Source: Bacteroidota bacterium (GTDB taxonomy: Bacteria; Bacteroidota; Bacteroidia; Chitinophagales; Chitinophagaceae). Taken from it: 63,275 nt of DNA. Position 1 is the first letter of the stretch. Each line of letters opens with the position of its first letter. The stretch is taken from contig JAKQEA010000029.1 of assembly GCA_029558715.1 (NCBI GenBank), positions 1 through 63,275 on the forward strand, in the 5' to 3' direction. The notes under the pieces are model-generated. The model was not told the origin of the DNA and made no database searches. It saw nothing but the letters and a program-made list of their open reading frames with translations. The translations under genes were made by a program, and so were the position numbers. This document shows, piece after piece, positions 1 to 63,275 of the stretch.

Positions 1-227
1 GCAATACGGGCTGCCATTATCTCTTCACTTTCCAGGTAGGTCTGCCCTAACCAGTAGATTGCCTCTATATTATTAGGGTTAGTTGCCAGCATTTTCTCAA
101 ATGTGGAAACAGCACTGTTGTAACGCTGGGCAAAAAGGTGATTTTTGCCATCCTGCACTGTTTGTGCCTGAAGGCCGCTTATTATTAATAAGGCGGACAC
201 TAAAAATGTGATTGTGGTTTTCTTCAT
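1..227 (-). CDS. TPR-repeat protein, N-terminal part (truncated by window edge)
   Basis: The reading frame starts at the ATG complementary to 225-227 and runs off the left edge, giving about 75 residues. A signal peptide is visible (MKKTTITFLVSALLIISG, then an LQAQ cleavage site). It is followed by helical sequence of TPR type, where residues such as NPNNIEAIYWLGQTYLE fit one repeat. The protein is probably exported. It lies downstream of the PstS-like lipoprotein and TonB genes on the same strand, an order I recall from other Bacteroidota where TonB-system genes sit next to TPR proteins. Its role is unknown. Confidence 0.75.
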   Translation of the reverse strand, partial: MKKTTITFLVSALLIISGLQAQTVQDGKNHLFAQRYNSAVSTFEKMLATNPNNIEAIYWLGQTYLESEEIMAARI

Positions 228-269
228 TTTTCTGTTCACTTTTAAAAGTTGTAAATATAACTTATTTGT

Positions 270-1190
270 CTACTCATTCAGTTTTACCGGCCTGATGCTA
301 AGATTTTTAAATGCTGGCGCCAGGTAGGCTCTTCTGAATATTATTTGCCCTAATTCCCCACTCATAAAATTTGCAAAGCCTGTTCCAAGTCCTCTGTGCC
401 TTTCTTTTAAAATATAAACCAAATCCCGTACCATTGGATAGCGTTTTAGGTAAATATTTGCCTGATAAGCTTTTACGTAAGATCCTTTAATATCTGTACT
501 CTCCAGATGCGCCACTCTTACCTTTTTCAAAAAACTCAGTTGCGATGAATCCTCCGGGTTTCCTATCCACCCTACTCCTATGAATCCAATCACACCGGGA
601 TTCTTCGATACATAATCAACTACACCGTCACTTGTCCGTGCGGCCATGGCATCAGGGGTAAGTGAATCTCCACGCAATATTGAATCGATGATAAAACGTA
701 CTGTACTGGTTGCTTTTACACCGTCAAATACAGGAATTAAATTTTTCTTAAATCTTCCGGTAAGTATTTCTTTTATGTCTTTCATCGTAAAAATCGTATC
801 AGGTGAATCAGGATGAACAATAACCGATATACCATCCCTTGCTATTACCATGCTTTTAGCCGAGACCCGCAACGAATCTGCCAGGAATATTTTTTCTTCC
901 TCTGAAGCCCTGCGTGTAACTATCAGCATCCGTACACTATCAACAAAAAGATCTTTCAGGCATTCGGCTTCAGGTTTATAATCCACTACAATGCGGGTTC
1001 CCGGATGATTAGATTCGTATACCTGTACCTGCTCATCGATTATGGGTTTAAAAGTTTCGTCTGCACTTACATTAATAGTTCCCCTGTTGCGGCTATCCGG
1101 CAACTCCTCTTCTTGTTCCTGATATGATTTACAGGAGGCCAATACAGATAAAAGAAGGAATGCCGGAATAATTACCTTTCTCAATTTCAT
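270..1190 (-). CDS. PstS-like phosphate-type substrate-binding lipoprotein
   Basis: This 306-residue protein resembles periplasmic phosphate-binding (PstS-like, PBP type II) proteins. It has internal matches such as GTINVSADETFKPIIDEQV near the N-terminus and a later KNPGVIGFIGVGWIG segment typical of the fold. I place the start at MKLRKVII because it gives a clean lipoprotein signal with lipobox VLASC (Cys20); the longer frame upstream adds an implausible leader. There is no PstCAB permease nearby. In Bacteroidota, such stand-alone PstS-like lipoproteins often sit beside TonB/ExbBD genes, as here. The ligand cannot be read from the sequence. Confidence 0.8.
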   Translation of the reverse strand: MKLRKVIIPAFLLLSVLASCKSYQEQEEELPDSRNRGTINVSADETFKPIIDEQVQVYESNHPGTRIVVDYKPEAECLKDLFVDSVRMLIVTRRASEEEKIFLADSLRVSAKSMVIARDGISVIVHPDSPDTIFTMKDIKEILTGRFKKNLIPVFDGVKATSTVRFIIDSILRGDSLTPDAMAARTSDGVVDYVSKNPGVIGFIGVGWIGNPEDSSQLSFLKKVRVAHLESTDIKGSYVKAYQANIYLKRYPMVRDLVYILKERHRGLGTGFANFMSGELGQIIFRRAYLAPAFKNLSIRPVKLNE

Positions 1191-1204
1191 AGTTCGGAAT
1201 AAAA

Positions 1205-1453
1205 TCATCTGAAATATTTTTTCTGGTATCCCCTGTAAATGCGCCATGCACCGTAAATAATACAAAAGACCCCAAATACTTTTTCTATAGTATCCGGCTG
1301 GCCCAATCTTTCATTAATCGGAATATTGCCCAGTTTAAGCCTGAATAAAAAGAATAAACCCATCAATAAAATCAGGATACCCATTCCATAATCCATAAGC
1401 GATTTCATACCCGCAATCTGCTTACGTTTCTTATTTTCATATTCTTCAAACAT
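1205..1453 (-). CDS. Small two-TM membrane protein
   Basis: An 82-residue protein with a charged N-terminus and two hydrophobic segments (about residues 20-41 and 59-73), ending in a basic tail. It lies 14 bp upstream of the PstS-like gene and about 100 bp downstream of the TonB gene on the same strand, so cotranscription with the PstS-like gene is likely. I do not recognise a named family. Its position suggests an accessory of the TonB/PstS-like module, which is inference only. Confidence 0.65.
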   Translation of the reverse strand: MFEEYENKKRKQIAGMKSLMDYGMGILILLMGLFFLFRLKLGNIPINERLGQPDTIEKVFGVFCIIYGAWRIYRGYQKKYFR

Positions 1454-1490
1454 CGTTTTGAGTTTATCCTGTAACTGATAGTTCTTTTGC

Positions 1491-1527
1491 TGAAAAATCG
1501 TCCCCGGCAGTATTACATACCAGGGAC
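1491..1527 (-). terminator. Intrinsic terminator after tonB-like gene
   Basis: On the minus strand GTCCCTGG and CCGGGGAC (one mismatch) can pair around a 12-nt loop, followed by GATTTTTC. It sits 30 bp past the TonB-family stop codon, so the downstream membrane protein/PstS-like genes may be expressed separately or by read-through. Confidence 0.55.
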
Positions 1528-1557
1528 TATTGATGCTAGCAAATTATTGAAATTTTA

Positions 1558-2376
1558 TTATTCTGCCCCGATAAATGTGACAGGCAGAACATAGTTTACA
1601 GGAACATTTACCCCGTTTTGCAGTGCCGGTATCCATTTCGGCATCTTTTTACAAACTCTAACTACTTCATGGTCAAATTCATTACCACCACTCAACACTA
1701 TCTCAAATGTATTTACTGAGCCATCTTTATCTACTTTAAACTTAATTCTTACTGTTTTAAGCTCACCTGCTTCCAACTCACCTGGAGTATCCAGGTTTTT
1801 AGCAAGGAATTTCTTTAGCGCTTCTGCACCACCCGGAAATTCAGGATCCTTTTCCTGAACTATAAATTCAGGCTGCCTCGGTTCGGCCGGCACCATGTTG
1901 GTTGAGCCCGGGTCAGCAACCGGCTCTTTATTTACAACTGTTCCATCCTGTTTTTTCCCTTCACTATCCTTAATATCAATAGCCTTTCCATTCAGGTCGC
2001 TGATAGCAGCCATGTCTGTTTTAACTTCTTTCTCGATTTTTATATTGCTGATATATTTAACGGTTGCTATCTTTTCTACTGGTTTCTGCCGAATGTCTTC
2101 TTTTGGCTTTTCCGGTTCTGCAGGTTTTTCCTTTGGCAATTCAATTTGCTTTATTATAATCCCCCCGTTATCATCTGTGGTAGCAACAACTGAATTACTA
2201 TCGCTTCCCAGCATATTAATAAAAACAAAGAGAGTAATGACCGACATACCTGCACCCAATGCAGTCAGCAATCTTCCATTATATCCTTTGCGTAACGCAT
2301 AGGCTCCGTATTCCTTATTTCGTTTCTCGAAAATTATGTCGAGCAGACTTGATTGAAGAATTTCTTTGTTTGTCAT
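1558..2376 (-). CDS. TonB family energy-transducing protein
   Basis: This 272-residue protein has the TonB layout. A cytoplasmic N-terminus carries the NKEYGAYALRKGYN motif common in Bacteroidota TonB proteins. One TM helix follows at about residues 36-54, then a Pro/Glu/Lys-rich periplasmic spacer (about 78-115), then a C-terminal TonB domain (about 170-272) that begins with FPGGAEALKKFLAKNL and includes VRIKFKVDKDGSVNTFEIV. It would transmit proton-motive force to outer-membrane TonB-dependent receptors. ExbB/ExbD genes are not in the window; the gene is first on its strand, divergent from the phosphatase gene. Confidence 0.88.
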   Translation of the reverse strand: MTNKEILQSSLLDIIFEKRNKEYGAYALRKGYNGRLLTALGAGMSVITLFVFINMLGSDSNSVVATTDDNGGIIIKQIELPKEKPAEPEKPKEDIRQKPVEKIATVKYISNIKIEKEVKTDMAAISDLNGKAIDIKDSEGKKQDGTVVNKEPVADPGSTNMVPAEPRQPEFIVQEKDPEFPGGAEALKKFLAKNLDTPGELEAGELKTVRIKFKVDKDGSVNTFEIVLSGGNEFDHEVVRVCKKMPKWIPALQNGVNVPVNYVLPVTFIGAE

Positions 2377-2438
2377 GGCTGTGTGTTTGATGTTTAGATG
2401 CAGTTATATTCTAAAATCCATAAATGCAGTATGCCATC

Positions 2439-2468
2439 TTGCAGCTTGAAGTCCGTAGCTTACCTTTG
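2439..2468 (+). promoter_or_regulatory. Bacteroidota-type promoter of the phosphatase gene
   Basis: TTG at 2439-2441, a 19-bp spacer, then TACCTTTG at 2461-2468 exactly match the Bacteroidota -33/-7 pattern. The ATG at 2474 follows after 5 nt, so the transcript should begin at or within a few nucleotides of the start codon. Confidence 0.7.
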
Positions 2469-2473
2469 CCTTT

Positions 2474-2956
2474 ATGAAAATTTTAATGGTTTGCCTGGGT
2501 AATATTTGCCGCAGTCCTTTAGCAGAAGGAATACTGCAGGAAAAAGCATTCAAAGCAGGTTTGTCATGGAGTGTGGAAAGTGCTGGCACCAACAGTTATC
2601 ATACCGGTGAACCACCACACCCCCTATCACAAAAAGTAGCCAAATTGAATGGTATTGATATCAGTCAGCAGCGGGCCAGGAGATTTAAAGCCGACGATTT
2701 TGATATATACGACAAAATTTATGCACTGGCAGATGATGTGATGGAGGAGATGAAAAAAATTGCCAGGAATAAATTTGATGCAGCAAAAACTAATTTACTG
2801 ATGAATGAATTATATCCCGGCAAAAACATGGACGTTCCGGATCCCTGGTATGGACCTGAACCGGGCTATCATGAAGTATACAAAATGATAGATCAGGTTT
2901 GCGAGAAGATCATTGAAAAGTATACTGTAACCAACCAGCGATTTGCCAACATATAA
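2474..2956 (+). CDS. Low-molecular-weight protein-tyrosine phosphatase
   Basis: This 160-residue protein is the usual size for LMW protein-tyrosine phosphatases. The P-loop VCLGNICRS (C7, R13; C-X5-R-S) lies at the N-terminus and the general-acid loop DPWYG lies near residue 116. Such enzymes dephosphorylate protein tyrosines or, in some bacteria, act on exopolysaccharide tyrosine kinases; no kinase gene is nearby, so the substrate is unknown. The gene is followed 16 bp later by hisS, and the two are probably cotranscribed. Confidence 0.92.
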   Translation: MKILMVCLGNICRSPLAEGILQEKAFKAGLSWSVESAGTNSYHTGEPPHPLSQKVAKLNGIDISQQRARRFKADDFDIYDKIYALADDVMEEMKKIARNKFDAAKTNLLMNELYPGKNMDVPDPWYGPEPGYHEVYKMIDQVCEKIIEKYTVTNQRFANI

Positions 2957-2972
2957 AAGTTAAAAAGCAATA

Positions 2973-4340
2973 ATGGCCAAACCATCATTACCACAGGGAA
3001 CAAGAGATTTTGGACCGGAAGTAGTCAGGAAAAGAAATTATATCTTAAATACAATAAGAAACGTTTTTGAGCTGTATGGTTTTCAGCCACTGGAAACACC
3101 GGCGATGGAAAATTTAGATACCCTGATGGGGAAGTATGGAGAAGAAGGAGATAAATTGATTTTCAAAATTCTGAATAATGGCTTAGACAATCCAGACAAA
3201 GAAAAACAGATCCGGGAAGATTTTGAAAAAGTTTTACTGGGAAAGAATACAAAAGGTATTACTGAAAGAGCATTGAAATATGACCTGACAATTCCCTTTG
3301 CCCGTTATGTGGCAATGAATCATAACCAGCTTACATTTCCCTTTAAACGTTACCAGGTACAACCAGTGTGGAGGGCCGACAGACCACAAAAGGGCAGGTA
3401 CCGTGAGTTTTATCAATGTGATGCAGATGTGGTAGGCAGCAATTCTTTATTAAATGAAGTGGAATTAGCTTCTATCTATCATGAAGTATTCAGCCGGTTA
3501 AAGCTGGATGGATATGAACTACGTATCAACCACCGTAAAATCTTAACAGCATTAGCAGAAATCTGCGGTGGCGCTGATAAAATGATGGATATTACAATCG
3601 CCATTGATAAACTTGATAAGATTGGGATTGACCAAGTAAAAGAAGAATTAATACAAAGAGGTTTGGCTGCTGAGCAGGTAAACATTATTGAAAAATACCT
3701 GGGCATCACTGGTACTAATGATGAAATACTAAACAGCCTGCTTGAGATAATTGGTAGGAGTGAAATCGGAAGAAAGGGAATAGAACAAGTAAGTTTCGTT
3801 CTTGCTAACCTGCAACCTCAAACCATAAACCTTAAACTCGATCCTACCCTTGCCCGTGGCCTTAACTACTATACAGGCATTATATTCGAGGCAAAAGCTC
3901 CTGACATAGTAAAAATGGGAAGTATTGGAGGTGGTGGCCGGTATGATGATCTTACTGGGTTATTTGGAGTTCCTGATATTCCCGGAGTTGGAATTTCTTT
4001 TGGCGTGGACAGGATATACGATGTAATGGAAGAATTAAACCTTTTTCCACCTGATGTACATGCTGGCACACAAGTGTTATTCTTCAATCTCGGCGAGGCA
4101 GAAAGCAAAAAATCATTTGAATTGATGCAGCAGCTCCGTCAACAGGGGATTCCCTGTGAATTGTATCATGAAATGGTAAAGTTTGATAAGCAGTTCAAAT
4201 ATGCAGAAAAGAAAAATATACCCTTTGTGGTTATTATTGGCGAAAAGGAGCTGAACGATAACAACTGCAATATTAAAAACCTGTCGACAGGAAAACAGGA
4301 AACTGTCCTGTTAAAGGATTTACCTGGTTATCATTTCTAA
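2973..4340 (+). CDS. hisS: Histidyl-tRNA synthetase
   Basis: A 455-residue class II aminoacyl-tRNA synthetase that charges tRNA-His. Motif 2 is visible in the RYQVQPVWRADRP...YREFYQCDADVVG stretch. The histidine-specific motifs ARGLNYYTG and SIGGGGRYDDLTG follow, then a C-terminal anticodon-binding domain (about 360-455, ending in the KFDKQFKYAEKKNIPF region). Length is normal. It is the second gene after the phosphatase and ends at a convergent boundary with a minus-strand gene. Confidence 0.95.
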   Translation: MAKPSLPQGTRDFGPEVVRKRNYILNTIRNVFELYGFQPLETPAMENLDTLMGKYGEEGDKLIFKILNNGLDNPDKEKQIREDFEKVLLGKNTKGITERALKYDLTIPFARYVAMNHNQLTFPFKRYQVQPVWRADRPQKGRYREFYQCDADVVGSNSLLNEVELASIYHEVFSRLKLDGYELRINHRKILTALAEICGGADKMMDITIAIDKLDKIGIDQVKEELIQRGLAAEQVNIIEKYLGITGTNDEILNSLLEIIGRSEIGRKGIEQVSFVLANLQPQTINLKLDPTLARGLNYYTGIIFEAKAPDIVKMGSIGGGGRYDDLTGLFGVPDIPGVGISFGVDRIYDVMEELNLFPPDVHAGTQVLFFNLGEAESKKSFELMQQLRQQGIPCELYHEMVKFDKQFKYAEKKNIPFVVIIGEKELNDNNCNIKNLSTGKQETVLLKDLPGYHF

Positions 4341-4366
4341 AAAAAAACTGTATCATCTGGATACAG
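4338..4366 (-). terminator. Intrinsic terminator of the 4392-4772 gene
   Basis: CTGTATC and GATACAG form a perfect 7-bp stem with a 5-nt loop, followed on the minus strand by about nine T residues. It lies just past the minus-strand stop and abuts the hisS stop. Confidence 0.7.
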
Positions 4367-4391
4367 CCCTTTAAGTTGATGAGTATAAATT

Positions 4392-4772
4392 TTAATAGCG
4401 TATTCGCAACAATGGTAAGTAAGCTCTCCTTTCAACGTAGCTGATTCCTTCTGTTTTTGTTCCTTCCATATTAATATCCTGAACCTGTATTTGTACTCCC
4501 ATCACTTTGCCTTCTGTATTTCGTTTGAAAGTGGCTGTACCGCTGTAAGCCACCACTTCAAATACATCCTTTGAATCTGTTTTTCTCAATTCTGAATTAC
4601 CCATTGCTGAAGTAGCTGTAAGCATGCCATTTTCTAGTACAACTCCAATTTCTGTCACCGGACTTCCGTCAGGAAACTTGTATTTACCTGTATACTCCTG
4701 TAAAGAATCTGTTTGAGCATTAACAAGAGAAAAGCTTAGAATAGTAAACAAAGAAAGAAACAGTTTTTTCAT
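4392..4772 (-). CDS. Exported DUF3471-like small protein
   Basis: A 126-residue protein with a signal peptide ending at VNAQ. The mature part reads YTGKYKFPDGSPVTEIGVVLENG and continues as a small beta-rich domain resembling DUF3471, which is often found at the C-terminus of beta-lactamase-like serine hydrolases or as a stand-alone periplasmic protein in Bacteroidota. No catalytic residues are visible. It is monocistronic, with its own terminator on the minus strand. Function unknown. Confidence 0.7.
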   Translation of the reverse strand: MKKLFLSLFTILSFSLVNAQTDSLQEYTGKYKFPDGSPVTEIGVVLENGMLTATSAMGNSELRKTDSKDVFEVVAYSGTATFKRNTEGKVMGVQIQVQDINMEGTKTEGISYVERRAYLPLLRIRY

Positions 4773-4836
4773 ATAGTGTGTTTTTATTTTAATGCAACGA
4801 AAGTTACTTTAAAAAGTTACTATCTCCCGTTAATTT

Positions 4837-6030
4837 TTAGAATTTTTCATAAATAACAGCTGCTCCCTGGCCTACCCCTATACACATGGTAGCCAGTCCG
4901 TACCGGCAATCTCTTTTTTGCATTTCATGCAATAAAGTTGTGGAGATCCGGACACCACTGCATCCCAGCGGATGGCCAATTGCTATAGCACCACCATTTA
5001 CATTTACCTTATTACTATCCAGTTGTAATTCACGGATACAGGCAATAGATTGTGATGCGAATGCCTCATTCAGTTCAATCAAATCAATATCACCAATCTG
5101 TAATCCCGCTCTTTGCAATGCTTTATTTGTGGCCGGCACCGGTCCGATACCCATAATGGCCGGGTCAACACCTGCCACTGCCATAGAAACAATTTTTGCC
5201 ATTGGCCGCAAATCGAATTTGCTTACAGCTTCCTCACCTGCCAGCAACATGGCTGCCGATCCATCATTTATACCTGAAGAATTTCCCGCTGTTACTGTTC
5301 CCTCTTTGATAAAAGCAGGTTTTAAAGATCCCAGTTTTTCCAGCGAAGTCTCCCTTGGATGTTCATCATTCACCACCCAACTGATCAATCCTTTATTATT
5401 CAGTTCCACTGCAGCAATTTCATCTGCCCATTTATCAGCCGCTTTGGCCGCTGCATATTTCTGCTGAGAAACTAATGCAAATTCATCTTGTTCCCGGCGG
5501 CTGATCTTCCATTGCTTTGCCACATTCTCCGCTGTTTCACCCATGGAAAAAGGGTGATACATTGCTGAAAGATTTTTATTGACAAATCGCCAGCCCATAG
5601 TGGTATCAAATATTTCTGCCGAACGACTGAATGCTTCATTGCTTTTTGCCATTACGAATGGAGCCCTTGTCATACTTTCTACGCCACCTGCAATTGCTAA
5701 TACTGCATCACCACACATTATTTGCCGGGAGGCATCCATGATGGCCTGCAAACCGGAAGCACATAAGCGGTTTACAGTATTGCCCGCAACCGTTACGGGT
5801 AAACCCGCCAGCAATGCAGCCATTCTTGCTACATTCCGGTTATCTTCACCGGCCTGGTTGGCAGCCCCGGCAATTACATCTTCTATAGCATTTACATCAA
5901 TACTTTCATTTCTCTGCAATAATGCTTTTATAATATAAGCCAGCAGGTCATCCGGGCGGATGCTGCTTAATGCCCCTCCGTACTTACCGACTGGTGTCCG
6001 AACCGAATCAATTATATACACTGGATTCAT
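4837..6030 (-). CDS. Acetyl-CoA acyltransferase (thiolase)
   Basis: This 397-residue protein is a type II thiolase. The acyl-accepting cysteine lies in NRLCASGLQ (about residue 91). The catalytic GGAIAIGHPLGCSG histidine and the C-terminal CIGVGQGAA cysteine motif are all intact. It cleaves 3-ketoacyl-CoA or condenses acetyl-CoA, in fatty acid beta-oxidation or aromatic degradation. No other beta-oxidation genes are adjacent, so fadA versus pcaF cannot be decided from context. It is divergent from rlmN, with about 70 bp between them. Confidence 0.92.
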   Translation of the reverse strand: MNPVYIIDSVRTPVGKYGGALSSIRPDDLLAYIIKALLQRNESIDVNAIEDVIAGAANQAGEDNRNVARMAALLAGLPVTVAGNTVNRLCASGLQAIMDASRQIMCGDAVLAIAGGVESMTRAPFVMAKSNEAFSRSAEIFDTTMGWRFVNKNLSAMYHPFSMGETAENVAKQWKISRREQDEFALVSQQKYAAAKAADKWADEIAAVELNNKGLISWVVNDEHPRETSLEKLGSLKPAFIKEGTVTAGNSSGINDGSAAMLLAGEEAVSKFDLRPMAKIVSMAVAGVDPAIMGIGPVPATNKALQRAGLQIGDIDLIELNEAFASQSIACIRELQLDSNKVNVNGGAIAIGHPLGCSGVRISTTLLHEMQKRDCRYGLATMCIGVGQGAAVIYEKF

Positions 6031-6085
6031 TCTTGCAGATTTGAAGCAAATATCTGTGAATTCATTTAATCCATCATACAGTGGT

Positions 6086-6093
6086 TATCTTTG
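6086..6093 (+). promoter_or_regulatory. -7 element of rlmN, placed for a leaderless transcript
   Basis: TATCTTTG is a perfect TAnnTTTG. The rlmN ATG at 6100 follows after only 6 nt, leaving no room for a ribosome binding site. Confidence 0.6.
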
Positions 6094-6099
6094 CCCCGG

Positions 6100-7143
6100 A
6101 TGAAAAAGACATTGAAAAATATACGACATCTTTCCCTCGCAGAAATTGAACAGTATTTCGAAGAACTTGGCGAAAAGAAATTCCGGGCCAAACAGGTGTA
6201 TGAATGGCTCTGGCAAAAACATGCCATGAGCTTTGCCGATATGACCAACCTGAGTAAGGATCTGCGGCAGAAACTGGGCGAAACATTTACTTTGCCCGCT
6301 TTAACTATTGATGCTACTCAGTATTCCTCGGATGGTACAATTAAAACAAGATTCAAGACATGGGATGGGCATTTGGTAGAAGGAGTTTTGATACCCACCA
6401 CTTCCCGCTATACTGCTTGCGTTTCTTCCCAGATTGGTTGTTCATTAAGTTGTAAGTTTTGTGCCACAGGCTATATCGACAGAAAAAGAAACCTGGAATT
6501 TGATGAAATATATGATGAAGTGGTTTTGATCAACAAACAATGTGAAACCACACATGGAAAAAAGTTGAGTAATATCGTTTTCATGGGTATGGGAGAGCCC
6601 CTGCTTAATTATAAAAATGTACTGAGATCTATTGAAAGGATCACTTCAGCAGACGGACTGGCGATGAGCCCAAGAAGAATTACTGTATCTACTGCGGGTG
6701 TGGCTAAAGGCATCCGCCAGTTGGGTGATGATAAGGTAAAATTCAAGCTGGCTTTATCATTGCATGCTGCTACCGATGCTAAACGGCACGAGATCATGCC
6801 TATTAATGACACCAATAACATTAAGGCGCTGACAGATGCACTGAATTATTTCTACAAACAGACCGGTAACGAGATCACTTTTGAATATATCCTTTTCAAA
6901 AACTTTAACGACTCACTAAAAGACGCAGATGACCTGATAAAAATTTACCGCCAGGTTCCGGCCGATCTTATTAACATTATTGAATATAACCCGATCGAGT
7001 TTGTCAAATTTGAGAAACCCGAAGAAGAGAAGGTACAAGCCTTTATGCAATACCTGGAAAGGCACCGGGTGAACGTCCGCCTCAGAAGAAGCCGTGGGAA
7101 AGATATTGATGCAGCCTGCGGCCAGTTGGCCAATAAAAATTAA
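6100..7143 (+). CDS. rlmN: 23S rRNA (adenine-2503-C2)-methyltransferase / tRNA A37 methyltransferase
   Basis: A 347-residue radical-SAM methyltransferase. The iron-sulfur motif CSLSCKFC (CX3CX2C) follows SSQIG at about residue 110. GMGEPLLNY and the C-terminal AACGQL cysteine needed for the methyl-transfer mechanism are present. It methylates A2503 of 23S rRNA, affecting peptidyl-transferase fidelity, and usually also A37 of some tRNAs. A TTG at 6091 is in frame, but I prefer the ATG at 6100 because the -7 promoter element overlaps the TTG. Its stop overlaps that of the convergent lipoprotein gene by 4 bp. Confidence 0.95.
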   Translation: MKKTLKNIRHLSLAEIEQYFEELGEKKFRAKQVYEWLWQKHAMSFADMTNLSKDLRQKLGETFTLPALTIDATQYSSDGTIKTRFKTWDGHLVEGVLIPTTSRYTACVSSQIGCSLSCKFCATGYIDRKRNLEFDEIYDEVVLINKQCETTHGKKLSNIVFMGMGEPLLNYKNVLRSIERITSADGLAMSPRRITVSTAGVAKGIRQLGDDKVKFKLALSLHAATDAKRHEIMPINDTNNIKALTDALNYFYKQTGNEITFEYILFKNFNDSLKDADDLIKIYRQVPADLINIIEYNPIEFVKFEKPEEEKVQAFMQYLERHRVNVRLRRSRGKDIDAACGQLANKN

Positions 7144-7571
7144 TTACTAAAGAATTTATCCGCTTCTTTTTGAATTCTATTGCTTTCACTCGTTTTCAAA
7201 ACCTTATACGTTACTACTTCGTTTACCTTCTTAATAAAAACGAGATTATACAAATCCACAGAAAGGTTATCCAACAATTTTTGAGGTAGGTGAAAAATCG
7301 GGAAGTTTATTTTTATACAATTTGTATCAGCCATGAGTTTGTACCCACTGGGCAATTTCCCGTTTTTACTATAATCTAGAATATATTCCTGTCTAAAGCA
7401 ATCACAATTTAAACATGATAAAACAGCAAGTTTCGTTCCTTGTATATCCATTATTGAATCCAGTATATTCTCTTTAAAACTAAGTTTCGTATATACATGC
7501 TTGCTTCCGTTATGACATGAAATCATAACAATGCTTATAAAAATAAAGAATCTAAAATGTCGAAAAATCAT
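7140..7571 (-). CDS. Hypothetical lipoprotein
   Basis: A 143-residue protein with a lipoprotein signal (lipobox VMISC, Cys19). The start at 7571 is chosen because it opens the signal peptide; the longer frame adds nine unlikely residues. The mature part has a CLNCDC cysteine cluster at about residues 54-59. It overlaps the end of the upstream propeller-like lipoprotein gene by 20 bp, so the two are almost certainly translated from one message. Codon use is visibly AT-rich compared with rlmN. I do not recognise the family. Confidence 0.65.
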   Translation of the reverse strand: MIFRHFRFFIFISIVMISCHNGSKHVYTKLSFKENILDSIMDIQGTKLAVLSCLNCDCFRQEYILDYSKNGKLPSGYKLMADTNCIKINFPIFHLPQKLLDNLSVDLYNLVFIKKVNEVVTYKVLKTSESNRIQKEADKFFSN

Positions 7572-8667
7572 AATAGTATAATCTGTCAAAAGCATCATTA
7601 ATTATTGCAATTCCGTTTTTAAAAGCAAAACTTAATCTTGGAGTAACTCCTATTGTTGGATAAAAAGTAGATAAATATTTTAAATTCCGGTCGTAAATCA
7701 AAATTGCACATTTTGCAGGGTCACTCTTATTTTCTTTTCTTAGTCTTTTTATCAAAAAATATTTATCCCTAATGTATAAAAGATTAATATTTTGCTCATC
7801 ATTTAAATCATACTTGCTCGTAAATGCCAAATCTTCATTGCTTTCAACCGAATAGCACATGTAATTATTTTTAAAATCTGTTTGAGTCGATTTCGCCAAA
7901 ACTTTATTACTTATTATATCAGAACTAAAAATATTATCATCCTTTTGAAATACAACTGTCACCTTGCTATCTATAACATCCACAATAGGATAATTCTCCC
8001 TTACCTCACATTTCTTATATTTTTCAGGAAAATCCTGAACCTTTTCCACTAATTTAGAATTAATATCTATCTTAAAGACAGCCTTTTTATCCATTCCATT
8101 TCTCTTATTATATTTTCCAAAAGGCAAAAAAAGATATGGATAAGAATATGCAATTCTTTTATTCAAAAGAATATTACTAGCAAAAAAAATATTTTTGTCA
8201 GTTAACACATCTTTTAAATTAACTTCCATCGCTTTCTTCAACTCTAGCCTAGGGTCAATTATATACTTTGTGTAGATAAATGTTTTGGTATTAAATAGAT
8301 GAAGTGTATCACCAAGTATCACATTACAGTATCTACTTCCCTTTTTTGCAACTTCGTCTAATGGCTTTAATTTATATTGCTCTTTTTTTCTCAAGTTGAC
8401 AAAAACCAAAGAGTCCTTTTCAGCATTAAGATAAATTAAGTAAAGACTATCATTTCTTATGGTAAATTGAAAACCAAAATTTGCATAAAATCCTGTCAGT
8501 GAAAAAATATTTTTTAAATGGCTAATATCATAAGAAGTTGAATCTGGTTTATACTGCCTTGAAGGAATAGACTTAGGTAATTCCCGAAATATATCTTCAC
8601 AACAATTGTTAGTAGCTACTTCACAACCCATCAGTATAACTACTAATAAAAGAAAAAGGAATCTCAT
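7552..8667 (-). CDS. Predicted beta-propeller lipoprotein, unknown function
   Basis: A 371-residue protein with a strong lipoprotein signal (MRFLFLLLVVILMGC, Cys15). The rest is beta-rich, with repeated strand-turn units such as NDSLYLIYLNAEKDSLVFVN, FKIDINSKLVEKV and ILIYDRNLKYLSTF. This resembles the six-bladed propeller lipoproteins (BF3164/DUF4934-like) frequent in Bacteroidota. That assignment is by pattern only. It is the middle gene of a three-lipoprotein minus-strand set. Start at 8667 is chosen for the signal peptide. Confidence 0.65.
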   Translation of the reverse strand: MRFLFLLLVVILMGCEVATNNCCEDIFRELPKSIPSRQYKPDSTSYDISHLKNIFSLTGFYANFGFQFTIRNDSLYLIYLNAEKDSLVFVNLRKKEQYKLKPLDEVAKKGSRYCNVILGDTLHLFNTKTFIYTKYIIDPRLELKKAMEVNLKDVLTDKNIFFASNILLNKRIAYSYPYLFLPFGKYNKRNGMDKKAVFKIDINSKLVEKVQDFPEKYKKCEVRENYPIVDVIDSKVTVVFQKDDNIFSSDIISNKVLAKSTQTDFKNNYMCYSVESNEDLAFTSKYDLNDEQNINLLYIRDKYFLIKRLRKENKSDPAKCAILIYDRNLKYLSTFYPTIGVTPRLSFAFKNGIAIINDAFDRLYYYDFSTF

Positions 8668-8759
8668 GTAAATAAATTCATTTTGTTTAGAAAAATGAGG
8701 TAGTCCCGAAAGGTCCAATCGTTGTTATATTGAGTCTTATTGAAATATAGCAATGATTA

Positions 8760-8811
8760 GCAAACAAACTTGTACGCATTTCGATAAACCCAATGTGACA
8801 AATTTGTTTGC
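8760..8811. repeat. Inverted repeat between two lipoprotein genes
   Basis: GCAAACAAA (8760-8768) and TTTGTTTGC (8803-8811) are perfect 9-bp inverted arms 34 bp apart. On the minus strand the segment begins just after GGCTGTCTCAAA, a sequence reminiscent of some insertion-sequence ends. No partner end or transposase is visible. Confidence 0.4.
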
Positions 8812-8849
8812 GTTTGAGACAGCCTAATTAAAAAAATTATTATAGAGCA

Positions 8850-9356
8850 TTATTGATCGACTGAAATATCGTCTCTCTTGAAAGCAAAAATGATATTCTC
8901 CAACCCTACCGAATCGATTGGACTTTTTACAATCACGATTGAACTATCTGAAATAACATATAACTTATAATTTCCATTTACTAAGCTGTCTTTGGCTGTT
9001 GGTCGACTTCTAGCTAGTTCCGGGAATATCTCATTTATATCATATCTTGAATAGTATGTATTCATATCATTTCTCGAATAATAATCATACACTGTATCAA
9101 CCTGTGCTCTGGTAACGCAGACTCCAAAATCAGCACAAAAGGCTCCCCATGCATCAACCGCAGCCTGACAACCTGAGAGATTGGGGTCGCAATCTATTGT
9201 TACACAACAAGGCGGTTCGTATGACCTTGCTGGGCCACCTCCAGCAGGTATAATATTTACAACATGTTGTCCCGAATAAGGTGTGTCGGGAATACAAGAA
9301 ATAAGTACAAAGCAGGGCAAAATGCCTACTAAAAATAAGTTTTTAATCATTTTCAT
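8850..9356 (-). CDS. Cysteine-rich hypothetical lipoprotein
   Basis: A 168-residue protein with lipobox VLISC (Cys21). The mature part carries PPCCVTIDCDPNLSGC followed by FCADFGVC, six cysteines that could form disulfides in the periplasm. A YYSRND..YYSRYDIN tandem repeat lies around residues 92-106. No family recognised. It is first in the minus-strand set, divergent from the XRE regulator. A probable promoter lies upstream (minus strand TGTCTTTG at 9379-9386, one mismatch to TAnnTTTG, with TTG 17 bp upstream). Confidence 0.6.
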   Translation of the reverse strand: MKMIKNLFLVGILPCFVLISCIPDTPYSGQHVVNIIPAGGGPARSYEPPCCVTIDCDPNLSGCQAAVDAWGAFCADFGVCVTRAQVDTVYDYYSRNDMNTYYSRYDINEIFPELARSRPTAKDSLVNGNYKLYVISDSSIVIVKSPIDSVGLENIIFAFKRDDISVDQ

Positions 9357-9409
9357 AAATAAGTGTTTATTGGTTTAACAAAGACACAATTTAGTATAAA
9401 ATTCAATAA

Positions 9410-9427
9410 TTAGGCATGTATGCCTAA
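9410..9427. promoter_or_regulatory. Candidate operator of the XRE regulator
   Basis: TTAGGCAT-GT-ATGCCTAA is an 18-bp palindrome with 8-bp perfect arms. It lies between the divergent lipoprotein gene and the XRE gene, close to the -33 region of the former. This is the expected place for a self-regulating helix-turn-helix protein to bind. Confidence 0.5.
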
Positions 9428-9460
9428 GAAAAAAATTTCTACTCCCCCGACTTTGCAATT

Positions 9461-9691
9461 GTGAACAAATTGAGGGACAAGGAACTACTTTTAGCCTTTG
9501 GTACTCACTTAAGAATATTAAGAGAAAGGAAAAAACTGACTCTTGAGGCTTTTGCTTTAGAAGCTGACATAGAAATAAGCCAAGTATACAGAATTGAAAA
9601 AGGCAAAATTAATCCCACACTATCAACCCTGAATACCCTAGCTTCTGCCCTAGAACTTGACTTATCCACCCTCATGAACTTTTCAAAATGA
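9461..9691 (+). CDS. Small XRE-family helix-turn-helix regulator
   Basis: The 76-residue protein is essentially one Cro/C1-type HTH domain: LRILRERKKLTLEAFALEA...ISQVYRIEKGKINPTLSTL, then LASALELDLSTLM. It has no separate sensing domain. The start codon is GTG, preceded at 9 nt by CTTTGC, so the message may be leaderless. Divergent placement beside an operator-like palindrome suggests it controls the lipoprotein set and itself. Similar small XRE proteins are common in mobile or accessory regions of Bacteroidota. Confidence 0.85.
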   Translation: MNKLRDKELLLAFGTHLRILRERKKLTLEAFALEADIEISQVYRIEKGKINPTLSTLNTLASALELDLSTLMNFSK

Positions 9692-9822
9692 ATTTACGAA
9701 GATTTTCCTACTTGTGGTTAAACCCTGTCCTGATAAGCAGGTCTCATATCCGTTCACATTAATTAACGTAGACAGGCGAAGGTTTTGGAAAACAGCCACC
9801 GTCTCAAACAAAAATAAGAACC

Positions 9823-10500
9823 ATGAAAAAGATAATTTTCTCAGCAATGATCGTTGCAATGGCATTTACCGTTAATGCACAGGAAATTCCCGAAAGAAAA
9901 GGCGAACGGCCGATGATGCATCATAAACAAAGAGGACATCAAGACCGCAAAATGGCTTTTAAGCAATTGAATCTTACCGATGCACAAAAAGAACAATTCA
10001 AAACCCAGAATGAAGCATTCCGCAAGCAAATGGCTGAACTGAAAAAAAATGAAAACATCACTGTGAAAGAATGGAAAAGCAGGATGGAGAATCTTCGCAA
10101 AGATCATAAAGCCAAGATGGAAAACATTTTTACTGCTGAACAAAAAGCTAAGCTGGAAAAAATGAAGGCAGAGAAGAAAGCTATGCATGAAGTAGATGCA
10201 AAGGCGAGGTTAGAAAAAATGAAAATTCACCTGGGACTTACTGACGACCAGGCTGCAAAGCTTTCAAAAAACCGGACTGAAATGGCTGAAAAAATGAAAG
10301 CCATTCGTGAAAACAAATCTATTACAGAGGAGAAAAAAAGAGAGGAAATGAAAGAACTGGCAAAAAAACAGCAAGAGGCCATGAAATCTATCCTTACAGA
10401 AGAACAACTGAAGAAAATGAAAGAAGGAAGAAAACACAGACCGGGTCCGGGTAAGCGGCACGAAGGTCCGGCAGCAGCCGATAAAGAGACAATCATCTAA
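9823..10500 (+). CDS. Spy/CpxP-like periplasmic LTxxQ-repeat protein
   Basis: A 225-residue protein with a signal peptide (cleavage after VNAQ). The mature part is almost entirely helical and Lys/Glu/Met-rich, with three LTxxQ-type motifs (LTDAQKEQF, LTDDQAAKL, LTEEQLKKM). This pattern is seen in Spy/CpxP-type periplasmic chaperones and similar Bacteroidota proteins. A His-rich stretch (MMHHKQRGHQ) near the mature N-terminus could bind metal. No partner kinase is adjacent. A hairpin follows the gene. Confidence 0.7.
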   Translation: MKKIIFSAMIVAMAFTVNAQEIPERKGERPMMHHKQRGHQDRKMAFKQLNLTDAQKEQFKTQNEAFRKQMAELKKNENITVKEWKSRMENLRKDHKAKMENIFTAEQKAKLEKMKAEKKAMHEVDAKARLEKMKIHLGLTDDQAAKLSKNRTEMAEKMKAIRENKSITEEKKREEMKELAKKQQEAMKSILTEEQLKKMKEGRKHRPGPGKRHEGPAAADKETII

Positions 10501-10527
10501 GCGGAAGTGTTGTTTGAAACATATCAG

Positions 10528-10560
10528 GCCCTATCTTTCAGTAAGACAGGGCTTGAATTT
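10528..10560 (+). terminator. Terminator after the Spy-like gene
   Basis: GCCCT-a-TCTT and AAGA-c-AGGGC pair around a 5-nt loop (10528-10552), followed by a moderately T-rich TTGAATTTT. Confidence 0.55.
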
Positions 10561-10610
10561 TATAACTATCTTCGCCTTTCACTACTGTTGTAAAACAGCA
10601 AATACTACAC

Positions 10611-11564
10611 ATGAAAAAGAAAACCCCCAACAATTTCGGAAAATTTACAAAAAAGAAAAGTAATGCTGCTATAAAGGAACAGTTTAAGCAGGAAAAAAGA
10701 AAAGAAAAAAAGGAGCGGGAAGAATATTTTGATAAAAAGAAAGCAGAAGCAAGGATAAGGAACTATGGAGCTGTTAACCAGCAGACCGGGAATAAAGGGC
10801 AAGCCATCCCTCCCCCAACACATAGCAGGCCCGAAAGCTCAGACAGCATGCCGCTTAATAAGTATATCGCTCATGCTGGTGTTGCCGCAAGAAGAGAAGC
10901 TGCAGACCTCGTACGAAAGGGATTAGTGAAAGTAAATGATGAACTGGTAACGGAACCGGGCCATAAAGTTTCTGCAAAAGATGAAGTAAGAGTAAATGGC
11001 AAAAAAATATTTCTTGCAAAAAATCTCGTTTATATATTACTGAATAAACCGAAAGATTATATCACGACTACCGACGATCCGCAGGGAAGAAAAACAGTGT
11101 TAGATATAATTGGCCGGGCCACCAATGAAAGAGTGTACCCGGTTGGACGTCTCGACAGAAATACTTCAGGAGTTTTATTATTAACCAATGATGGTGAACT
11201 GGCGCAGAAATTGACTCATCCGAGTAATGAAGTAAAGAAAGTTTATCATGTCACACTTAATAAACCATTGGATAAAAAAGATTTTGAACAGATCCTGAAA
11301 GGCGTTACGTTAGAAGATGGCGCCGCCAATGTAGATGTATTGGCCTATGCAGATATGAAAGATAAAACACAAATTGGGGTAGAGATACACAGTGGTCGGA
11401 ACCGTATTGTGCGTCGTATTTTCGAGTCATTGGGTTATGATGTTAAAAACCTCGACAGGGTTATATTTGCCGGTTTGACGAAGAAGAATGTTGACAGGGG
11501 CAAATGGCGGTTTCTTACAGAGAAAGAAGTGAGGGATTTGAAACATTTTGGGAAAGGGAAATAG
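10611..11564 (+). CDS. RsuA/RluB-family rRNA pseudouridine synthase
   Basis: A 317-residue enzyme that isomerises uridine to pseudouridine in rRNA. Residues 1-80 are a Lys-rich, probably disordered RNA-binding extension. An S4 domain follows (LNKYIAHAGVAARREAADLV...), then the catalytic domain with GRLDRNTSGVLLLTNDG, where the Asp is the nucleophile. The architecture matches RluB/RsuA; the exact target cannot be read. Lys-rich extensions of this kind appear common in Bacteroidota members. A degenerate -7 element (TATCTTCG) lies near 10566. The next gene, 30 bp on, is a second pseudouridine synthase of another family. Confidence 0.9.
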   Translation: MKKKTPNNFGKFTKKKSNAAIKEQFKQEKRKEKKEREEYFDKKKAEARIRNYGAVNQQTGNKGQAIPPPTHSRPESSDSMPLNKYIAHAGVAARREAADLVRKGLVKVNDELVTEPGHKVSAKDEVRVNGKKIFLAKNLVYILLNKPKDYITTTDDPQGRKTVLDIIGRATNERVYPVGRLDRNTSGVLLLTNDGELAQKLTHPSNEVKKVYHVTLNKPLDKKDFEQILKGVTLEDGAANVDVLAYADMKDKTQIGVEIHSGRNRIVRRIFESLGYDVKNLDRVIFAGLTKKNVDRGKWRFLTEKEVRDLKHFGKGK

Positions 11565-11594
11565 CCCTTGATTGCATTGATTTAACTGATTGTA

Positions 11595-12317
11595 ATGAAG
11601 ATCACCGATTTGATCATCGCCGAAACAGAAAATTGGGTGGCTGTCAATAAACCCTCTGGACTGTTATCTATCCCTGACCGGGAAGGGAAAGAAACTTCAT
11701 TGAAAACACTATTGAAAGAAAAATATGGCGAAATCTTTACTGTTCACCGTATCGATAAAGACACCAGTGGCCTGATCATTTTTGCAAAAAATGAAGCAGC
11801 ACATAAACATTTGTCAAAACAATTTGAAGACCGGCAAACAAAAAAAATTTACCTCGGCCTCGTTACCGGCTCTCCATCAGTCAAAACCGGCAGAATAGAT
11901 TCTCCCATTGCTGAACATCCTGCACAAAACGGGACCATGATCATTCACCGGAAAGGAAAAGAAGCATTGACAGATTATGAAGTACTGGAAGATTTTAGTA
12001 TTTATTCCCTGGTCCGGTTTCAGATTCATACCGGCCGTACCCACCAGATTAGAATTCATATGAAAGATATCGGCCACCCGATAGTTTGTGATGTATTGTA
12101 TGGTGACGGGAAACCAATCCTCATCTCTGCTTTGAAAAAAAAATATAATCTCTCCAGGAACGAGCTGGAAGAGAGGCCTATTCTGGGACGGCTGGCACTG
12201 CATGCTTTTCAATTAGCATTTAAAGATATAGATGGAAAAAGCATAGAACTGGAAGCACCCCTTCATAAAGATATGAGAGCTACAATGCAGCAGTTAACCA
12301 AGATAAAAAAGAAATAA
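11595..12317 (+). CDS. RluA-family pseudouridine synthase
   Basis: A 240-residue protein of the RluA/RluD family. The catalytic motif HRIDKDTSGLIIFAKN (Asp nucleophile) lies at about residues 51-66 and the RNA-binding motif FQIHTGRTHQIRIHM at about 143-157. It lacks an N-terminal S4 domain, as do RluA, RluC-short and TruC members, so the RNA target (23S rRNA or tRNA) is uncertain. It lies 30 bp downstream of the RluB-like gene and is likely cotranscribed. It ends 2 bp from the convergent metZ stop. Confidence 0.9.
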   Translation: MKITDLIIAETENWVAVNKPSGLLSIPDREGKETSLKTLLKEKYGEIFTVHRIDKDTSGLIIFAKNEAAHKHLSKQFEDRQTKKIYLGLVTGSPSVKTGRIDSPIAEHPAQNGTMIIHRKGKEALTDYEVLEDFSIYSLVRFQIHTGRTHQIRIHMKDIGHPIVCDVLYGDGKPILISALKKKYNLSRNELEERPILGRLALHAFQLAFKDIDGKSIELEAPLHKDMRATMQQLTKIKKK

Positions 12318-12319
12318 TA

Positions 12320-13495
12320 TCAGCATTTTAGCAACGCCTGCTTAATATCATCCAGAATATCTTCCACATTTTCCAATCCTACAGATATTCGTATCAATCC
12401 AGGTGTAATACCTACTGCATGTCTTTCTTCTTCCGTTAATTTTGAATGTGTGGTAGATGCCGGGTGAGAGGCAATCGTACGACTATCCCCCAGGTTATTG
12501 GTCATAGAGATCATCTGTAATGCATTGAGAAATTTTCTGCCGCTTTCTATACCACCTTTCAATTCAAAAGTAACAATGCCGCCGCCATTAGTCATTTGCT
12601 TTTTTGCAATGGCATACTGCGGATGTGATGGCAGAAATGGATATTTCACCCAACTGATCTTCGCCTGATCCTGGAGTTGTTGAGCAATATGCATAGCCGA
12701 AAGAGCATGTCTTTCCATCCTGATAAATAATGTTTCTATGCTTTTGGTAAGTACCCATGCATTAAATGGACTCATGGAAGGTCCCGTATTCCTGATAAAA
12801 AGATATAGCTGTTTTATCAGGTCCTTTTTACCAACCACCACTCCGCCCAAAACCCTGCCCTGACCGTCAATGAATTTAGTAGCAGAATGCAAGACAAGGT
12901 CGGCTCCATACTTCATAGGTTGTTGCACGGCAGGTGTGGCAAAGCAATTGTCAACTACAAATAAAATATTATGTTGCCTGCATAGATTTGAAACAAATTC
13001 TATATCGATAATATCCAACCCCGGGTTGCTTGGTGTTTCCAGGTATAACAGCTTCGTGTTGGGTTTGACAAGAGCAGCAATTACTTCAGGTTTATTCATA
13101 TCGAAATAAGAATATTCAATTCCCCATTTCGGCAAATACTTTGTAAGAATGGTATGTGTGGAGCCAAATACAGCAGAAGCAGAGATAATATGATCCCCTT
13201 TGCTGAGAAATGTCATGAAAGTTGAAAATATGGCTGCCATACCTGTTCCTGTGGCCACTCCATCTTCTGCACCTTCTAATGCAGTGATCTTATTGATAAA
13301 TTCATCAACAGTAGGATTGGAAAATCTCGAATAAATATTTACATCTAATGAATCATCTGCAAAAGCTTCAGCCATATCCTCAGCTGAATCATAAGTAAAG
13401 CTGCTGGTTAGAAACAATGGAGTGGAATGTTCTTTCTGTTCTGTTTTTGCCGTTTGGATACGGATTGCTTTTGTTTCGGGTCGTTGCTTTGCCAT
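12320..13495 (-). CDS. metZ: O-succinylhomoserine sulfhydrylase (Cys/Met PLP enzyme)
   Basis: A 391-residue PLP enzyme of the Cys/Met metabolism family. The PLP lysine lies in HSATKFIDGQGRVLGG, whose DGQGR wording is typical of MetZ. SRFSNPTVDEF near the N-terminus and the YLETPSNP cofactor segment are present. It makes homocysteine from O-succinyl- or O-acetylhomoserine and sulfide. Methionine gamma-lyase is the main alternative, but the sulfur-assimilation context favours synthesis. Start at 13495 is chosen over a longer frame because a clean promoter element lies just upstream. Confidence 0.85.
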   Translation of the reverse strand: MAKQRPETKAIRIQTAKTEQKEHSTPLFLTSSFTYDSAEDMAEAFADDSLDVNIYSRFSNPTVDEFINKITALEGAEDGVATGTGMAAIFSTFMTFLSKGDHIISASAVFGSTHTILTKYLPKWGIEYSYFDMNKPEVIAALVKPNTKLLYLETPSNPGLDIIDIEFVSNLCRQHNILFVVDNCFATPAVQQPMKYGADLVLHSATKFIDGQGRVLGGVVVGKKDLIKQLYLFIRNTGPSMSPFNAWVLTKSIETLFIRMERHALSAMHIAQQLQDQAKISWVKYPFLPSHPQYAIAKKQMTNGGGIVTFELKGGIESGRKFLNALQMISMTNNLGDSRTIASHPASTTHSKLTEEERHAVGITPGLIRISVGLENVEDILDDIKQALLKC

Positions 13496-13509
13496 GTTTG
13501 ATATTATCT

Positions 13510-13517
13510 CAAATTTA
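13510..13517 (-). promoter_or_regulatory. -7 element of metZ
   Basis: On the minus strand TAAATTTG is a perfect TAnnTTTG, 14 nt from the metZ ATG, with TTG about 18 bp further upstream (13536-13538). It suggests metZ can be transcribed apart from the rest of the sulfur cluster. Confidence 0.6.
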
Positions 13518-13569
13518 TATAGGAGGTCAAAGATACAATCAGTAGTGGAAGACAATATAAACTCTACAC

Positions 13570-14604
13570 TCAGATAATAAGTTTCAGTAGGATTCTAACA
13601 CTCCAGACTATCACCATCAGTCCCACACATACCAGCATAGTACGCAGGGGTAATTTCCCGGCCAGCTTTGCTGCCACCGGAGCGGCTATAGCTCCACCTA
13701 TCATTAATCCGGCAATTACCTGCCAGTGTGTGATACCAATAAAAACAAAGAATGACATGGCACTTGATAAGGTGACAAAAAATTCACTTAAACTCACACT
13801 TCCGATCACATACTGCGGGCTTCTGCCCTTCGCAATTAATGTGCTTGTGACCAACGGTCCCCAGCCGCCTCCGCCAAAACTGTCTAAAAAGCCACCGGCA
13901 CCAGCCAGCCAACCGGCTTTTTTCACTTTTTTCGTTTTTTTATTTCGCTTGAATGCCTGGTATAATATTCGTATTCCAAGTATCATGCAATAGGCTGCTA
14001 AAAATGGCTTAATGAAATTTCCATACTTTTCACCAGCCCACACCAGTGCCCCTGCTCCTGCAATAGCCCCCAGCACACCCGGTATTACCAATACTTTGAA
14101 AAGTTTTTTATTTACATTGCCAAATTTATAGTGGCTATAACCACTTGCAGCGCTGCTGAATATTTCAGCAGTATGCACACTGCCGCTGATTGCTGCCGGG
14201 CTCACACCCATACTCATCAACAGGCTTGTACTTGTTACACCGTACCCCATACCCACGGCGCCATCAACTAATTGAGCCAAGAAACCAGCCAGCATAAAAA
14301 GATAAAACGAAGTATCAATGCCTGAAACAGCTGATTGAACAAGTGTAGCAAGAGGAGCATAACCAACATACCGTATTACAAAAAAACCAACGATCATCAA
14401 TGCAAAAGTGACTAGTAAAATGGTGGCTACCCTTTTCCATTTTTTTTCATTTCGGATATTACCATGTACTTCTTCCGGCTGTAAAATTGATTCTTCAACA
14501 GTTTCCCTGCTAATGTCTGCCTGTTCCGGTACTCCTAACTTCTCCAGTGGCAATGCCTTATTTAGTGATACAGTCTCCTTTATTTTATTTCCCGTATAGA
14601 TCAT
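13570..14604 (-). CDS. TSUP-family (TauE/SafE) permease
   Basis: A 344-residue membrane protein with a soluble N-terminus of about 60 residues and then eight or so hydrophobic segments. The duplicated TSUP motifs are visible: DGAVGMGYGVTSTSLL in the first half and FLDSFGGGGWGPLVTSTLI in the second. TSUP proteins move sulfite, sulfate or organosulfur anions. It lies 9 bp downstream of cysN, so either sulfate uptake or sulfite efflux would make sense; the sequence does not decide. Likely in the cysD-cysN transcript. Confidence 0.88.
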   Translation of the reverse strand: MIYTGNKIKETVSLNKALPLEKLGVPEQADISRETVEESILQPEEVHGNIRNEKKWKRVATILLVTFALMIVGFFVIRYVGYAPLATLVQSAVSGIDTSFYLFMLAGFLAQLVDGAVGMGYGVTSTSLLMSMGVSPAAISGSVHTAEIFSSAASGYSHYKFGNVNKKLFKVLVIPGVLGAIAGAGALVWAGEKYGNFIKPFLAAYCMILGIRILYQAFKRNKKTKKVKKAGWLAGAGGFLDSFGGGGWGPLVTSTLIAKGRSPQYVIGSVSLSEFFVTLSSAMSFFVFIGITHWQVIAGLMIGGAIAAPVAAKLAGKLPLRTMLVCVGLMVIVWSVRILLKLII

Positions 14605-14613
14605 AAATTCCTT

Positions 14614-15855
14614 TTACTGAAACAACACAGCGGCAACAGTATTATTACTTGTTTCATCAATCAGAACAGCACTGCCATTGGCATTAAGTTTTGGATATGA
14701 ATCATACACTAAAGGAGAAGCTGTTTTAATGATAACTTTCACTACTTCATTCAACTTCACACCCCCTTCTGCTGATTGTTTCTGCAAAGAGTTTACATCC
14801 AGTTTGTACTCAATTTTTTTTATACTGCTTTTTACCAGCCTGCTATTATGCTGCAGTAAATACTTATTACCGGGCTGCAACGGTTTCTCATCCATCCAGC
14901 AAAGCAAAACTTCCAGTTCATTATTTATCAGCGGCAGATTATCAGATTTTACGATAGTATCTCCCCGGCTGATATCTATATCATCAGCCAAATGGATAAT
15001 GGCTGGCTGCGGAGCAAATACTTCATCGACTTCTAATCCCCCCGTCTCAAGCTTTGAAATAGTTGAATTAATCTGTTGAGGCAAAACTGTTACCTTATCC
15101 CCTTTCCTGTAAATTCCACTTATAATTTTTCCGGCATACCCCCTGTAATCATGTAATTGTTCGGTTTGAGGACGAATGACTAATTGAACCTGGAACCTGC
15201 TATCAGTAAGATTAACATCGCTTCTAACAGAAACCTTCTCCAGGAACTCCAGCAAAGGCTCACCCTCATACCAGCCCATGAGGTCAGATTTTTCAACAAT
15301 ATTATCTCCGTTCAGGGCACTTATTGGTATATAGCTGACATTTTTCAGCTCCAGTTGTTTAGCCACTTTACTATACTCAATCAGGATATTGTTATATACA
15401 TCCTGCGAATAGTCCACCAGGTCCATTTTATTTATCGCCACCACAACATGTGGGATTCGTAACAAGGAGGCGATGATTGAATGACGACGGGTTTGTTCTA
15501 CCACACCTTGTCTTGCATCAATCAGGATAATGATAAGATTCGCATGAGACGCCCCTGTGATCATATTTCTTGTATACTGAACATGGCCCGGTGCATCCGC
15601 TATAATGAACTTTCTCTTTGGTGTAGTGAAATACCTGTAAGCCACATCGATAGTAATACCCTGTTCTCTTTCAGCACGGAGTCCATCAGTTAGTAAAGCC
15701 AGGTCAACAGAACCATCTGTTCTGTTCTTTGTTGATTTTTCCAACGCCTCGAGTTGATCTATCAGTATATTCTTACTGTCATATAGTAACCGGCCGATCA
15801 GGGTACTTTTTCCATCATCCACACTACCGGCTGTAATAAATCTCAATAAATCCAT
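14614..15855 (-). CDS. cysN: Sulfate adenylyltransferase, GTPase subunit
   Basis: A 413-residue EF-Tu-like GTPase that drives APS formation from ATP and sulfate with CysD. G-motifs are complete: GSVDDGKST (P-loop), DAPGHVQYTRNM (G3) and NKMDLVD (G4). It stops after the beta-barrel domains, so there is no fused APS kinase (CysC) domain. This agrees with the neighbouring APS-type reductase, which needs no PAPS. It lies 33 bp downstream of cysD. Confidence 0.95.
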   Translation of the reverse strand: MDLLRFITAGSVDDGKSTLIGRLLYDSKNILIDQLEALEKSTKNRTDGSVDLALLTDGLRAEREQGITIDVAYRYFTTPKRKFIIADAPGHVQYTRNMITGASHANLIIILIDARQGVVEQTRRHSIIASLLRIPHVVVAINKMDLVDYSQDVYNNILIEYSKVAKQLELKNVSYIPISALNGDNIVEKSDLMGWYEGEPLLEFLEKVSVRSDVNLTDSRFQVQLVIRPQTEQLHDYRGYAGKIISGIYRKGDKVTVLPQQINSTISKLETGGLEVDEVFAPQPAIIHLADDIDISRGDTIVKSDNLPLINNELEVLLCWMDEKPLQPGNKYLLQHNSRLVKSSIKKIEYKLDVNSLQKQSAEGGVKLNEVVKVIIKTASPLVYDSYPKLNANGSAVLIDETSNNTVAAVLFQ

Positions 15856-15888
15856 ATCTTACTTTTTTGAATCATTTTGAAAACGTAG

Positions 15889-16797
15889 TTAGAAATAGCC
15901 ATTTTTTTTCCTGTCTTCCATGGCCGCTTCAGTCACTTTATCATCAATTCTTGTCTCCCCCCTTTCACTGATCCTTGTTGAAATAATTTCATTGATCACT
16001 TCATCGAGTGTAGCAGCATTTGACTCAACGGCAGCTGTACAGGTCATATCGCCAACTGTTCTGTAACGAACACTTTTCTTTAATATAACATCATCTTCGG
16101 CCGGTTGAACATGTTGACTAAGTGCCACCAGTTGACCTTCATGTTCAATTACATCCCTTTCATGGGCAAAATAAATGGATGGCAGGTCAATCTTTTCATT
16201 GCGGATATAGTTCCAGATATCGAGCTCGGTCCAGTTACTGATCGGGAAAACTCTTACATTCTCCCCTTTGTGAATTCTTCCATTATAAATACTCCATAAC
16301 TCCGGTCGTTGCAACTTAGGATCCCATTGACCAAACTCGTCTCTTACAGAAAAGATTCTTTCCTTGGCCCTTGCCTTTTCCTCATCTCTCCTTGCTCCTC
16401 CTATACAGCAATCAAATTTGAATTCCTCAATGGTATCTAATAATGTATAGGTCTGCAGCCAGTTGCGGCTTGGAAACTTCCCTTTTGGTTCTGTAAGCTT
16501 TCTCTCAAGAATTGTGTCTTCTACTTTTCTTACAACCAGTTCAGCCCTCACTTCCTTTGCCAGCCAATCACGGAATTGTAATGCTTCCGGGAAATTATGC
16601 CCGGTGTCAATATGTACTAACGGAAAAGGAATTGCTCCAGGAGAAAAAGCTTTTCTTGCAAGGTGAACCAGCGTAATGGAGTCCTTTCCTCCACTGAAAA
16701 GTAATGCCGGACGTTCAAACTGGGCTGCTACTTCTCGAAAAATATGAATGCTTTCTGTTTCCAGCTGCTCCAGGTAATTCAACTGATATGAACTCAT
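15889..16797 (-). CDS. cysD: Sulfate adenylyltransferase, small catalytic subunit
   Basis: A 302-residue PP-loop ATP pyrophosphatase; LLFSGGKDSITLVHLARKA near residue 32 carries the SGGKDS loop. It adenylylates sulfate to APS in complex with CysN. GGARRDEEKARAKERIFS and the FPISNWTELDIW region are characteristic of CysD. A CTAC-N8-TAGACT element lies 18 bp upstream of the ATG, the same motif found before cysH and prx, pointing to shared control. Confidence 0.95.
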   Translation of the reverse strand: MSSYQLNYLEQLETESIHIFREVAAQFERPALLFSGGKDSITLVHLARKAFSPGAIPFPLVHIDTGHNFPEALQFRDWLAKEVRAELVVRKVEDTILERKLTEPKGKFPSRNWLQTYTLLDTIEEFKFDCCIGGARRDEEKARAKERIFSVRDEFGQWDPKLQRPELWSIYNGRIHKGENVRVFPISNWTELDIWNYIRNEKIDLPSIYFAHERDVIEHEGQLVALSQHVQPAEDDVILKKSVRYRTVGDMTCTAAVESNAATLDEVINEIISTRISERGETRIDDKVTEAAMEDRKKNGYF

Positions 16798-16814
16798 AGT
16801 ATATTTTTATTTGT

Positions 16815-16832
16815 CTACTTATCTCATAGACT
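16815..16832 (-). promoter_or_regulatory. Sulfur-regulon element upstream of cysD (CTAC-N8-TAGACT)
   Basis: CTAC at 16815-16818, eight bases, TAGACT at 16827-16832 (read on the + strand). The extended form GTCTAC...TAGAC is a near-palindrome. The same spaced motif, in the same orientation, precedes cysH and the peroxiredoxin gene. Confidence 0.6.
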
Positions 16833-16848
16833 TTTATTACAAAAAAAT

Positions 16849-17553
16849 TTACTGCCTTACCGGTAAATGCAATCCACATTCCTTCTGAGAAGATTCCCAC
16901 CACCACCTGCCGGCTCTTGCATCCTCACCAGCTTCAATAGCTCTTGTGCAGGGAGCACAACCAATACTAAAAAATCCTTTATCATGCAATTGGTTACAGG
17001 GTAAATTATACCGACTTATATAATCCATCACATCACGATATGTCCAATTTATTAAAGGATTAAGCTTATAGAGTTGCCTGCTCTCATCCCATTCCATAAG
17101 AGGCATATTGCTGCGATTCGCAGATTGTTCATTCCTCAACCCGGTCACCCACACTTTGGCGCCTCTCAATGCACGGTTAAGCGGCTTTACTTTCCTGATA
17201 TGACAACACTCTTTTCTATTATCAACCGATTCATAAAAACTATTAATTCCTTTTGTCAGAACGAATTCCTCAACATCACTTGCTTCAGGAAAATAAACTT
17301 GTATTTCCTGCTTATACCTGGCAATAGTTTTATCCAGTAATTCGTACGTCTCATTAAATAGTCGTCCCGTATCTATAGTGAAAACTGTGATTGGAATCTG
17401 GTTCTTAAAAATCACATCCGTCAGGACCTGATCTTCCTGGCCCAGCGAGGAGGAGAAAACAACCTTACCGGGAAAAGATGCTGAGACAGACCTGAGTATA
17501 TCCTCCAAAGAAGATTGCTCAAGTTTGCTTATATATTCCCTTGTCAGTTCCAT
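16849..17553 (-). CDS. cysH: Iron-sulfur adenylylsulfate (APS) reductase
   Basis: A 234-residue assimilatory reductase that reduces APS to sulfite using thioredoxin or glutaredoxin. The PP-loop-like SSSLGQEDQVLTDV region is present. The 4Fe-4S cysteines characteristic of the APS (not PAPS) type are present as ECCHIRKVKPL and GCAPCTR, together with the C-terminal active-site ECGLH. No APS kinase is encoded here, consistent with this type. Sulfite reductase is not in the window. Confidence 0.93.
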   Translation of the reverse strand: MELTREYISKLEQSSLEDILRSVSASFPGKVVFSSSLGQEDQVLTDVIFKNQIPITVFTIDTGRLFNETYELLDKTIARYKQEIQVYFPEASDVEEFVLTKGINSFYESVDNRKECCHIRKVKPLNRALRGAKVWVTGLRNEQSANRSNMPLMEWDESRQLYKLNPLINWTYRDVMDYISRYNLPCNQLHDKGFFSIGCAPCTRAIEAGEDARAGRWWWESSQKECGLHLPVRQ

Positions 17554-17564
17554 TTACTTATATC

Positions 17565-17582
17565 CTACTTACATTATAGACT
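17565..17582 (-). promoter_or_regulatory. Sulfur-regulon element upstream of cysH (CTAC-N8-TAGACT)
   Basis: CTAC at 17565-17568 and TAGACT at 17577-17582, 12 bp upstream of the cysH ATG. CTACTTA and ATAGACT are shared with the cysD site at the same spacing. Its closeness to the start codon fits repression. Confidence 0.6.
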
Positions 17583-17597
17583 ATATAGTTAAAAAAA

Positions 17598-18233
17598 TTA
17601 TTTATCTGGCTGCGGGGTATAGCGCAGGTAAGGTTTGATTTCCTTTACCCCTTTTGAAAACTTTTTAATTGCATCAGCAGTAGATATAGATGGCACAACG
17701 ATCACATCCTCTCCCTCTTTCCAGTCAGCAGGGGTTGCCACACTATAGTTAGCGGTTAATTGCAGAGAGTCAATTACCCGGAGTACCTCATAAAAATTGC
17801 GTCCTGTTGATGCAGGGTAAGTAATGATAAGTTTTACTTTTTTATCGGGTCCAATTACAAACAATGAACGAACGGTCAATGTTTCAGAAGCCTTAGGGTG
17901 GATCATATCATATAAAAAAGCCACCACCCTGTCCGGGTCCGCAATAATGGGAAAATCTACATTACAATGCTGGGTTTCATTGATATCCTTAACCCAACCC
18001 TGGTGGCTATCCAAAGGATCCACACTTACAGCTAACACTTTTACGTTTCTTTTTCTGAACTCTTCCTGCAACAAAGCAGTTCTGCCAAGTTCAGTAGTAC
18101 ATACAGGAGTAAAATCAGCCGGATGCGAAAACAGAATACCCCAACTGTCTCCAAGGTATTCATGAAAGTCAATGTCACCAGCTGTTGTCTTGGCTTTGAA
18201 ATTTGGCGCAATATCACCCAGATGTAGCCCCAT
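17598..18233 (-). CDS. 1-Cys peroxiredoxin (Prx6 type)
   Basis: A 211-residue thiol peroxidase. The peroxidatic cysteine lies in HPADFTPVCTTELG (about residue 46), and TPADWKEGEDVIVVPS in the C-terminal half is typical of the Prx6/AhpC-TSA long form. It reduces hydrogen peroxide and organic peroxides. Start at MGLHLGDIAPNF (18233) is chosen because the family begins this way; the longer frame would run through the regulatory element upstream. It lies between the Rrf2 regulator and cysH. Confidence 0.92.
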   Translation of the reverse strand: MGLHLGDIAPNFKAKTTAGDIDFHEYLGDSWGILFSHPADFTPVCTTELGRTALLQEEFRKRNVKVLAVSVDPLDSHQGWVKDINETQHCNVDFPIIADPDRVVAFLYDMIHPKASETLTVRSLFVIGPDKKVKLIITYPASTGRNFYEVLRVIDSLQLTANYSVATPADWKEGEDVIVVPSISTADAIKKFSKGVKEIKPYLRYTPQPDK

Positions 18234-18277
18234 ACATATTACTTTTATAGTTGCGAAAGTAGTGTAAAATTGATTCC

Positions 18278-18295
18278 CTACCAAGCTGGTAGACT
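18278..18295 (-). promoter_or_regulatory. Sulfur-regulon element upstream of peroxiredoxin (CTAC-N8-TAGACT)
   Basis: CTACCA-AGC-TGGTAG is a perfect palindrome within CTAC-N8-TAGACT (18278-18295), 45 bp upstream of the ATG and just downstream of the Rrf2 gene. It is the most symmetrical of the three copies. Confidence 0.6.
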
Positions 18296-18331
18296 TAAAG
18301 CCATTTAACAAACAGCTGTTAGCAACGCAAT

Positions 18332-18739
18332 TTAAAGGGCCAGGTCTTTTAAGGTCCTGTTTTCCAGAATGGCCAATGATGCATCCCTTACTTCAATCAT
18401 CATATCATGCAATCCGCATTTTTTTTCATCACAGTTCTTACAACGCTCATAGAAATACAGGCTTACGCAGGGCAGCATAGCAATGGGCCCGTTTACCAAC
18501 CGGATGATGGTTGCCACTTTAACTTTGGCAGGATCTTTCTTTAAAAAATATCCGCCTCCCTTTCCCTTCTTGCTATCAAGAATACCAGCCTTTTTCAATT
18601 CAAGTAATATATTTTCCAGGAATTTCAGCGGTACTTTCTTTTTCCGGGAAATCTCAGAAATAAGAACAGGCCCCTGGTTATACTTCTCAGTCAGATAAAC
18701 AAGAGCTTTAAATGCATATTGTGACTTCTTGGAAAGCAT
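18332..18739 (-). CDS. Rrf2-family transcriptional regulator of the sulfur cluster
   Basis: A 135-residue winged-helix regulator of the IscR/CymR/NsrR family. The N-terminal HTH reads MLSKKSQYAFKALVYLTEKY...ISRKKKVPLKFLENILLELKKAGIL with the KGKGGGYFL wing. The C-terminal part carries CVSLYFYERCKNCDEKKCG, enough cysteines to ligate an iron-sulfur cluster. CymR-like members repress cysteine and sulfur genes. Its place inside the cluster and the three repeated CTAC-N8-TAGACT elements make it the obvious candidate to bind them (inference). Confidence 0.85.
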   Translation of the reverse strand: MLSKKSQYAFKALVYLTEKYNQGPVLISEISRKKKVPLKFLENILLELKKAGILDSKKGKGGGYFLKKDPAKVKVATIIRLVNGPIAMLPCVSLYFYERCKNCDEKKCGLHDMMIEVRDASLAILENRTLKDLAL

Positions 18740-18753
18740 ACTTTAAATGTACA

Positions 18754-19146
18754 TTATTCAATAACCAGTTTGTAATTGACTGGAGAGTTTTTTTTGAGCA
18801 TGGCTGATACGCCACAGTACCTCTCTAACGAGAGCTCTATTGCCTTTTTCACTTTCTCTTCATTTTCTCTCCCTGTTTTTATCTTATAGGTGATCAGGAT
18901 ATCTTTAAAAACTTTGGGATGCTCTTCCGTTTGCTCAGCTTCTGTTTCTATGACCAAAGAAGAGAAATCCACTCTCATCTTTTCCAGAATATCCACCACA
19001 TCCACACCGGAACACCCGGCCAGTCCTGCTAATAACAGCGCTTTAGGACCAAAGCCATTTTCTTTATTTCCATCCAGCTGTATAGTATTATGATCCTGTT
19101 TACTTTCAAATTCATGAAGCTTTTTCCAGGTAGTAATTGTCTTCAT
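18754..19146 (-). CDS. OsmC-family protein
   Basis: A 130-residue OsmC/YhfA-type protein. The KALLLAGLAGCSGVDVVDILEKM segment holds the first conserved cysteine and ERYCGVSAML the second. OsmC proteins are peroxidases for organic hydroperoxides or lesser-known sulfur-linked proteins. The ATG overlaps the stop of the upstream CDF transporter gene (ATGA), so the two are translationally coupled. The Rrf2 gene follows after 14 bp. Confidence 0.88.
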   Translation of the reverse strand: MKTITTWKKLHEFESKQDHNTIQLDGNKENGFGPKALLLAGLAGCSGVDVVDILEKMRVDFSSLVIETEAEQTEEHPKVFKDILITYKIKTGRENEEKVKKAIELSLERYCGVSAMLKKNSPVNYKLVIE

Positions 19147-20135
19147 ACCAATTCATGTTTTTTATTTTTTGAAATATTCTCCAATGTCCATTTAATTTCC
19201 TTTTCAAAATTATTTTTTCTTTCCCGGCAGTTTGATTTTTTACAGATCTGGCAGGAAAAAGGGAGACAACCATCTGAGTGTACAAATAACTCCAACGATT
19301 CTCCAAACTCTTTCCTGATTAATGAGGCTAAAAAGTCAATTTCCTCATGTGCCTCATGTACATTATAGTACCACGGAACGGTAAGATGACAATCAACATG
19401 CAGCACAGTGCCATACTTGATTACCCGAAGGTTGTGCATATCTACCCAGTCCTCTTGCCTGTTTGCATTTAGTATTTCTACCATTTTCCCCAGTATACCT
19501 ATATCCGCTTCGTCCATGATTCCCGCAACAGATTGCCTTAATATTCTGTACCCTGTTACTATGATAATTGTACCAAACAACATTGCCACGACACTATCTA
19601 TCCACCGTAACCCCGTAAAGAAAAGTAAGAGAAGGCCCGTCACAATACCAACTGTTGACAAGGAATCACTTTGAAGATGCTTCCCGCTTGCTATCAGGGC
19701 AAGTGAGTTATTCTTCTTTCCTGTTGCAAGGCAGAAATATCCAATAATATAATTTGCGGCTGCCGTAACCGCAACAAGCCATATTCCAAGATCCAGCTTA
19801 TATAATTGAACAGGATTAATAAGATTTTGTACTGCTTTATACAGAATAATCGCTCCGGCACTGCTAATAAGCGTTCCCTCAATAGCTGATGAAATAAATT
19901 CGGCTTTGCCATGTCCGTAAGGATGATCAAAATCTCTTGGCTTTGCAGCTACATAGAGGCTATACAGGCCTATAAAACCGGCCGCTACATTCACTATACT
20001 TTCCAGGGCATCAGTAAGAATTGCAACAGAGTGAGTAGTATAGTAAGCAATAAACTTTATAGCCAGGATAATGACTGACAGGGTTGCAACCCATTTTTGT
20101 ACCCTGAGATTTTGTTGTTCTTTCCTTAGATCCAT
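19143..20135 (-). CDS. Cation diffusion facilitator (CDF) transporter with cysteine-rich tail
   Basis: A 330-residue metal/proton antiporter with about six TM helices. The metal-site motifs HSVAILTDALES (TM2) and FDHPYGHGKAE are intact, and TM5 carries a second DSLS/D motif. After the cytoplasmic domain, a C-terminal CLPFSCQICKKSNCRER stretch holds four cysteines that could bind metal. Substrate (zinc, iron, manganese or other) is not readable. It is the promoter-proximal gene of the sulfur cluster, coupled to osmC. Confidence 0.88.
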   Translation of the reverse strand: MDLRKEQQNLRVQKWVATLSVIILAIKFIAYYTTHSVAILTDALESIVNVAAGFIGLYSLYVAAKPRDFDHPYGHGKAEFISSAIEGTLISSAGAIILYKAVQNLINPVQLYKLDLGIWLVAVTAAANYIIGYFCLATGKKNNSLALIASGKHLQSDSLSTVGIVTGLLLLFFTGLRWIDSVVAMLFGTIIIVTGYRILRQSVAGIMDEADIGILGKMVEILNANRQEDWVDMHNLRVIKYGTVLHVDCHLTVPWYYNVHEAHEEIDFLASLIRKEFGESLELFVHSDGCLPFSCQICKKSNCRERKNNFEKEIKWTLENISKNKKHELV

Positions 20136-20251
20136 ACTACTTATACTTCACCTTTTCCTGTATAATTACCGGTAAAATGCGGCTAAAGAAATAGTTATAA
20201 TAATATCAGTAGGTCGAAAGTACTGAAATAAAATGGCCTGAAACAGATCAT

Positions 20252-21700
20252 TTAATTTCCTGCTTTTCTAAATAAGGATTTGAAGAAACGACCAATTTTT
20301 GTATAGAAATCTTTATTAAATAGTTGGGAATCCCGCATAGCCTTATAATTAAGAAATAGGCCGATCGGAACAAGTATAAATGTTGCCATCCACATCCCGG
20401 TGAATGGTGTCAGGGTATTTTCTTTTGCAAACTTTTCGCCTGTAGTACTTGAAAAATAAAACAGCATGAAAAAAATAATGGCAAAGATCAGGGGGGTGCC
20501 CAGTCCTCCTTTCCTGATTATTGACCCCAGCGGCGCACCTATCAGAAATAATACAATACAAGCCAGCGATAGAGCAATTTTCCGATGCCACTCGATCTTA
20601 TGTTTCCGGAGAATTTTTTCTTTGTCCTTTAATGTCTGCGTGAGCGACTCGGAACTGATCCGGACAGAACCTGCTGTACTTTTGGCCATCTGGTTTACAT
20701 TTATCCTGGCAGAATCCGGTAATAATTCATCAAAACTCTTTTCCTGCTTTAAATTCTTACTGCTGTCAGCCATTTGTAGATTAGCCCAGCTTGTATCAAG
20801 CAATGAAGAAAACTGCAGAAGAGTAAACATGTCTTTTGTGGTCTGTTCCTTTACTCTGCCATTTTCTTTTTTCAGTGAATCAATTGCCTTATCCAGTTGC
20901 CGCATACTGAACATTTTCTCATTATTCTTATTCACACTATCAGCCGTACGGCTCGAGAAACCAAGATTACTGAGATCGAATTGCTTTTTATACTCTTTGA
21001 AACCGATACGTACAAATTCTGTGTTTGCGCTTTCGTATATATTTCCTCTTTCCTGGTACCGCCAACCATCCTTAAGGTTAAATTCCAGGAATCGTTTATT
21101 TTCTGTAACCCGCATAATACCACTTTTGGCTACAATAAAATTATCCTGCAACATGTTTCCTTGTTCATAAACAATAACGTCCCGGATCACAGTGTCATTT
21201 GCTTCTTTCTTTCCAATCTTGATTGCGAAGCCGCTGATCTTATCATAAAACACCCCTTCTTTTAAATCGAATGCCGGCTTTGCATATACGATATCGGCCA
21301 GTAATGTTCTTGATTTCAGATTGGCAACCGGAATTACATAGTTGGAAAAAAGAAATGCTATACCACTTATTAAAAGACTTACAAAAAATAATGGTCGCAT
21401 GAATCGCAGCAGGGAAATACCGGCAGATTTTATTGCCACCAGTTCAAAACTCTCCCCCAAATTTCCAAACGTCATTAATGAAGAAAGAAGTATGGCCAGG
21501 GGTAAAGCCAACGGAACCAATACGGCGCTTTGATATAATATAAATTCGAGGATAACATTTGTACCTAATCCTTTCCCTACGAAATCATCGATATACAACC
21601 AGAAAAACTGCATCACCAGTACCAGCAACGTAATAAAAAAAGTTGCGATAAATGGGCCAATAAAAGCCTTAACAATCAGTTTATCAAGTTTTTTGAACAC
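20252..21700 (-). CDS. LptF/LptG-family lipopolysaccharide export permease
   Basis: A 482-residue permease of the YjgP/YjgQ family. It has N-terminal TM helices (VKAFIGPFIATFFITLLVLVMQ...; FGNLGESFELVAIKSAGIS is typical) and three C-terminal helices. LptF/G with LptB pulls lipopolysaccharide from the inner membrane. The periplasmic part includes a coiled-coil insert (about residues 240-370) that makes it longer than the usual 360 residues, which I believe is common in Bacteroidota. Divergent from the 21714 gene. Confidence 0.88.
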   Translation of the reverse strand: MFKKLDKLIVKAFIGPFIATFFITLLVLVMQFFWLYIDDFVGKGLGTNVILEFILYQSAVLVPLALPLAILLSSLMTFGNLGESFELVAIKSAGISLLRFMRPLFFVSLLISGIAFLFSNYVIPVANLKSRTLLADIVYAKPAFDLKEGVFYDKISGFAIKIGKKEANDTVIRDVIVYEQGNMLQDNFIVAKSGIMRVTENKRFLEFNLKDGWRYQERGNIYESANTEFVRIGFKEYKKQFDLSNLGFSSRTADSVNKNNEKMFSMRQLDKAIDSLKKENGRVKEQTTKDMFTLLQFSSLLDTSWANLQMADSSKNLKQEKSFDELLPDSARINVNQMAKSTAGSVRISSESLTQTLKDKEKILRKHKIEWHRKIALSLACIVLFLIGAPLGSIIRKGGLGTPLIFAIIFFMLFYFSSTTGEKFAKENTLTPFTGMWMATFILVPIGLFLNYKAMRDSQLFNKDFYTKIGRFFKSLFRKAGN

Positions 21701-21713
21701 TTATCTTTAATAT

Positions 21714-22331
21714 ATGAAAGGAGCAAAAATAAGGCTTTCGCCAGAGGAGAAAGAATTGATAACGAATGCCGACTGGATTTTAACAAAGAACAATCTGCTG
21801 CATAAAGTGAACCTGCTGCTTACAAACCTGCAAGTTCATCAGCAAGAATATCTGAACAATAAGGTTATCGAATTACCTCACCAGGTTATTAATTCAGCTC
21901 CGAAAATATCTAAAGGTGAAAATTATAAAGGACTTCCATATCGGGTACTTGATTTCCCAAAATATTTTGACCAATCTGCTGTGTTGGCGATACGGACAAT
22001 GTTCTGGTGGGGAAATTTCTTCAGTACCACACTGCATGTATCAGGTTTGTTTAAAAAGAAACTAGAAGAAAAAATAATCGATTCCTACACGTTGCTCGGG
22101 CAAAATGAGATGTTTTATTGCATAAATACAGATGAGTGGGAACATCATTTTGAAGCCTCTAATTACATCCCGGTTTCTCAGTCAGATCAAGATAGTTTTA
22201 GTATCTCGATAAGGGAATCTTCTTTTATAAAACTGGCAAAACAGCATCCCATAGAAATGTGGGACGATATACCAAAAGCTCTCTTATCTGATTTCAAATT
22301 GCTGATCAATATTGCAGGAGGCAATAACTAA
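21714..22331 (+). CDS. Conserved hypothetical protein
   Basis: A 205-residue soluble protein without signal peptide or clear domain. It is rich in aromatic residues in its centre (AIRTMFWWGNFFSTTLHVSG). I recognise it only as the kind of protein found next to lptF-type genes in Bacteroidota. A near-consensus -7 (TATCTTTA, 21702-21709) ends 4 nt before the ATG, so the transcript is probably leaderless. It ends in a 4-bp overlap with the convergent START-like gene. Confidence 0.7.
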   Translation: MKGAKIRLSPEEKELITNADWILTKNNLLHKVNLLLTNLQVHQQEYLNNKVIELPHQVINSAPKISKGENYKGLPYRVLDFPKYFDQSAVLAIRTMFWWGNFFSTTLHVSGLFKKKLEEKIIDSYTLLGQNEMFYCINTDEWEHHFEASNYIPVSQSDQDSFSISIRESSFIKLAKQHPIEMWDDIPKALLSDFKLLINIAGGNN

Positions 22332-22705
22332 TTTCCCAGCCTGTGAAAGAGTTCCTTCACTTGGTAGTCCCAAAGCATACTCTGATCCTTTATATCTTTC
22401 TTTTCAGCAAAATCCTTTATAACCAGTATCGTTTGATTGGTGATCTCGGATTTTTCAATTTTGAACTCAAAATATTCATCTTTGGGGGCTGTAAGCCAGT
22501 GAAAACGGATGAATTTATCCTGCTCACTTTCCAGTACATCTGCTTTTTCAAAAGCCCCGTTCCAGCCAAAGTAAAAAATATTGTCTCTCTCATCTACTTT
22601 ATCAGCAAACCACTCCCCTAATCCGGCAGGTGTGGAAAGGAATTCATACAATATGGATGGTGAACAGCGAACCGGAAACTCTAAAGTGTATAATTGTTTA
22701 CTCAT
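22328..22705 (-). CDS. START-like/SRPBCC domain protein
   Basis: A 125-residue single-domain protein with an Aha1/START-like fold. It opens with LYTLEFPVRCSPSILYEFLSTPAGLGEWFADKV and has the FRFHWL- and FEFKIE-type strands. Such proteins bind hydrophobic ligands. Ligand and role are unknown; the short form is common in Bacteroidota. Confidence 0.82.
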   Translation of the reverse strand: MSKQLYTLEFPVRCSPSILYEFLSTPAGLGEWFADKVDERDNIFYFGWNGAFEKADVLESEQDKFIRFHWLTAPKDEYFEFKIEKSEITNQTILVIKDFAEKKDIKDQSMLWDYQVKELFHRLGN

Positions 22706-23007
22706 TTTGTCTTTAAAATCATTGCGATAGCTGCAATAATAGAAAATAAATCAGTGCGGCAAAATATTTTACGGTTTATTTTTCCCCTTCTTTCAAACCA
22801 AATCAAGGCTTAAAAAATAAATTGAATATGAATTCGTTAATAGGTTGCCAAAATTTATTTGGCCTGTATTGGCAATTGCCTTAAATTGCCTTGAAGTTCA
22901 ATACTTTCTGAACAACTTAGACATTGTGGTGGGTATTTTTAGAGTATAAGACCAAAACAAACTTATAATTCTTTAACCCTTAAAATACACCATTTAAACC
23001 CATACCT
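22706..23007 (+). promoter_or_regulatory. 302-bp region upstream of rpoD with repeats
   Basis: No gene is visible. Tandem 10-bp repeats AATTGCCTTA (22874-22883) and AATTGCCTTG (22884-22893) overlap a GGCAATTGCC palindrome (22871-22880), and a further TTGCCAAAA lies upstream. A weak -7 candidate (TATTTTTA, 22934-22941) lies about 70 bp before the ATG. The rpoD leader is probably long. Confidence 0.4.
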
Positions 23008-23883
23008 ATGAGCATGAGACAACTCAAGATCACGAAGTCTATTACTAATCGTGAGTCCCAAAGCTTAGAAAAGTACCTGCAGGAGATCGGCAAGGTCGAA
23101 CTCATTACCCCCGAAGAGGAGGTCAAATTAGCCACCCTTATCAAACAAGGATGCCAAAAGTCTTTGGACAGGCTTACCAAGGCCAATCTTCGTTTTGTAG
23201 TGTCTGTTGCAAAACAGTACCAAAACCAGGGTCTTTCGTTGCCTGACCTGATCAATGAGGGCAACCTCGGACTTATTAAGGCAGCGCAACGTTTTGATGA
23301 AACAAGAGGTTTTAAATTTATCTCCTACGCTGTTTGGTGGATTCGTCAAAGCATTCTACAAGCTTTAGCCGAACAATCCCGTATCGTTCGCCTCCCCCTT
23401 AATAAGGTGGGTCTTACCAACCGAATCCAAAAGGCTTTTTCACAGTTGGAACAGCAATATGAGAGAGAACCATCTGCAGAGGAATTGGCAGAAGTACTGG
23501 AAATGGATATTGAAGAGGTGTCCTCCACACTTGGCATTAATGCCCGGCATGTAAGCATGGACTCCCCATTATCAGAAGGCGAAGAAAACACCCTGATAGA
23601 TGTACTGGAAAACCCCAATGCTGAAAAAACAGATGGGCAGTTGGATCACAATGAATCCTTAAAAACAGAGATTGACAGGTCACTTAAAACACTTACCGAA
23701 AGGCAAAAAGAGGTTATCTGCTTTTTCTTTGGAATTGGCGTCGATCACCCTATGAGCTTAGAGGATATCGGTGAAAAGTTTAACCTCACAAGGGAAAGAG
23801 TGAGGCAGATCAAGGATAAAGCTATCACCAAACTGAAAACCTCTAATCGTTGCAAACTATTAAGAACCTATTTAGGCGCATGA
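23008..23883 (+). CDS. rpoD: Primary sigma-70 factor, short Bacteroidota form
   Basis: A 291-residue sigma factor without region 1.1. It starts [22 protein letters not shown] (region 1.2). Then come region 2 ([12 protein letters not shown]...[20 protein letters not shown]...[15 protein letters not shown]), region 3 ([18 protein letters not shown]) and region 4 ([20 protein letters not shown]). Sequences of this type are the main housekeeping sigma of Bacteroidota and recognise TTTG/TAnnTTTG promoters, matching the elements seen in this window. The start could be the second ATG (23014). Confidence 0.95.
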
Positions 23884-23901
23884 TATAATTTATACACTAC
23901 T

Positions 23902-23909
23902 TATCTTTG
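23902..23909 (+). promoter_or_regulatory. -7 element upstream of ffh
   Basis: TATCTTTG is a perfect TAnnTTTG, 70 bp before ffh. Transcription from it would run straight into the hairpin at 23919-23950. Confidence 0.55.
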
Positions 23910-23918
23910 CACTTCTTT

Positions 23919-23950
23919 AAAAGTGAACATTTGATGTTCACTTTTTATTT
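23919..23950 (+). terminator. Strong hairpin between rpoD and ffh
   Basis: AAAAGTGAACAT (23919-23930) and ATGTTCACTTTT (23934-23945) form a perfect 12-bp stem with a TTG loop, then a T-rich tail. It is a good terminator for rpoD, but it begins 10 bp after the ffh -7 element and so could attenuate ffh. Confidence 0.7.
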
Positions 23951-23978
23951 TGTGTGACCGCGAAAAATACAGGGAATC

Positions 23979-25304
23979 ATGTTCAATTCATTACAGGAAA
24001 AATTAGAAAGTGCCTTTAAGAACCTTAAAGGCCAGGGACGTATCACAGAGATCAATATCGCCAGCACCATTAAAGATATCCGCCGGGCCCTTGTAGATGC
24101 TGATGTAAATTATAAAATAGCCAAAGAATTTACCGACAAAATAAAAGACAAAGCCATAGGTGAAAAGGTGATCAACGCCATTTCTCCGGGTCAGTTAATG
24201 ACTAAAATCGTAAAAGATGAACTGGCAGAGTTGATGGGCGGACAAGAAGCAGTTTTTAATGCAAAAGGTAATCCTGCTGTGATTCTGATTGCAGGGCTTC
24301 AGGGTAGTGGTAAAACCACATTCAGTGGTAAACTGGCCAATTTCCTGAAAACAAAAAAAGGGCTCTCTCCCATGCTGGTAGCTGCTGATATTTATCGCCC
24401 AGCAGCAATGGAACAATTAAGGGTACTTGGCGAACAGATTGGTGTTGATGTTCATATTGAGCTGGAAAACAAAGATGCTGTTGATATAGCTAAAAATGCT
24501 GTAAAGGAAGCCAGGAATAAGAATAAGAACGTCATCATTATAGATACGGCGGGCCGTTTGGCAGTAGATGAAGTGATGATGACCGAAGTAGCCAATGTAA
24601 AGAATGCAGTTAACCCGCAGGAGATCCTTTTCGTAGTAGATAGTATGACCGGCCAGGATGCAGTGAATACTGCAAAAGCATTTAATGACCGCCTGGATTT
24701 CACCGGCGTTGTTCTTACAAAATTAGATGGTGATACAAGAGGTGGTGCTGCTATTTCCATCAAATACACCGTAAACAAACCCATCAAATTTACCAGCAGT
24801 GGTGAAAAGATGGATACACTGGATGTGTTCTATCCGGAGCGAATGGCACAGCGAATTCTGGGTATGGGTGATATTACCTCGCTGGTAGAAAAAGCACAGG
24901 CGCAGTTTGATGAAGTGGAAGCTAAAAAACTGGAAGCCAAGCTTCGTAAGAATAAGTTTGATTTCGCTGATTTCAAGATGCAACTGGAGCAGATCAAGAA
25001 GATGGGCAATATGAAAGATATGCTGAGTATGATACCGGGTATGGGGAGTAAAATAAAAGACCTCGATATCAATGATGACTCCTTCAAAGGCATTGAAGCC
25101 ATGATCAACTCTATGACTCCTGCCGAAAGAGCTGATCCTGACCTGATCGATGGGAACCGGAAAAAACGCATTGCTAAAGGCAGCGGAAAAGACATACAAG
25201 AGGTGAATAATTTTATGAAGCAGTTTGAGCAAATGCGCAGCATGATGAAGAATATGAACAAAATGGGTGCTTTTGGAAAAATGATGCCGGGGATGAAAAA
25301 GTAA
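23979..25304 (+). CDS. ffh: Signal recognition particle protein
   Basis: A 441-residue SRP54 GTPase that delivers ribosomes making membrane proteins to FtsY. The N domain is followed by the G domain with LQGSGKTTFSGKLA (P-loop), DTAGRLAVDEVMM and TKLDGDTRGGAA. A Met-rich M domain follows (SMIPGMGSKIKD; MKNMNKMGAFGKMMPGMKK at the end), which binds signal peptides and SRP RNA. Length is normal. rpsP follows after about 200 bp. Confidence 0.95.
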   Translation: MFNSLQEKLESAFKNLKGQGRITEINIASTIKDIRRALVDADVNYKIAKEFTDKIKDKAIGEKVINAISPGQLMTKIVKDELAELMGGQEAVFNAKGNPAVILIAGLQGSGKTTFSGKLANFLKTKKGLSPMLVAADIYRPAAMEQLRVLGEQIGVDVHIELENKDAVDIAKNAVKEARNKNKNVIIIDTAGRLAVDEVMMTEVANVKNAVNPQEILFVVDSMTGQDAVNTAKAFNDRLDFTGVVLTKLDGDTRGGAAISIKYTVNKPIKFTSSGEKMDTLDVFYPERMAQRILGMGDITSLVEKAQAQFDEVEAKKLEAKLRKNKFDFADFKMQLEQIKKMGNMKDMLSMIPGMGSKIKDLDINDDSFKGIEAMINSMTPAERADPDLIDGNRKKRIAKGSGKDIQEVNNFMKQFEQMRSMMKNMNKMGAFGKMMPGMKK

Positions 25305-25398
25305 GATTTCTGACCCATGAGCAGAGAATAATGACAATACTACTTAAAGGGTTATATCTGCAGGTTTTTGCGTTCTGTATTACCTGTCTATTTTCACC

Positions 25399-25465
25399 TT
25401 TGCACTTTCCTTTTCCAGTCTTATATTTGCCGTCCGGTATCTACCGGTCCCGATAGCTATCGGGA
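25399..25465 (+). promoter_or_regulatory. rpsP promoter and structured leader
   Basis: TTTG (25399-25402), a 19-bp spacer and TATATTTG (25422-25429) form a textbook Bacteroidota promoter. Immediately downstream are two adjacent perfect hairpins: CCGGTA-TC-TACCGG (25434-25447) and the 18-bp palindrome TCCCGATAGCTATCGGGA (25448-25465). They fall at the very 5' end of the rpsP leader. Confidence 0.65.
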
Positions 25466-25501
25466 TATCAATTATTGTTTAACGCTGTTAAATTTCTATT
25501 T

Positions 25502-25948
25502 ATGTCAGCAAAAATCCGTCTTCAAAGACACGGGTCGAAAAAAAGACCCTTTTACTTCATCGTAGTTGCCGATTCCCGGGCACCCCGTGATGGCAAATTC
25601 ATTCAAAAATTAGGTACTTACAATCCCCTGACTGTTCCTGCTACTATTCAGCTGGATCGTCAAAAAGCATTGGAATGGCTGAACAAAGGTGCTACACCAA
25701 CTGACACCGTTCGCCGTATCCTTAGCTTCAAAGGTGTATTGTATCTTAAGCACTTGCTCCGTGGTGTGGGCCTGGGCTTGTTTGATGATGCAGCGGCGAT
25801 GGAAAAATTCACCAAGTGGAGTGCCGAGCATGAAGCACAGGTGAAAAAACGCCAGGAAGATGCATACCGCCAGAAAAGAGCCAGACGTGCCGTTCCAGGT
25901 CGCAGACCGGAAAGAAGGACTGAAGGTGATAGCGGTAGTGAAGGATAA
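25502..25948 (+). CDS. rpsP: 30S ribosomal protein S16, with basic C-terminal extension
   Basis: A 148-residue protein. The S16 core is at the N-terminus ([30 protein letters not shown], then KLGTYNP). The rest (about residues 90-148) is a charged extension rich in Arg, Lys and Glu that is absent from the 80-90-residue E. coli protein; longer S16 is usual in Bacteroidota. Start at 25502 is chosen because it begins the core. The gene is followed by a terminator, then rimM. Confidence 0.95.
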
Positions 25949-25969
25949 TATCCCATCCTGAAAGTTCGT

Positions 25970-26006
25970 AATCCCGTCTTGTTTAAAAACCAGGCGGGAT
26001 TTTTTG
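25970..26006 (+). terminator. rpsP terminator
   Basis: AATCCCGTC pairs with GGCGGGATT (25993-26001; one T-G wobble) around a loop of about 14 nt, followed by a T-run. It separates rpsP from rimM. Confidence 0.7.
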
Positions 26007-26041
26007 TTTACCGGTTTTTAAACAAATTTGCATCCTCAATT

Positions 26042-26560
26042 ATGGCTGAATATTTTAATATCGGAAAAATAGTAGCCGCTCATGGACTGAAAGGTGAACT
26101 TATCCTTAAACATGAGCTTGGAAAAAAAACCTCCTTAAAGGGGTTAACAGCCATTTTTATCGAAGAAAAGAAGGGCTCATTTATACCCTGGTTTATTGAA
26201 AACACAAAAATAAAAGCACAAGAAGAAATTTATTTACAACTGGAAGGGGTAAATACAAGGGAAGACGCAATGAAGCTCACTCAGAAACAAGTGTGGTTGC
26301 CAGAAACTGATTTTAAAAAATTTGCTGCTAAAACAGCCCCGGCAAGTTTATTAGGGTATTCCATAATAAACAATAATGAATCCTTGGGTGAAATTCTTGA
26401 ATTGATTGAACAGCCACACCAATTACTTTGTCGCCTGGAAATAAGAGGAAAGGAAGTGTTGATACCGCTTCATGAAGGTTCACTGCAAAAAATAAACCAC
26501 AAGAAAAAAGAAGTGTTTGTCGAGCTGCCTGAAGGATTGCTGGAAATTTATCTTACTTAG
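26042..26560 (+). CDS. rimM: 16S rRNA processing protein RimM
   Basis: A 172-residue ribosome maturation factor for the 30S head. It begins YFNIGKIVAAHGLKGELIL, the typical RimM opening, and has a C-terminal PRC-barrel half (LLGYSIINNNESLGEILELIEQP...VLIPLHEGSL). A -7-like CAAATTTG (26023-26030, one mismatch) gives it its own promoter. In most bacteria trmD and rplS follow; here trmD is 30 kb away. It overlaps the convergent 26553 gene by 8 bp. Confidence 0.93.
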   Translation: MAEYFNIGKIVAAHGLKGELILKHELGKKTSLKGLTAIFIEEKKGSFIPWFIENTKIKAQEEIYLQLEGVNTREDAMKLTQKQVWLPETDFKKFAAKTAPASLLGYSIINNNESLGEILELIEQPHQLLCRLEIRGKEVLIPLHEGSLQKINHKKKEVFVELPEGLLEIYLT

Positions 26561-27026
26561 GACCTTTAATAAAATCAGCCAGTAATTTCATCCGGTAATA
26601 AAGATTGCTAAGCATCAGGGAAACATTGTTTTTTATATTGCTGACAGTATTTTTATTCATCTTCTTAATATTCTTCAGCTCTTCAATCTTTTCATCAATT
26701 TTATCTACCAGTTTTTCTGCATCCCAGCCAATATATTTTTTATTTCGCTCATCATGCACATGATAAGGTTCGATACGTCCGGGCTTTAGCTTCCTGAACT
26801 TAAAATTCGCCTCTACCCCTTTTTTAATGGATTCATTACTCAGCATATCAATCATGATATCAGCAGACACATTATTCAAAAAAGCATTATGGAAAATATT
26901 CAGGTTATTTCTTAATTCACGAATGAATTGCTTTTTGAGTACATCATTTGTTTTTCCCTCCTTATTCAGGAAAGTCAGCAGGTCTTTTAAAGGTCCGATA
27001 CCGGTTTTCAGCCATTCAAGATTCAT
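26553..27026 (-). CDS. Conserved hypothetical helical protein
   Basis: A 157-residue soluble, mostly helical, Lys/Asn-rich protein with no signal peptide or recognised domain. A conserved-looking segment EPYHVHDERNKKYIGWDAEKLVDKI lies in the middle. It is divergent from dinB with only 24 bp between the start codons. No function can be proposed. Confidence 0.6.
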   Translation of the reverse strand: MNLEWLKTGIGPLKDLLTFLNKEGKTNDVLKKQFIRELRNNLNIFHNAFLNNVSADIMIDMLSNESIKKGVEANFKFRKLKPGRIEPYHVHDERNKKYIGWDAEKLVDKIDEKIEELKNIKKMNKNTVSNIKNNVSLMLSNLYYRMKLLADFIKGPK

Positions 27027-27037
27027 ATCTCTTTAAC

Positions 27038-27045
27038 TAATTTTG
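27038..27045 (+). promoter_or_regulatory. -7 element of dinB, placed for a leaderless transcript
   Basis: TAATTTTG is a perfect TAnnTTTG ending 5 nt before the dinB ATG. The adjoining TTTGATCAAA (27042-27051) is a 10-bp palindrome over the start codon that could be an operator. Confidence 0.55.
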
Positions 27046-27050
27046 ATCAA

Positions 27051-28250
27051 ATGTCAGCAATCAATATACGACATATAGCCCATTTCGATCTGGACTCCTT
27101 CTTTGTTTCAGTAGAAATAAGAAACAATCCCGCATTGAGAGGGAAACCGGTGGTGGTAGGAGGATACGAGAGAGGTGTGGTAGCTGCCTGCAGCTATGAA
27201 GCCCGGAAATTTGGTATCCATTCTGCCATGCCTATGAAAAAGGCACTCCAGCTTTGTCCCGGCCTCATAGTTACCAATGCCAGCCGGGGTGATTATAGTA
27301 AATACTCAAGGTGGGTAACGGATATTATTACTTCAAAAGTACCTCTCTTTGAAAAGGCTTCTATTGATGAATTCTATATTGATCTTACGGGTATGGATAA
27401 ATTTTTTGGTGTAAGTAAATATGCAAAAGAGTTACGCCAGCATATCATTGACGAAACTGGTCTGCCAATCTCCTGTGGTCTTTCATCAGCTCGTTTCATT
27501 AGTAAGATGGCCACGAATGAAGCCAAACCCAACGGCTTTTTAGAAATACCACATGGAAAAGAAATTGAGTTTCTCTGGCCATTGGGTATTGAAAAAATAA
27601 ATGGTGTGGGCAAGCAGACCGAACAGCACCTGAAAAGCTTTGGCATTTATACTATTGAAGACATCGCCAAAACACCAATTGAACACCTGGAGAAAATAGC
27701 AGGTAAATGGGGTGAAGCCCTTTGGCATAAAGCCCACGGCCGTGGCAGTGCAGAAATAACCACTAACTGGGAACAAAAAAGCATGAGCCATGAAAATACG
27801 TTTGACTCTGATTACACAAATATTGATTTTCTGCATAAAGAATTGGTAAGACTCACCGAAAAAACAGCCTACTCATTAAGAGAAGATGAAAAAATGACCG
27901 GCTGTGTTACCGTTAAAATCCGTTACTCTGATTTTGAAACAACTTCCCGGCAGGAAACCGTTGATTATACTGCATTGGATGATGTACTTATTGCCAAAGT
28001 AAAAGATCTGTTCAATAAAACCTGGCAAAAAGGAAGACCTGTCCGCTTATTGGGTGTACGATTCAGCCACATGATTCCTATCACAATGCAGATGAGTTTG
28101 TTTGAAAATAATGCGGAGAAACTAAACCTTTATAAAGCCGTCGATGATATTAAAGACCGGTTTGGCAGTAAGCTTTTGACCAAAGCGGTTAATTCCAATT
28201 CAAAAAAAGACAATCAGCCTGCAACCAATAAGAGGATTGATAATTCCTGA
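27051..28250 (+). CDS. dinB: DNA polymerase IV (Y-family)
   Basis: A 399-residue translesion polymerase. Catalytic motifs are intact: HFDLDSFFVSVEI (first Asp), KKALQLCPGLIV region, and SIDEFYIDLTG (Asp-Glu pair). HhH motifs (INGVGKQTEQHLKSFGI) and a little-finger domain follow. The C-terminus has MQMSLFE, a QxxLF-like beta-clamp motif at about residue 350. It copies across damaged bases with low fidelity. No LexA box was recognised. Confidence 0.94.
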   Translation: MSAINIRHIAHFDLDSFFVSVEIRNNPALRGKPVVVGGYERGVVAACSYEARKFGIHSAMPMKKALQLCPGLIVTNASRGDYSKYSRWVTDIITSKVPLFEKASIDEFYIDLTGMDKFFGVSKYAKELRQHIIDETGLPISCGLSSARFISKMATNEAKPNGFLEIPHGKEIEFLWPLGIEKINGVGKQTEQHLKSFGIYTIEDIAKTPIEHLEKIAGKWGEALWHKAHGRGSAEITTNWEQKSMSHENTFDSDYTNIDFLHKELVRLTEKTAYSLREDEKMTGCVTVKIRYSDFETTSRQETVDYTALDDVLIAKVKDLFNKTWQKGRPVRLLGVRFSHMIPITMQMSLFENNAEKLNLYKAVDDIKDRFGSKLLTKAVNSNSKKDNQPATNKRIDNS

Positions 28251-28307
28251 TATACGAATTCAGTTTTATAGCATTTATTTTATACATAAAGTACCGTCAT
28301 ACTAGTG

Positions 28308-30479
28308 CTACCACTCCGGAGCTGATCCATCTACCGGACAAAATCCGGCTCCATAACATTTATTACATTTTACATAGCTTGTAACGGTACTGGTAGAGGT
28401 GTATGTTATTTTTTTGCCCAATGTATAGGTATAGTCGTTAGTGTGTTTAAAGGTACTGGTACTGGTTTTCGCTATAGTGCCACCTCCACTGCATCCATTA
28501 CATTTATGATAGTCTTTCTTGGCCTCGGCAAACCCATTGCTCTTAGCCACAAACAACTGAACCGGTCTATTTCCATTACGAATGGTAACATCTGCAGTAG
28601 TAGAGTAAATTACCCGGGCCTCGCCTTTTTGAATACCCGTAATCTTGTAAAAAATTGTTTCGGTACTCCAATTATTTCTTCCCGTGGAGGTGCTATAGTT
28701 CTTAAAAAATATTTTTCCTATGAGATTCCTTTCTTCTTCTTCAGATAATACCACTTCTTTGCTTTCTGCTTTTTCTTTATTGGCCTGCTCCTCTGACTTT
28801 TTCTTTCTTGCCTCTTCTTCTAACCTTTCTCTTTCTCTTCTTTTTTTCCAGTCTGCAGATACTAAATCAGACAACTCCGACACCATGTTATATTCATCGT
28901 CAAGGGTAAATCGGGCTGCTTGCTCACTCGTCAGGTAGGGATAAGCAAAAAGAAAATATTTTACCAGGCATTCTTTGATTTCCGCTGCAGATGAAATTGC
29001 AGATTGTTTCACCTGGGCACCCCGTTTATAATAGTATACAGCTTTAAGCGAATCCCGTTGTATTTTCTTCACAGGATCTCCTTTTTGATACAAGCTTCCG
29101 AGTTTAATAGCAGCCTGCGCATTACCATAAGAAAGGGCTCTTTTGTAAAAGCCTATTGCCTTCGTAACATCAGGTTTCACTTCTTTTCCTTCAAAATAAA
29201 TATCACCCAGTTCCAATAGTGCCTGCGTATTATTATTATTGGCTTCCTTAGCCAGGGAACGAAAAGAAGATTCTGAAATTTTTTGTACCGGCAATTCCTT
29301 TTTAACAAACTGGTCTCCCTTTTTAAAAATAAAATAACCATCATTAAAGAAGCCTTGAATAAAATTGCCATACTTAAAATACGTTTCTGATGGCCATAGC
29401 GTAGTATCGCTGTAAACATGCCGGTAATACAAAAAACCTTTGCCATCGGGACGGCCATTATCAAAAGAACCAAAATAAAAAAGATTCTCACTGTAATAGT
29501 AGATACCCTTGCCGGTGAATCGGGGTGTTTTACGGTTTCCATCTTCACCAAAAATCCAACCGGCATCGCCACCTCCATATCGGGTAAGATCACGGTAAAT
29601 TTCCACGGGTTGCATTCCTGCTTCTTTCTCCTGTTCGGCATCACCCCATCCTACTTCTATAGAATGCGTTGTACCTGAATTAAAGGTTGAAAAGGCCTGT
29701 TGAAACAAATTAATATCCGGCATAAAATCAAAATCCCCGGCTCCATCCCTTGGTTTTCCTTCTTCTGTTTCAGCAGATTTAAAATAAAAACCGGGGCCGG
29801 TATTATTCCGGATAAAAAAACCATTGAAAACACTACCATTCTGGAAAGTTGCTACACCATAAACAGGTCGCAGGTATTCATCAACAATGCCGGTAAATTT
29901 TGAAAAAATATCGGAGGCAGAATATTCCACTGTTGCATACCGGATCTTATCCCACTGAGTCCAGGCTACCGCCTTTTTATAATTATACATCTTAGCCTTA
30001 CCTGTCAACTGCACTTCGCCATTACTATAAAAAGTCTTTTCATATTTATCAAATACCCCAATTTTCAGATCGGCAGTGGAAGTATCAATACGTCTCCCTG
30101 TATTTTCCGACTGGTAATCCTCTGAGCTATGATTTCGTTTGAGCGGAAAATAAGTGGTGGTTTGTTGACCTTCACATACAAGGCCACTGTCTTTGAAAAC
30201 ACCATTTGTGATATAATAAATCAGGTTTACATTTTGCAGATATTCAGCTGAATAACCTGTGCCGCCAAATCCCGAAACATAAACCGAAATCCAGGTGCCT
30301 TTGCCATCAATACAGTTACCCTCAGCACAACCCGAAAACAAATGATTTGTATAAGCCTTTATCATATCTTTTTTGACTGTTCTGGGGATGGGGTAAAAGT
30401 CAGACAGACTGGGGGTTTGTTGTGCCTGAAGGGTTCCGGTTATTACTATAGTCAATAACAGATAAAGGAATAGACGCAT
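28308..30479 (-). CDS. Exported MORN/Sel1-repeat protein with DnaJ-type zinc ribbons
   Basis: A 723-residue protein with a signal peptide (to LQAQ). MORN-like repeats fill residues of about 30-400 (e.g. GKGIYYYSENLFYFGSFDNGRPDGKGFLYY). Sel1/TPR repeats follow (LGDIYFEGKEVKPDVTKAIGFYKRALSYGNAQAAIKLGSLYQKG), then a charged coiled coil (about 545-585). The C-terminus has two CXXCXGXG-like motifs (CNGCSGGG and CNKCYGAGFC) as in the DnaJ zinc domain. Function unknown; the combination suggests a protein-binding scaffold. Start is the ATG at 30479. Confidence 0.75.
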   Translation of the reverse strand: MRLFLYLLLTIVITGTLQAQQTPSLSDFYPIPRTVKKDMIKAYTNHLFSGCAEGNCIDGKGTWISVYVSGFGGTGYSAEYLQNVNLIYYITNGVFKDSGLVCEGQQTTTYFPLKRNHSSEDYQSENTGRRIDTSTADLKIGVFDKYEKTFYSNGEVQLTGKAKMYNYKKAVAWTQWDKIRYATVEYSASDIFSKFTGIVDEYLRPVYGVATFQNGSVFNGFFIRNNTGPGFYFKSAETEEGKPRDGAGDFDFMPDINLFQQAFSTFNSGTTHSIEVGWGDAEQEKEAGMQPVEIYRDLTRYGGGDAGWIFGEDGNRKTPRFTGKGIYYYSENLFYFGSFDNGRPDGKGFLYYRHVYSDTTLWPSETYFKYGNFIQGFFNDGYFIFKKGDQFVKKELPVQKISESSFRSLAKEANNNNTQALLELGDIYFEGKEVKPDVTKAIGFYKRALSYGNAQAAIKLGSLYQKGDPVKKIQRDSLKAVYYYKRGAQVKQSAISSAAEIKECLVKYFLFAYPYLTSEQAARFTLDDEYNMVSELSDLVSADWKKRRERERLEEEARKKKSEEQANKEKAESKEVVLSEEEERNLIGKIFFKNYSTSTGRNNWSTETIFYKITGIQKGEARVIYSTTADVTIRNGNRPVQLFVAKSNGFAEAKKDYHKCNGCSGGGTIAKTSTSTFKHTNDYTYTLGKKITYTSTSTVTSYVKCNKCYGAGFCPVDGSAPEW

Positions 30480-30603
30480 CTGCAAAAATTTAATGTTAAA
30501 TGTAGATATTATGCCATTATACCAAATCAGTGTCAGACGGTATTTCTATCAGCTTTTGGACAGGTAAAACCGCTTATCTTCGTCGTCCAAAATCAATAAT
30601 TAT

Positions 30604-31971
30604 ATGTCACAAGTTTGGAAAGAATACCAGGAAAAAAACAAAGACCGTTTTCTGAATGAAATGCTGGACCTGCTCCGGATACCGTCTATAAGTGCAAAAA
30701 GTGAACACAAAGCCGATATGCAGAAATGTGCTGAGGCAGTTAAGAAAAGCTTGCTGGAAGCCGGTTGCGATAAAGCAGAAGTAATGGCTACCGATGGGCA
30801 CCCCGCTGTGTACGGCGAAAAACTGATTGACCCTTCAAAACCGACCGTGCTTGTTTACGGGCACTATGACGTACAACCACCAGAACCGTTAGAGCTCTGG
30901 ACCAACCCTCCCTTTGAACCAACTATTGTTGATGGAAAAATCTTTGCAAGGGGTTCTGCTGATGATAAAGGACAGTTTTATATGCATGTAAAGGCCCTTG
31001 AAATTCTTACAAAGACTAACAGTATGACCACCAACATCAAATTCCTGATTGAAGGTGAAGAAGAAGTTGGTTCTCCCAATCTTGGAAAATTTGTGGCGGC
31101 ACATAAAGACTTGCTGAAAGCAGATGTGATCCTGATCAGCGACAGTTCTATGCTTAGTATGAAAAATCCTTCGCTTGATACCGGCGTAAGGGGTTTAAGT
31201 TACATTGAAGTAGAAGTTACTGCTGCTAACCGTGACCTGCACAGTGGTACGTATGGCGGCGCAGTTGCAAACCCGATCACTATTCTGGCCAAAATGATTG
31301 CCTCCTGCCATGATAAGAACAATCATATCACAATTCCCGGATTTTATGATGATGTTGTGAAGGCGGGAAAGAAAGAAAGGGATTTAATTAACAAGGCCCC
31401 TTACAGTGAAAGGGAGTATAAGAAAGATCTTGGGGTAAAAGAGCTGTGGGGTGAGAAAGGCTATACCACTTATGAAAGAACCGGAATCCGCCCAACTATT
31501 GAAGTAAACGGAATATGGGGAGGCTATATGGGAGAAGGCGCCAAAACTGTTTTACCCTCAAAAGCTACTGCAAAGATCTCAGCCAGGCTGGTACCCAACC
31601 AGTCATCCAAAAAAATTACAAAACTGCTGCTTAAATATTTTCAGTCGATTGCTCCGAAATCAGTTACGGTAAAAGCATTTGAACACCATGGTGGTGAACC
31701 CTATATGACACCCATTGACAGCAAAGGATATTTAGCTGCAGAAAAAGCGGTGAAAACAACTTTTGGCAAACAACCGATACCTGTTCGTGGTGGCGGCAGT
31801 ATTCCTATCTGTTCTATTCTTGAAAGGGAATTAGGCATCAAAATCATCTTCATGGGCTTCGGACTTGACAACGACAACCTGCATAGCCCGAATGAAAAAT
31901 ATAACATTGAGAACTATTACAAGGGCATAGAAACGATACCGTATTTCCATAAATTTTTTGCGGAGATGTAG
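30604..31971 (+). CDS. M20-family dipeptidase/carboxypeptidase
   Basis: A 455-residue zinc peptidase of the M20 (CNDP/PepV-like) family. Metal ligands and catalytic residues are visible in YGHYDVQPPEPLELW, RGSADDKGQFYMH, EGEEEVGSP and the late LDNDNLHSPNE histidine. A dimerisation domain lies at about residues 205-365 (LHSGTYGGAVANP). No signal peptide, so it is cytoplasmic; substrates are probably dipeptides. A -7-like TATCTTCG lies 21 nt upstream of the ATG. A terminator follows. Confidence 0.92.
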   Translation: MSQVWKEYQEKNKDRFLNEMLDLLRIPSISAKSEHKADMQKCAEAVKKSLLEAGCDKAEVMATDGHPAVYGEKLIDPSKPTVLVYGHYDVQPPEPLELWTNPPFEPTIVDGKIFARGSADDKGQFYMHVKALEILTKTNSMTTNIKFLIEGEEEVGSPNLGKFVAAHKDLLKADVILISDSSMLSMKNPSLDTGVRGLSYIEVEVTAANRDLHSGTYGGAVANPITILAKMIASCHDKNNHITIPGFYDDVVKAGKKERDLINKAPYSEREYKKDLGVKELWGEKGYTTYERTGIRPTIEVNGIWGGYMGEGAKTVLPSKATAKISARLVPNQSSKKITKLLLKYFQSIAPKSVTVKAFEHHGGEPYMTPIDSKGYLAAEKAVKTTFGKQPIPVRGGGSIPICSILERELGIKIIFMGFGLDNDNLHSPNEKYNIENYYKGIETIPYFHKFFAEM

Positions 31972-32017
31972 AATTTTTTATACCCCTTCAAAAAAAGACT
32001 ATAAATCAGGACAGTTT

Positions 32018-32053
32018 AAACCTCACTACTTATCAGTGAGGTTTAATATTTTT
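32018..32053 (+). terminator. Terminator after the M20 peptidase gene
   Basis: AAACCTCACT and AGTGAGGTTT form a perfect 10-bp stem with a 7-nt loop (32018-32044), then AATATTTTT. The T-run doubles as a near-consensus -7 (TATTTTTA, 32047-32054) for the next gene, whose ATG follows at 32059. Confidence 0.7.
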
Positions 32054-32058
32054 ACAAA

Positions 32059-33327
32059 ATGCTGGGACATGGTTTTATACGTACATTTATCCTCGGCGCA
32101 ATAACAATGTTTGCCAGTCTTTTTGCCTTTTCACAACAAAGGGACACAATATATTTCAATACAAACTGGGAGATAACTGAAAAACCTCTTGCTTCTTACT
32201 ACAGGACAGGCAGGTATGTTCTGGACTTTGACTGGTATTATGAGGGTGTTATTTCTGACTATTACAAAAATGACTCACTTCAAATGAAAGGCTTATATTC
32301 TTCCAACGGCAGGAGGAATGGCACTTTCTCTTTTTACTATGACAATGGAAAATTAAAAACCCGGGGCAATTACATCAATAATCACAAAGCAGGTATGTGG
32401 GAGTACTTCTATCCCGATGGCCGGCTTAAGATGAGGGTTGAGTATGCCGGAAACGATCAACTCTTTACTGTGTATGATTTCATTGATTCAACCGGAAAAG
32501 TGTTGGCAAAAGATGGTACCGGTTCTTTTGAAATGTGGGTGCATGTCTCCGTTGCATTCGGGCCTTGCCGGTTAACTGGCTCTTTTAAGAACGGCACCAG
32601 ATCAGGCACCTGGGAGTATTATACATACAGTCCCGTAAAAAAGGCAGAGTCAGTGGTGCTTCGGGAAAGATATGAAGATGGGGTTTTTAAAAAAGGTACC
32701 ATAATCAATATTTTCTCAGGCGCACATGATTCATTCAAACAGGATGTGGATTTGACACGGCTAATTGAATATGAAAAATTCAAGGCAACAGAGTTGTTCG
32801 CCAAAGACAAGACAATATTCCAGGCTAAAAACAGCAATGATGATCTTGAAGATTACCTGTTGAGGAAACAGGCGCCTGCATTTGATGTCGAGAGCGGGGA
32901 TTTTGAAGAATCATTTACCGGAATGATCAGGGTACTGAACAGGAGATCTATAACCAGGTTTTTTAATGACCCCGACAAAATATACAAAGGTGAAATTGAG
33001 CTGAACGTGTCGGACTCCGGCGATATTGAAGAAATAAAGATTACAGGCAATCTGTCTGAAAAAGAGCATGACCAAATGATGTTTTTTTTGAAAAAATTCA
33101 AAAATATTCATGAATTATCAGTGGAAAATGTGTCAATCGATGCATATCATAAGATATATTTCTATACCATCATCTTTGCTGAATTCATTCCCAACAGGGA
33201 TTTGTATAATTATCCTGAGTCGCAGTTTGTATTCGCAGTATTGCCGTATGATAAATTACGGGAGGCTATGAAAGATGCCATAAAACCAAAAAAGAAAAAA
33301 CAGAAAAAGAGTGAAAATGGGAAGTGA
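32059..33327 (+). CDS. Exported MORN-variant (YwqK-like) repeat protein
   Basis: A 422-residue protein with a signal peptide (ending FAFSQ). The first half has MORN-variant repeats of the YwqK/antitoxin-like type, e.g. GLYSSNGRRNGTFSFYYDNGKLKTRGNYINNHKAGMWEYF. The second half is mixed alpha/beta with a basic C-terminus (KPKKKKQKKSENGK) that looks like a TonB-C-like or unknown domain (GEIELNVSDSGDIEEIKITG). Function unknown. It overlaps the next gene by 11 bp. Confidence 0.7.
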   Translation: MLGHGFIRTFILGAITMFASLFAFSQQRDTIYFNTNWEITEKPLASYYRTGRYVLDFDWYYEGVISDYYKNDSLQMKGLYSSNGRRNGTFSFYYDNGKLKTRGNYINNHKAGMWEYFYPDGRLKMRVEYAGNDQLFTVYDFIDSTGKVLAKDGTGSFEMWVHVSVAFGPCRLTGSFKNGTRSGTWEYYTYSPVKKAESVVLRERYEDGVFKKGTIINIFSGAHDSFKQDVDLTRLIEYEKFKATELFAKDKTIFQAKNSNDDLEDYLLRKQAPAFDVESGDFEESFTGMIRVLNRRSITRFFNDPDKIYKGEIELNVSDSGDIEEIKITGNLSEKEHDQMMFFLKKFKNIHELSVENVSIDAYHKIYFYTIIFAEFIPNRDLYNYPESQFVFAVLPYDKLREAMKDAIKPKKKKQKKSENGK

Positions 33328-33700
33328 AAAACTCCGCCTCGACAAATATCTCTGGTCAATCCGTCTTTTCAAAACAAGAACATTGGCCGCAGCAGCATGC
33401 GACAGCGGCAAAGTAAAGTTTGATGGTTCCCAGGCCAAAGCTTCAAAAAATGTAAGTATCGGAGATGAATACGAGGTAAAAACAGAAGCTAAACGCTGGC
33501 GGATAAAAGTAACCGGGTTATTAGAAAAAAGGGTGGCCGCTGCTGAAGCTGTTAAGCATTATATAGACATTACTCCTGAAGAAGAAATACAACGGCTGCA
33601 ATACCAGGCTGCGAGTTTCCATACAGGCAAAAGGCCAAGCAAGATCGGTCGGCCAACCAAGAAGGAAAGAAGGGATCTGGACGAATTTTTGGAAGAGTAA
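33317..33700 (+). CDS. hslR: S4-domain RNA-binding protein, Hsp15 family
   Basis: A 127-residue protein with an N-terminal S4 domain (RLDKYLWSIRLFKTRTLAAAACDSGKVKFDG) and a basic C-terminus, as in Hsp15. In E. coli, Hsp15 binds free 50S subunits carrying nascent chains and recycles them. Start at ATG 33317 is chosen over GTG 33311. It overlaps the upstream gene and is probably translationally coupled to it. Confidence 0.88.
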   Translation: MGSEKLRLDKYLWSIRLFKTRTLAAAACDSGKVKFDGSQAKASKNVSIGDEYEVKTEAKRWRIKVTGLLEKRVAAAEAVKHYIDITPEEEIQRLQYQAASFHTGKRPSKIGRPTKKERRDLDEFLEE

Positions 33701-33706
33701 AATATG

Positions 33707-34150
33707 CTATGCAATTGCCGAAATGCTTTTAATAAAATCGGGATTCTTTTCATCGAGCAAATCACCGATCGTTTTTGCAGAAAACTCAGCCAGCATATCA
33801 TCCCGTAGTCTCAGCATCTGGAAATGCAGCGGGCATGGATTTTTGCTGTTACACTTTCTTAAACTTAGTACACAGGTATTGAATTGCTCTATCCCGTCTG
33901 TGATCTTTACCAGGTGTATGATCCTGGTCTTAAGTGTCTGATCATTTTTGAAAAATCCCCCATAAGGACCCTTGGTAGAAGAGAGAATATCTTCCTTAAC
34001 CATCGTCTTCATGATCTTAGCTAAAAAATGCCGGGGAACACTCAGCTTTTCAGCTATCTCATCCAACTGTACTTTTCGCCCCTCCTTATCTACAAGGGCT
34101 ACGTAAAGCACTCCCCTGAGGGCATAACCGAATGATTTTGAAAGGAACAT
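33707..34150 (-). CDS. Rrf2-family regulator divergent from the nos cluster
   Basis: A 147-residue winged-helix protein. The HTH is LSKSFGYALRGVLYVALVDK...EIAEKLSVPRHFLAKIMKTMVKEDILSSTKGPYGGFF. The effector part carries CVLSLRKCNSKNPC, a three-cysteine pattern that suits an iron-sulfur cluster as in NsrR (nitric oxide sensing). Start at 34150 excludes an implausible 21-residue extension. A 22-bp palindrome lies 21-42 bp upstream of its ATG. Position beside nosZ suggests it senses NO or redox state (inference). Confidence 0.85.
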   Translation of the reverse strand: MFLSKSFGYALRGVLYVALVDKEGRKVQLDEIAEKLSVPRHFLAKIMKTMVKEDILSSTKGPYGGFFKNDQTLKTRIIHLVKITDGIEQFNTCVLSLRKCNSKNPCPLHFQMLRLRDDMLAEFSAKTIGDLLDEKNPDFIKSISAIA

Positions 34151-34170
34151 AATTAGCCGATATAAACGAC

Positions 34171-34192
34171 AAAAATACCAGCAGGTATTTTT
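34171..34192. promoter_or_regulatory. Palindromic operator candidate for the nos-linked Rrf2 regulator
   Basis: AAAAATACC (34171-34179), AGCA, GGTATTTTT (34184-34192): perfect 9-bp arms. It lies 21 bp upstream of the Rrf2 start codon, in the position of an autoregulatory operator, and 9 bp from the first Crp/Fnr-type box of the nos promoter. Confidence 0.55.
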
Positions 34193-34200
34193 TGAATGGG

Positions 34201-34265
34201 TGACAAATATCACAATAGCTGATGATGAATGTCAGATTGCCCGGAAAAGGACCAAAATACATTTG
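34201..34265 (+). promoter_or_regulatory. nos promoter: tandem Crp/Fnr-type boxes plus -7
   Basis: Box 1 TGACAAATATCA (34201-34212), 10 bp, box 2 TGATGAATGTCA (34223-34234), 23 bp, then TACATTTG (34258-34265, perfect TAnnTTTG). TTG at 34237-34239 lies 18 bp before the -7. Box 2 is centred about 42-44 bp before the expected transcription start, the classic activator position. Confidence 0.7.
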
Positions 34266-34346
34266 CCGGATAAAAGACACAAGCATCTTTTTTAATTTAA
34301 ATTTGAGAGGCCATTATCCTCTTCTTATTCATTAAAATCTTCCAAC

Positions 34347-34817
34347 ATGAAACGCAACAACATTGTTAGACTCACTTTATTATCGGTTAGTTTCCTCTTT
34401 TTTTCCTGCAACGAGGGAGTAAAAGAAGAACCAAAACCTGTCGATATCCAGGAACTCACTAAAGACAAACCAGAAACACACGGCACTGAAGTGAAAGAAG
34501 GTGATATCACTTTAAGTACCCCTTTAGACCAGGCCATGGTTACAGCAGGTAAAGCAACTTATGAACTAAAATGCCAGAGCTGTCACAAGCTCACGGAAGA
34601 AAAACTGGTAGGACCCGGCTGGAAAGATGTAACCAAAAAAAGGAAACCGGTATGGATCATGAATATGATAACCAACGTTGACATGATGCTTGAAACTGAT
34701 CCTGAAGCACAAAAACTACTGGAACTATGTCTTGTCCGTATGCCGAATCAAAATATCAATACCGATGAAGCCCGAAAAGTAATTGAGTTCATGCGGAGCA
34801 ATGACGGTGAAAAATAA
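34347..34817 (+). CDS. Monohaem cytochrome c lipoprotein of the nos cluster
   Basis: A 156-residue lipoprotein (lipobox FFSC, Cys21) with a linker of about 45 residues and one class I cytochrome c domain. Haem is bound at CQSCH (76-80), and VRMPNQNI supplies the likely distal methionine. The obvious role is to pass electrons from the quinol/cytochrome chain to NosZ, whose gene follows after 58 bp. Similar cytochromes precede nosZ in other Bacteroidota-type nos clusters. Confidence 0.85.
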   Translation: MKRNNIVRLTLLSVSFLFFSCNEGVKEEPKPVDIQELTKDKPETHGTEVKEGDITLSTPLDQAMVTAGKATYELKCQSCHKLTEEKLVGPGWKDVTKKRKPVWIMNMITNVDMMLETDPEAQKLLELCLVRMPNQNINTDEARKVIEFMRSNDGEK

Positions 34818-34875
34818 GCCTCTTTGAAACAAAGCCAGCAAGTGAACCCCGTTTTTTAACTGCTAAATATTATAT

Positions 34876-36891
34876 ATGAAACACTCTTTCTCCAAATCGC
34901 TTCTTGCCATATCATTGCTGGTAGCTGGTTTTGTGTGGCTACAGGGTTGTAAACCCAAAGGCACACAGTCTGCTGTTAGCGGAGATGCGGCTGCAAAAGC
35001 ATATGTAGCCCCTGGTAAATATGATGAGTTCTACAATTTTGTTTCCGGTGGTTTTAGCGGACAAATGTCTGTTTATGGTTTGCCTTCCGGTCGTTTATTC
35101 CGTGTGATTCCTGTGTTTTCCGTTGATCCTGAAAAAGGATGGGGTTACAGCGAAGAAACCAAACCAATGCTGAATACTTCGCATGGGTTTGTTCCCTGGG
35201 ATGACCTGCACCATATTGCACTATCAGTTACCAAAAGTGAGCATGATGGCCGCTGGGCATTCGGTAATGCGAACAATACACCCCGTATTGCCCGCATTGA
35301 TCTGAAAACTTTCCGTACTGCTGAAATTATAGAAATTCCCAACAGTGCAGGTAACCACTCTTCCCCTTTCATCACTGAAAATTCAGAGTATGTAGTGGCC
35401 GGTACAAGATTTAGCGTACCCATTGGCAACAAACTGGATGTTCCTATCAACACCTACAAAGAAAACTTCAAAGGCACCGTTAGTTTTATTGGTGTTGACA
35501 AAACATCAGGAGAAATGAATGTTGCTTTCCAGATATTAACTCCCGGAATCAACTTCGATCTTGCCCGTGCGGGTAAAGGGAAATCAGCCGGTTGGTTCTT
35601 TTTTAGCTGCTATAATTCTGAAAAAGCCAACACATTGCTGGAAGTAAACGCCTCGCAAAAAGACAAAGATTTTATCATGGCTGTGAACTGGAAAAAAGCG
35701 GAGGAATATGCGAAAGCCGGTAAAGGAGTAAAAAAGGCTGTTCGCTATGCTCATAATAAATATGATGATAACACACATAGTGCTACTTCTACTATCATGA
35801 ATGAAGTACTGGTTCTTGATCCCAAAGATTGTCCTGACATGATTTACTTTATGCCATGTCCGAAATCACCACACGGATGTGATACAGATCCAACAGGCGA
35901 ATACATTGTCGGCAGTGGAAAACTGGCAGCAGTGATCCCTGTTTTCTCTTTCACCAAGATACAGGATGCAATTGCTAAAAAGAATTATGATGGTGAATAT
36001 GATGGCATCCCTGTATTGAAATATGAGGCTGTTTTACATGGTGAGGTATCAAAACCTGGTCTTGGCCCTTTACACACCGAATTTGATGGTAATGGGAATG
36101 CCTATACTTCTTTCTTTGTATCATCCGAAATCGTAAAATGGAGTGTAAAAGATCTGAAAGTACTTGACCGTGTACCAACTTATTATTCAATTGGACACTT
36201 ATCAGTACCGGGTGGTCCGACTAAAAAGCCCTGGGGCAAATATGTTATCGCTTATAATAAGATTACTAAAGACCGTTATCTCCCTACCGGACCTGAACTG
36301 ACACAAAGTGCCCAGCTCTATGATATCAGTGGAGATAAAATGAAATTGATTCTTGACTTCCCCACTATCGGTGAACCACACTATGCAGAAGCTATCCCTG
36401 CTGAAATGATTATGAAAAACAGCCGGAAAATATTCAAGCTGGAAGAAAATAAACACCCTTATATAGCAATGGGCGAAGGCAAAACAAAAGTGGAACGAAA
36501 AGGTAATGAAGTGCATGTTTATATGACTGCTATCCGTTCTCACATCACACCCGATAATATTGAAGGTGTTAAACTTGGAGAAACCGTTTATTTTCATGTA
36601 ACCAACCTGGAACAGGACTGGGATGTGCCACACGGATTTGCAGTAAAAGGAATCAGTAATGCAGAATTGCTCATCATGCCGGGTGAAACACAAACATTAA
36701 AATGGACACCTGAAAAAGCAGGCGTCTATCCAATGTATTGTACCGATTTCTGCTCTGCATTGCACCAGGAAATGCAGGGATATATCAGAATCAGCCCTGC
36801 CGGTTCAAATGTGCCATTATTATTCAGTACCGGCACTAATTTACCAGCAGTTACAGCTCCTGCGGCAACTGAAAAACCTGCAACCAAATAA
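34876..36891 (+). CDS. nosZ: Nitrous-oxide reductase, clade II-like, predicted lipoprotein
   Basis: A 671-residue enzyme reducing N2O to N2. The N-terminal signal lacks a twin arginine and ends in lipobox LQGC (Cys25), so it is predicted to be Sec-exported and lipid-anchored. The beta-propeller half carries CuZ histidines (DDLHHIALS, SEHDGRWAF, CPKSPHGCD, LHTEFDGN, SIGHLSV). The C-terminal cupredoxin domain has the CuA ligands in VPHGF, CTDFCSALHQEM. Electron donor is probably the cytochrome encoded just upstream. A hairpin follows the gene. Confidence 0.95.
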   Translation: MKHSFSKSLLAISLLVAGFVWLQGCKPKGTQSAVSGDAAAKAYVAPGKYDEFYNFVSGGFSGQMSVYGLPSGRLFRVIPVFSVDPEKGWGYSEETKPMLNTSHGFVPWDDLHHIALSVTKSEHDGRWAFGNANNTPRIARIDLKTFRTAEIIEIPNSAGNHSSPFITENSEYVVAGTRFSVPIGNKLDVPINTYKENFKGTVSFIGVDKTSGEMNVAFQILTPGINFDLARAGKGKSAGWFFFSCYNSEKANTLLEVNASQKDKDFIMAVNWKKAEEYAKAGKGVKKAVRYAHNKYDDNTHSATSTIMNEVLVLDPKDCPDMIYFMPCPKSPHGCDTDPTGEYIVGSGKLAAVIPVFSFTKIQDAIAKKNYDGEYDGIPVLKYEAVLHGEVSKPGLGPLHTEFDGNGNAYTSFFVSSEIVKWSVKDLKVLDRVPTYYSIGHLSVPGGPTKKPWGKYVIAYNKITKDRYLPTGPELTQSAQLYDISGDKMKLILDFPTIGEPHYAEAIPAEMIMKNSRKIFKLEENKHPYIAMGEGKTKVERKGNEVHVYMTAIRSHITPDNIEGVKLGETVYFHVTNLEQDWDVPHGFAVKGISNAELLIMPGETQTLKWTPEKAGVYPMYCTDFCSALHQEMQGYIRISPAGSNVPLLFSTGTNLPAVTAPAATEKPATK

Positions 36892-36897
36892 AATAAG

Positions 36898-36935
36898 TAT
36901 AGCAGCGCTGTAATCAACGCTGCTATATATAAATT
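36898..36935 (+). terminator. Hairpin after nosZ
   Basis: TATAGCAGCG and CGCTGCTATA form a perfect 10-bp stem with a 10-nt loop, then TATAAATTTT. The weak T-run suggests partial termination, or a 3' end that protects nosZ mRNA. Confidence 0.55.
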
Positions 36936-36956
36936 TTCATACAAAAAATAAACGTT

Positions 36957-37520
36957 ATGAAAAAGATATTCAACCTGATATTCTTTGCAACTGCACTCTT
37001 TATGATTAGTTGCGGCAATAATAAAACATCAGAAGCAGGCACCTCCACTGATGCCGCGGTGCCGGCCGGCGGGCAGGAAAATGTAAAGGATGATGTATCA
37101 ACTCCTGATGTAGTTAAAGTGGCCGTAGGTTCAAAAGACCATACCACACTCGTTGCGGCCTTAAAACAGGCAGAGCTTGTTACCTCACTGGCTAACGCTG
37201 GTCCATTCACTGTGTTTGCACCAACTAATGCGGCTTTTGACAAGCTGCCTGCCGGTACGGTAGATGGATTAATGAAAGATGATAAAAAAGCAGACCTGCA
37301 GAATATTCTGCAATATCATGTGACCACCTCTGCTTTGGATGTAAAATTTTTAACTGATGGCATGACGCTGGGAATGGTAAATGGAGATAATGCTACTATA
37401 AGTATAAAAGATGGAAAAACAATACTGAATGGCAGTGCAACAATTATCGCCTCTGTTCGTGCCTCAAACGGATGGGTGCATGTTATTGATGCAGTATTAC
37501 TTCCCCCGGCAAAGAAATAA
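36957..37520 (+). CDS. Fasciclin-domain lipoprotein within the nos cluster
   Basis: A 187-residue lipoprotein (lipobox FMISC, Cys19) with a short linker and one complete FAS1 domain (LVAALKQAELVTSLANAGPFTVFAPTNAAFDKLP...LQYHVTTSALDVK...GWVHVIDAVLLP). FAS1 domains mediate adhesion or protein contacts. Its place between nosZ and the next nos genes suggests a structural or assembly role, but a passenger gene remains possible. Hairpins on both sides could set its level separately. Confidence 0.85.
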   Translation: MKKIFNLIFFATALFMISCGNNKTSEAGTSTDAAVPAGGQENVKDDVSTPDVVKVAVGSKDHTTLVAALKQAELVTSLANAGPFTVFAPTNAAFDKLPAGTVDGLMKDDKKADLQNILQYHVTTSALDVKFLTDGMTLGMVNGDNATISIKDGKTILNGSATIIASVRASNGWVHVIDAVLLPPAKK

Positions 37521-37560
37521 TTGAATGGTGTTGCGTTTTTTCATTGTACACTTTCACATA

Positions 37561-37592
37561 CTTCCGGGGGGCAATACCCCGGGAGTTTTTTA
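37561..37592 (+). terminator. Terminator after the fasciclin gene
   Basis: CTTCCGGGG (37561-37569) pairs with CCCCGGGAG (37577-37585; one T-G wobble) across a 7-nt loop, followed by TTTTTT. Confidence 0.65.
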
Positions 37593-37602
37593 AGAAATCA
37601 AT

Positions 37603-38193
37603 ATGAACAACAAACTCAGTGTAACATCCAGGATATTAGTCGCTTTTGCTTCCGGTGCTTTGATCGCAGCATTCTTCCTGCCCGTATGGCGTATTGATCT
37701 ATTTGCGCCACAATATCCTGAAGGACTAATGATGAATATCTGGATAAATGGATTATCAGGCGATGTAGAGATCATTAATGGTTTGAACCACTATATCGGT
37801 ATGAAGCATATCAGTGTCGATATGTTCCCCGAATTTAAATTCCTACCCTACGTAGTGGGTTTCTTTATGTTGCTCGGTATGCTTGTAGCTGTTACTGGCA
37901 ACAGGAAATTTTTACTTTTTTATCTTATTCTCACAGCTATTGGTGGTGCACTTGCTATGTACGATTTTTATCAGTGGGGATACGACTATGGTCACAATCT
38001 TGATCCCAGTGCAGCTATACAGGTACCCGGCCTTTCCTATCAGCCTCCATTATTTGGTCACAAAAGATTATTGAACTTTGACGCCTACTCATTTCCGGAT
38101 GTGGGAGGTTGGGTAGTAATCGGTGCGGCTGTTCTTGCTTTTGGAGTCTGGTTTGCTGAATGGTATCATCAACGTAAAAAAAATAAAAAATGA
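37603..38193 (+). CDS. Four-TM membrane protein of the nos cluster
   Basis: A 196-residue inner-membrane protein. TM helices lie at about residues 10-28, 80-98, 104-121 and 166-185, with a large periplasmic loop after TM1 (QYPEGLMMNIWINGLSGDVEIINGLNHYIG; reading in two parts) and another carrying His and Tyr residues before TM4. I recall unnamed proteins of this type between nosZ and nosL in Bacteroidota. It overlaps nosL by 4 bp. A role in copper delivery or NosZ maturation is plausible inference. Confidence 0.75.
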   Translation: MNNKLSVTSRILVAFASGALIAAFFLPVWRIDLFAPQYPEGLMMNIWINGLSGDVEIINGLNHYIGMKHISVDMFPEFKFLPYVVGFFMLLGMLVAVTGNRKFLLFYLILTAIGGALAMYDFYQWGYDYGHNLDPSAAIQVPGLSYQPPLFGHKRLLNFDAYSFPDVGGWVVIGAAVLAFGVWFAEWYHQRKKNKK

Positions 38194-38630
38194 AATTTCC
38201 GGTAATTATATCACTGGCGATTCTGGCACCGGCCCTTTTTTCCTGTTCTGCACAGCCTGAACCATTTAAATATGGAAAAGATCTTTGTCACACCTGTAAA
38301 ATGAGCATAATAGATCCAAAATTTGGCTGTCAGCTAATTACAAATAAGGGGAAAATTTTCAAATTTGATGATGTCATTTGTATGTCACTGTTTATCAAAT
38401 CAGGTTCAGTCGAAGAGAGAGATGTAAAACAGCAGGTTGTTATTAATTTTGAAAAGGAAAATGACTTCCTTGATGTCAATAAAACATTCTTTGTTGTTGC
38501 TCCCGGGATAAAGAGTCCTATGGGCAGTCATGCAGCCGCATTTGCCAATAAAGAAGCTGCCGAAAAATTTAACACTGGTAAAACCGGTACAATACTTACA
38601 TGGAAAGAATTACTGCTGAAACTTGACTAA
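38190..38630 (+). CDS. nosL: NosL copper chaperone lipoprotein
   Basis: A 146-residue lipoprotein (lipobox ALFSC, Cys19). The NosL signature is visible: KDLCHTCKMSIIDPKFGCQLIT, then KFDDVICM, and a C-terminal GSHAAAFANKEAAEKF segment. NosL binds Cu(I) and supplies the CuZ site of NosZ together with NosDFY. Translation is coupled to the upstream membrane protein (ATGA overlap). nosD follows at 4 bp. Confidence 0.92.
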   Translation: MKFPVIISLAILAPALFSCSAQPEPFKYGKDLCHTCKMSIIDPKFGCQLITNKGKIFKFDDVICMSLFIKSGSVEERDVKQQVVINFEKENDFLDVNKTFFVVAPGIKSPMGSHAAAFANKEAAEKFNTGKTGTILTWKELLLKLD

Positions 38631-38633
38631 TAA

Positions 38634-39866
38634 ATGAAGTATTTTTTTACCATAGTATTCTCTTTTCTCCTCCTTATTTCCTTTGGCAATACGATAATTG
38701 TCGGCCCTGCGCAGCCGATTCGTTCTCTAAAAAAAGCGATAGAGGCAGCAAGGGATAAAGACACTATCCTTATACTATCGGGGATATATAAAGAAGGAAG
38801 CATTATAGTTACCAAATCACTGACTTTAATAGGAGAAAAAAATACAGTGCTCGATGGTGAAAAAAAATATGAAATACTTCTTATCAGCGGAAACAATGTA
38901 GTGGTAAAGGGAATTCAGTTCCGAAATTCCGGCTACTCTGCCATGAATGACTTTGCATCAATCAAACTGGTTGACTGCAACAATGTGACACTGGAAAATA
39001 ATACGGTTATCCACTCCTATTTTGCAATTCACATTTCCAACACTACTAATGCCATTATCCGTGGCAATAAGATCACCGGAATCCCAACATCAGAACAACT
39101 GACAGGCAATGGCATTCATCTTTGGAAATCTAATAATGCCGTGATTGAAAACAACCACATACAAGGTCACAGAGATGGAATCTACTTTGAGTTTGTGACG
39201 CAATCACAAATCAGAAATAACCTGAGTGAAAAAAATATCCGCTATGGCCTACACTTCATGTTTTCCAATGACGATAATTACCTGCATAATACTTTCAGAA
39301 ATAACGGGGCCGGGGTGGCTGTAATGTACTCCAAAAGGGTACGAATGGAAAAAAATCATTTCGAGGAAAATTGGGGGGCTTCAGCCTATGGAATTCTATT
39401 GAAAGATATTACCGACAGCCATATTCTTCTGAACACTTTTCATAAAAACACAGTTGGTGTATACATGGAGGGCAGCAGTCGTATTGAGATACAAAAAAAC
39501 AGTTTCAAGAATAACGGATGGGCCATAAAAGTACAGGCCAGCTGCGATGACAATATATTTCACCATAACAATTTTACCGGGAACAGTTTTGATGTAGGTA
39601 CCAACGGTACTATGGTACTGAACAAATTCTATAATAATTATTGGGATAAATATGACGGTTATGATATCAACAAAGATGGCATTGGTGATATTTCATACCA
39701 TCCTGTCAGCATGTATTCTATGATAATTGAGCAAAACCCAACTACACTCATGCTGTTTAGAAGTTTTATGGTATCGCTGCTGGACAAAGCAGAAAAAGCT
39801 ATTCCAAGCCTTACACCGGAGAATCTTTTTGATGACAAACCAATGATGAAAATGCTGAAATTATGA
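38634..39866 (+). CDS. nosD: NosD copper-site maturation protein
   Basis: A 410-residue periplasmic protein with a signal peptide and a right-handed beta-helix made of CASH-type repeats (e.g. NVTLENNTVIHSYFAIHIS, NAVIENNHIQGHRDGIYFE, RIEIQKNSFKNNGWAIKV). NosD works with the NosFY ABC transporter and NosL to build the CuZ cluster. Length is typical. Its stop overlaps the nosF start by 4 bp. Confidence 0.93.
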   Translation: MKYFFTIVFSFLLLISFGNTIIVGPAQPIRSLKKAIEAARDKDTILILSGIYKEGSIIVTKSLTLIGEKNTVLDGEKKYEILLISGNNVVVKGIQFRNSGYSAMNDFASIKLVDCNNVTLENNTVIHSYFAIHISNTTNAIIRGNKITGIPTSEQLTGNGIHLWKSNNAVIENNHIQGHRDGIYFEFVTQSQIRNNLSEKNIRYGLHFMFSNDDNYLHNTFRNNGAGVAVMYSKRVRMEKNHFEENWGASAYGILLKDITDSHILLNTFHKNTVGVYMEGSSRIEIQKNSFKNNGWAIKVQASCDDNIFHHNNFTGNSFDVGTNGTMVLNKFYNNYWDKYDGYDINKDGIGDISYHPVSMYSMIIEQNPTTLMLFRSFMVSLLDKAEKAIPSLTPENLFDDKPMMKMLKL

Positions 39867-40633
39867 TCCGTATCGAACATATCAATAAAAAATTCAGGAG
39901 GCTGCAGGCACTTGATGATATATCCGCCAATTTTGACAAAGGGCAGGTAATATCATTGATCGGGCCAAACGGGTCAGGTAAAACAACGCTGATAAAATCG
40001 ATTCTGGGTATGGTAAAACCTGACGGTGGAAAAATATTCGTCAAAGATCAGCCGGTAAACGGAGACCCGGCTTACCGGAAAGATATTGGTTATATGCCCC
40101 AGATAGGCCGCTACCCCGATAATATGAAAGTCGGGCAATTATTTGAAATGATGAAAAAGATCAGAAATGTAACTGAAAAAGAAATCGATAATAACCTCGT
40201 TTTACAATTCAATATCCCTGCTATTTACGAAAAACCGATGCGTACATTGAGCGGTGGTACCCGGCAAAAAGTCAGTGCTGCTCTCGCTTTTCTTTTCAAC
40301 CCAGCTATTCTTATTCTTGACGAGCCCACTGCCGGCCTCGACCCTCTTTCTTCAGAAATATTGAAAGACAAGATCATCAGTGAAAAGAAAAAGAATAAAC
40401 TGATCCTTATCACATCACATGTACTCAGCGACCTGGAAGAATTAACCACTCATATCATGTACCTGCAGGAAGGAAAAATGCAGTTCTTAAAAGATCTTGG
40501 AACATTACAGGAAGAAACAGGTGAGATAAAACTCAGTAAAGCCATTGCAAAAGTGATGAGAGGATATGAAACTGACAATAAATGGATCGACCAGATATTT
40601 CTGGCGGAGAAGAAAGATGAAAGAATCTATTAA
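39863..40633 (+). CDS. nosF: NosF ABC transporter ATPase
   Basis: A 256-residue ABC ATPase: Walker A GPNGSGKTTLIKS, signature LSGGTRQKVSAALAF, Walker B LILDEPTAGLDP and switch histidine in LITSHVLSDLE. It energises NosY/NosD for NosZ maturation. It is translationally coupled to nosD, and nosY follows 11 bp later. Confidence 0.93.
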   Translation: MIRIEHINKKFRRLQALDDISANFDKGQVISLIGPNGSGKTTLIKSILGMVKPDGGKIFVKDQPVNGDPAYRKDIGYMPQIGRYPDNMKVGQLFEMMKKIRNVTEKEIDNNLVLQFNIPAIYEKPMRTLSGGTRQKVSAALAFLFNPAILILDEPTAGLDPLSSEILKDKIISEKKKNKLILITSHVLSDLEELTTHIMYLQEGKMQFLKDLGTLQEETGEIKLSKAIAKVMRGYETDNKWIDQIFLAEKKDERIY

Positions 40634-40644
40634 ATCGAATCAAA

Positions 40645-41412
40645 ATGCTTAAGCTATCCAGGTACGTTTTATATGATATACTCAGGAATAAGATAGTTAT
40701 TGCTTATACCCTGTTTCTTTTCATTGTTTCTTTCAGCATGTTCCGGATGGAAGAAAACAGCAGCAAGGCTATACTTAGCCTGCTAAATATTGTACTGATA
40801 GTTTTGCCATTGATCAGCCTCATATTTACTACTATCCATTATTACAATTCATATGAATTCATCGAGCTGATGCTTTCACAACCATTGAGCCGGACAAGGA
40901 TTTTGTTAAGTGAGTTTGGAGGAGTATGTATTTCCCTTCTCAGCGCATTCTGGATCGGAGTGGGTGTTCCGGTTTTACTATTTTCTGCTGATGACACAGG
41001 TTTTGCTTTATTATTTACTGGTACTGCGCTTACTATTGTGTTCACCAGCATTGCATTCCTGGCTTCAGTCAGGTCAAAAGACAAGGCAAGAGGAATTGGC
41101 TTTGCACTTCTACTTTGGTTTTATTTCGCCCTTATCTATGACGGGCTGGTGCTACTGATCCTGTTTGCCTTTAGCGATTATCCCATGGAAAAGTTCACTT
41201 TATTGCTTTCTGCCCTTAATCCGATCGACCTGGGCCGCATTTTCATTATGCTCAAGATGGATATCAGCGCTTTGATGGGCTACACAGGTGCGTTATATAA
41301 AGATTTCTTTGGCAGTGGAAAGGGTGTGCTCTTTACTACTGTAATCATGTTGTTATGGGCGGCTATTCCGCTATGGCTGGCTGTCAAAAGCTTCAGAAAA
41401 AAAGATATGTAA
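40645..41412 (+). CDS. nosY: NosY ABC-2 type permease
   Basis: A 255-residue membrane protein with about six TM helices, beginning YVLYDILRNKIVIAYTLFLFIVS in the NosY manner and carrying FIELMLSQPLSRTRILLSEFGG in the first cytoplasmic loop. It forms the membrane part of NosDFY. It is the last gene of the core nos set; a ric gene follows 28 bp later on the same strand. Confidence 0.9.
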   Translation: MLKLSRYVLYDILRNKIVIAYTLFLFIVSFSMFRMEENSSKAILSLLNIVLIVLPLISLIFTTIHYYNSYEFIELMLSQPLSRTRILLSEFGGVCISLLSAFWIGVGVPVLLFSADDTGFALLFTGTALTIVFTSIAFLASVRSKDKARGIGFALLLWFYFALIYDGLVLLILFAFSDYPMEKFTLLLSALNPIDLGRIFIMLKMDISALMGYTGALYKDFFGSGKGVLFTTVIMLLWAAIPLWLAVKSFRKKDM

Positions 41413-41440
41413 ACAACTATTTAATTCTAAATACTTTATC

Positions 41441-42181
41441 ATGAATGAACTAATGAACAAAAGCCTGGCACAAATAGTTACAGGTAATCACCGGTCAGCA
41501 GCCGTATTTGAAAAATATCACCTTGATTTTTGCTGCAAAGGAAAACGTTCACTCAAGCAAGCCTGTGATGAACAGAATATTTCAGTAGAAGAATTACTGC
41601 CCGAACTGGAAAAGGTCTCCGCTGCTTCCGGTATTACATCCGGATACCCCTTTGATAAATTAACCCAGGCTCAATTGATCGATTATATTGTATCTACTCA
41701 CCATGCTTATATAAAAAATGAGCTGCCTCAGCTACTGACTTATGCTGAAAAAGTAGCCTCAAAACATGGAGAACGTCATCCTGAGCTTTTTAAAATATTT
41801 GAACTGGTGGCAGCAATAAAAGAGGAAATGGAACTGCATATGAAAAAAGAAGAACAGGTACTTTTTCCCCGCATTCAGGAAATTGAAACTATAACTGCAC
41901 AACAAAAAGAGAATCCCCAATTGAATATCAATTACCTGCAGGCTCCAATCAGTATTATGGAACAGGAACATGATCATGCCGGAGCTTTAACAGCCGAAAT
42001 AAGGAAATTGACAACTAATTACATTCCGCCGCAGGATGCCTGCACAACCTATAAATTGTTGTTCGCATCATTACAGGCATTTGAAACGGACCTGCACCAG
42101 CATGTACACCTGGAAAATAACCTGCTGTTTCCAAAAGCTATTGGAATGTTCGACAGAATGAACAAACCATCGCTCAATTAG
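41441..42181 (+). CDS. ric: Iron-sulfur cluster repair di-iron protein (Ric/ScdA), copy 1
   Basis: A 246-residue protein with the N-terminal DUF542 domain (FEKYHLDFCCKGKRSLKQAC) and a hemerythrin-like domain whose iron ligands appear in STHHAYIKNELP, HMKKEEQVLFPRI, EQEHDHAGAL and HQHVHLENNLLFPKA. Ric repairs iron-sulfur clusters damaged by NO or oxidants. The usual FCCGG is FCCKG here. Being 28 bp after nosY, it is probably in the nos transcript. A second copy lies at 55210-55965. Confidence 0.92.
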   Translation: MNELMNKSLAQIVTGNHRSAAVFEKYHLDFCCKGKRSLKQACDEQNISVEELLPELEKVSAASGITSGYPFDKLTQAQLIDYIVSTHHAYIKNELPQLLTYAEKVASKHGERHPELFKIFELVAAIKEEMELHMKKEEQVLFPRIQEIETITAQQKENPQLNINYLQAPISIMEQEHDHAGALTAEIRKLTTNYIPPQDACTTYKLLFASLQAFETDLHQHVHLENNLLFPKAIGMFDRMNKPSLN

Positions 42182-42242
42182 CATTCCAATTCCTGAATGT
42201 ACGGCAGCCGTGTTCTCCGGAGCATGGCTGCTCTATTTTAAC

Positions 42243-42276
42243 TGATAAAAATCATAGAATAAATGCACTAATGTCA
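42243..42276 (+). promoter_or_regulatory. Tandem Crp/Fnr-type boxes upstream of hsp20
   Basis: Box 1 TGATAAAAATCA (42243-42254) is a perfect dyad. Box 2 GCACTAATGTCA (42265-42276) matches the second box at 56108 in 10 of 12 positions, and the spacing is the same 22 bp. Unlike the other promoters, I see no TAnnTTTG-like sequence 23 bp downstream. Confidence 0.5.
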
Positions 42277-42346
42277 TTGTTTTCCCCGTATACGACAGTT
42301 GAACTTAGTAGAGCAAACAATATTGTTCACTTTTAAAATACAGTAT

Positions 42347-42802
42347 ATGGAAACCAAAGCACTTGACAAACCGAGGACTTCCTGGCCTACTATGTTTGAT
42401 ACAGGCTGGATGGATAAGTTTTTCAATGCTCCATTAGTAGACGAGTTTTTCAATTTCGGTAAAGTAATGAATGTCCCGGCTGTTAACGTAAGTGAAACAG
42501 ATAAGGAATTCAAACTGAACATCGCTGCTCCAGGTCTCGAGAAAAAAGATTTCAAAGTAGAAGCTATCGATGACATGCTGACTATCAGCGCTGAGCATGA
42601 AAGAGAAGAGAAAGAAGAGAAAAACGGACGTTTTAACCGCCGTGAATACAATTACAGCAGCTGGACCCGGAGTTTTACCCTTCCTGAAAACTGCGATGCA
42701 GGCAAGATTGATGCAGAATACAAAAATGGGGAATTGAAAATTGCTATTCCAAAGCTGGAAGTAAAAGAACCCAAAAAAGTAAAAAACATTTCTGTGAACT
42801 AA
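42347..42802 (+). CDS. Small heat-shock protein (Hsp20/alpha-crystallin)
   Basis: A 151-residue holdase chaperone. The alpha-crystallin domain covers about residues 43-137 (VNVSETDKEFKLNIAAPGLEKKDFKVEAID...) with FNRREYNYSSWTRSFTLPENCDAGKIDAEYKNGELKIAIPK. Start is the ATG at 42347; a TTG further upstream lies in the promoter region. It is preceded by Crp/Fnr-type boxes, which would tie it to low oxygen or nitrosative conditions, and is followed by a strong terminator. Confidence 0.9.
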   Translation: METKALDKPRTSWPTMFDTGWMDKFFNAPLVDEFFNFGKVMNVPAVNVSETDKEFKLNIAAPGLEKKDFKVEAIDDMLTISAEHEREEKEEKNGRFNRREYNYSSWTRSFTLPENCDAGKIDAEYKNGELKIAIPKLEVKEPKKVKNISVN

Positions 42803-42822
42803 CAGGATGGCCCGGAAGGGCG

Positions 42823-42860
42823 GCCCCCGCCAGTAGCTGAAAGGCGGGGGCTTATTTTTT
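42823..42860 (+). terminator. Strong terminator after hsp20
   Basis: GCCCCCGCC (42823-42831) and GGCGGGGGC (42843-42851) form a perfect 9-bp stem, then TTATTTTTT. Confidence 0.8.
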
Positions 42861-42879
42861 CATAGCAAAAAACACAATC

Positions 42880-43227
42880 ATGACAGCAATTGCCGGGGTC
42901 ATTTCATCTGCCATCAACATTGATGAGAATACCACAGAATATGTGGTCTATGTAGCTGTCCCTGGTATGCAAAGAGGAGACTTTAGTATTACAATAGGGC
43001 AGGGAGTACTGACTATTACAGCCGTTAAGAGTAAGGATTCACTGCATTGTTTCGGAGCACTCAAAAAAGAAGAAAAATCTATTCAGTGGACGGAAACCAT
43101 TGAACTGCCGGGGGATGCGGATACTGTAATGACAGCTGCTAATTACAGGAACGGAGAATTACAGATACACATTCCCAAAGGAGAAAAAGAGGAAAATAAT
43201 GAGCCTACAGAGGTTTTTGTGTATTAA
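42880..43227 (+). CDS. Second, short Hsp20-like protein
   Basis: A 115-residue protein that is little more than an alpha-crystallin domain (YVVYVAVPGMQRGDFSITIGQGVLTITA...IQWTETIELPGDADTVMTAANYRNGELQIHIPKG, in parts). It lacks the N-terminal arm used for oligomer assembly and the C-terminal IxI-type motif is not obvious. It lies just past the hsp20 terminator, so expression probably depends on read-through or its own promoter. Confidence 0.8.
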   Translation: MTAIAGVISSAINIDENTTEYVVYVAVPGMQRGDFSITIGQGVLTITAVKSKDSLHCFGALKKEEKSIQWTETIELPGDADTVMTAANYRNGELQIHIPKGEKEENNEPTEVFVY

Positions 43228-43242
43228 ATCATTAATGCCGGA

Positions 43243-44304
43243 TCAGTAAAGCAGGTGTTTCAGTTTCTCAATATTACTGATGCTGATCTTACCGTCTTTT
43301 ATCTCAATAAGTTTCTCCGATTTAAAATCACTAAGTGTACGAATCAATGACTCAGTAGCCGTGCCTACATAATGGGCAATATCTTCCCGTGAGATTTCTA
43401 TTGGCTTGTTCTCTCCGGCTGCATTAAACTTACCATGTATATCCACCAGTGCTTTGGCCACCCTTTTACGCAACGAACTATAGGCCAGGCTCAATAGTCG
43501 TTCTTCCTTTTCTTTTACATTCTGGGTGATAATCCGGATAAACTTGGAGGCAACAGTTATATTGCCTTCTATCATTTGCTGGAAATCTTCCCTTGGCACC
43601 TGCACTATCTCAGTATCTTCCAAAGCCACGGCAGAGTCGTCATAATTTTTCTCTTCGATCAATGCAGGATAACCCACAAAATCACCATCGCTATAGAGAT
43701 CAGTGATATATTCCTTACCATCCTCATGAGTCTTAAACCCTTTTACTTTTCCTTTTACAACGTAGTAAAGAAATCTCGGCCTCTTTCCTTCCGCATAGAT
43801 AACCTGCTTCTTCGTATAAATCTCTGAATTATAATTATCCGGGTTGAACTGCAGCATGCCGTTTTCCCGCAGGTCGTTTGCCAGTTCACTCAGGCCTTTA
43901 CCACTGGGATCGTACTTCTTTTGCAGTATATCATACTTCTTTAGCCTTGATTCAATGGCATTCATCAACTCTATTTCCTCAAAAGGCTTGGTCACATAAT
44001 CATCAGCTCCCATCTCCATTCCCTTACGCAGATCACTTCTTTCTGCTTTGGCTGTTAAAAAAATCAACGGAATGTTTTCTGTTTCAGGATTTTTGCGCAG
44101 CAGGTGAAGTACGCCATAACCATCTAACTCCGGCATCATTATATCACAAACGATCAGGTCCGGTTTGGCTGTTAATGCAGCCTCCACTCCTTTTTTTCCA
44201 TTTTCAGCAGTTACTGTTTTGTAACCGCCTAAAGAAAGTATTTCTGCAGTATTTTCCCTGATATCTTCGTTATCATCAATAATAAGGATAGTTCTTTGTG
44301 ACAT
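43243..44304 (-). CDS. Response regulator / Crp-Fnr hybrid transcription factor
   Basis: A 353-residue protein. Residues 1-120 are a receiver domain (ILIIDDNEDIRE acidic pair, LIVCDIMMPELDG phospho-acceptor Asp, FLTAKAE, VTKPFEE lysine). About 150-270 is a cyclic-nucleotide-binding-like domain (FNPDNYNSEIYTKKQVIYAEGKRP; YSDGDFVGYPALI). The C-terminus is a Crp-type HTH (ISREDIAHYVGTATESLIRTLSDF). Start at 44304 excludes an unlikely leader. The only Crp-family gene in the window, it is the best candidate for the TGA-N6-TCA boxes, two of which lie upstream of it. Confidence 0.9.
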   Translation of the reverse strand: MSQRTILIIDDNEDIRENTAEILSLGGYKTVTAENGKKGVEAALTAKPDLIVCDIMMPELDGYGVLHLLRKNPETENIPLIFLTAKAERSDLRKGMEMGADDYVTKPFEEIELMNAIESRLKKYDILQKKYDPSGKGLSELANDLRENGMLQFNPDNYNSEIYTKKQVIYAEGKRPRFLYYVVKGKVKGFKTHEDGKEYITDLYSDGDFVGYPALIEEKNYDDSAVALEDTEIVQVPREDFQQMIEGNITVASKFIRIITQNVKEKEERLLSLAYSSLRKRVAKALVDIHGKFNAAGENKPIEISREDIAHYVGTATESLIRTLSDFKSEKLIEIKDGKISISNIEKLKHLLY

Positions 44305-44353
44305 AGTGCAGCTTTTAGTTAAACAGTAGTGCAAAATAGGTAAAACCATCGTT

Positions 44354-44418
44354 TGATAAAAATCAGTTTGATGAGTGAACTTGCTCAGCCACCTCCCGGG
44401 AGCTCCCGGCTACTTTAG
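44354..44418 (+). promoter_or_regulatory. ccoI promoter: tandem Crp/Fnr-type boxes plus -7
   Basis: Box 1 TGATAAAAATCA (44354-44365), 10 bp, box 2 TGAACTTGCTCA (44376-44387), 23 bp, then TACTTTAG (44411-44418; one mismatch to TAnnTTTG). The intergenic region is shared with the divergent regulator gene: box 1 is 50 bp from that ATG and could also mediate autoregulation. Confidence 0.65.
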
Positions 44419-44439
44419 CAACTTCATATTTTCCGGAAA

Positions 44440-46836
44440 ATGGCTTCACCAGTAATTACTGATAAGGAACTTTTTTGCTATCACTGCGGCGAGACCTGCC
44501 CGAATGATAAAATTCACTCGGAAGAAAAGATTTTTTGCTGCGAAGGATGCAAAATGGTATACCAGATCCTGAACCAGAGTGATCTTTGTGATTATTACAG
44601 TCTAAATGAAAATCCTGGTCTTAACCAGCGCATCAAAGTCAGAAAAGACAAATTTGCTTTCCTGGACGATGAAAAGATACAGTTACAACTTGTAAGTTTC
44701 CGGGATGAGAAACAAATGCATATCACCTTCTACCTTCCGCAGATGCACTGCAGTTCCTGTTTATATTTATTGGAAAACCTGTACCGCCTGGACAGAGGAG
44801 TTGTTTCGAGCAAGGTCAATTTTACAAGGAAAGAAGTTGATATAATTTTCCTGACTGGCAAAACAAGCCTGCGAAAAATTGCCGAAACCCTGACCAGTAT
44901 TGGCTATGAGCCCTATATCAGTCTGAATGACCTGAAAGAAAAAAGGCCGGCCATTGACAAAAGCATGGTGTACCAGATTGGCGTGGCCGGATTCGCCTTT
45001 GGCAATATTATGCTGATGAGTTTTCCGGAATACCTGGGCATTGATGCCAGTGAAAAAGTCTTATTGAATGTTTTCCGTTGGGCTAATTTTTTCCTCGCCA
45101 TCCCGGTTTTATTGTATTCAGCCCTCCCATTTTACCAATCCTCCTGGAAAAGCCTTAAACACAAATTCCTGAACATTGACGCCCCAATCGCACTGGCGAT
45201 CATCATTACTTTTATCCGGAGTGCCTATGAGGTAATCAGTGGCACCGGAGGTGGTTACTTTGATTCTATGACCGGTATTGTGTTCTTTATGCTGGCTGGT
45301 CGCATATTACAGGATAAAACGCAGCGACAATTATCTTTTGAAAGAGACTATACTTCTTACTTCCCTATTGCCGTTTCCGTGGTTAAAGAGGATAAAGAGG
45401 TTCCAACAGCCCTGCCTGATCTCAAGACCGGAGACACACTTCTTATTCACCATGAAGAACTAATTCCCGCAGATGGAATACTTACCAAAGGAAAGGCCTT
45501 TATCGATTATAGCTTTGTGACAGGTGAATCCCTGCCGGTGTTAAAAGAGATGGGAGAAATAGTATATGCGGGAGGCAAACAAACAGAAGGCAATATTGAA
45601 ATTCTGGTAGTGAAAGAAGTAACCCAAAGCTATTTAACTAAACTCTGGAACAGGGATGAGTTTAAAAATACTGCTGAAAACAAAAATGTATCCTTTGTTC
45701 ATTTGTTAAGCCGCTATTTCACCTATATCATCCTGGCCATTGCCGCTGCTACCGCTGTTTACTGGCAGCTAAATGATCCGGCAAAAATGTGGCCAGCTGT
45801 GACCGCCATTTTTATTATTGCCTGTCCTTGTGCTTTGTTCCTTTCAAACACATTCACAAACGGCAATATCCTGAGAATACTAAGCCGGAATCATTTCTAC
45901 CTGCGAAATGCAGAAACCATAGAGGATATGGCCAGGGCTACGCATATTGTATTTGATAAAACCGGTACCCTCACTTCAACCCAGCAACAGGATATTGTGT
46001 ACGAGGGCAAATCCATTTCTACTTACCAGTTGCAACAAGTGGCTGCATTGGCCGAAAGTTCTAACCATCCCTTAAGCAAAGCCCTTGTCAAACACCTGGG
46101 TCGGGCAAAAGGAATTATTGTTGACAATTTTAAAGAAACCACCGGGCAGGGTATTGAGGGAGTAGCAGGTAATGACCGGGTGAAACTGGGCTCTTATCAT
46201 TTTGTTACTGGCAAAACAGCAACCCAACCCGGTACAGCTGTTTTTGTAAGTTTTAATAACGATATTTTTGGATACTTCCTTTTCAGCAATCACTACCGTG
46301 AAGCTATTCCTTCACTAATCAAAGAATTAAAGAAGGAGTATCATTTATCGGTTCTTTCAGGAGATAACACGGCTGAAAAAGAGACGCTTCAAAAATTATT
46401 GGGCAAGAAGGCTACACTATTATTTCATCAAAAACCAGAGGATAAGCTGCAATATATCAAGTACCTGCAGCAACAGGGTGAAAAGGTCATGATGATCGGA
46501 GATGGTCTCAATGATGCGGGAGCATTGAAACAAAGTGATGTAGGTATTGCAGTAGCAGAGCAAACAAACAATTTCACTCCTTCCAGCGACGCCATTATTG
46601 AGGCAAAACAACTTTCCAAATTGACCCGGTTTATCAGCCTGTGCCGGGCTAACCGGAATATTGTGATTGCCAGTTTCGTATTGTCAATCGTTTATAATGT
46701 TATCGGTTTATTTTTTGCAGTGCAAGGCACTTTATCACCTCTTATTGCGGCTATACTTATGCCCAGCAGTTCGCTGAGTATTTTGTTGCTCACCTTCGGC
46801 AGTAGTACCCTGATTGCCAAGCAGATGAAACTCTAA
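44440..46836 (+). CDS. ccoI: Copper-transporting P1B-type ATPase for cbb3 oxidase assembly
   Basis: A 798-residue CcoI/FixI-type ATPase. The N-terminus has a Cys-rich metal-binding segment (CYHCGETC...FCCEGCKMVYQ) and an HMA-like MHCSSC. The membrane CPC motif appears as CPCALFLSN, the phosphorylated aspartate in DKTGTLT, and the hinge in GDGLNDAGALKQSDVG. It exports Cu(I) for insertion into cytochrome cbb3. A tandem-box promoter lies upstream and the cco genes follow. Confidence 0.92.
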   Translation: MASPVITDKELFCYHCGETCPNDKIHSEEKIFCCEGCKMVYQILNQSDLCDYYSLNENPGLNQRIKVRKDKFAFLDDEKIQLQLVSFRDEKQMHITFYLPQMHCSSCLYLLENLYRLDRGVVSSKVNFTRKEVDIIFLTGKTSLRKIAETLTSIGYEPYISLNDLKEKRPAIDKSMVYQIGVAGFAFGNIMLMSFPEYLGIDASEKVLLNVFRWANFFLAIPVLLYSALPFYQSSWKSLKHKFLNIDAPIALAIIITFIRSAYEVISGTGGGYFDSMTGIVFFMLAGRILQDKTQRQLSFERDYTSYFPIAVSVVKEDKEVPTALPDLKTGDTLLIHHEELIPADGILTKGKAFIDYSFVTGESLPVLKEMGEIVYAGGKQTEGNIEILVVKEVTQSYLTKLWNRDEFKNTAENKNVSFVHLLSRYFTYIILAIAAATAVYWQLNDPAKMWPAVTAIFIIACPCALFLSNTFTNGNILRILSRNHFYLRNAETIEDMARATHIVFDKTGTLTSTQQQDIVYEGKSISTYQLQQVAALAESSNHPLSKALVKHLGRAKGIIVDNFKETTGQGIEGVAGNDRVKLGSYHFVTGKTATQPGTAVFVSFNNDIFGYFLFSNHYREAIPSLIKELKKEYHLSVLSGDNTAEKETLQKLLGKKATLLFHQKPEDKLQYIKYLQQQGEKVMMIGDGLNDAGALKQSDVGIAVAEQTNNFTPSSDAIIEAKQLSKLTRFISLCRANRNIVIASFVLSIVYNVIGLFFAVQGTLSPLIAAILMPSSSLSILLLTFGSSTLIAKQMKL

Positions 46837-46869
46837 AACCATCGCATTGTTCATCATTCGGTTAGTTCC

Positions 46870-46934
46870 TGATAAAAATCAGCTAACCTCTTGATACTGG
46901 TTACCCTTTACCGCAAAGCCGAAAAATACTTTTA
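46870..46934 (+). promoter_or_regulatory. ccoS-NOQP promoter: tandem Crp/Fnr-type boxes plus -7
   Basis: Box 1 TGATAAAAATCA (46870-46881) lies inside a wider dyad (GGTTAG 46860-46865, CTAACC 46883-46888). After 10 bp comes box 2 TGATACTGGTTA (46892-46903, one half-site mismatch), then 23 bp and TACTTTTA (46927-46934, one mismatch to TAnnTTTG). Confidence 0.65.
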
Positions 46935-46957
46935 CCCCTAATATTATCTAAAAAAAT

Positions 46958-47122
46958 ATGAGTGTAATAATCATACTCCTGATAGCCAGTATCTCTATTG
47001 CAGGTCTTTTTCTTTTTGCCTTCTTATGGGGGGTTAAATCAGGGCAGTTTGAAGATGATTACTCTCCTTCTTCCCGCATCTTGTTTGATGACAAACCTTC
47101 TTCTGAAACCAAAACCGTATAA
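46958..47122 (+). CDS. ccoS: CcoS, cbb3 oxidase maturation protein
   Basis: A 54-residue single-TM protein: MSVIIILLIASISIAGLFL followed by FAFLWGVKSGQFEDDYSPSS, the standard CcoS pattern (WxxxSGQFDD-like). CcoS is needed to insert haem and copper into cytochrome cbb3. It is the first gene of the ccoS-NO-Q-P group, 21 bp before ccoNO. Confidence 0.9.
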   Translation: MSVIIILLIASISIAGLFLFAFLWGVKSGQFEDDYSPSSRILFDDKPSSETKTV

Positions 47123-47143
47123 CTCAATAAAACAACCCAGTTT

Positions 47144-49282
47144 ATGCAAGTAGAAAAATTCTATTATGACAACAAGATTGTAAAGGCCTTTGGTATTGCC
47201 ACCATCGTGTTTGGGATAGTGGGTATGCTGGCAGGTTTATGGGCTGCTATCCAGATTTATTATCCGGCTATCAGTCTAAACCTCGCTCCTACAACGTTTG
47301 GCCGCCTCCGCCCTTTACACACCAATGCAATCATTTTTGCCTTTGTAGGTAATTCGATCTTCACTGGTGTTTATTATTCTCTGCAGCGCCTTTGTAAAAC
47401 AAGAATGTTCAGCGACAGGTTAAGCTGGATTCATTTCTGGGGATGGCAAGGCATTATTGCTGCTGCTGCTATTACCCTGTTGATGGGGTTTACTACCAGT
47501 AAGGAGTATGCAGAACTGGAATGGCCTATTGACATTGCCATTACCATTGTTTGGGTAATCTTCGGTATCAATATGTTTGGTACCATTATTAAAAGAAGGG
47601 AAAGGCATTTGTATGTAGCGATTTGGTTTTATATAGCTACCTGGGTAACCGTTGCCATGCTGCATATTGTAAACTCCATAGCTATCCCGGTATCATTTAT
47701 GAAAAGCTATAGTTGGTATGCAGGTGTACAGGATGCACTGGTACAATGGTGGTATGGTCACAATGCTGTGGCATTTTTCCTAACAACACCAATCTTGGGT
47801 TTAATGTATTACTTCCTGCCTAAAGCTGCGAACCGGCCTGTTTATTCTTATCGTCTTTCTATTATCCACTTCTGGGCATTGATATTTATATATATCTGGG
47901 CGGGCCCTCACCACCTGTTATACTCTGCTTTGCCCGACTGGGCACAATCACTAGGAGTTGTTTTTTCTATAATGCTAATTGCTCCAAGCTGGGGCGGTAT
48001 GCTGAATGGTTTGTTTACCCTTCGTGGTGCCTGGGATAAAGTACGAGAAGATCCGGTTTTAAAGTTCATGGTGGTAGCTATTACCTGTTATGGTATGAGC
48101 ACATTCGAAGGACCGATGCTCAGTCTGAAGAGTATTAATGCTATTTCTCACTTCACCGACTGGACCATAGCCCACGTACATATAGGCGGATTGGGATGGA
48201 ATGGCTTCCTTGCTTTTGCAATACTTTATTATATGGTCCCAAAAATGTGGGGCACTACTTTATATTCCAAAAAATTAGCCACTAATCACTTCTGGCTTGG
48301 TACTATCGGTATCATTCTGTATGCGGTACCTCTTTATTGGGCCGGTTTTGAACAAGCTTCCATGTGGAAACAGTTTACTCCGGAAGGACAAATAAAATAT
48401 GATTTCCTGCAGACTGTTACCAACCTTATACCGATGTATATTTCCCGGAGTATCGGTGGCACCCTGTACCTGGTTGGTGCCTTAATGATGGTTTACAACT
48501 TGTATAAAACTGTCAAAAAAGGAGTATTCATACCTAACGAAGCTGCGGAAGCTGCACCACTGGTAAAAGAAACCAGCCATAAAAAAGAATACTGGCACAG
48601 GGTAATCGAAAGAAAGCCAGTGACCATGTTGATAGTGAGTCTTATTCTTGTATCTATTGGTGGTTTGGTTCAGATGATACCCACATTCCTTGTAAAATCA
48701 AATGTACCCACTATCGCCAGTGTAAAACCGTATACACCCTTAGAGTTGCAGGGAAGAGATATCTATGTCCGTGAAGGTTGTTATACCTGTCACTCGCAAA
48801 TGATCCGGCCGTTCCGTGATGAAGTAGCGAGATATGGCGAATATTCCAAAGCTGGTGAATTCGTATACGACCATCCATTTCAATGGGGAAGCAAAAGAAC
48901 GGGGCCGGACCTGGCAAGAGAAGGAGCTCCAAAATTAAAAAGACCCGATTCATGGCATTACAATCACATGTATGACCCAAGGTCAATGTCTCCCGGCTCA
49001 TTGATGCCTCAATATGTATGGCTGATCGATAACAAACTGGATACCAGTTCCACCCCGGCTAAGATCAGGGCCATGAGAACCCTCGGCGTTCCATATCCGG
49101 AAGGATATGACAAGATTGCCAACCGGGATTTGATGCACCAGGCTGATTCAATTGCAGCGAATCTTAAAAAGGATAAAATCGAAACTCCTTCAAACATGGA
49201 GATCATAGCATTGATCGCCTACCTGCAGCGTCTTGGCCGTGATATTACCAATGAACCTAAACCAGTAGCTGAAAACAAATAA
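47144..49282 (+). CDS. ccoNO: cbb3 cytochrome c oxidase, fused subunits I and II
   Basis: A 712-residue fusion. The CcoN part (about 1-480) carries the haem/CuB histidines in RPLHTNAIIF, WWYGHNAVAF, GPHHLLYSALPDW and IAHVHIGGLGWNG. After a TM helix (about 490-512) comes the CcoO part with haem motif CYTCHSQM, RPFRDEVARYGEYSKAGE and GTxRTGPDLAREG-like GSKRTGPDL. It reduces oxygen to water with high affinity and pumps protons. Fusion of N and O is usual in Bacteroidota. Confidence 0.95.
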   Translation: MQVEKFYYDNKIVKAFGIATIVFGIVGMLAGLWAAIQIYYPAISLNLAPTTFGRLRPLHTNAIIFAFVGNSIFTGVYYSLQRLCKTRMFSDRLSWIHFWGWQGIIAAAAITLLMGFTTSKEYAELEWPIDIAITIVWVIFGINMFGTIIKRRERHLYVAIWFYIATWVTVAMLHIVNSIAIPVSFMKSYSWYAGVQDALVQWWYGHNAVAFFLTTPILGLMYYFLPKAANRPVYSYRLSIIHFWALIFIYIWAGPHHLLYSALPDWAQSLGVVFSIMLIAPSWGGMLNGLFTLRGAWDKVREDPVLKFMVVAITCYGMSTFEGPMLSLKSINAISHFTDWTIAHVHIGGLGWNGFLAFAILYYMVPKMWGTTLYSKKLATNHFWLGTIGIILYAVPLYWAGFEQASMWKQFTPEGQIKYDFLQTVTNLIPMYISRSIGGTLYLVGALMMVYNLYKTVKKGVFIPNEAAEAAPLVKETSHKKEYWHRVIERKPVTMLIVSLILVSIGGLVQMIPTFLVKSNVPTIASVKPYTPLELQGRDIYVREGCYTCHSQMIRPFRDEVARYGEYSKAGEFVYDHPFQWGSKRTGPDLAREGAPKLKRPDSWHYNHMYDPRSMSPGSLMPQYVWLIDNKLDTSSTPAKIRAMRTLGVPYPEGYDKIANRDLMHQADSIAANLKKDKIETPSNMEIIALIAYLQRLGRDITNEPKPVAENK

Positions 49283-49292
49283 AATCTGAAAA

Positions 49293-49454
49293 ATGAAGTT
49301 CATTAATTATTTAGAAAAAGTAGGCGGTGTAGACATTTTTGGACTGACTTCACTGTTGATTTTCTTTTTGTTTTTTGTTGTCATGCTCACATGGGTATTC
49401 AAAACCAAGAAGAAAAACTTTCAGGACATCAGCCGTATTCCTTTAGACAATTAA
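49293..49454 (+). CDS. ccoQ: CcoQ-like small subunit
   Basis: A 53-residue single-TM protein (hydrophobic residues about 18-37) with a basic stretch KTKKKN after the membrane segment and an acidic-ended tail. It sits between ccoNO and ccoP, the usual place of ccoQ, which stabilises the complex. Assignment rests on size, topology and position. Confidence 0.75.
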   Translation: MKFINYLEKVGGVDIFGLTSLLIFFLFFVVMLTWVFKTKKKNFQDISRIPLDN

Positions 49455-49472
49455 TAATTAAACTAACCTGTA

Positions 49473-50663
49473 ATGCTTTTATATATGCGTACTAAAACAA
49501 AACACATACTGGGCTTACTGGCCTCGTTATTAATAATGGCTGCTCAGCCTGTTTGGGCTGCGGGTCCGCCAGAGCCATCCATCTTCAGCAATCCGCTGGC
49601 ATTAACATTTATCATTTTAATGGTATTGCTACTGATCATCATTGGTATTCTTGCCAACATTCTGATTGGTGCAGCTGATGTAAAACTGAAAAAAAGAAAA
49701 AAAGAAAAAAGCAGTACATCTGTTGCCGTAGCCTCTTTGCTTATCCTAATGCTGCTTTCAGGACCTGCATTGCTTGCACAGGATGCTGCGGGCACGACTG
49801 ATGCTGCTAAGAATGTAGCCAAAACAATCGGCGGAATGTCAGCATCTACATTTTATATCATGGCAACGGTATTGTTTCTTGAATTGTTCATCATCATTGC
49901 ATTACTGATCAACATCAAGTTCTTACTGAAAACAGAAAAAGAAAAGCTTGAAACAACCGTGGAAACAGTTGAAGTGAAGGCCAACAAGCTTAGCTGGTGG
50001 GACAGGTTCAATAAACTCCGCCCGGTAAGTGAAGAAGCAGACCTGGATCTCGGTCATGATTATGATGGCATTCGTGAATTGAATAATCGTCTTCCGCCAT
50101 GGTGGCTATATGGATTTTATCTCTGTATCATATTTGCTGCCATTTACCTATGGCGCTTTCATGTATCTCATACCGGACCTTCCAGTAAACAGGAATACGA
50201 AAGATCAGTGGCAAAAGCTGAAGCTAAGATTCAAGAGTACCTGAAACAAAAAGGAGAAGCAGTGGATGAGAATACAGTGACACTACTTACCAGTGCTGAC
50301 GATATACAGGCAGGAAAAGCAATATTTATCGATCCAACCAAATGCCCCGCTTGTCATGGCGCAGATGGTGGTGGAAATGCTGTAGGTCCTAACCTGACAG
50401 ACGATTATTGGATATATGGAGGCAATATTAAAAACATTTTCAAGACGATAAAGTATGGTGCCAATAATGGTATGAAAAGCTGGAAAGACGAATTGTCTGC
50501 AAAGCAAATGGCACAGGTAGCCAGTTATATAAAATCACTAAAAGGTACTAAACCTGCCAATCCAAGAGCGCCGCAGGGAGAATTGTATAAAGAAGAAGCG
50601 GCCCCGGCTGCTCCTGCAGTTGATTCTGCAGCCACCGAGGCAAAGAAAGTAGCAATGAACTAA
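49473..50663 (+). CDS. ccoP: cbb3 oxidase subunit III, monohaem with long membrane N-terminus
   Basis: A 396-residue protein. The N-terminal half has four hydrophobic segments (about residues 12-30, 40-66, 84-102, 125-148), then the CcoP-type ELNNRLPPWWLYGFYLCIIFAA TM helix at about 208-228 (in parts). Only one haem motif, CPACH at about 291-295, is present, whereas proteobacterial CcoP has two. The tail is Ala/Pro-rich. It accepts electrons for CcoNO. A start at 49485 is also possible. Confidence 0.88.
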   Translation: MLLYMRTKTKHILGLLASLLIMAAQPVWAAGPPEPSIFSNPLALTFIILMVLLLIIIGILANILIGAADVKLKKRKKEKSSTSVAVASLLILMLLSGPALLAQDAAGTTDAAKNVAKTIGGMSASTFYIMATVLFLELFIIIALLINIKFLLKTEKEKLETTVETVEVKANKLSWWDRFNKLRPVSEEADLDLGHDYDGIRELNNRLPPWWLYGFYLCIIFAAIYLWRFHVSHTGPSSKQEYERSVAKAEAKIQEYLKQKGEAVDENTVTLLTSADDIQAGKAIFIDPTKCPACHGADGGGNAVGPNLTDDYWIYGGNIKNIFKTIKYGANNGMKSWKDELSAKQMAQVASYIKSLKGTKPANPRAPQGELYKEEAAPAAPAVDSAATEAKKVAMN

Positions 50664-50678
50664 GAAACAAGAATTACA

Positions 50679-52124
50679 ATGAATGAGAATGTAACCAACG
50701 ATACTACTCCCGAAGAAAACCTGAATGAATCTTTTCGTGACAGGATAGCCACCGTTGATGCCAAAGGGAAAAGAAAATGGGTTTTTGCGCAAAAACCAAA
50801 AGGGAAGTTCTATAATATCCGCACCTGGGTAAGCTGGGGATTTTTTGTACTGTTCTTCGCCCTGCCGTTTATTAAAGTAAATGGCAGACCCCTGTTCCTT
50901 TTCAATATTCCTGATGCCAAGTTTATCATTTTCGGAAAAATATTCTGGCCCCAGGATTTTTTCATCTTCGGCCTTACGATGGTTACATTCATCATTTTCA
51001 TCGTTCTTTTTACTGCTGCCTTTGGTCGCTTATTTTGCGGATGGGTATGTCCGCAAACCATTTTTATGGAGATGCTGTTTCGCAAAGTGGAGTATTTGAT
51101 TGAAGGAGATGCCGCAAAACAAAAGATACTGAAAAACTCCCCCTGGACAACGGAAAAGATCCGTAAGAAGACCATCAAGCATATAGTCTTTTACTTGCTG
51201 GCATTTATCATTGCCAATTTTTTCCTCGCCTATATCATTGGCATGGATGAGCTGGTAAAGATCATTACAGAACCGGTGAGCAAACATGTGATTGGCTTCA
51301 TGTCAATATTGTTATTCTCCGGCATCTTTTATGGAGTATATGCTTATTTCCGGGAGCAAGCCTGCACAGTTGTTTGTCCTTATGGCCGTCTGCAAAGCGT
51401 ATTACTTGACCGCAACTCCATGATTGTAGCGTATGATCACAAAAGAGGAGAGCCAAGAGGAAAATACAAAAAGAATCAGCCGGCAGAACTAAATACCGGC
51501 GATTGCATAGATTGTTTTCAGTGTGTGAAAGTATGTCCAACTGGTATAGATATCCGCAATGGCACACAAATGGAATGTGTAGGCTGTACTGCCTGTATCG
51601 ATGCCTGTGATAAAATGATGGATGCCGTTGGCCGGCCACGGGGACTTGTACGTTATGCATCTGAAAATGGCATAGCCGAAGGAAAAAAACTCAGGTATAC
51701 CGGCAGGATGAAATTCTATACAGTTTTACTGATCTTTCTGACTGGTATCCTGGCAACACTCCTGCTTACCCGCAAGGATATCGACGGCACCATAGTAAGG
51801 ACGAGGGGGCAACTTTACCAGGAAAGAGGAACTGACAGTCTCAGTAACCTCTTTAATATCAAAATCATCAACAAAACAATCAAGGATATTCCGGTTACAC
51901 TGCACCTGGAAGGCGATGCAGCAACAATTGGAAAAATAGAAATGGTTGGAGCAAGAGAAGTGTTGCTTAAACAGGAAGACCAGGCTACAGGATCTTTTTT
52001 TATCATACTGCCAAGATCATATATAACCAAAAGAAAAATGAAACTGGAAGTGGGATTGTATGAAGGAGACAAAAAGGTTACGAGCATTAAAACTAATTTC
52101 ACCGGGCCTTTCAGCAGGCAGTGA
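50679..52124 (+). CDS. ccoG: CcoG, ferredoxin-like copper reductase for cbb3 assembly
   Basis: A 481-residue membrane protein with NosR/NapH-type motifs (CGWVCPQTIFMEMLFRKVE, CTVVCPYGR), two 4Fe-4S motifs (CIDCFQCVKVCPTGID; CVGCTACIDACDKMM) and a C-terminal Ig-like domain in the periplasm. CcoG (RdxA/FixG) reduces Cu(II) to Cu(I) for CcoI/CcoA-dependent assembly of cbb3. Its stop overlaps the potential GTG of the next frame. Confidence 0.93.
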   Translation: MNENVTNDTTPEENLNESFRDRIATVDAKGKRKWVFAQKPKGKFYNIRTWVSWGFFVLFFALPFIKVNGRPLFLFNIPDAKFIIFGKIFWPQDFFIFGLTMVTFIIFIVLFTAAFGRLFCGWVCPQTIFMEMLFRKVEYLIEGDAAKQKILKNSPWTTEKIRKKTIKHIVFYLLAFIIANFFLAYIIGMDELVKIITEPVSKHVIGFMSILLFSGIFYGVYAYFREQACTVVCPYGRLQSVLLDRNSMIVAYDHKRGEPRGKYKKNQPAELNTGDCIDCFQCVKVCPTGIDIRNGTQMECVGCTACIDACDKMMDAVGRPRGLVRYASENGIAEGKKLRYTGRMKFYTVLLIFLTGILATLLLTRKDIDGTIVRTRGQLYQERGTDSLSNLFNIKIINKTIKDIPVTLHLEGDAATIGKIEMVGAREVLLKQEDQATGSFFIILPRSYITKRKMKLEVGLYEGDKKVTSIKTNFTGPFSRQ

Positions 52125-52144
52125 TTATAACAAAAATAATTACC

Positions 52145-52582
52145 ATGAATTGGGGAAACAAATTACTACTTGCATTCATTGCCTTCGGCTCAGGTATGGG
52201 TTACCTGGCGTATCGTTCGATGAACACTGATTTTGAGCTGGTGGAAAAAGACTATTATAAACAAGAACTGCGCTACCAACAGGTTATTGATGGAACAGCG
52301 CAGGCAAATTCACTTTCTTCTCCTGTAAAGCTTGAACAAAAAAAAGAAGTAATTATTCTCCAGTTACCTGAAGAGATGAAAAATAAATCCGTGTCGGGTG
52401 ATGTTTGGTTCTACTGTGCTTATGATTCAAAAAAAGATAAAAAATTCACATTGAAAACTGATAGCCAGGCAGCTCAATCATTCGCTGTTAACTCAATAGC
52501 TCCGGGCAACTATACTGTTAAAATAAAATGGAGTGCTGAGGACAAAAGTTATTATTCTGAAACAGGCCTAACTATTTTCTAA
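52145..52582 (+). CDS. ccoH: FixH/CcoH family protein
   Basis: A 145-residue protein with one N-terminal TM helix (LLLAFIAFGSGMGYLAY) followed by the FixH signature DFELVEKDYYKQELRYQQVIDG and a small periplasmic domain. It helps assemble cytochrome cbb3. Start at 52145 (MNWGNK) is preferred; a GTG at 52121 would add eight residues and overlap ccoG. The stop overlaps the next start (TAATG). Confidence 0.9.
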   Translation: MNWGNKLLLAFIAFGSGMGYLAYRSMNTDFELVEKDYYKQELRYQQVIDGTAQANSLSSPVKLEQKKEVIILQLPEEMKNKSVSGDVWFYCAYDSKKDKKFTLKTDSQAAQSFAVNSIAPGNYTVKIKWSAEDKSYYSETGLTIF

Positions 52583-53298
52583 TGTTATGGGGAGCCATCA
52601 TATCAGGATTTACGCTTGGAGCTGCCGGCAGCCTGCATTGTGTGGGTATGTGCGGTCCGTTGAGCTTAGCATTGCCTACCCATCATTTATCTAAAACCCA
52701 AAAGTTTCTTTCCCTCCTTACCTACCAGTTTGGCAGGATCATTACTTACAGTTTCATAGGACTGATCTTCGGATTAGCCGGAAGAAGGATATATATAAGC
52801 GGATACCAGCAATGGTTTTCCATTGGCTTAGGTATAATTGTACTGGTAATGGTTGGCATGTATTTTATAAGTAAGAACAGTGTTCACTTCTCGTTCTTTA
52901 ATCGTTTTTACCTTTCCATCCAGCAATTAATCAGCCGACTGCTAAAAAAACAAGGCGGTCCGCTTAGTTTTTTACTATTAGGTCTGGCAAATGGTTTATT
53001 GCCCTGCGGGCTTGTTTATGTAGCAGTTGCTGCCACTCTTTCATTTACTGAGATAGCCGAAAGTGTGAGCTTCATGGCCATGTTTGGTGCTGGTACATTA
53101 CCAGCTATGATGCTGATGGGTTATGCCGGTCAAATGATCAACGTTGAAGCCAGGAAACTAATGAGAAAAGTTGTACCTGTATTTATTACATTGATGGGGG
53201 TTTTGCTTATTCTGCGGGGGTTGAATCTTGGTATTCCTTTTATAAGCCCCGAAATGCCACAATCACCGGGAGATGCAACTGTGTGTCATCCTCAGTAA
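52582..53298 (+). CDS. TSUP/SafE-like membrane protein linked to cbb3 assembly
   Basis: A 238-residue polytopic protein opening GAIISGFTLGAAGSLHCVGMCGPLSLAL, with CGLVYVAVAATLS in the second half. The SLHCVGMCGPL motif is that of the heavy-metal/cytochrome-biogenesis branch of the TauE/SafE family (CcoS-linked DsbD-like proteins). It closes the cco operon by a 1-bp overlap with ccoH. Copper handling is the likely role, with the two cysteines as ligands (inference). Confidence 0.85.
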   Translation: MLWGAIISGFTLGAAGSLHCVGMCGPLSLALPTHHLSKTQKFLSLLTYQFGRIITYSFIGLIFGLAGRRIYISGYQQWFSIGLGIIVLVMVGMYFISKNSVHFSFFNRFYLSIQQLISRLLKKQGGPLSFLLLGLANGLLPCGLVYVAVAATLSFTEIAESVSFMAMFGAGTLPAMMLMGYAGQMINVEARKLMRKVVPVFITLMGVLLILRGLNLGIPFISPEMPQSPGDATVCHPQ

Positions 53299-53314
53299 TT
53301 CTTAAGTATATCAT

Positions 53315-53536
53315 TTATTCTTTATCCAGGTAGCCCCATTCCTGCTCATCTTTCAATTCAGGATACTCCTTTTTCCCATACCGGATAACCTGGTAAACCA
53401 TCCAGGCTACTGCCACAGGAGAAATAATGAAAATAAATTCTGCAATACCTATTGCTGTTCCGGTAAGAACGAGAATGCAGTAAAGTAAAAGCAAGGAGCT
53501 GATAATTATTACCGGTATAGCTTCACTTTTGTTCAT
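53315..53536 (-). CDS. Small two-TM protein
   Basis: A 73-residue protein with two hydrophobic helices (about 7-26 and 29-49) and an acidic C-terminus (YPELKDEQEWGYLDKE). No family recognised. It lies between the convergent end of the cco operon and the histidine kinase gene on its own strand. Confidence 0.6.
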   Translation of the reverse strand: MNKSEAIPVIIISSLLLLYCILVLTGTAIGIAEFIFIISPVAVAWMVYQVIRYGKKEYPELKDEQEWGYLDKE

Positions 53537-53578
53537 ACCTTAAAAATACATAATAGAGGAAAAGCAGAAAAAAAATGC

Positions 53579-55150
53579 TTACAGAACGGAGGGCTCCTGG
53601 TACTCCGGAAGGCTGATAGTAACCTCAGTTCCCTTTTCCAGCTCACTTAACAGCTCAATATCCCCGCCCAGCAAAGTGACATATCGTTTTACAATTGGTA
53701 AGCCAAGACCTGTACCCTGTATATTACTGACATTTTTGGCACGAAAAAAAGTGCTGAAGAGATGAGGTTGGTCTTCATCGGGTATTCCGAGACCATGATC
53801 CTTTACAGAAATGACCAACTCCTTATTTTGTACCATCGTACTTACCTTGACAGTCTTACCTTCCTGTGAAAATTTTATCGCATTAGAAATAAGATTAAGC
53901 AAAATATTTTTAAGCATTCTTTTGTCCGTTTTAAAACTGGCATCCCCCGAACAAACAAGGATAATCTCCTGGCCGTTTTTCAGATGAGCTTTCATTTCAT
54001 CTACTACGTCTTCAACAAAATCTTTCACGCAGAAAGAAGAAACCGTAACTCCTACTTTCCCTTCCTCCAGTTTGCCAAGCGACAGAAAATCTTCCAATAG
54101 CTCATTCATATGATTCACTGAGTCTTTGATCCTTCTTATATGCTTTTCCCTTTTCTCAAAATCATCTGTCTCCGGGTATTTTGAAACCAATGTAGCGGAA
54201 GAAAGAATAGTACTCAGAGGTGTTCTGAATTCATGGGAGGCCATTGAAACAAACCTGCTTTTTATTTCATTCAACTGCCGCTCTTTATCCAGCGACTCAC
54301 TTAATTCCAGCTGCGATTCTTCCAGTTTCTGTAATGCTTCTTTCAGTATTATTGTTCTTTCTTCTACTTTCCCTTCGAGGTCTGCATTAAGTTTTCTTAT
54401 ATCATTACTTATCTTTTCCAATTCCATTTTCTGGCGCAGCAGGTTCTTTTCAATTTCTTTCCGGGCAGTAATGTCAACGATAAAACCGATCACAAAAGCT
54501 TCACTCTTCTGCATATAATGACTAAGACTTATCTCAACAGGAAATTCAGAATCATCCTTTCTTCTTGCATACAGATCCCTTCCTGTGCCCATAGACCTGT
54601 TGGCGGGTCTTTTATAAAACCCCTCCCGCAGACCAACATGCTTGTCATGAAAACGCTGTGGGATCAGTTTTTCGATCTTCTCACCAAACAACTCATTTGA
54701 TGAGTAGCCAAACATCCTTTCGGCAGCAGGATTGATAAGAATGATACTACCTGTTTTATCAGTCAGGAGAATACCTTCCGTAGCATTTTCAAACAGGGAA
54801 GCCATATGCGTTTTCTCATAGGCAAAATTCTGCTGCATCCTCTTAAGGTAAAAAATAACGATCACGGAAAAAACGACAACAAAAAGTGAGTACACCTGTG
54901 AAAGTAAGGCCCGGATAATATCGTTCTGTTCATTTTTAAAATAAATGACCAGCCCTGTCATAACCACCATGCTAACCACACCGGCAATCAAAGTAGACCG
55001 CCATCCTGGTATAAAAGCTGTCAATATGATAAAAAGCAGCATACCACTTACTGCCAGTTCATAATCTTTAAACAAAAAAGCAAGTGTTATGGCAAATCCA
55101 AAAACAAAGATTGCCCATGCAATTATTATACGACTATTCAGATTACCCAT
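53579..55150 (-). CDS. Membrane PAS-domain sensor histidine kinase
   Basis: A 523-residue kinase. Four to five TM helices fill residues 1-105. A PAS domain follows (LFENATEGILLTDKTGSIILINPAAERMFGYSSNELFG, in parts), then a coiled coil (about 245-300), an H-box MASHEFRTPLS and an ATPase domain with N-box NLISNAIKFS, G1 DHGLGIP and G2 GTGLGLP. No receiver domain is attached. It is an orphan kinase within the respiratory island and could phosphorylate the response-regulator/Crp hybrid 10 kb away (inference). A -7-like TACTTTG lies 20 nt upstream. Confidence 0.92.
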   Translation of the reverse strand: MGNLNSRIIIAWAIFVFGFAITLAFLFKDYELAVSGMLLFIILTAFIPGWRSTLIAGVVSMVVMTGLVIYFKNEQNDIIRALLSQVYSLFVVVFSVIVIFYLKRMQQNFAYEKTHMASLFENATEGILLTDKTGSIILINPAAERMFGYSSNELFGEKIEKLIPQRFHDKHVGLREGFYKRPANRSMGTGRDLYARRKDDSEFPVEISLSHYMQKSEAFVIGFIVDITARKEIEKNLLRQKMELEKISNDIRKLNADLEGKVEERTIILKEALQKLEESQLELSESLDKERQLNEIKSRFVSMASHEFRTPLSTILSSATLVSKYPETDDFEKREKHIRRIKDSVNHMNELLEDFLSLGKLEEGKVGVTVSSFCVKDFVEDVVDEMKAHLKNGQEIILVCSGDASFKTDKRMLKNILLNLISNAIKFSQEGKTVKVSTMVQNKELVISVKDHGLGIPDEDQPHLFSTFFRAKNVSNIQGTGLGLPIVKRYVTLLGGDIELLSELEKGTEVTISLPEYQEPSVL

Positions 55151-55209
55151 CGGGTTAATAAATTGTACGACAAAGTAAGTACAAAATGGAGTGAAAAGGC
55201 AATTGCAGG

Positions 55210-55965
55210 TTAATGCCGTTCCAAAAGTTCTTTTTCCATAGCTATTGCTTTGGGAAATAATATGTCATTTTCAAGGTGCAAATGCTGAACAAGATCATCA
55301 TCCAGTTCTTTTAAAAGTGAATAGGAGAGTGTATGGCTGGTACAAGCCGCCTCCGGGGCTGTATAATTATTGGTAAGTTTTCGAAGCTGATGCAATGTTT
55401 TTTCCAGAATTTCATGTTCATGATGCATAATATCTTCTACAGGTTTTCGCAGTGTCCGTACCAACAGACTTGCATATGACTCTTTACTTTGAAAAGCATG
55501 TGCGATTTGTCGTATGTATGGAAAGATGATCTCTTCTTCCTGGAGCAAATGCGGAATCATGGTTTTATCCAAAAAGTTGACATGACTCTCGACTTCTGCC
55601 AGGTATGGGTATTTTTTCAGGTGCTCGGCCACAAATTTCCCCAGTTGCTCTTTTATAGAAGGTAATGACTGGCGCAGGTATTCATGATGAATATTGACAA
55701 TATAATCTGTCAAAAAATCAATTTTCCATGTTTCGAAAGGGAGATAGCCGGGAATGCTGATGACCCTGCTGGCCTGTCTTAATTCTTTTAAGATATTATC
55801 CAGGTCCAGGTCTTTTGTCTCGCAAACCATTTTGAGTGGCCACCTGCCCCCGCAACAAAACTCTATCCCGTACTTCCGGAACACAGTGGCGGTACGGTAA
55901 TGCTGTTTCACAATATCTGCAGCACAGGAATTCTCACTAATAAGGGTAGAATGGGTCAGCTTCAT
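55210..55965 (-). CDS. ric: Iron-sulfur cluster repair di-iron protein (Ric/ScdA), copy 2
   Basis: A 251-residue paralogue of the 41441 gene. The DUF542 part has the canonical FRKYGIEFCCGGRWPL. Hemerythrin ligands lie in NIHHEYLRQSLP, HLLQEEEIIFPYI, MHHEHEI and VQHLHLENDILFPKA. Start at 55965 (MKLTHSTLISENS) is chosen over 56025 because a -7-like element (TATTTTG at 55983-55989) with an activator box 23 bp upstream places the transcription start inside the longer frame. Confidence 0.9.
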   Translation of the reverse strand: MKLTHSTLISENSCAADIVKQHYRTATVFRKYGIEFCCGGRWPLKMVCETKDLDLDNILKELRQASRVISIPGYLPFETWKIDFLTDYIVNIHHEYLRQSLPSIKEQLGKFVAEHLKKYPYLAEVESHVNFLDKTMIPHLLQEEEIIFPYIRQIAHAFQSKESYASLLVRTLRKPVEDIMHHEHEILEKTLHQLRKLTNNYTAPEAACTSHTLSYSLLKELDDDLVQHLHLENDILFPKAIAMEKELLERH

Positions 55966-55982
55966 ATTTTCACTTTCGCGGG

Positions 55983-56024
55983 CAAAATAGCAATATGCCT
56001 GACCGTAAAACCTGATTTTAATCA
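55983..56024 (-). promoter_or_regulatory. ric (copy 2) promoter with Crp/Fnr-type box
   Basis: On the minus strand TGATTTTAATCA (56013-56024, perfect dyad) ends exactly 23 bp before TATTTTG (55983-55989), the same spacing as in the tandem-box promoters. A second box 22 bp further (56035-56046) is only degenerate. Confidence 0.6.
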
Positions 56025-56085
56025 TTGTGTACAGTAAAAAAAGTTAATGATATCTTTTTTGCCGGGATTAATGAGAAAAACCAAC

Positions 56086-56150
56086 TGACTTATATCATTT
56101 ACCGGGATGACTAATGTCACTTTGCCGGCATCGGGGGCTCTGTACTTTTG
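56086..56150 (+). promoter_or_regulatory. Tandem-box promoter of an apparent small RNA
   Basis: Box 1 TGACTTATATCA (56086-56097), 10 bp, box 2 TGACTAATGTCA (56108-56119), 23 bp, then TACTTTTG (56143-56150, perfect TAnnTTTG). TTG at 56122-56124 is 18 bp before the -7. Every spacing equals that of the nos promoter. The 309 bp between ric and the next gene hold only this promoter, the ric promoter and the candidate RNA. Confidence 0.7.
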
Positions 56151-56156
56151 ACTCAG

Positions 56157-56250
56157 AGGTGAAAAAATACACTTAAAATGTGGCTCATGAAAATGAGCTA
56201 TCGTTGGTTTTTGTTTCAATGTCAACCCCCGGTTCCCCGGGGGTTTCTAT
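56157..56250 (+). ncRNA. Candidate small RNA under Crp/Fnr-type control
   Basis: Predicted from a perfect promoter upstream and an intrinsic terminator at its end, about 95 nt in all. It contains a GCTCAT-GAAA-ATGAGC hairpin with a GNRA loop (56183-56198), then a U-rich single-stranded stretch (about 56200-56222), then the terminator stem AACCCCCGG/CCGGGGGTT (56224-56245). A 51-codon frame from ATG 56178 runs through the terminator and into the next gene out of frame; I judge it non-coding. The alternative is a leader of the 56275 gene. Confidence 0.5.
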
Positions 56251-56255
56251 TTCTG
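56224..56255 (+). terminator. Intrinsic terminator of the candidate small RNA
   Basis: AACCCCCGG-TTCC-CCGGGGGTT is a perfect 9-bp, GC-rich stem with a tetraloop, followed by TCTATTTCTG. No protein gene ends upstream of it on this strand, so it needs another transcript to explain it. Confidence 0.7.
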
Positions 56256-56274
56256 TTTGCATTAACTTTATGTT

Positions 56275-56655
56275 ATGAGATTTTGCTTTATCCTGCTGTT
56301 GTTTTTTTCTTTCTTTTCGGCCTGTTCAGATAAAAATGAAACAGCAAAAGATAATGAACTGCCGGTAGTCATCATTAACAGTCCGGCAAATAACCAGGTA
56401 TTCACCAATGGGCAGTTGATAAATATTAGCGGGAGTATTACTGATAACGTTTATATAGCTGAAGTACATATTCATGTAAGCAATATAAATACCGGGACCC
56501 TGATCATGGATGTTCACCAATATCCTGGCAGCAACAATACGACTTTCAATCAGTCATTAACGGCGGTATCGGGAGTGAATTATAAGATACAGGTGATTGC
56601 AAAAGACCGGGCTGTAAATGAAGGGCGCAGCACCGTTGATGTTTCCTGCAACTAA
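56275..56655 (+). CDS. Lipoprotein with Ig-like (DUF4625-like) domain
   Basis: A 126-residue lipoprotein (lipobox FSAC, Cys17). The mature part is a single beta-sandwich (LPVVIINSPANNQVF...INISGSITDNVYIAEVHIHVSN...YKIQVIAKDRAVNEG) resembling DUF4625 or similar cell-surface Ig-like domains. A near -7 (TAACTTTA, 56263-56270) ends 4 nt before the ATG. trmD follows after 20 bp. Function unknown. Confidence 0.7.
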   Translation: MRFCFILLLFFSFFSACSDKNETAKDNELPVVIINSPANNQVFTNGQLINISGSITDNVYIAEVHIHVSNINTGTLIMDVHQYPGSNNTTFNQSLTAVSGVNYKIQVIAKDRAVNEGRSTVDVSCN

Positions 56656-56663
56656 GCAGTTCC

Positions 56664-56671
56664 TATCTTTG
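56664..56671 (+). promoter_or_regulatory. -7 element of trmD, placed for a leaderless transcript
   Basis: TATCTTTG, a perfect TAnnTTTG, ends 4 nt before the trmD ATG (56676). TTG at 56636-56638 is rather far (25 bp). Confidence 0.55.
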
Positions 56672-56675
56672 CCAC

Positions 56676-57356
56676 ATGCACATAGATATTCTTTCTGTTC
56701 TTCCGGAGTTACTCGAAAGTCCTTTTCGGCACAGTATGATGAAAAGGGCACAGGATAAAGGACTTTTGAATATACAGGTTCATCACCTGCGCAAATGGGC
56801 TGTGAATGAGTATGGGCAAATAGACGATTACCAATATGGAGGCGGCGCCGGGATGGTAATGATGTGCGAACCATTGGCAAAAGCTATTGATGAACTGTCT
56901 CAAAGCCGGAAATATGACGAAATAATTTACATGACACCTGATGGAAAAACTTTCGATCAGAAAATGGCCAATGCTTTTTCATTGAAAGAGAATCTCCTGG
57001 TCATCTGTGGTCATTATAAAGGAATCGATGAAAGAATAAGAGAACACTATGTAACCAAAGAAATTTCCATTGGCGATTTTGTCTTAAGTGGAGGAGAAAT
57101 ACCCGCAGCGTTGTTAGTAGATGCCATCGGCAGGCTGATACCCGGTGTATTGAATGATGAAACTTCTGCACTTACTGATTCCTTCCAGGATAATTTATTA
57201 GCCCCTCCCGTATATACAAGGCCTGTTGATTTCCGGGGATGGAAGGTTCCTGATATATTAATGAGCGGTAACCACAAACTAATAGACGAATGGCGGCATG
57301 AACAATCCCTTCAGCGAACCAAAGACAGAAGGCCCGATCTTCTAAAAGATTTATAA
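56676..57356 (+). CDS. trmD: tRNA (guanine-37-N1)-methyltransferase
   Basis: A 226-residue SPOUT methyltransferase that makes m1G37 in tRNA and prevents frameshifting. The knot motifs are visible: YGGGAGMVMMCEPLAKAID, LVICGHYKGIDERI and GDFVLSGGEIPAALLVDAIGRLIPGVL (in parts). Length is normal. It stands alone here, 30 kb from rpsP-rimM, with no rplS after it. Confidence 0.95.
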   Translation: MHIDILSVLPELLESPFRHSMMKRAQDKGLLNIQVHHLRKWAVNEYGQIDDYQYGGGAGMVMMCEPLAKAIDELSQSRKYDEIIYMTPDGKTFDQKMANAFSLKENLLVICGHYKGIDERIREHYVTKEISIGDFVLSGGEIPAALLVDAIGRLIPGVLNDETSALTDSFQDNLLAPPVYTRPVDFRGWKVPDILMSGNHKLIDEWRHEQSLQRTKDRRPDLLKDL

Positions 57357-57411
57357 TCACAGTTTATCTTACTTTTATTAAGTCATTATAGTTGTCATTT
57401 AAAGTAAGAAA

Positions 57412-58929
57412 ATGATACGTTATTATCTTCCACCTGTTATTTCAATCTTCACACTGAGTATAGTTATTTCCTGTTCCACACAAAAAAAGATTGCAGCTAC
57501 ACCAGCCACTTCAGCTGCAACAGGTGTAATGAAAGAATTCAGGGCTGCCTGGATTGCTACCGTAGCTAATATCAACTGGCCGAGCAAACCGGGACTCAGT
57601 ACAGAAGAACAAAAAAAAGAAGCTGTTGAATTGCTTGATTTTTTGCAGAATCATAATTTCAATGCGGCCATCCTGCAGGTGAGGCCACAATGTGATGCGT
57701 TATACAAAAGCGAACTGGAACCATGGTCTTATTATCTTACCGGCAAACAAGGGCAGGCCCCGTCACCCTACTATGATCCCCTCGAATTCTGGGTAGAGGA
57801 AGCACATAACAGAGGCATTGAATTACATGTGTGGCTCAACCCTTACCGGGCACACCATAAAGATGGAAAAGAGATCACAGAACATTCCATTGTGAAGAAA
57901 AGACCTGAACTGGCTCTTTATCTGAAAGAAGGTTATTGGTGGCTGGATCCCGCACAAAAAGGAACGCAGGACCACTCCACTGCTGTAGTGATGGACCTGG
58001 TAAACAGGTATGATATAGATGGTGTTCATTTTGATGATTATTTCTATCCCTATCCGTCCTATAATCTTGGTGCAGATTTTCCTGATTCTGCCAGCTGGAA
58101 TGCGTATCAGCAAGCGGGCGGTAAATTATCAAGAGGTGATTGGCGCAGAGAAGCCGTTAATGTGTTTATTGAAAATTTATATAGTAAGATCAAAGCGACA
58201 AAACCCTATGTAAAATTTGGTCTTAGTCCCTTCGGTATCTGGCGGCCTGGTTATCCGGAATCGGTAGAAGGTTTTGATCAGTATGAACAGTTATATGCTG
58301 ATGCTAAATTGTGGCTTAACAAAGGATGGATTGATTATTTCACTCCGCAACTCTATTGGCCGATCAACCGGCAAGCACAAAGTTTTCCAGTACTGCTTGG
58401 ATGGTGGTCAGGAGAGAATATAATGAAAAGGCATTTGTGGCCGGGTATGAGTGTAGGCAGAGATACGAGTGTGCGATCAGTAAATGAAACGCTTAACCAG
58501 ATCATGATTACCCGAGGTATGGTTCCCGAAAGTAAAGGAGCTGTTCACTGGAGCATTTCATCGGTAACCAAAAATCCAACCCTGGCAAAAGCATTACTGG
58601 AAAGTACTTATAAAAAACAGGCATTGGTTCCTGCCAGCCCCTGGCTGGATAACAAAGCTCCGGCAGCACCAACTATTACCACGAACCAATCAGATAAGAT
58701 CAGCATCAGTTGGAATCATCCGGATGAAAAAGATGTATTCAAATGGGTAGTATACTATAAATATGGTAATAACTGGAATTATATAATACTAAACAGGAAT
58801 GACAGGTCTTATTCTTTAAATAACAGCATAGAAATTAATAAAACAACCCAGGTATTAAAACAAATTGCTGTAACAGCCATTGACAGAACAGGCAATGAAA
58901 GTGTGAGAAAAGAGATTACTGTTCAATAA
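57412..58929 (+). CDS. GHL10-type (DUF187) glycoside hydrolase lipoprotein
   Basis: A 505-residue lipoprotein (lipobox VISC, Cys21). The catalytic TIM barrel of the GHL10/DUF187 family runs from EFRAAWIATVANINWPSKPGL to about residue 370, with LQVRPQCDALYKSELEPWSYYLTG, ELHVWLNPYRAHH, DGVHFDDYFYPYP and WIDYFTPQLYWP (acidic residues in DDYFY likely catalytic). A fibronectin type III-like domain ends the protein. It probably cleaves a peptidoglycan or polysaccharide linkage. An inverted repeat CTTACTTT/AAAGTAAG (57368-57408) spans its leader. Confidence 0.88.
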   Translation: MIRYYLPPVISIFTLSIVISCSTQKKIAATPATSAATGVMKEFRAAWIATVANINWPSKPGLSTEEQKKEAVELLDFLQNHNFNAAILQVRPQCDALYKSELEPWSYYLTGKQGQAPSPYYDPLEFWVEEAHNRGIELHVWLNPYRAHHKDGKEITEHSIVKKRPELALYLKEGYWWLDPAQKGTQDHSTAVVMDLVNRYDIDGVHFDDYFYPYPSYNLGADFPDSASWNAYQQAGGKLSRGDWRREAVNVFIENLYSKIKATKPYVKFGLSPFGIWRPGYPESVEGFDQYEQLYADAKLWLNKGWIDYFTPQLYWPINRQAQSFPVLLGWWSGENIMKRHLWPGMSVGRDTSVRSVNETLNQIMITRGMVPESKGAVHWSISSVTKNPTLAKALLESTYKKQALVPASPWLDNKAPAAPTITTNQSDKISISWNHPDEKDVFKWVVYYKYGNNWNYIILNRNDRSYSLNNSIEINKTTQVLKQIAVTAIDRTGNESVRKEITVQ

Positions 58930-59017
58930 ATTCTTTTATCAAACGATTGTTTCAATTTCTTTTGCTTCATTATAATGCCGATAATTTTATGAACTTGCAG
59001 CAATAATAAATTGCTGT

Positions 59018-60463
59018 ATGAATACCAATCGCAGAAATTTTCTCCGCCGCATGGCCATTGGCAGTGGCGTCCTGGCTACCGGCCTTCCCTCATTTGCAGA
59101 AGCAATAGGTGCTACTGATGAACAAATGGACCGCTCAGCCTGGCTTGAAAACCGCAGGCAGCCATTCAACATGTGCGGATATGCTGCACCAAAGATTGAA
59201 ACAGTTCGCATTGGCGTAGTAGGATTAGGTATGCGGGGATCTGATGCAGTAGAAAGACTTAGCTATATAAATGGTGTGGAAATAGTGGCTTTGTGCGATA
59301 AATATCCTGATCGTGTAGCTGCTTCTCAAAAAACACTGGAAAAAATGGGAAGGCCCAAAGCAAAAGAATACAGTGGCGAAGAAGGTTGGAAAGCTTTATG
59401 CGATAGCAATGATATTGACCTGGTGTACACTCCCACTCCCTGGCACCTGCATACACCCATCGCTTTGCGTGCAATGAAAAATGGAAAACATGCAGCCGTG
59501 GAAGTTCCTGCCGGAAAAACAATGGATGAATTATGGGAACTGGTGGAAACATCCGAAAAAACAAGAAAACATTGTATGATGCAGGAGAATTGCTGCTATG
59601 ATTTCTTTGAACTACTTACACTGAACATGGCAAGACAGGGAATGTTTGGCGAATTAGTACATGCTGAAGGAGCCTATATCCATGATCTGACTAAAGACTG
59701 GACTTTCAATAAAAAGGCATACGCAGATATGTGGAGACTGAAAGAAAATATCGGGCATAACGGAAATTTGTATCCTACTCATGGATTGGGGCCCATTGCT
59801 CAATGCATGGATATTAACCGGGGTGATAAATTTGATCACCTGGTAAGTATGAGCACCAATGATTTTACCATGAATAATACGGCAAAGGAATTGGCTGCTA
59901 AAGATGATTTCTTCAAGGAGTATGTTGACAAACCTTACCGGGGCAACATGAATACCACACTTATCAGAACCCATAAAGGGAAAAGTATCATGGTGCAGCA
60001 TGATGTTTCAAGCCTGCGGCCCTATTCAAGAATTCATTTGTTAAGCGGCACAAAAGGGGCAGCACAAAAATGGCCCGGTCCGCAACGCATAGCATTCGGT
60101 CATAGCTGGATAAAACCCGAAGAGTTAAAAAAACTCGAAGAAAAATATACGCTGCCGATCGTTAAACATATTGGTGAAGTGGCCAAAGAAGTGGGGGGAC
60201 ACGGAGGTATGGATTTTATTATGGACTGGCGGCTGATAGACTGTCTCAGAAATGGCTTGCCACTTGACCAGGATGTATATGATGCTGCTGCCTGGAGTTG
60301 TATAATGCCATTGAGTGAACGGTCAGTTAATAAAAAATCAAGAACTATTGATATTCCTGACTTTACCCGTGGAGCCTGGAAAACAAATAAACCTGTAGAC
60401 CTGACTTTAAATGGCGGAGCTACTACAGGAGTAAGGTCTGTAAAACCCGATCTGAAAATGTAG
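59018..60463 (+). CDS. Tat-exported Gfo/Idh/MocA oxidoreductase
   Basis: A 481-residue protein with a twin-arginine signal (NRRNFLRRMAIGSG). The Rossmann domain starts at VRIGVVGLGMRGSDAVERL and has the usual YTPTPWHLHTPIALRAMKNGKHAAVEVPAGKT (in parts) with the EKP-like EVPAGKT. The C-terminal domain has GHNGNLYPTHGLGPIAQ, a histidine-containing motif also found in GH109 glycosidases, which use NAD. It may be a GH109-type glycosidase or a sugar dehydrogenase. A -7-like TAATTTTA lies about 30 bp upstream. Confidence 0.88.
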   Translation: MNTNRRNFLRRMAIGSGVLATGLPSFAEAIGATDEQMDRSAWLENRRQPFNMCGYAAPKIETVRIGVVGLGMRGSDAVERLSYINGVEIVALCDKYPDRVAASQKTLEKMGRPKAKEYSGEEGWKALCDSNDIDLVYTPTPWHLHTPIALRAMKNGKHAAVEVPAGKTMDELWELVETSEKTRKHCMMQENCCYDFFELLTLNMARQGMFGELVHAEGAYIHDLTKDWTFNKKAYADMWRLKENIGHNGNLYPTHGLGPIAQCMDINRGDKFDHLVSMSTNDFTMNNTAKELAAKDDFFKEYVDKPYRGNMNTTLIRTHKGKSIMVQHDVSSLRPYSRIHLLSGTKGAAQKWPGPQRIAFGHSWIKPEELKKLEEKYTLPIVKHIGEVAKEVGGHGGMDFIMDWRLIDCLRNGLPLDQDVYDAAAWSCIMPLSERSVNKKSRTIDIPDFTRGAWKTNKPVDLTLNGGATTGVRSVKPDLKM

Positions 60464-60644
60464 TCTTAAAACGACATGACAAAAATCATAAATACAAGCT
60501 ATTAAACAAAAAAGCGGTATTAAACAGAATGCTGTAATTTTATGCCCTCGCATTGAATTTTTTTCCCTGAAAACCAACGGGTTATTTTTTAAAAGGAAGG
60601 ATTATCTTCTTTTTTTGATTTTTGTTTGAACAACTATATATCGA

Positions 60645-61685
60645 ATGAAGGCACTGACAGTAATTACGGATCCGGTTTATACAGAACCAAAGGAATTTTC
60701 GCAATATGAAAGATTCTGGCTGAAATATATCAATGATAAAAGGGATCTTCCATTTATTCATCTGCTGACTGCCATTCATATCCTGGTAATTCCTGTGGCC
60801 ATTTTATTATATACACCTGTATTACAGGGCTGGTATTGGTGGCTGGCATATATTCCCTATTTCTATATCTCCCAGATGTATTTCAAAGGCCGGTTTGGTT
60901 TAATGCTTCATTGTATCAGCCACCGCAAGCTTTTCAAAAAACCATATACCTGGATTTATAATTATGTTATCTGGTTTGTATGCCCATTTTTTGGCCATAC
61001 TCCTGAAACTTATTTTGCTCATCACATGGGCATGCATCATGTGGAGAATAATATGCTTGATGATGCCAGCAGCACTTTGCCTTACCAGAGAGACAGTCTC
61101 CGGGGATTTATAGCTTATGTAAGCCGTTTCCTTCTTCTTGGGTTCAGGGACACTTTTATGTATTTTTTTAGTCGTAAGAGAAAGAAATTTTATATGCGGC
61201 TCACAGCCGGTGAGATTTCATTTTACCTGTTCTGTGTGGGAATGAGTTTTGTGAATTTTCATGCCACCCTGTTTATTTTCATTATCCCCTTTGTTTTTGC
61301 CAGGATAGTTATGATGCTGGGTAACTGGGCACAGCATGCCTTTGTAAACCTCGATGACCTGGAAGATAATACGATCAATTGTATCAATACCAAGTATAAC
61401 CAGATGTGCTGGAACGATGGTTATCATGCCATCCATCATGTACGCCCCGCCATGCATTACACCGATATCCCCGGCGAATTTTTAAAAACAAAGGATGAAC
61501 TGGCACAAAAGAAAGTATTGGTCTTTGATGGTATTCATTACCTGCATATATTTCTCTGGCTGATGACCAAACGATATGATAAGCTGGCTGACAATCTCGT
61601 TAATATCAATAATATGTTTGGCAGCAAAGAAGAAGCCATCGCATTAATGAAAGAACGAACTAAAAAGTTTAAACCTGCTGCATAA
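60645..61685 (+). CDS. Membrane fatty acid desaturase-like protein
   Basis: A 346-residue di-iron membrane enzyme with three histidine clusters: HCISHRK (about residues 89-95), FAHHMGMHHVENN (about 125-137) and DGYHAIHHVRPAMHY (about 261-275), plus NWAQHAF. Four or more TM helices. It likely introduces a double bond or hydroxyl into acyl chains or carotenoids; the substrate cannot be read. The 180 bp upstream (60464-60644) are AT-rich with no clear feature. Confidence 0.88.
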   Translation: MKALTVITDPVYTEPKEFSQYERFWLKYINDKRDLPFIHLLTAIHILVIPVAILLYTPVLQGWYWWLAYIPYFYISQMYFKGRFGLMLHCISHRKLFKKPYTWIYNYVIWFVCPFFGHTPETYFAHHMGMHHVENNMLDDASSTLPYQRDSLRGFIAYVSRFLLLGFRDTFMYFFSRKRKKFYMRLTAGEISFYLFCVGMSFVNFHATLFIFIIPFVFARIVMMLGNWAQHAFVNLDDLEDNTINCINTKYNQMCWNDGYHAIHHVRPAMHYTDIPGEFLKTKDELAQKKVLVFDGIHYLHIFLWLMTKRYDKLADNLVNINNMFGSKEEAIALMKERTKKFKPAA

Positions 61686-61693
61686 TATAACTA

Positions 61694-61730
61694 AAAGGGC
61701 TTCCGACGAAGCCCTTTCCATTTTCTAATA
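61694..61730. terminator. Bidirectional terminator between convergent genes
   Basis: AAAGGGCTTC (61694-61703), CGAC, GAAGCCCTTT (61708-61717): a perfect 10-bp stem with a tetraloop, flanked by A- and T-rich sequence. It can serve both the desaturase gene and the VPS10-type gene. Confidence 0.75.
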
Positions 61731-63275
61731 CTCTTTCTCCTTTTCATCTTTCTTTAAACCAATCACAGGAAGCATGACCTGGTGAATCAGCTTATTTAGT
61801 TTAGCCAGGTCTTCATCTATTACCCTTTTCAGTTTTCCTAGTTGCAGGTCTGTTTGTACGGCCAGTTCTGCATAAGCTTCTTTCGCTTGCCGGGATGGTG
61901 CCGTATTACCGGCTGCAGCTGCATTGTATACACTGGCAAGTTTATCATCCAGCTTTATCGGGAAATTCAATACATCCTGGCTGCTTTTGGCTTTTGTCTG
62001 GTGCAGCGCTTCTTCAATTGCCGTAATCTGTTTATTGATCGTATCTGCCTGCTCTTTAATTTCCCGGGGTATACTTTTTCCTACCCGGCTGCTGAAATCT
62101 GTCAACTGCTGTCTTATATCTTTAATGTTCTTCAGTGCTTTCATCACTTCAGAGAATTTATCTCTTACGGTCAGCAAAAAATTCACCTGCTCATCGTACT
62201 CTGCCGTGGTAGTTTTATAATTGGGATCACCTAAAATGGTAAAACCAACTTCAGCCGTATCAGCGCCAGACCTGAATTTTGCAAAGTATTCTCCCGGCGC
62301 CGCCTTCGGGCCTCTTACAAATCCATTCCACAGTATTAATCCCTCAACCCTTTCGGCCACAGGATAATTCATATCCCATACAAACTGGTTCATTCCTTTA
62401 TTTACCTCGATCTTATTTTCTTTTGAACTGGTAGAAAATGATTTTATCAGTTTCCTGTTCTTATCCAGGATTTCGATAACCAGCCTGGTTGAGTCTGTTA
62501 CATAATTTTTAAAATAGTTTATAACAACCCCGTTTGATGGGTTCAATCCCACATTGCGCATTGTACCTCCAAAACTACCGCCGCCTCTTCCACCAGGTGG
62601 CAGGCGATAAGCAGGATTAACATTGAAAACATGAAGGTTTTTCTCTGTTACCGCAGCAGTTGATTGCTGTACAATGGATAAATCATCCAATACATAAATA
62701 CTTCTGCCCTGGGTGGCAACAATAAGGTCATTATTTTTTATAGCCAGATCGGTTATCGGTGTTACCGGCAGATTTAACTGGAAAGATTTCCAGTTTGTCC
62801 CGCCATCATAAGAGATATACATGCCATACTCTGTGCCTGCATACAATATTCCCTGTCTCTTTTTATCGGCTCTCATCGCTCTCGTAAAATGAGTGTTCGA
62901 AATACCATTGGTGATCAGCTTCCATGTTTTACCATAATCTTCTGTTTTGTAGATAAAGGGTCTGAAGTCATCCGACTTGTACCGGGTACCGACAAAATAA
63001 GCAGCCCCTTTTTTGAACGGGTCAGCTTCCACGCAATTCCACATCATCGCTTTGGGGCAATCCTTAGGTGTTACATTCTCCCAGTTCTTTCCACCATCCT
63101 TACTGACATGAATCAGTCCATCATCACTGCCTGCCCATAACAGATCCTTTTCGTATGGAGATTCTGCTGCAGTAAATATGGTACAGTAATACTCAACCGA
63201 TGTGTTATCCTGCGTAACGGGTCCTCCGCTGGAAGCCTGTTTCGATTTATCATTTGTCGTCAGGTCCGGAGAAAT
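61725..63275 (-). CDS. VPS10/BNR-repeat (sortilin-like) protein, C-terminal part
   Basis: 516 residues are visible; the frame continues past the right edge (ISPDLTTNDKSKQ at the edge). BNR-type beta-propeller strands with Asp-box-like motifs (VSKDGGKNWENVTP, KTEDYGKTWKLI, ISYDGGTNWKSF) are followed by a Gly-rich stretch (GGRGGGSFGG), an Ig-like domain (MNQFVWDMNYPVAE) and a helical C-terminus with coiled-coil. Such large exported proteins are common in Bacteroidota; some are annotated as glycosyl hydrolases without proof. The terminator overlaps its end. Confidence 0.85.
   Translation of the reverse strand: MSPDLTTNDKSKQASSGGPVTQDNTSVEYYCTIFTAAESPYEKDLLWAGSDDGLIHVSKDGGKNWENVTPKDCPKAMMWNCVEADPFKKGAAYFVGTRYKSDDFRPFIYKTEDYGKTWKLITNGISNTHFTRAMRADKKRQGILYAGTEYGMYISYDGGTNWKSFQLNLPVTPITDLAIKNNDLIVATQGRSIYVLDDLSIVQQSTAAVTEKNLHVFNVNPAYRLPPGGRGGGSFGGTMRNVGLNPSNGVVINYFKNYVTDSTRLVIEILDKNRKLIKSFSTSSKENKIEVNKGMNQFVWDMNYPVAERVEGLILWNGFVRGPKAAPGEYFAKFRSGADTAEVGFTILGDPNYKTTTAEYDEQVNFLLTVRDKFSEVMKALKNIKDIRQQLTDFSSRVGKSIPREIKEQADTINKQITAIEEALHQTKAKSSQDVLNFPIKLDDKLASVYNAAAAGNTAPSRQAKEAYAELAVQTDLQLGKLKRVIDEDLAKLNKLIHQVMLPVIGLKKDEKEKEY

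Follow-up and report, generated by a model that had tools for sequence, protein, structure and literature searches.

FnrS, the enterobacterial small RNA (sRNA) to which the locus described here has been likened, works with Hfq. Its expression depends on Fnr and at least 32 mRNAs are under its control (PMC5703892), and the same source mentions low-oxygen or nitrate control for PhrS and PaiI of Pseudomonas. SdhX derives from the 3' end of the mRNA of a TCA-cycle operon and is Hfq-dependent (PMC6393394). According to PMC11697453, FopS of Bacteroides has 14 members in one genome, which are transcribed from canonical sigma-ABfr promoters and carry, before the terminator, a single-stranded seed region that binds near start codons; an RRM-type protein, RbpB, is associated with FopS.

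The window, i.e. the whole stretch of 63,275 bp of a Chitinophagaceae genome analysed here, probably encodes a stand-alone, low-oxygen, Hfq-independent sRNA that acts in trans by base pairing and would be FnrS-like in action without being FnrS. The predicted RNA, about 96 nt long (56155-56250, plus strand), is bordered by ric (DUF542 and hemerythrin domains; 55210-56025, minus strand) and by a gene encoding an Ig-like small protein, probably a lipoprotein (56275-56655). The promoter, hairpin, U-rich stretch and terminator pointed out in a preliminary description, with no protein gene ending there, can all be read in the window between 56086 and 56250. Two Fnr-type boxes, one distal (TGACTTATATCA, 56086-56097) and one proximal (TGACTAATGTCA, 56108-56119), precede a Bacteroidota -7 box (TACTTTTG, 56143-56150), all on the plus strand. 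The -7 consensus, TAnnTTTG, is placed at -12 to -5 (PMC9723704); transcription is therefore predicted to start at A56155, with boxes centred at about -41.5 and -63.5. The candidate RNA unit stands as proposed, its predicted start lying two bases upstream of the 56157 given initially. The spacing is indeed that of the nos promoter, since 22 bp separate the two boxes and 35 bp the box from the -7 box at 34223 too. Single-box sites (box 35 bp from a -7 box with at most one mismatch) number four in the window for 0.88 expected, and one of 100 shuffles of the window reaches at least four.

The nos region (34170-34265) carries one Fnr-type box pair flanked on either side, at 35 bp, by a -7 box, which gives divergent predicted promoters, one at 34223 (plus strand) directed towards nos and the other at 34212 (minus strand) towards a gene resembling Rrf2. 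Between the nos and cbb3 clusters lies a gene (43243-44349, minus strand) encoding a fusion of a receiver, a cNMP-binding domain and a Crp-type HTH, a protein that may be the activator of the small RNA. A further motif of the ric leader, GTTGGTTTTT (minus strand), was dropped, being absent from one copy (L003).

The RNA would begin with a weak hairpin (AGGUG...CACUU, 56157-56174), present in long-leader copies only, followed by a GAAA-loop hairpin (56180-56201), the U-rich core, which is the proposed seed (GTTGGTTTTTGTTTC, 56203-56217; base 10 is T or C in other genera), and an intrinsic terminator (AACCCCCGG-TTCC-CCGGGGGTT, 56224-56245) whose U-rich tail extends to about 56250, all on the plus strand. 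The predicted 96-nt transcript has a folding energy of -35.7 kcal/mol (z = -4.62), which none of 200 shuffles equalled, and its core is partly paired in this single-sequence fold. The terminator has seven G-C pairs, the highest number among the 16 terminator-like sites between 50 and 60 kb of the window. The U-rich core is found as a single exact copy in its own genome, and no multicopy family of the FopS/GibS kind is therefore seen there. Although FopS and GibS are also sRNAs of Bacteroidota, this copy number and the Fnr-type boxes set the present RNA apart from them.

No Rfam family reaches its gathering score in the window, and the weak matches of 56000-56300 (best FasX, E 0.22) lie far under these scores. 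The absence of any FnrS row at E<=5 for 56000-56300 in Rfam, which we take to include FnrS, agrees with the initial statement that no homology to FnrS was claimed. The resemblance in layout holds: as in FnrS, a short stand-alone RNA lies behind Fnr-type boxes and combines a hairpin, a U-rich stretch and a terminator, low-oxygen expression is expected and pairing with several mRNAs is predicted. The two differ, however, in phylum, promoter type and candidate targets, and no Hfq (PF17209) was found in any of 38 genomes, own included, whereas the same search found it in 5 of 14 control genomes. Low-oxygen control, here predicted, is likewise shared with PhrS and PaiI, but these are proteobacterial and no Rfam row related to them appears in the window, a comparison in which only families held by Rfam could show.

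The promoter survey covered 33 distinct copies with a terminator (identical 80-nt cores merged; coding matches L245 and L314 excluded), 28 of them stand-alone and five behind a long ORF. A perfect TGAn6TCA box lies 35 bp before a -7 box (at most one mismatch) in 22 of the 28 stand-alone copies, and the second box, 22 bp further upstream, is also present in 19 of the 28; in L076 the better -7 box sits at 36 bp. When box-to-TAnnTTT distances are counted with no geometry imposed, 35 bp is found 19 times and 57 bp 18 times out of 41, and box pairs are 22 bp apart in 19 cases out of 19. A box near -41.5, from which Fnr would activate a gene of the FnrS type, is present with its spacing and conserved, as judged from sequence geometry. 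The six remaining stand-alone copies, none of which has a perfect proximal box, comprise three whose genomes measure 1.9-2.1 Mb (L009, L013 and L078) as well as L258, L269 and L301. In three genomes with no strong match to the RNA (L184, L186 and L187), a TGAn6TCA box located 35 bp before a TAnnTTT motif, near ~2285 and downstream of trmD, precedes a gene like that of window positions 60645-61685.

A covariance search in relatives, which had been proposed as a check, recovered the RNA gene in the genus and in other genera of the family. DNA matches (BLAST, E<1e-6, 58 genomes including own) were restricted to 18 of 34 genomes of the same genus, with none in 23 genomes of the same order. A covariance model built on 17 aligned rows (near-copies L005 and L007 excluded) reaches at least 64 bits in 23 of 42 genomes of the genus, own included; a 40-bit match in G010 keeps both boxes, with a -7 box at 35 bp (by eye), and has a more altered core. 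The full layout is also found in two other genera of the family (G175, 59.9 bits; G153, 58.7 bits; G227, 41.9 bits), these three and three genus members being the yield of a sample of 298 genomes of the order. Model matches of about 25-38 bits are other terminators where inspected, several of them behind hsp20-like genes.

An 18-nt core pattern occurs in at least 116 stretches of named genomes. A script flagged a stem after the core in 23 of the 80 labelled matches listed; L213, L221 and L223 were removed, and the 20 retained come, among the matches listed, from Bacteroidota/Bacteroidetes, Sphingobacteriales, Chitinophagaceae, Terrimonas and Cnuella. L261 (Flavisolibacter ginsengisoli) and L237 (Bacteroidetes) have terminators too, by eye, and 11 of 36 further core-pattern loci resemble copies among the matches listed, several of the records duplicating genomes already held under G handles. 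Exact core matches in G057 (L060) and in contig C453 of G004 (L061) are not copies of the RNA, no GC-rich terminator following them; on its opposite strand, however, L061 offers a candidate target. A scan of viral contigs for the C-variant core followed by CCC gave no match.

The U-rich core remains constant while the flanking stems change by compensatory pairs. Indeed, core bases 2-15 are invariant in all 17 aligned rows found by BLAST, and a C at base 10 is found in the copies from other genera recovered by the covariance model (L092-L094); the copies retrieved by means of the core pattern are uninformative in this respect, since the search itself demands an invariant core. Both sides changed in 10 of 17 pairs of the alignment (22 cells versus 8.2 in shuffles); four of five covariation measures were never matched in 500 shuffles and the remaining one was matched in 15, and the consensus structure outscores its slid versions in the 17-row alignment. 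In the terminator, both-side changes affect 4 of 9 pairs and 99.3% of cells are paired; in the pre-core hairpin, they affect 6 of 8 model pairs, with only 64.2% of cells paired because this hairpin slides and gets rebuilt. A stem of at least 5 pairs directly before the core is found in 24 of 28 distinct copies (100 shuffled sets: mean 5.25, maximum 10).

These data bear on two alternative readings of the locus. The first, a short translated ORF of 51 codons starting at 56178, had been named at the outset as the conservation pattern that would speak against an RNA, and it now deserves practically no credence. An in-frame ATG is present in 16 of 25 copies but absent from the nine others, frame lengths range from 6 to 259 codons across copies with no shared end, the window frame itself reads through the terminator and the stretch from core to terminator shows one-base indels. 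Furthermore, the base-10 change of L092-L094, copies found without the core pattern, would replace Leu by Ser whereas third positions are fixed. With both-side changes in 10 of 17 pairs and hairpins in 24 of 28 copies, the comparison of RNA and protein conservation favours the RNA, and the hallmark of a trans-acting sRNA, own promoter and terminator without a conserved frame, is found at the sequence level. A minus-strand frame of 67 codons with a TTG start (56022-56225) overlaps the RNA too. The second reading, a merely conserved terminator whose core has no regulatory role, could draw on the five copies that, according to the script, terminate a protein-coding transcript; as the terminator stems vary around a constant core and 22 of 28 distinct stand-alone copies have their own conserved promoter, it is extremely improbable.

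Very unlikely as well is a role in cis, as a leader or attenuator controlling either trmD or the lipoprotein gene that follows. trmD does lie 68-567 nt downstream in 18 of 19 loci (pattern), and also in the 19th locus and in G153 and G175. However, the spacing to trmD is not constant and the genes in between differ or are missing, a TATCTTTG box lies 12 nt ahead of the trmD start in L008, L009, L013 and L014, the RNA of G227 is about 174 kb away from trmD, and G001 keeps the lipoprotein gene and trmD without the RNA.

The putative sRNA module is not always stand-alone. In five copies (G017, G026, G088, Cnuella takakiae and L297), it starts 7-12 nt past the stop codon of a membrane cytochrome c gene, and Flavisolibacter ginsengisoli, found by eye, provides a sixth copy of this kind; the Pfam domain Cytochrom_C was confirmed for L049 only. 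By reading, the cytochrome c gene is preceded by SCO-like and oxidase genes in L049, L052, L116 and L261, and no SCO-like or oxidase gene of at least 130 codons was seen upstream on the same strand in L276 and L297. As trmD is found downstream of this 3' UTR form in Flavisolibacter, L049 and L052, the latter occupies the same place as the stand-alone form. The six copies behind a cytochrome c gene recall SdhX, from which the RNA nevertheless differs by its own promoter in the window and in most distinct copies.

Target prediction for the U-rich stretch, also proposed initially, gives support to a pairing role at the level of prediction, complements being found in start regions. The exact complement of 14 nt of the core, GAAACRAAAACCAA, occurs 43 times in 41 genomes of the genus, versus five for a reversed-pattern control; these 43 matches correspond to 22 RNA genes, one partial copy and 20 sites elsewhere. 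In RNA-bearing genomes, 7 of the 15 exact complements outside the gene fall in the interval from -14 to -23 relative to a start codon according to ORF reading (G018, G027, G021 twice, G011, G004 and G014), leaving uncounted a site on contig C10 of G031 that precedes a possible ATG by 24 nt yet is contained in a longer frame. Five complements, too few to serve as a control, belong to RNA-less genomes, one of them at +3 of a ccoG-like gene (G058). A wider search (11-mer followed by an ATG) provided 60 sites among the matches listed, which with nine earlier ones make 69 scored sites, one of them (L325) scored by hand as lying outside start regions. Among the matches listed, start-region sites amount to 13 of 17 when pairing reaches at least 14 nt versus 14 of 52 below (Fisher p 4e-4), and to 6 of 6 at 16 nt or more, values in which a start position is partly built in, since a downstream ATG was required and start regions are A-rich, the ATG requirement lifting the baseline in both pairing classes. 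The seed is thus conserved and, as far as prediction goes, complementary to the start regions of unlinked genes.

Ten candidate targets are predicted to pair at -18.9 to -29.0 kcal/mol; for 46 hand-listed start regions of the window, the mean is -10.4 and the best value -17.4 kcal/mol. nosF, nosZ and ccoG (-17.4, -17.2 and -16.2 kcal/mol) were rejected as targets, since they fall within the tail of these 46 window genes. Pairing extends over 18-21 nt in G021, G014, G018, G011 and G027, although for three of these (L124, L125 and L329) another genome's variant would pair longer, and over 14 contiguous nt for the own-genome target, with which 4 of 13 other seed variants pair better. The own seed is the best or tied for nine of ten targets when three seeds are compared, and the best for three of ten (L384, L124 and L330) when 14 variants are compared, the other seven being beaten by 1 to 7 of 13; 36 of 2000 seed permutations equal the real summed extension. 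These comparisons are at most suggestive of targets following the seed variant of their own genome, and this weak specificity has lowered our confidence in the sRNA reading from high to reasonably good.

One site recurs between a gene encoding a PAP2/haloperoxidase-like protein and the next gene. In G018 and G027 the latter is gene X, whose 356-aa product has no Pfam match and looks barrel-like by eye; in G021 it encodes an FG-GAP protein, and in G024 and in the own genome, where the contig ends, another protein. Among the eight genomes harbouring gene X, G018 and G027 have a perfect site, G009 and G008 match at 14 of 15 positions, G031, which has the RNA and a broken-up gene, has a degenerate site (11/15), and G062, G001 and G058 have none (10/15). 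G008 and G009 have no strong match to the RNA despite their 14/15 site; as they have no trmD match either, the RNA locus may be unassembled there. The other leaders are those of proteins without any Pfam match, of two DUF1801 proteins and of an aquaporin; for two of the last three, pairing is limited to 14 nt. The candidate targets are thus mixed and do not clearly make up a set of aerobic enzymes.

The strongest rival of base pairing is the binding of a protein to the core. The latter would then be the site of an RNA-binding protein of the RRM type, like RbpB in Bacteroides, and the RNA a protein sponge or a stabiliser of mRNA 3' ends, the complementarity to starts being secondary or due to A-rich leaders. 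The core is U-rich, nearly invariant and adjoins the terminator, six of its copies lie behind a cytochrome c gene, hsp20-like genes are followed by a related GTTGGTTTTGGTTT-terminator module, and the seed variant of the own genome is not clearly preferred by the targets. Moreover, RbpB is described as binding single-stranded parts of sRNAs (PMC11697453). However, from protein binding alone one would expect neither 7 of 15 exact complements to fall between -14 and -23 relative to a start nor longer complementarity to be associated with a start-region position, and this explanation is therefore considered unlikely.

Under the base-pairing reading, an activator of the Crp/Fnr type bound at -41.5 and -63.5 would switch the gene on at low oxygen, as the site geometry shared with nos suggests, giving a transcript that would start at about A56155 and end at the terminator (56245-56250). 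Comparison of the copies shows that the hairpin and the terminator flank the proposed seed GUUGGUUUUYGUUUC, which is predicted to pair over about 14-21 nt with an A-rich sequence at about -25 to -5 relative to start codons; such pairing would block ribosome entry. The mRNAs of Bacteroidota are described as naturally devoid of Shine-Dalgarno sequences (PMC6847099), and blocked initiation would be the simplest outcome of seed pairing. The RNA would act without Hfq, possibly helped by an RRM-type protein, RRM proteins being candidate helpers by analogy, and in some relatives the module at the 3' end of the cytochrome c mRNA would presumably be freed by processing.

If confirmed, this would be an oxygen-linked regulatory RNA of environmental Bacteroidota, present in genomes that gave no Hfq match, for which a defined promoter, an unchanging seed, a list of candidate targets and two genomic forms can be described. 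It would allow base-pairing control to be tested without Hfq and without Shine-Dalgarno leaders, and would open the question of how nos-carrying Chitinophagaceae shift translation as oxygen falls. A literature search returned, among the matches listed, no paper on this RNA or on a Fnr-type sRNA of Chitinophagaceae. A broader and rather doubtful extension is that of a family-wide, Hfq-independent respiratory riboregulator of Chitinophagaceae, in which a single seed-terminator module, either stand-alone and Fnr-controlled or forming the 3' end of cytochrome c mRNAs linked to oxidases, would couple the translation of mRNAs whose leaders are A-rich to oxygen supply, the hsp20-linked GUUGGUUUUGGUUU module being a heat-stress sibling with an overlapping seed.

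The hsp20-linked sequence, CTCATAAGCAGTTGGTTTTGGTTTA (GTTGGTTTTGGTTT, GUUGGUUUUGGUUU), overlaps the RNA core and is found with a terminator behind hsp20-like genes in L114 (contig C9 of G000), L086, L087, L095, L096 and L115; it is possibly a sibling 3'-UTR module. The hsp20-like gene of the window (42299-42802) does not carry it. In three copies from small genomes (L009, L012 and L013), the predicted RNA begins with AGAGGTGAAATT(C/T), a start that resembles what we take to be a conserved stretch of 16S rRNA near position 690.
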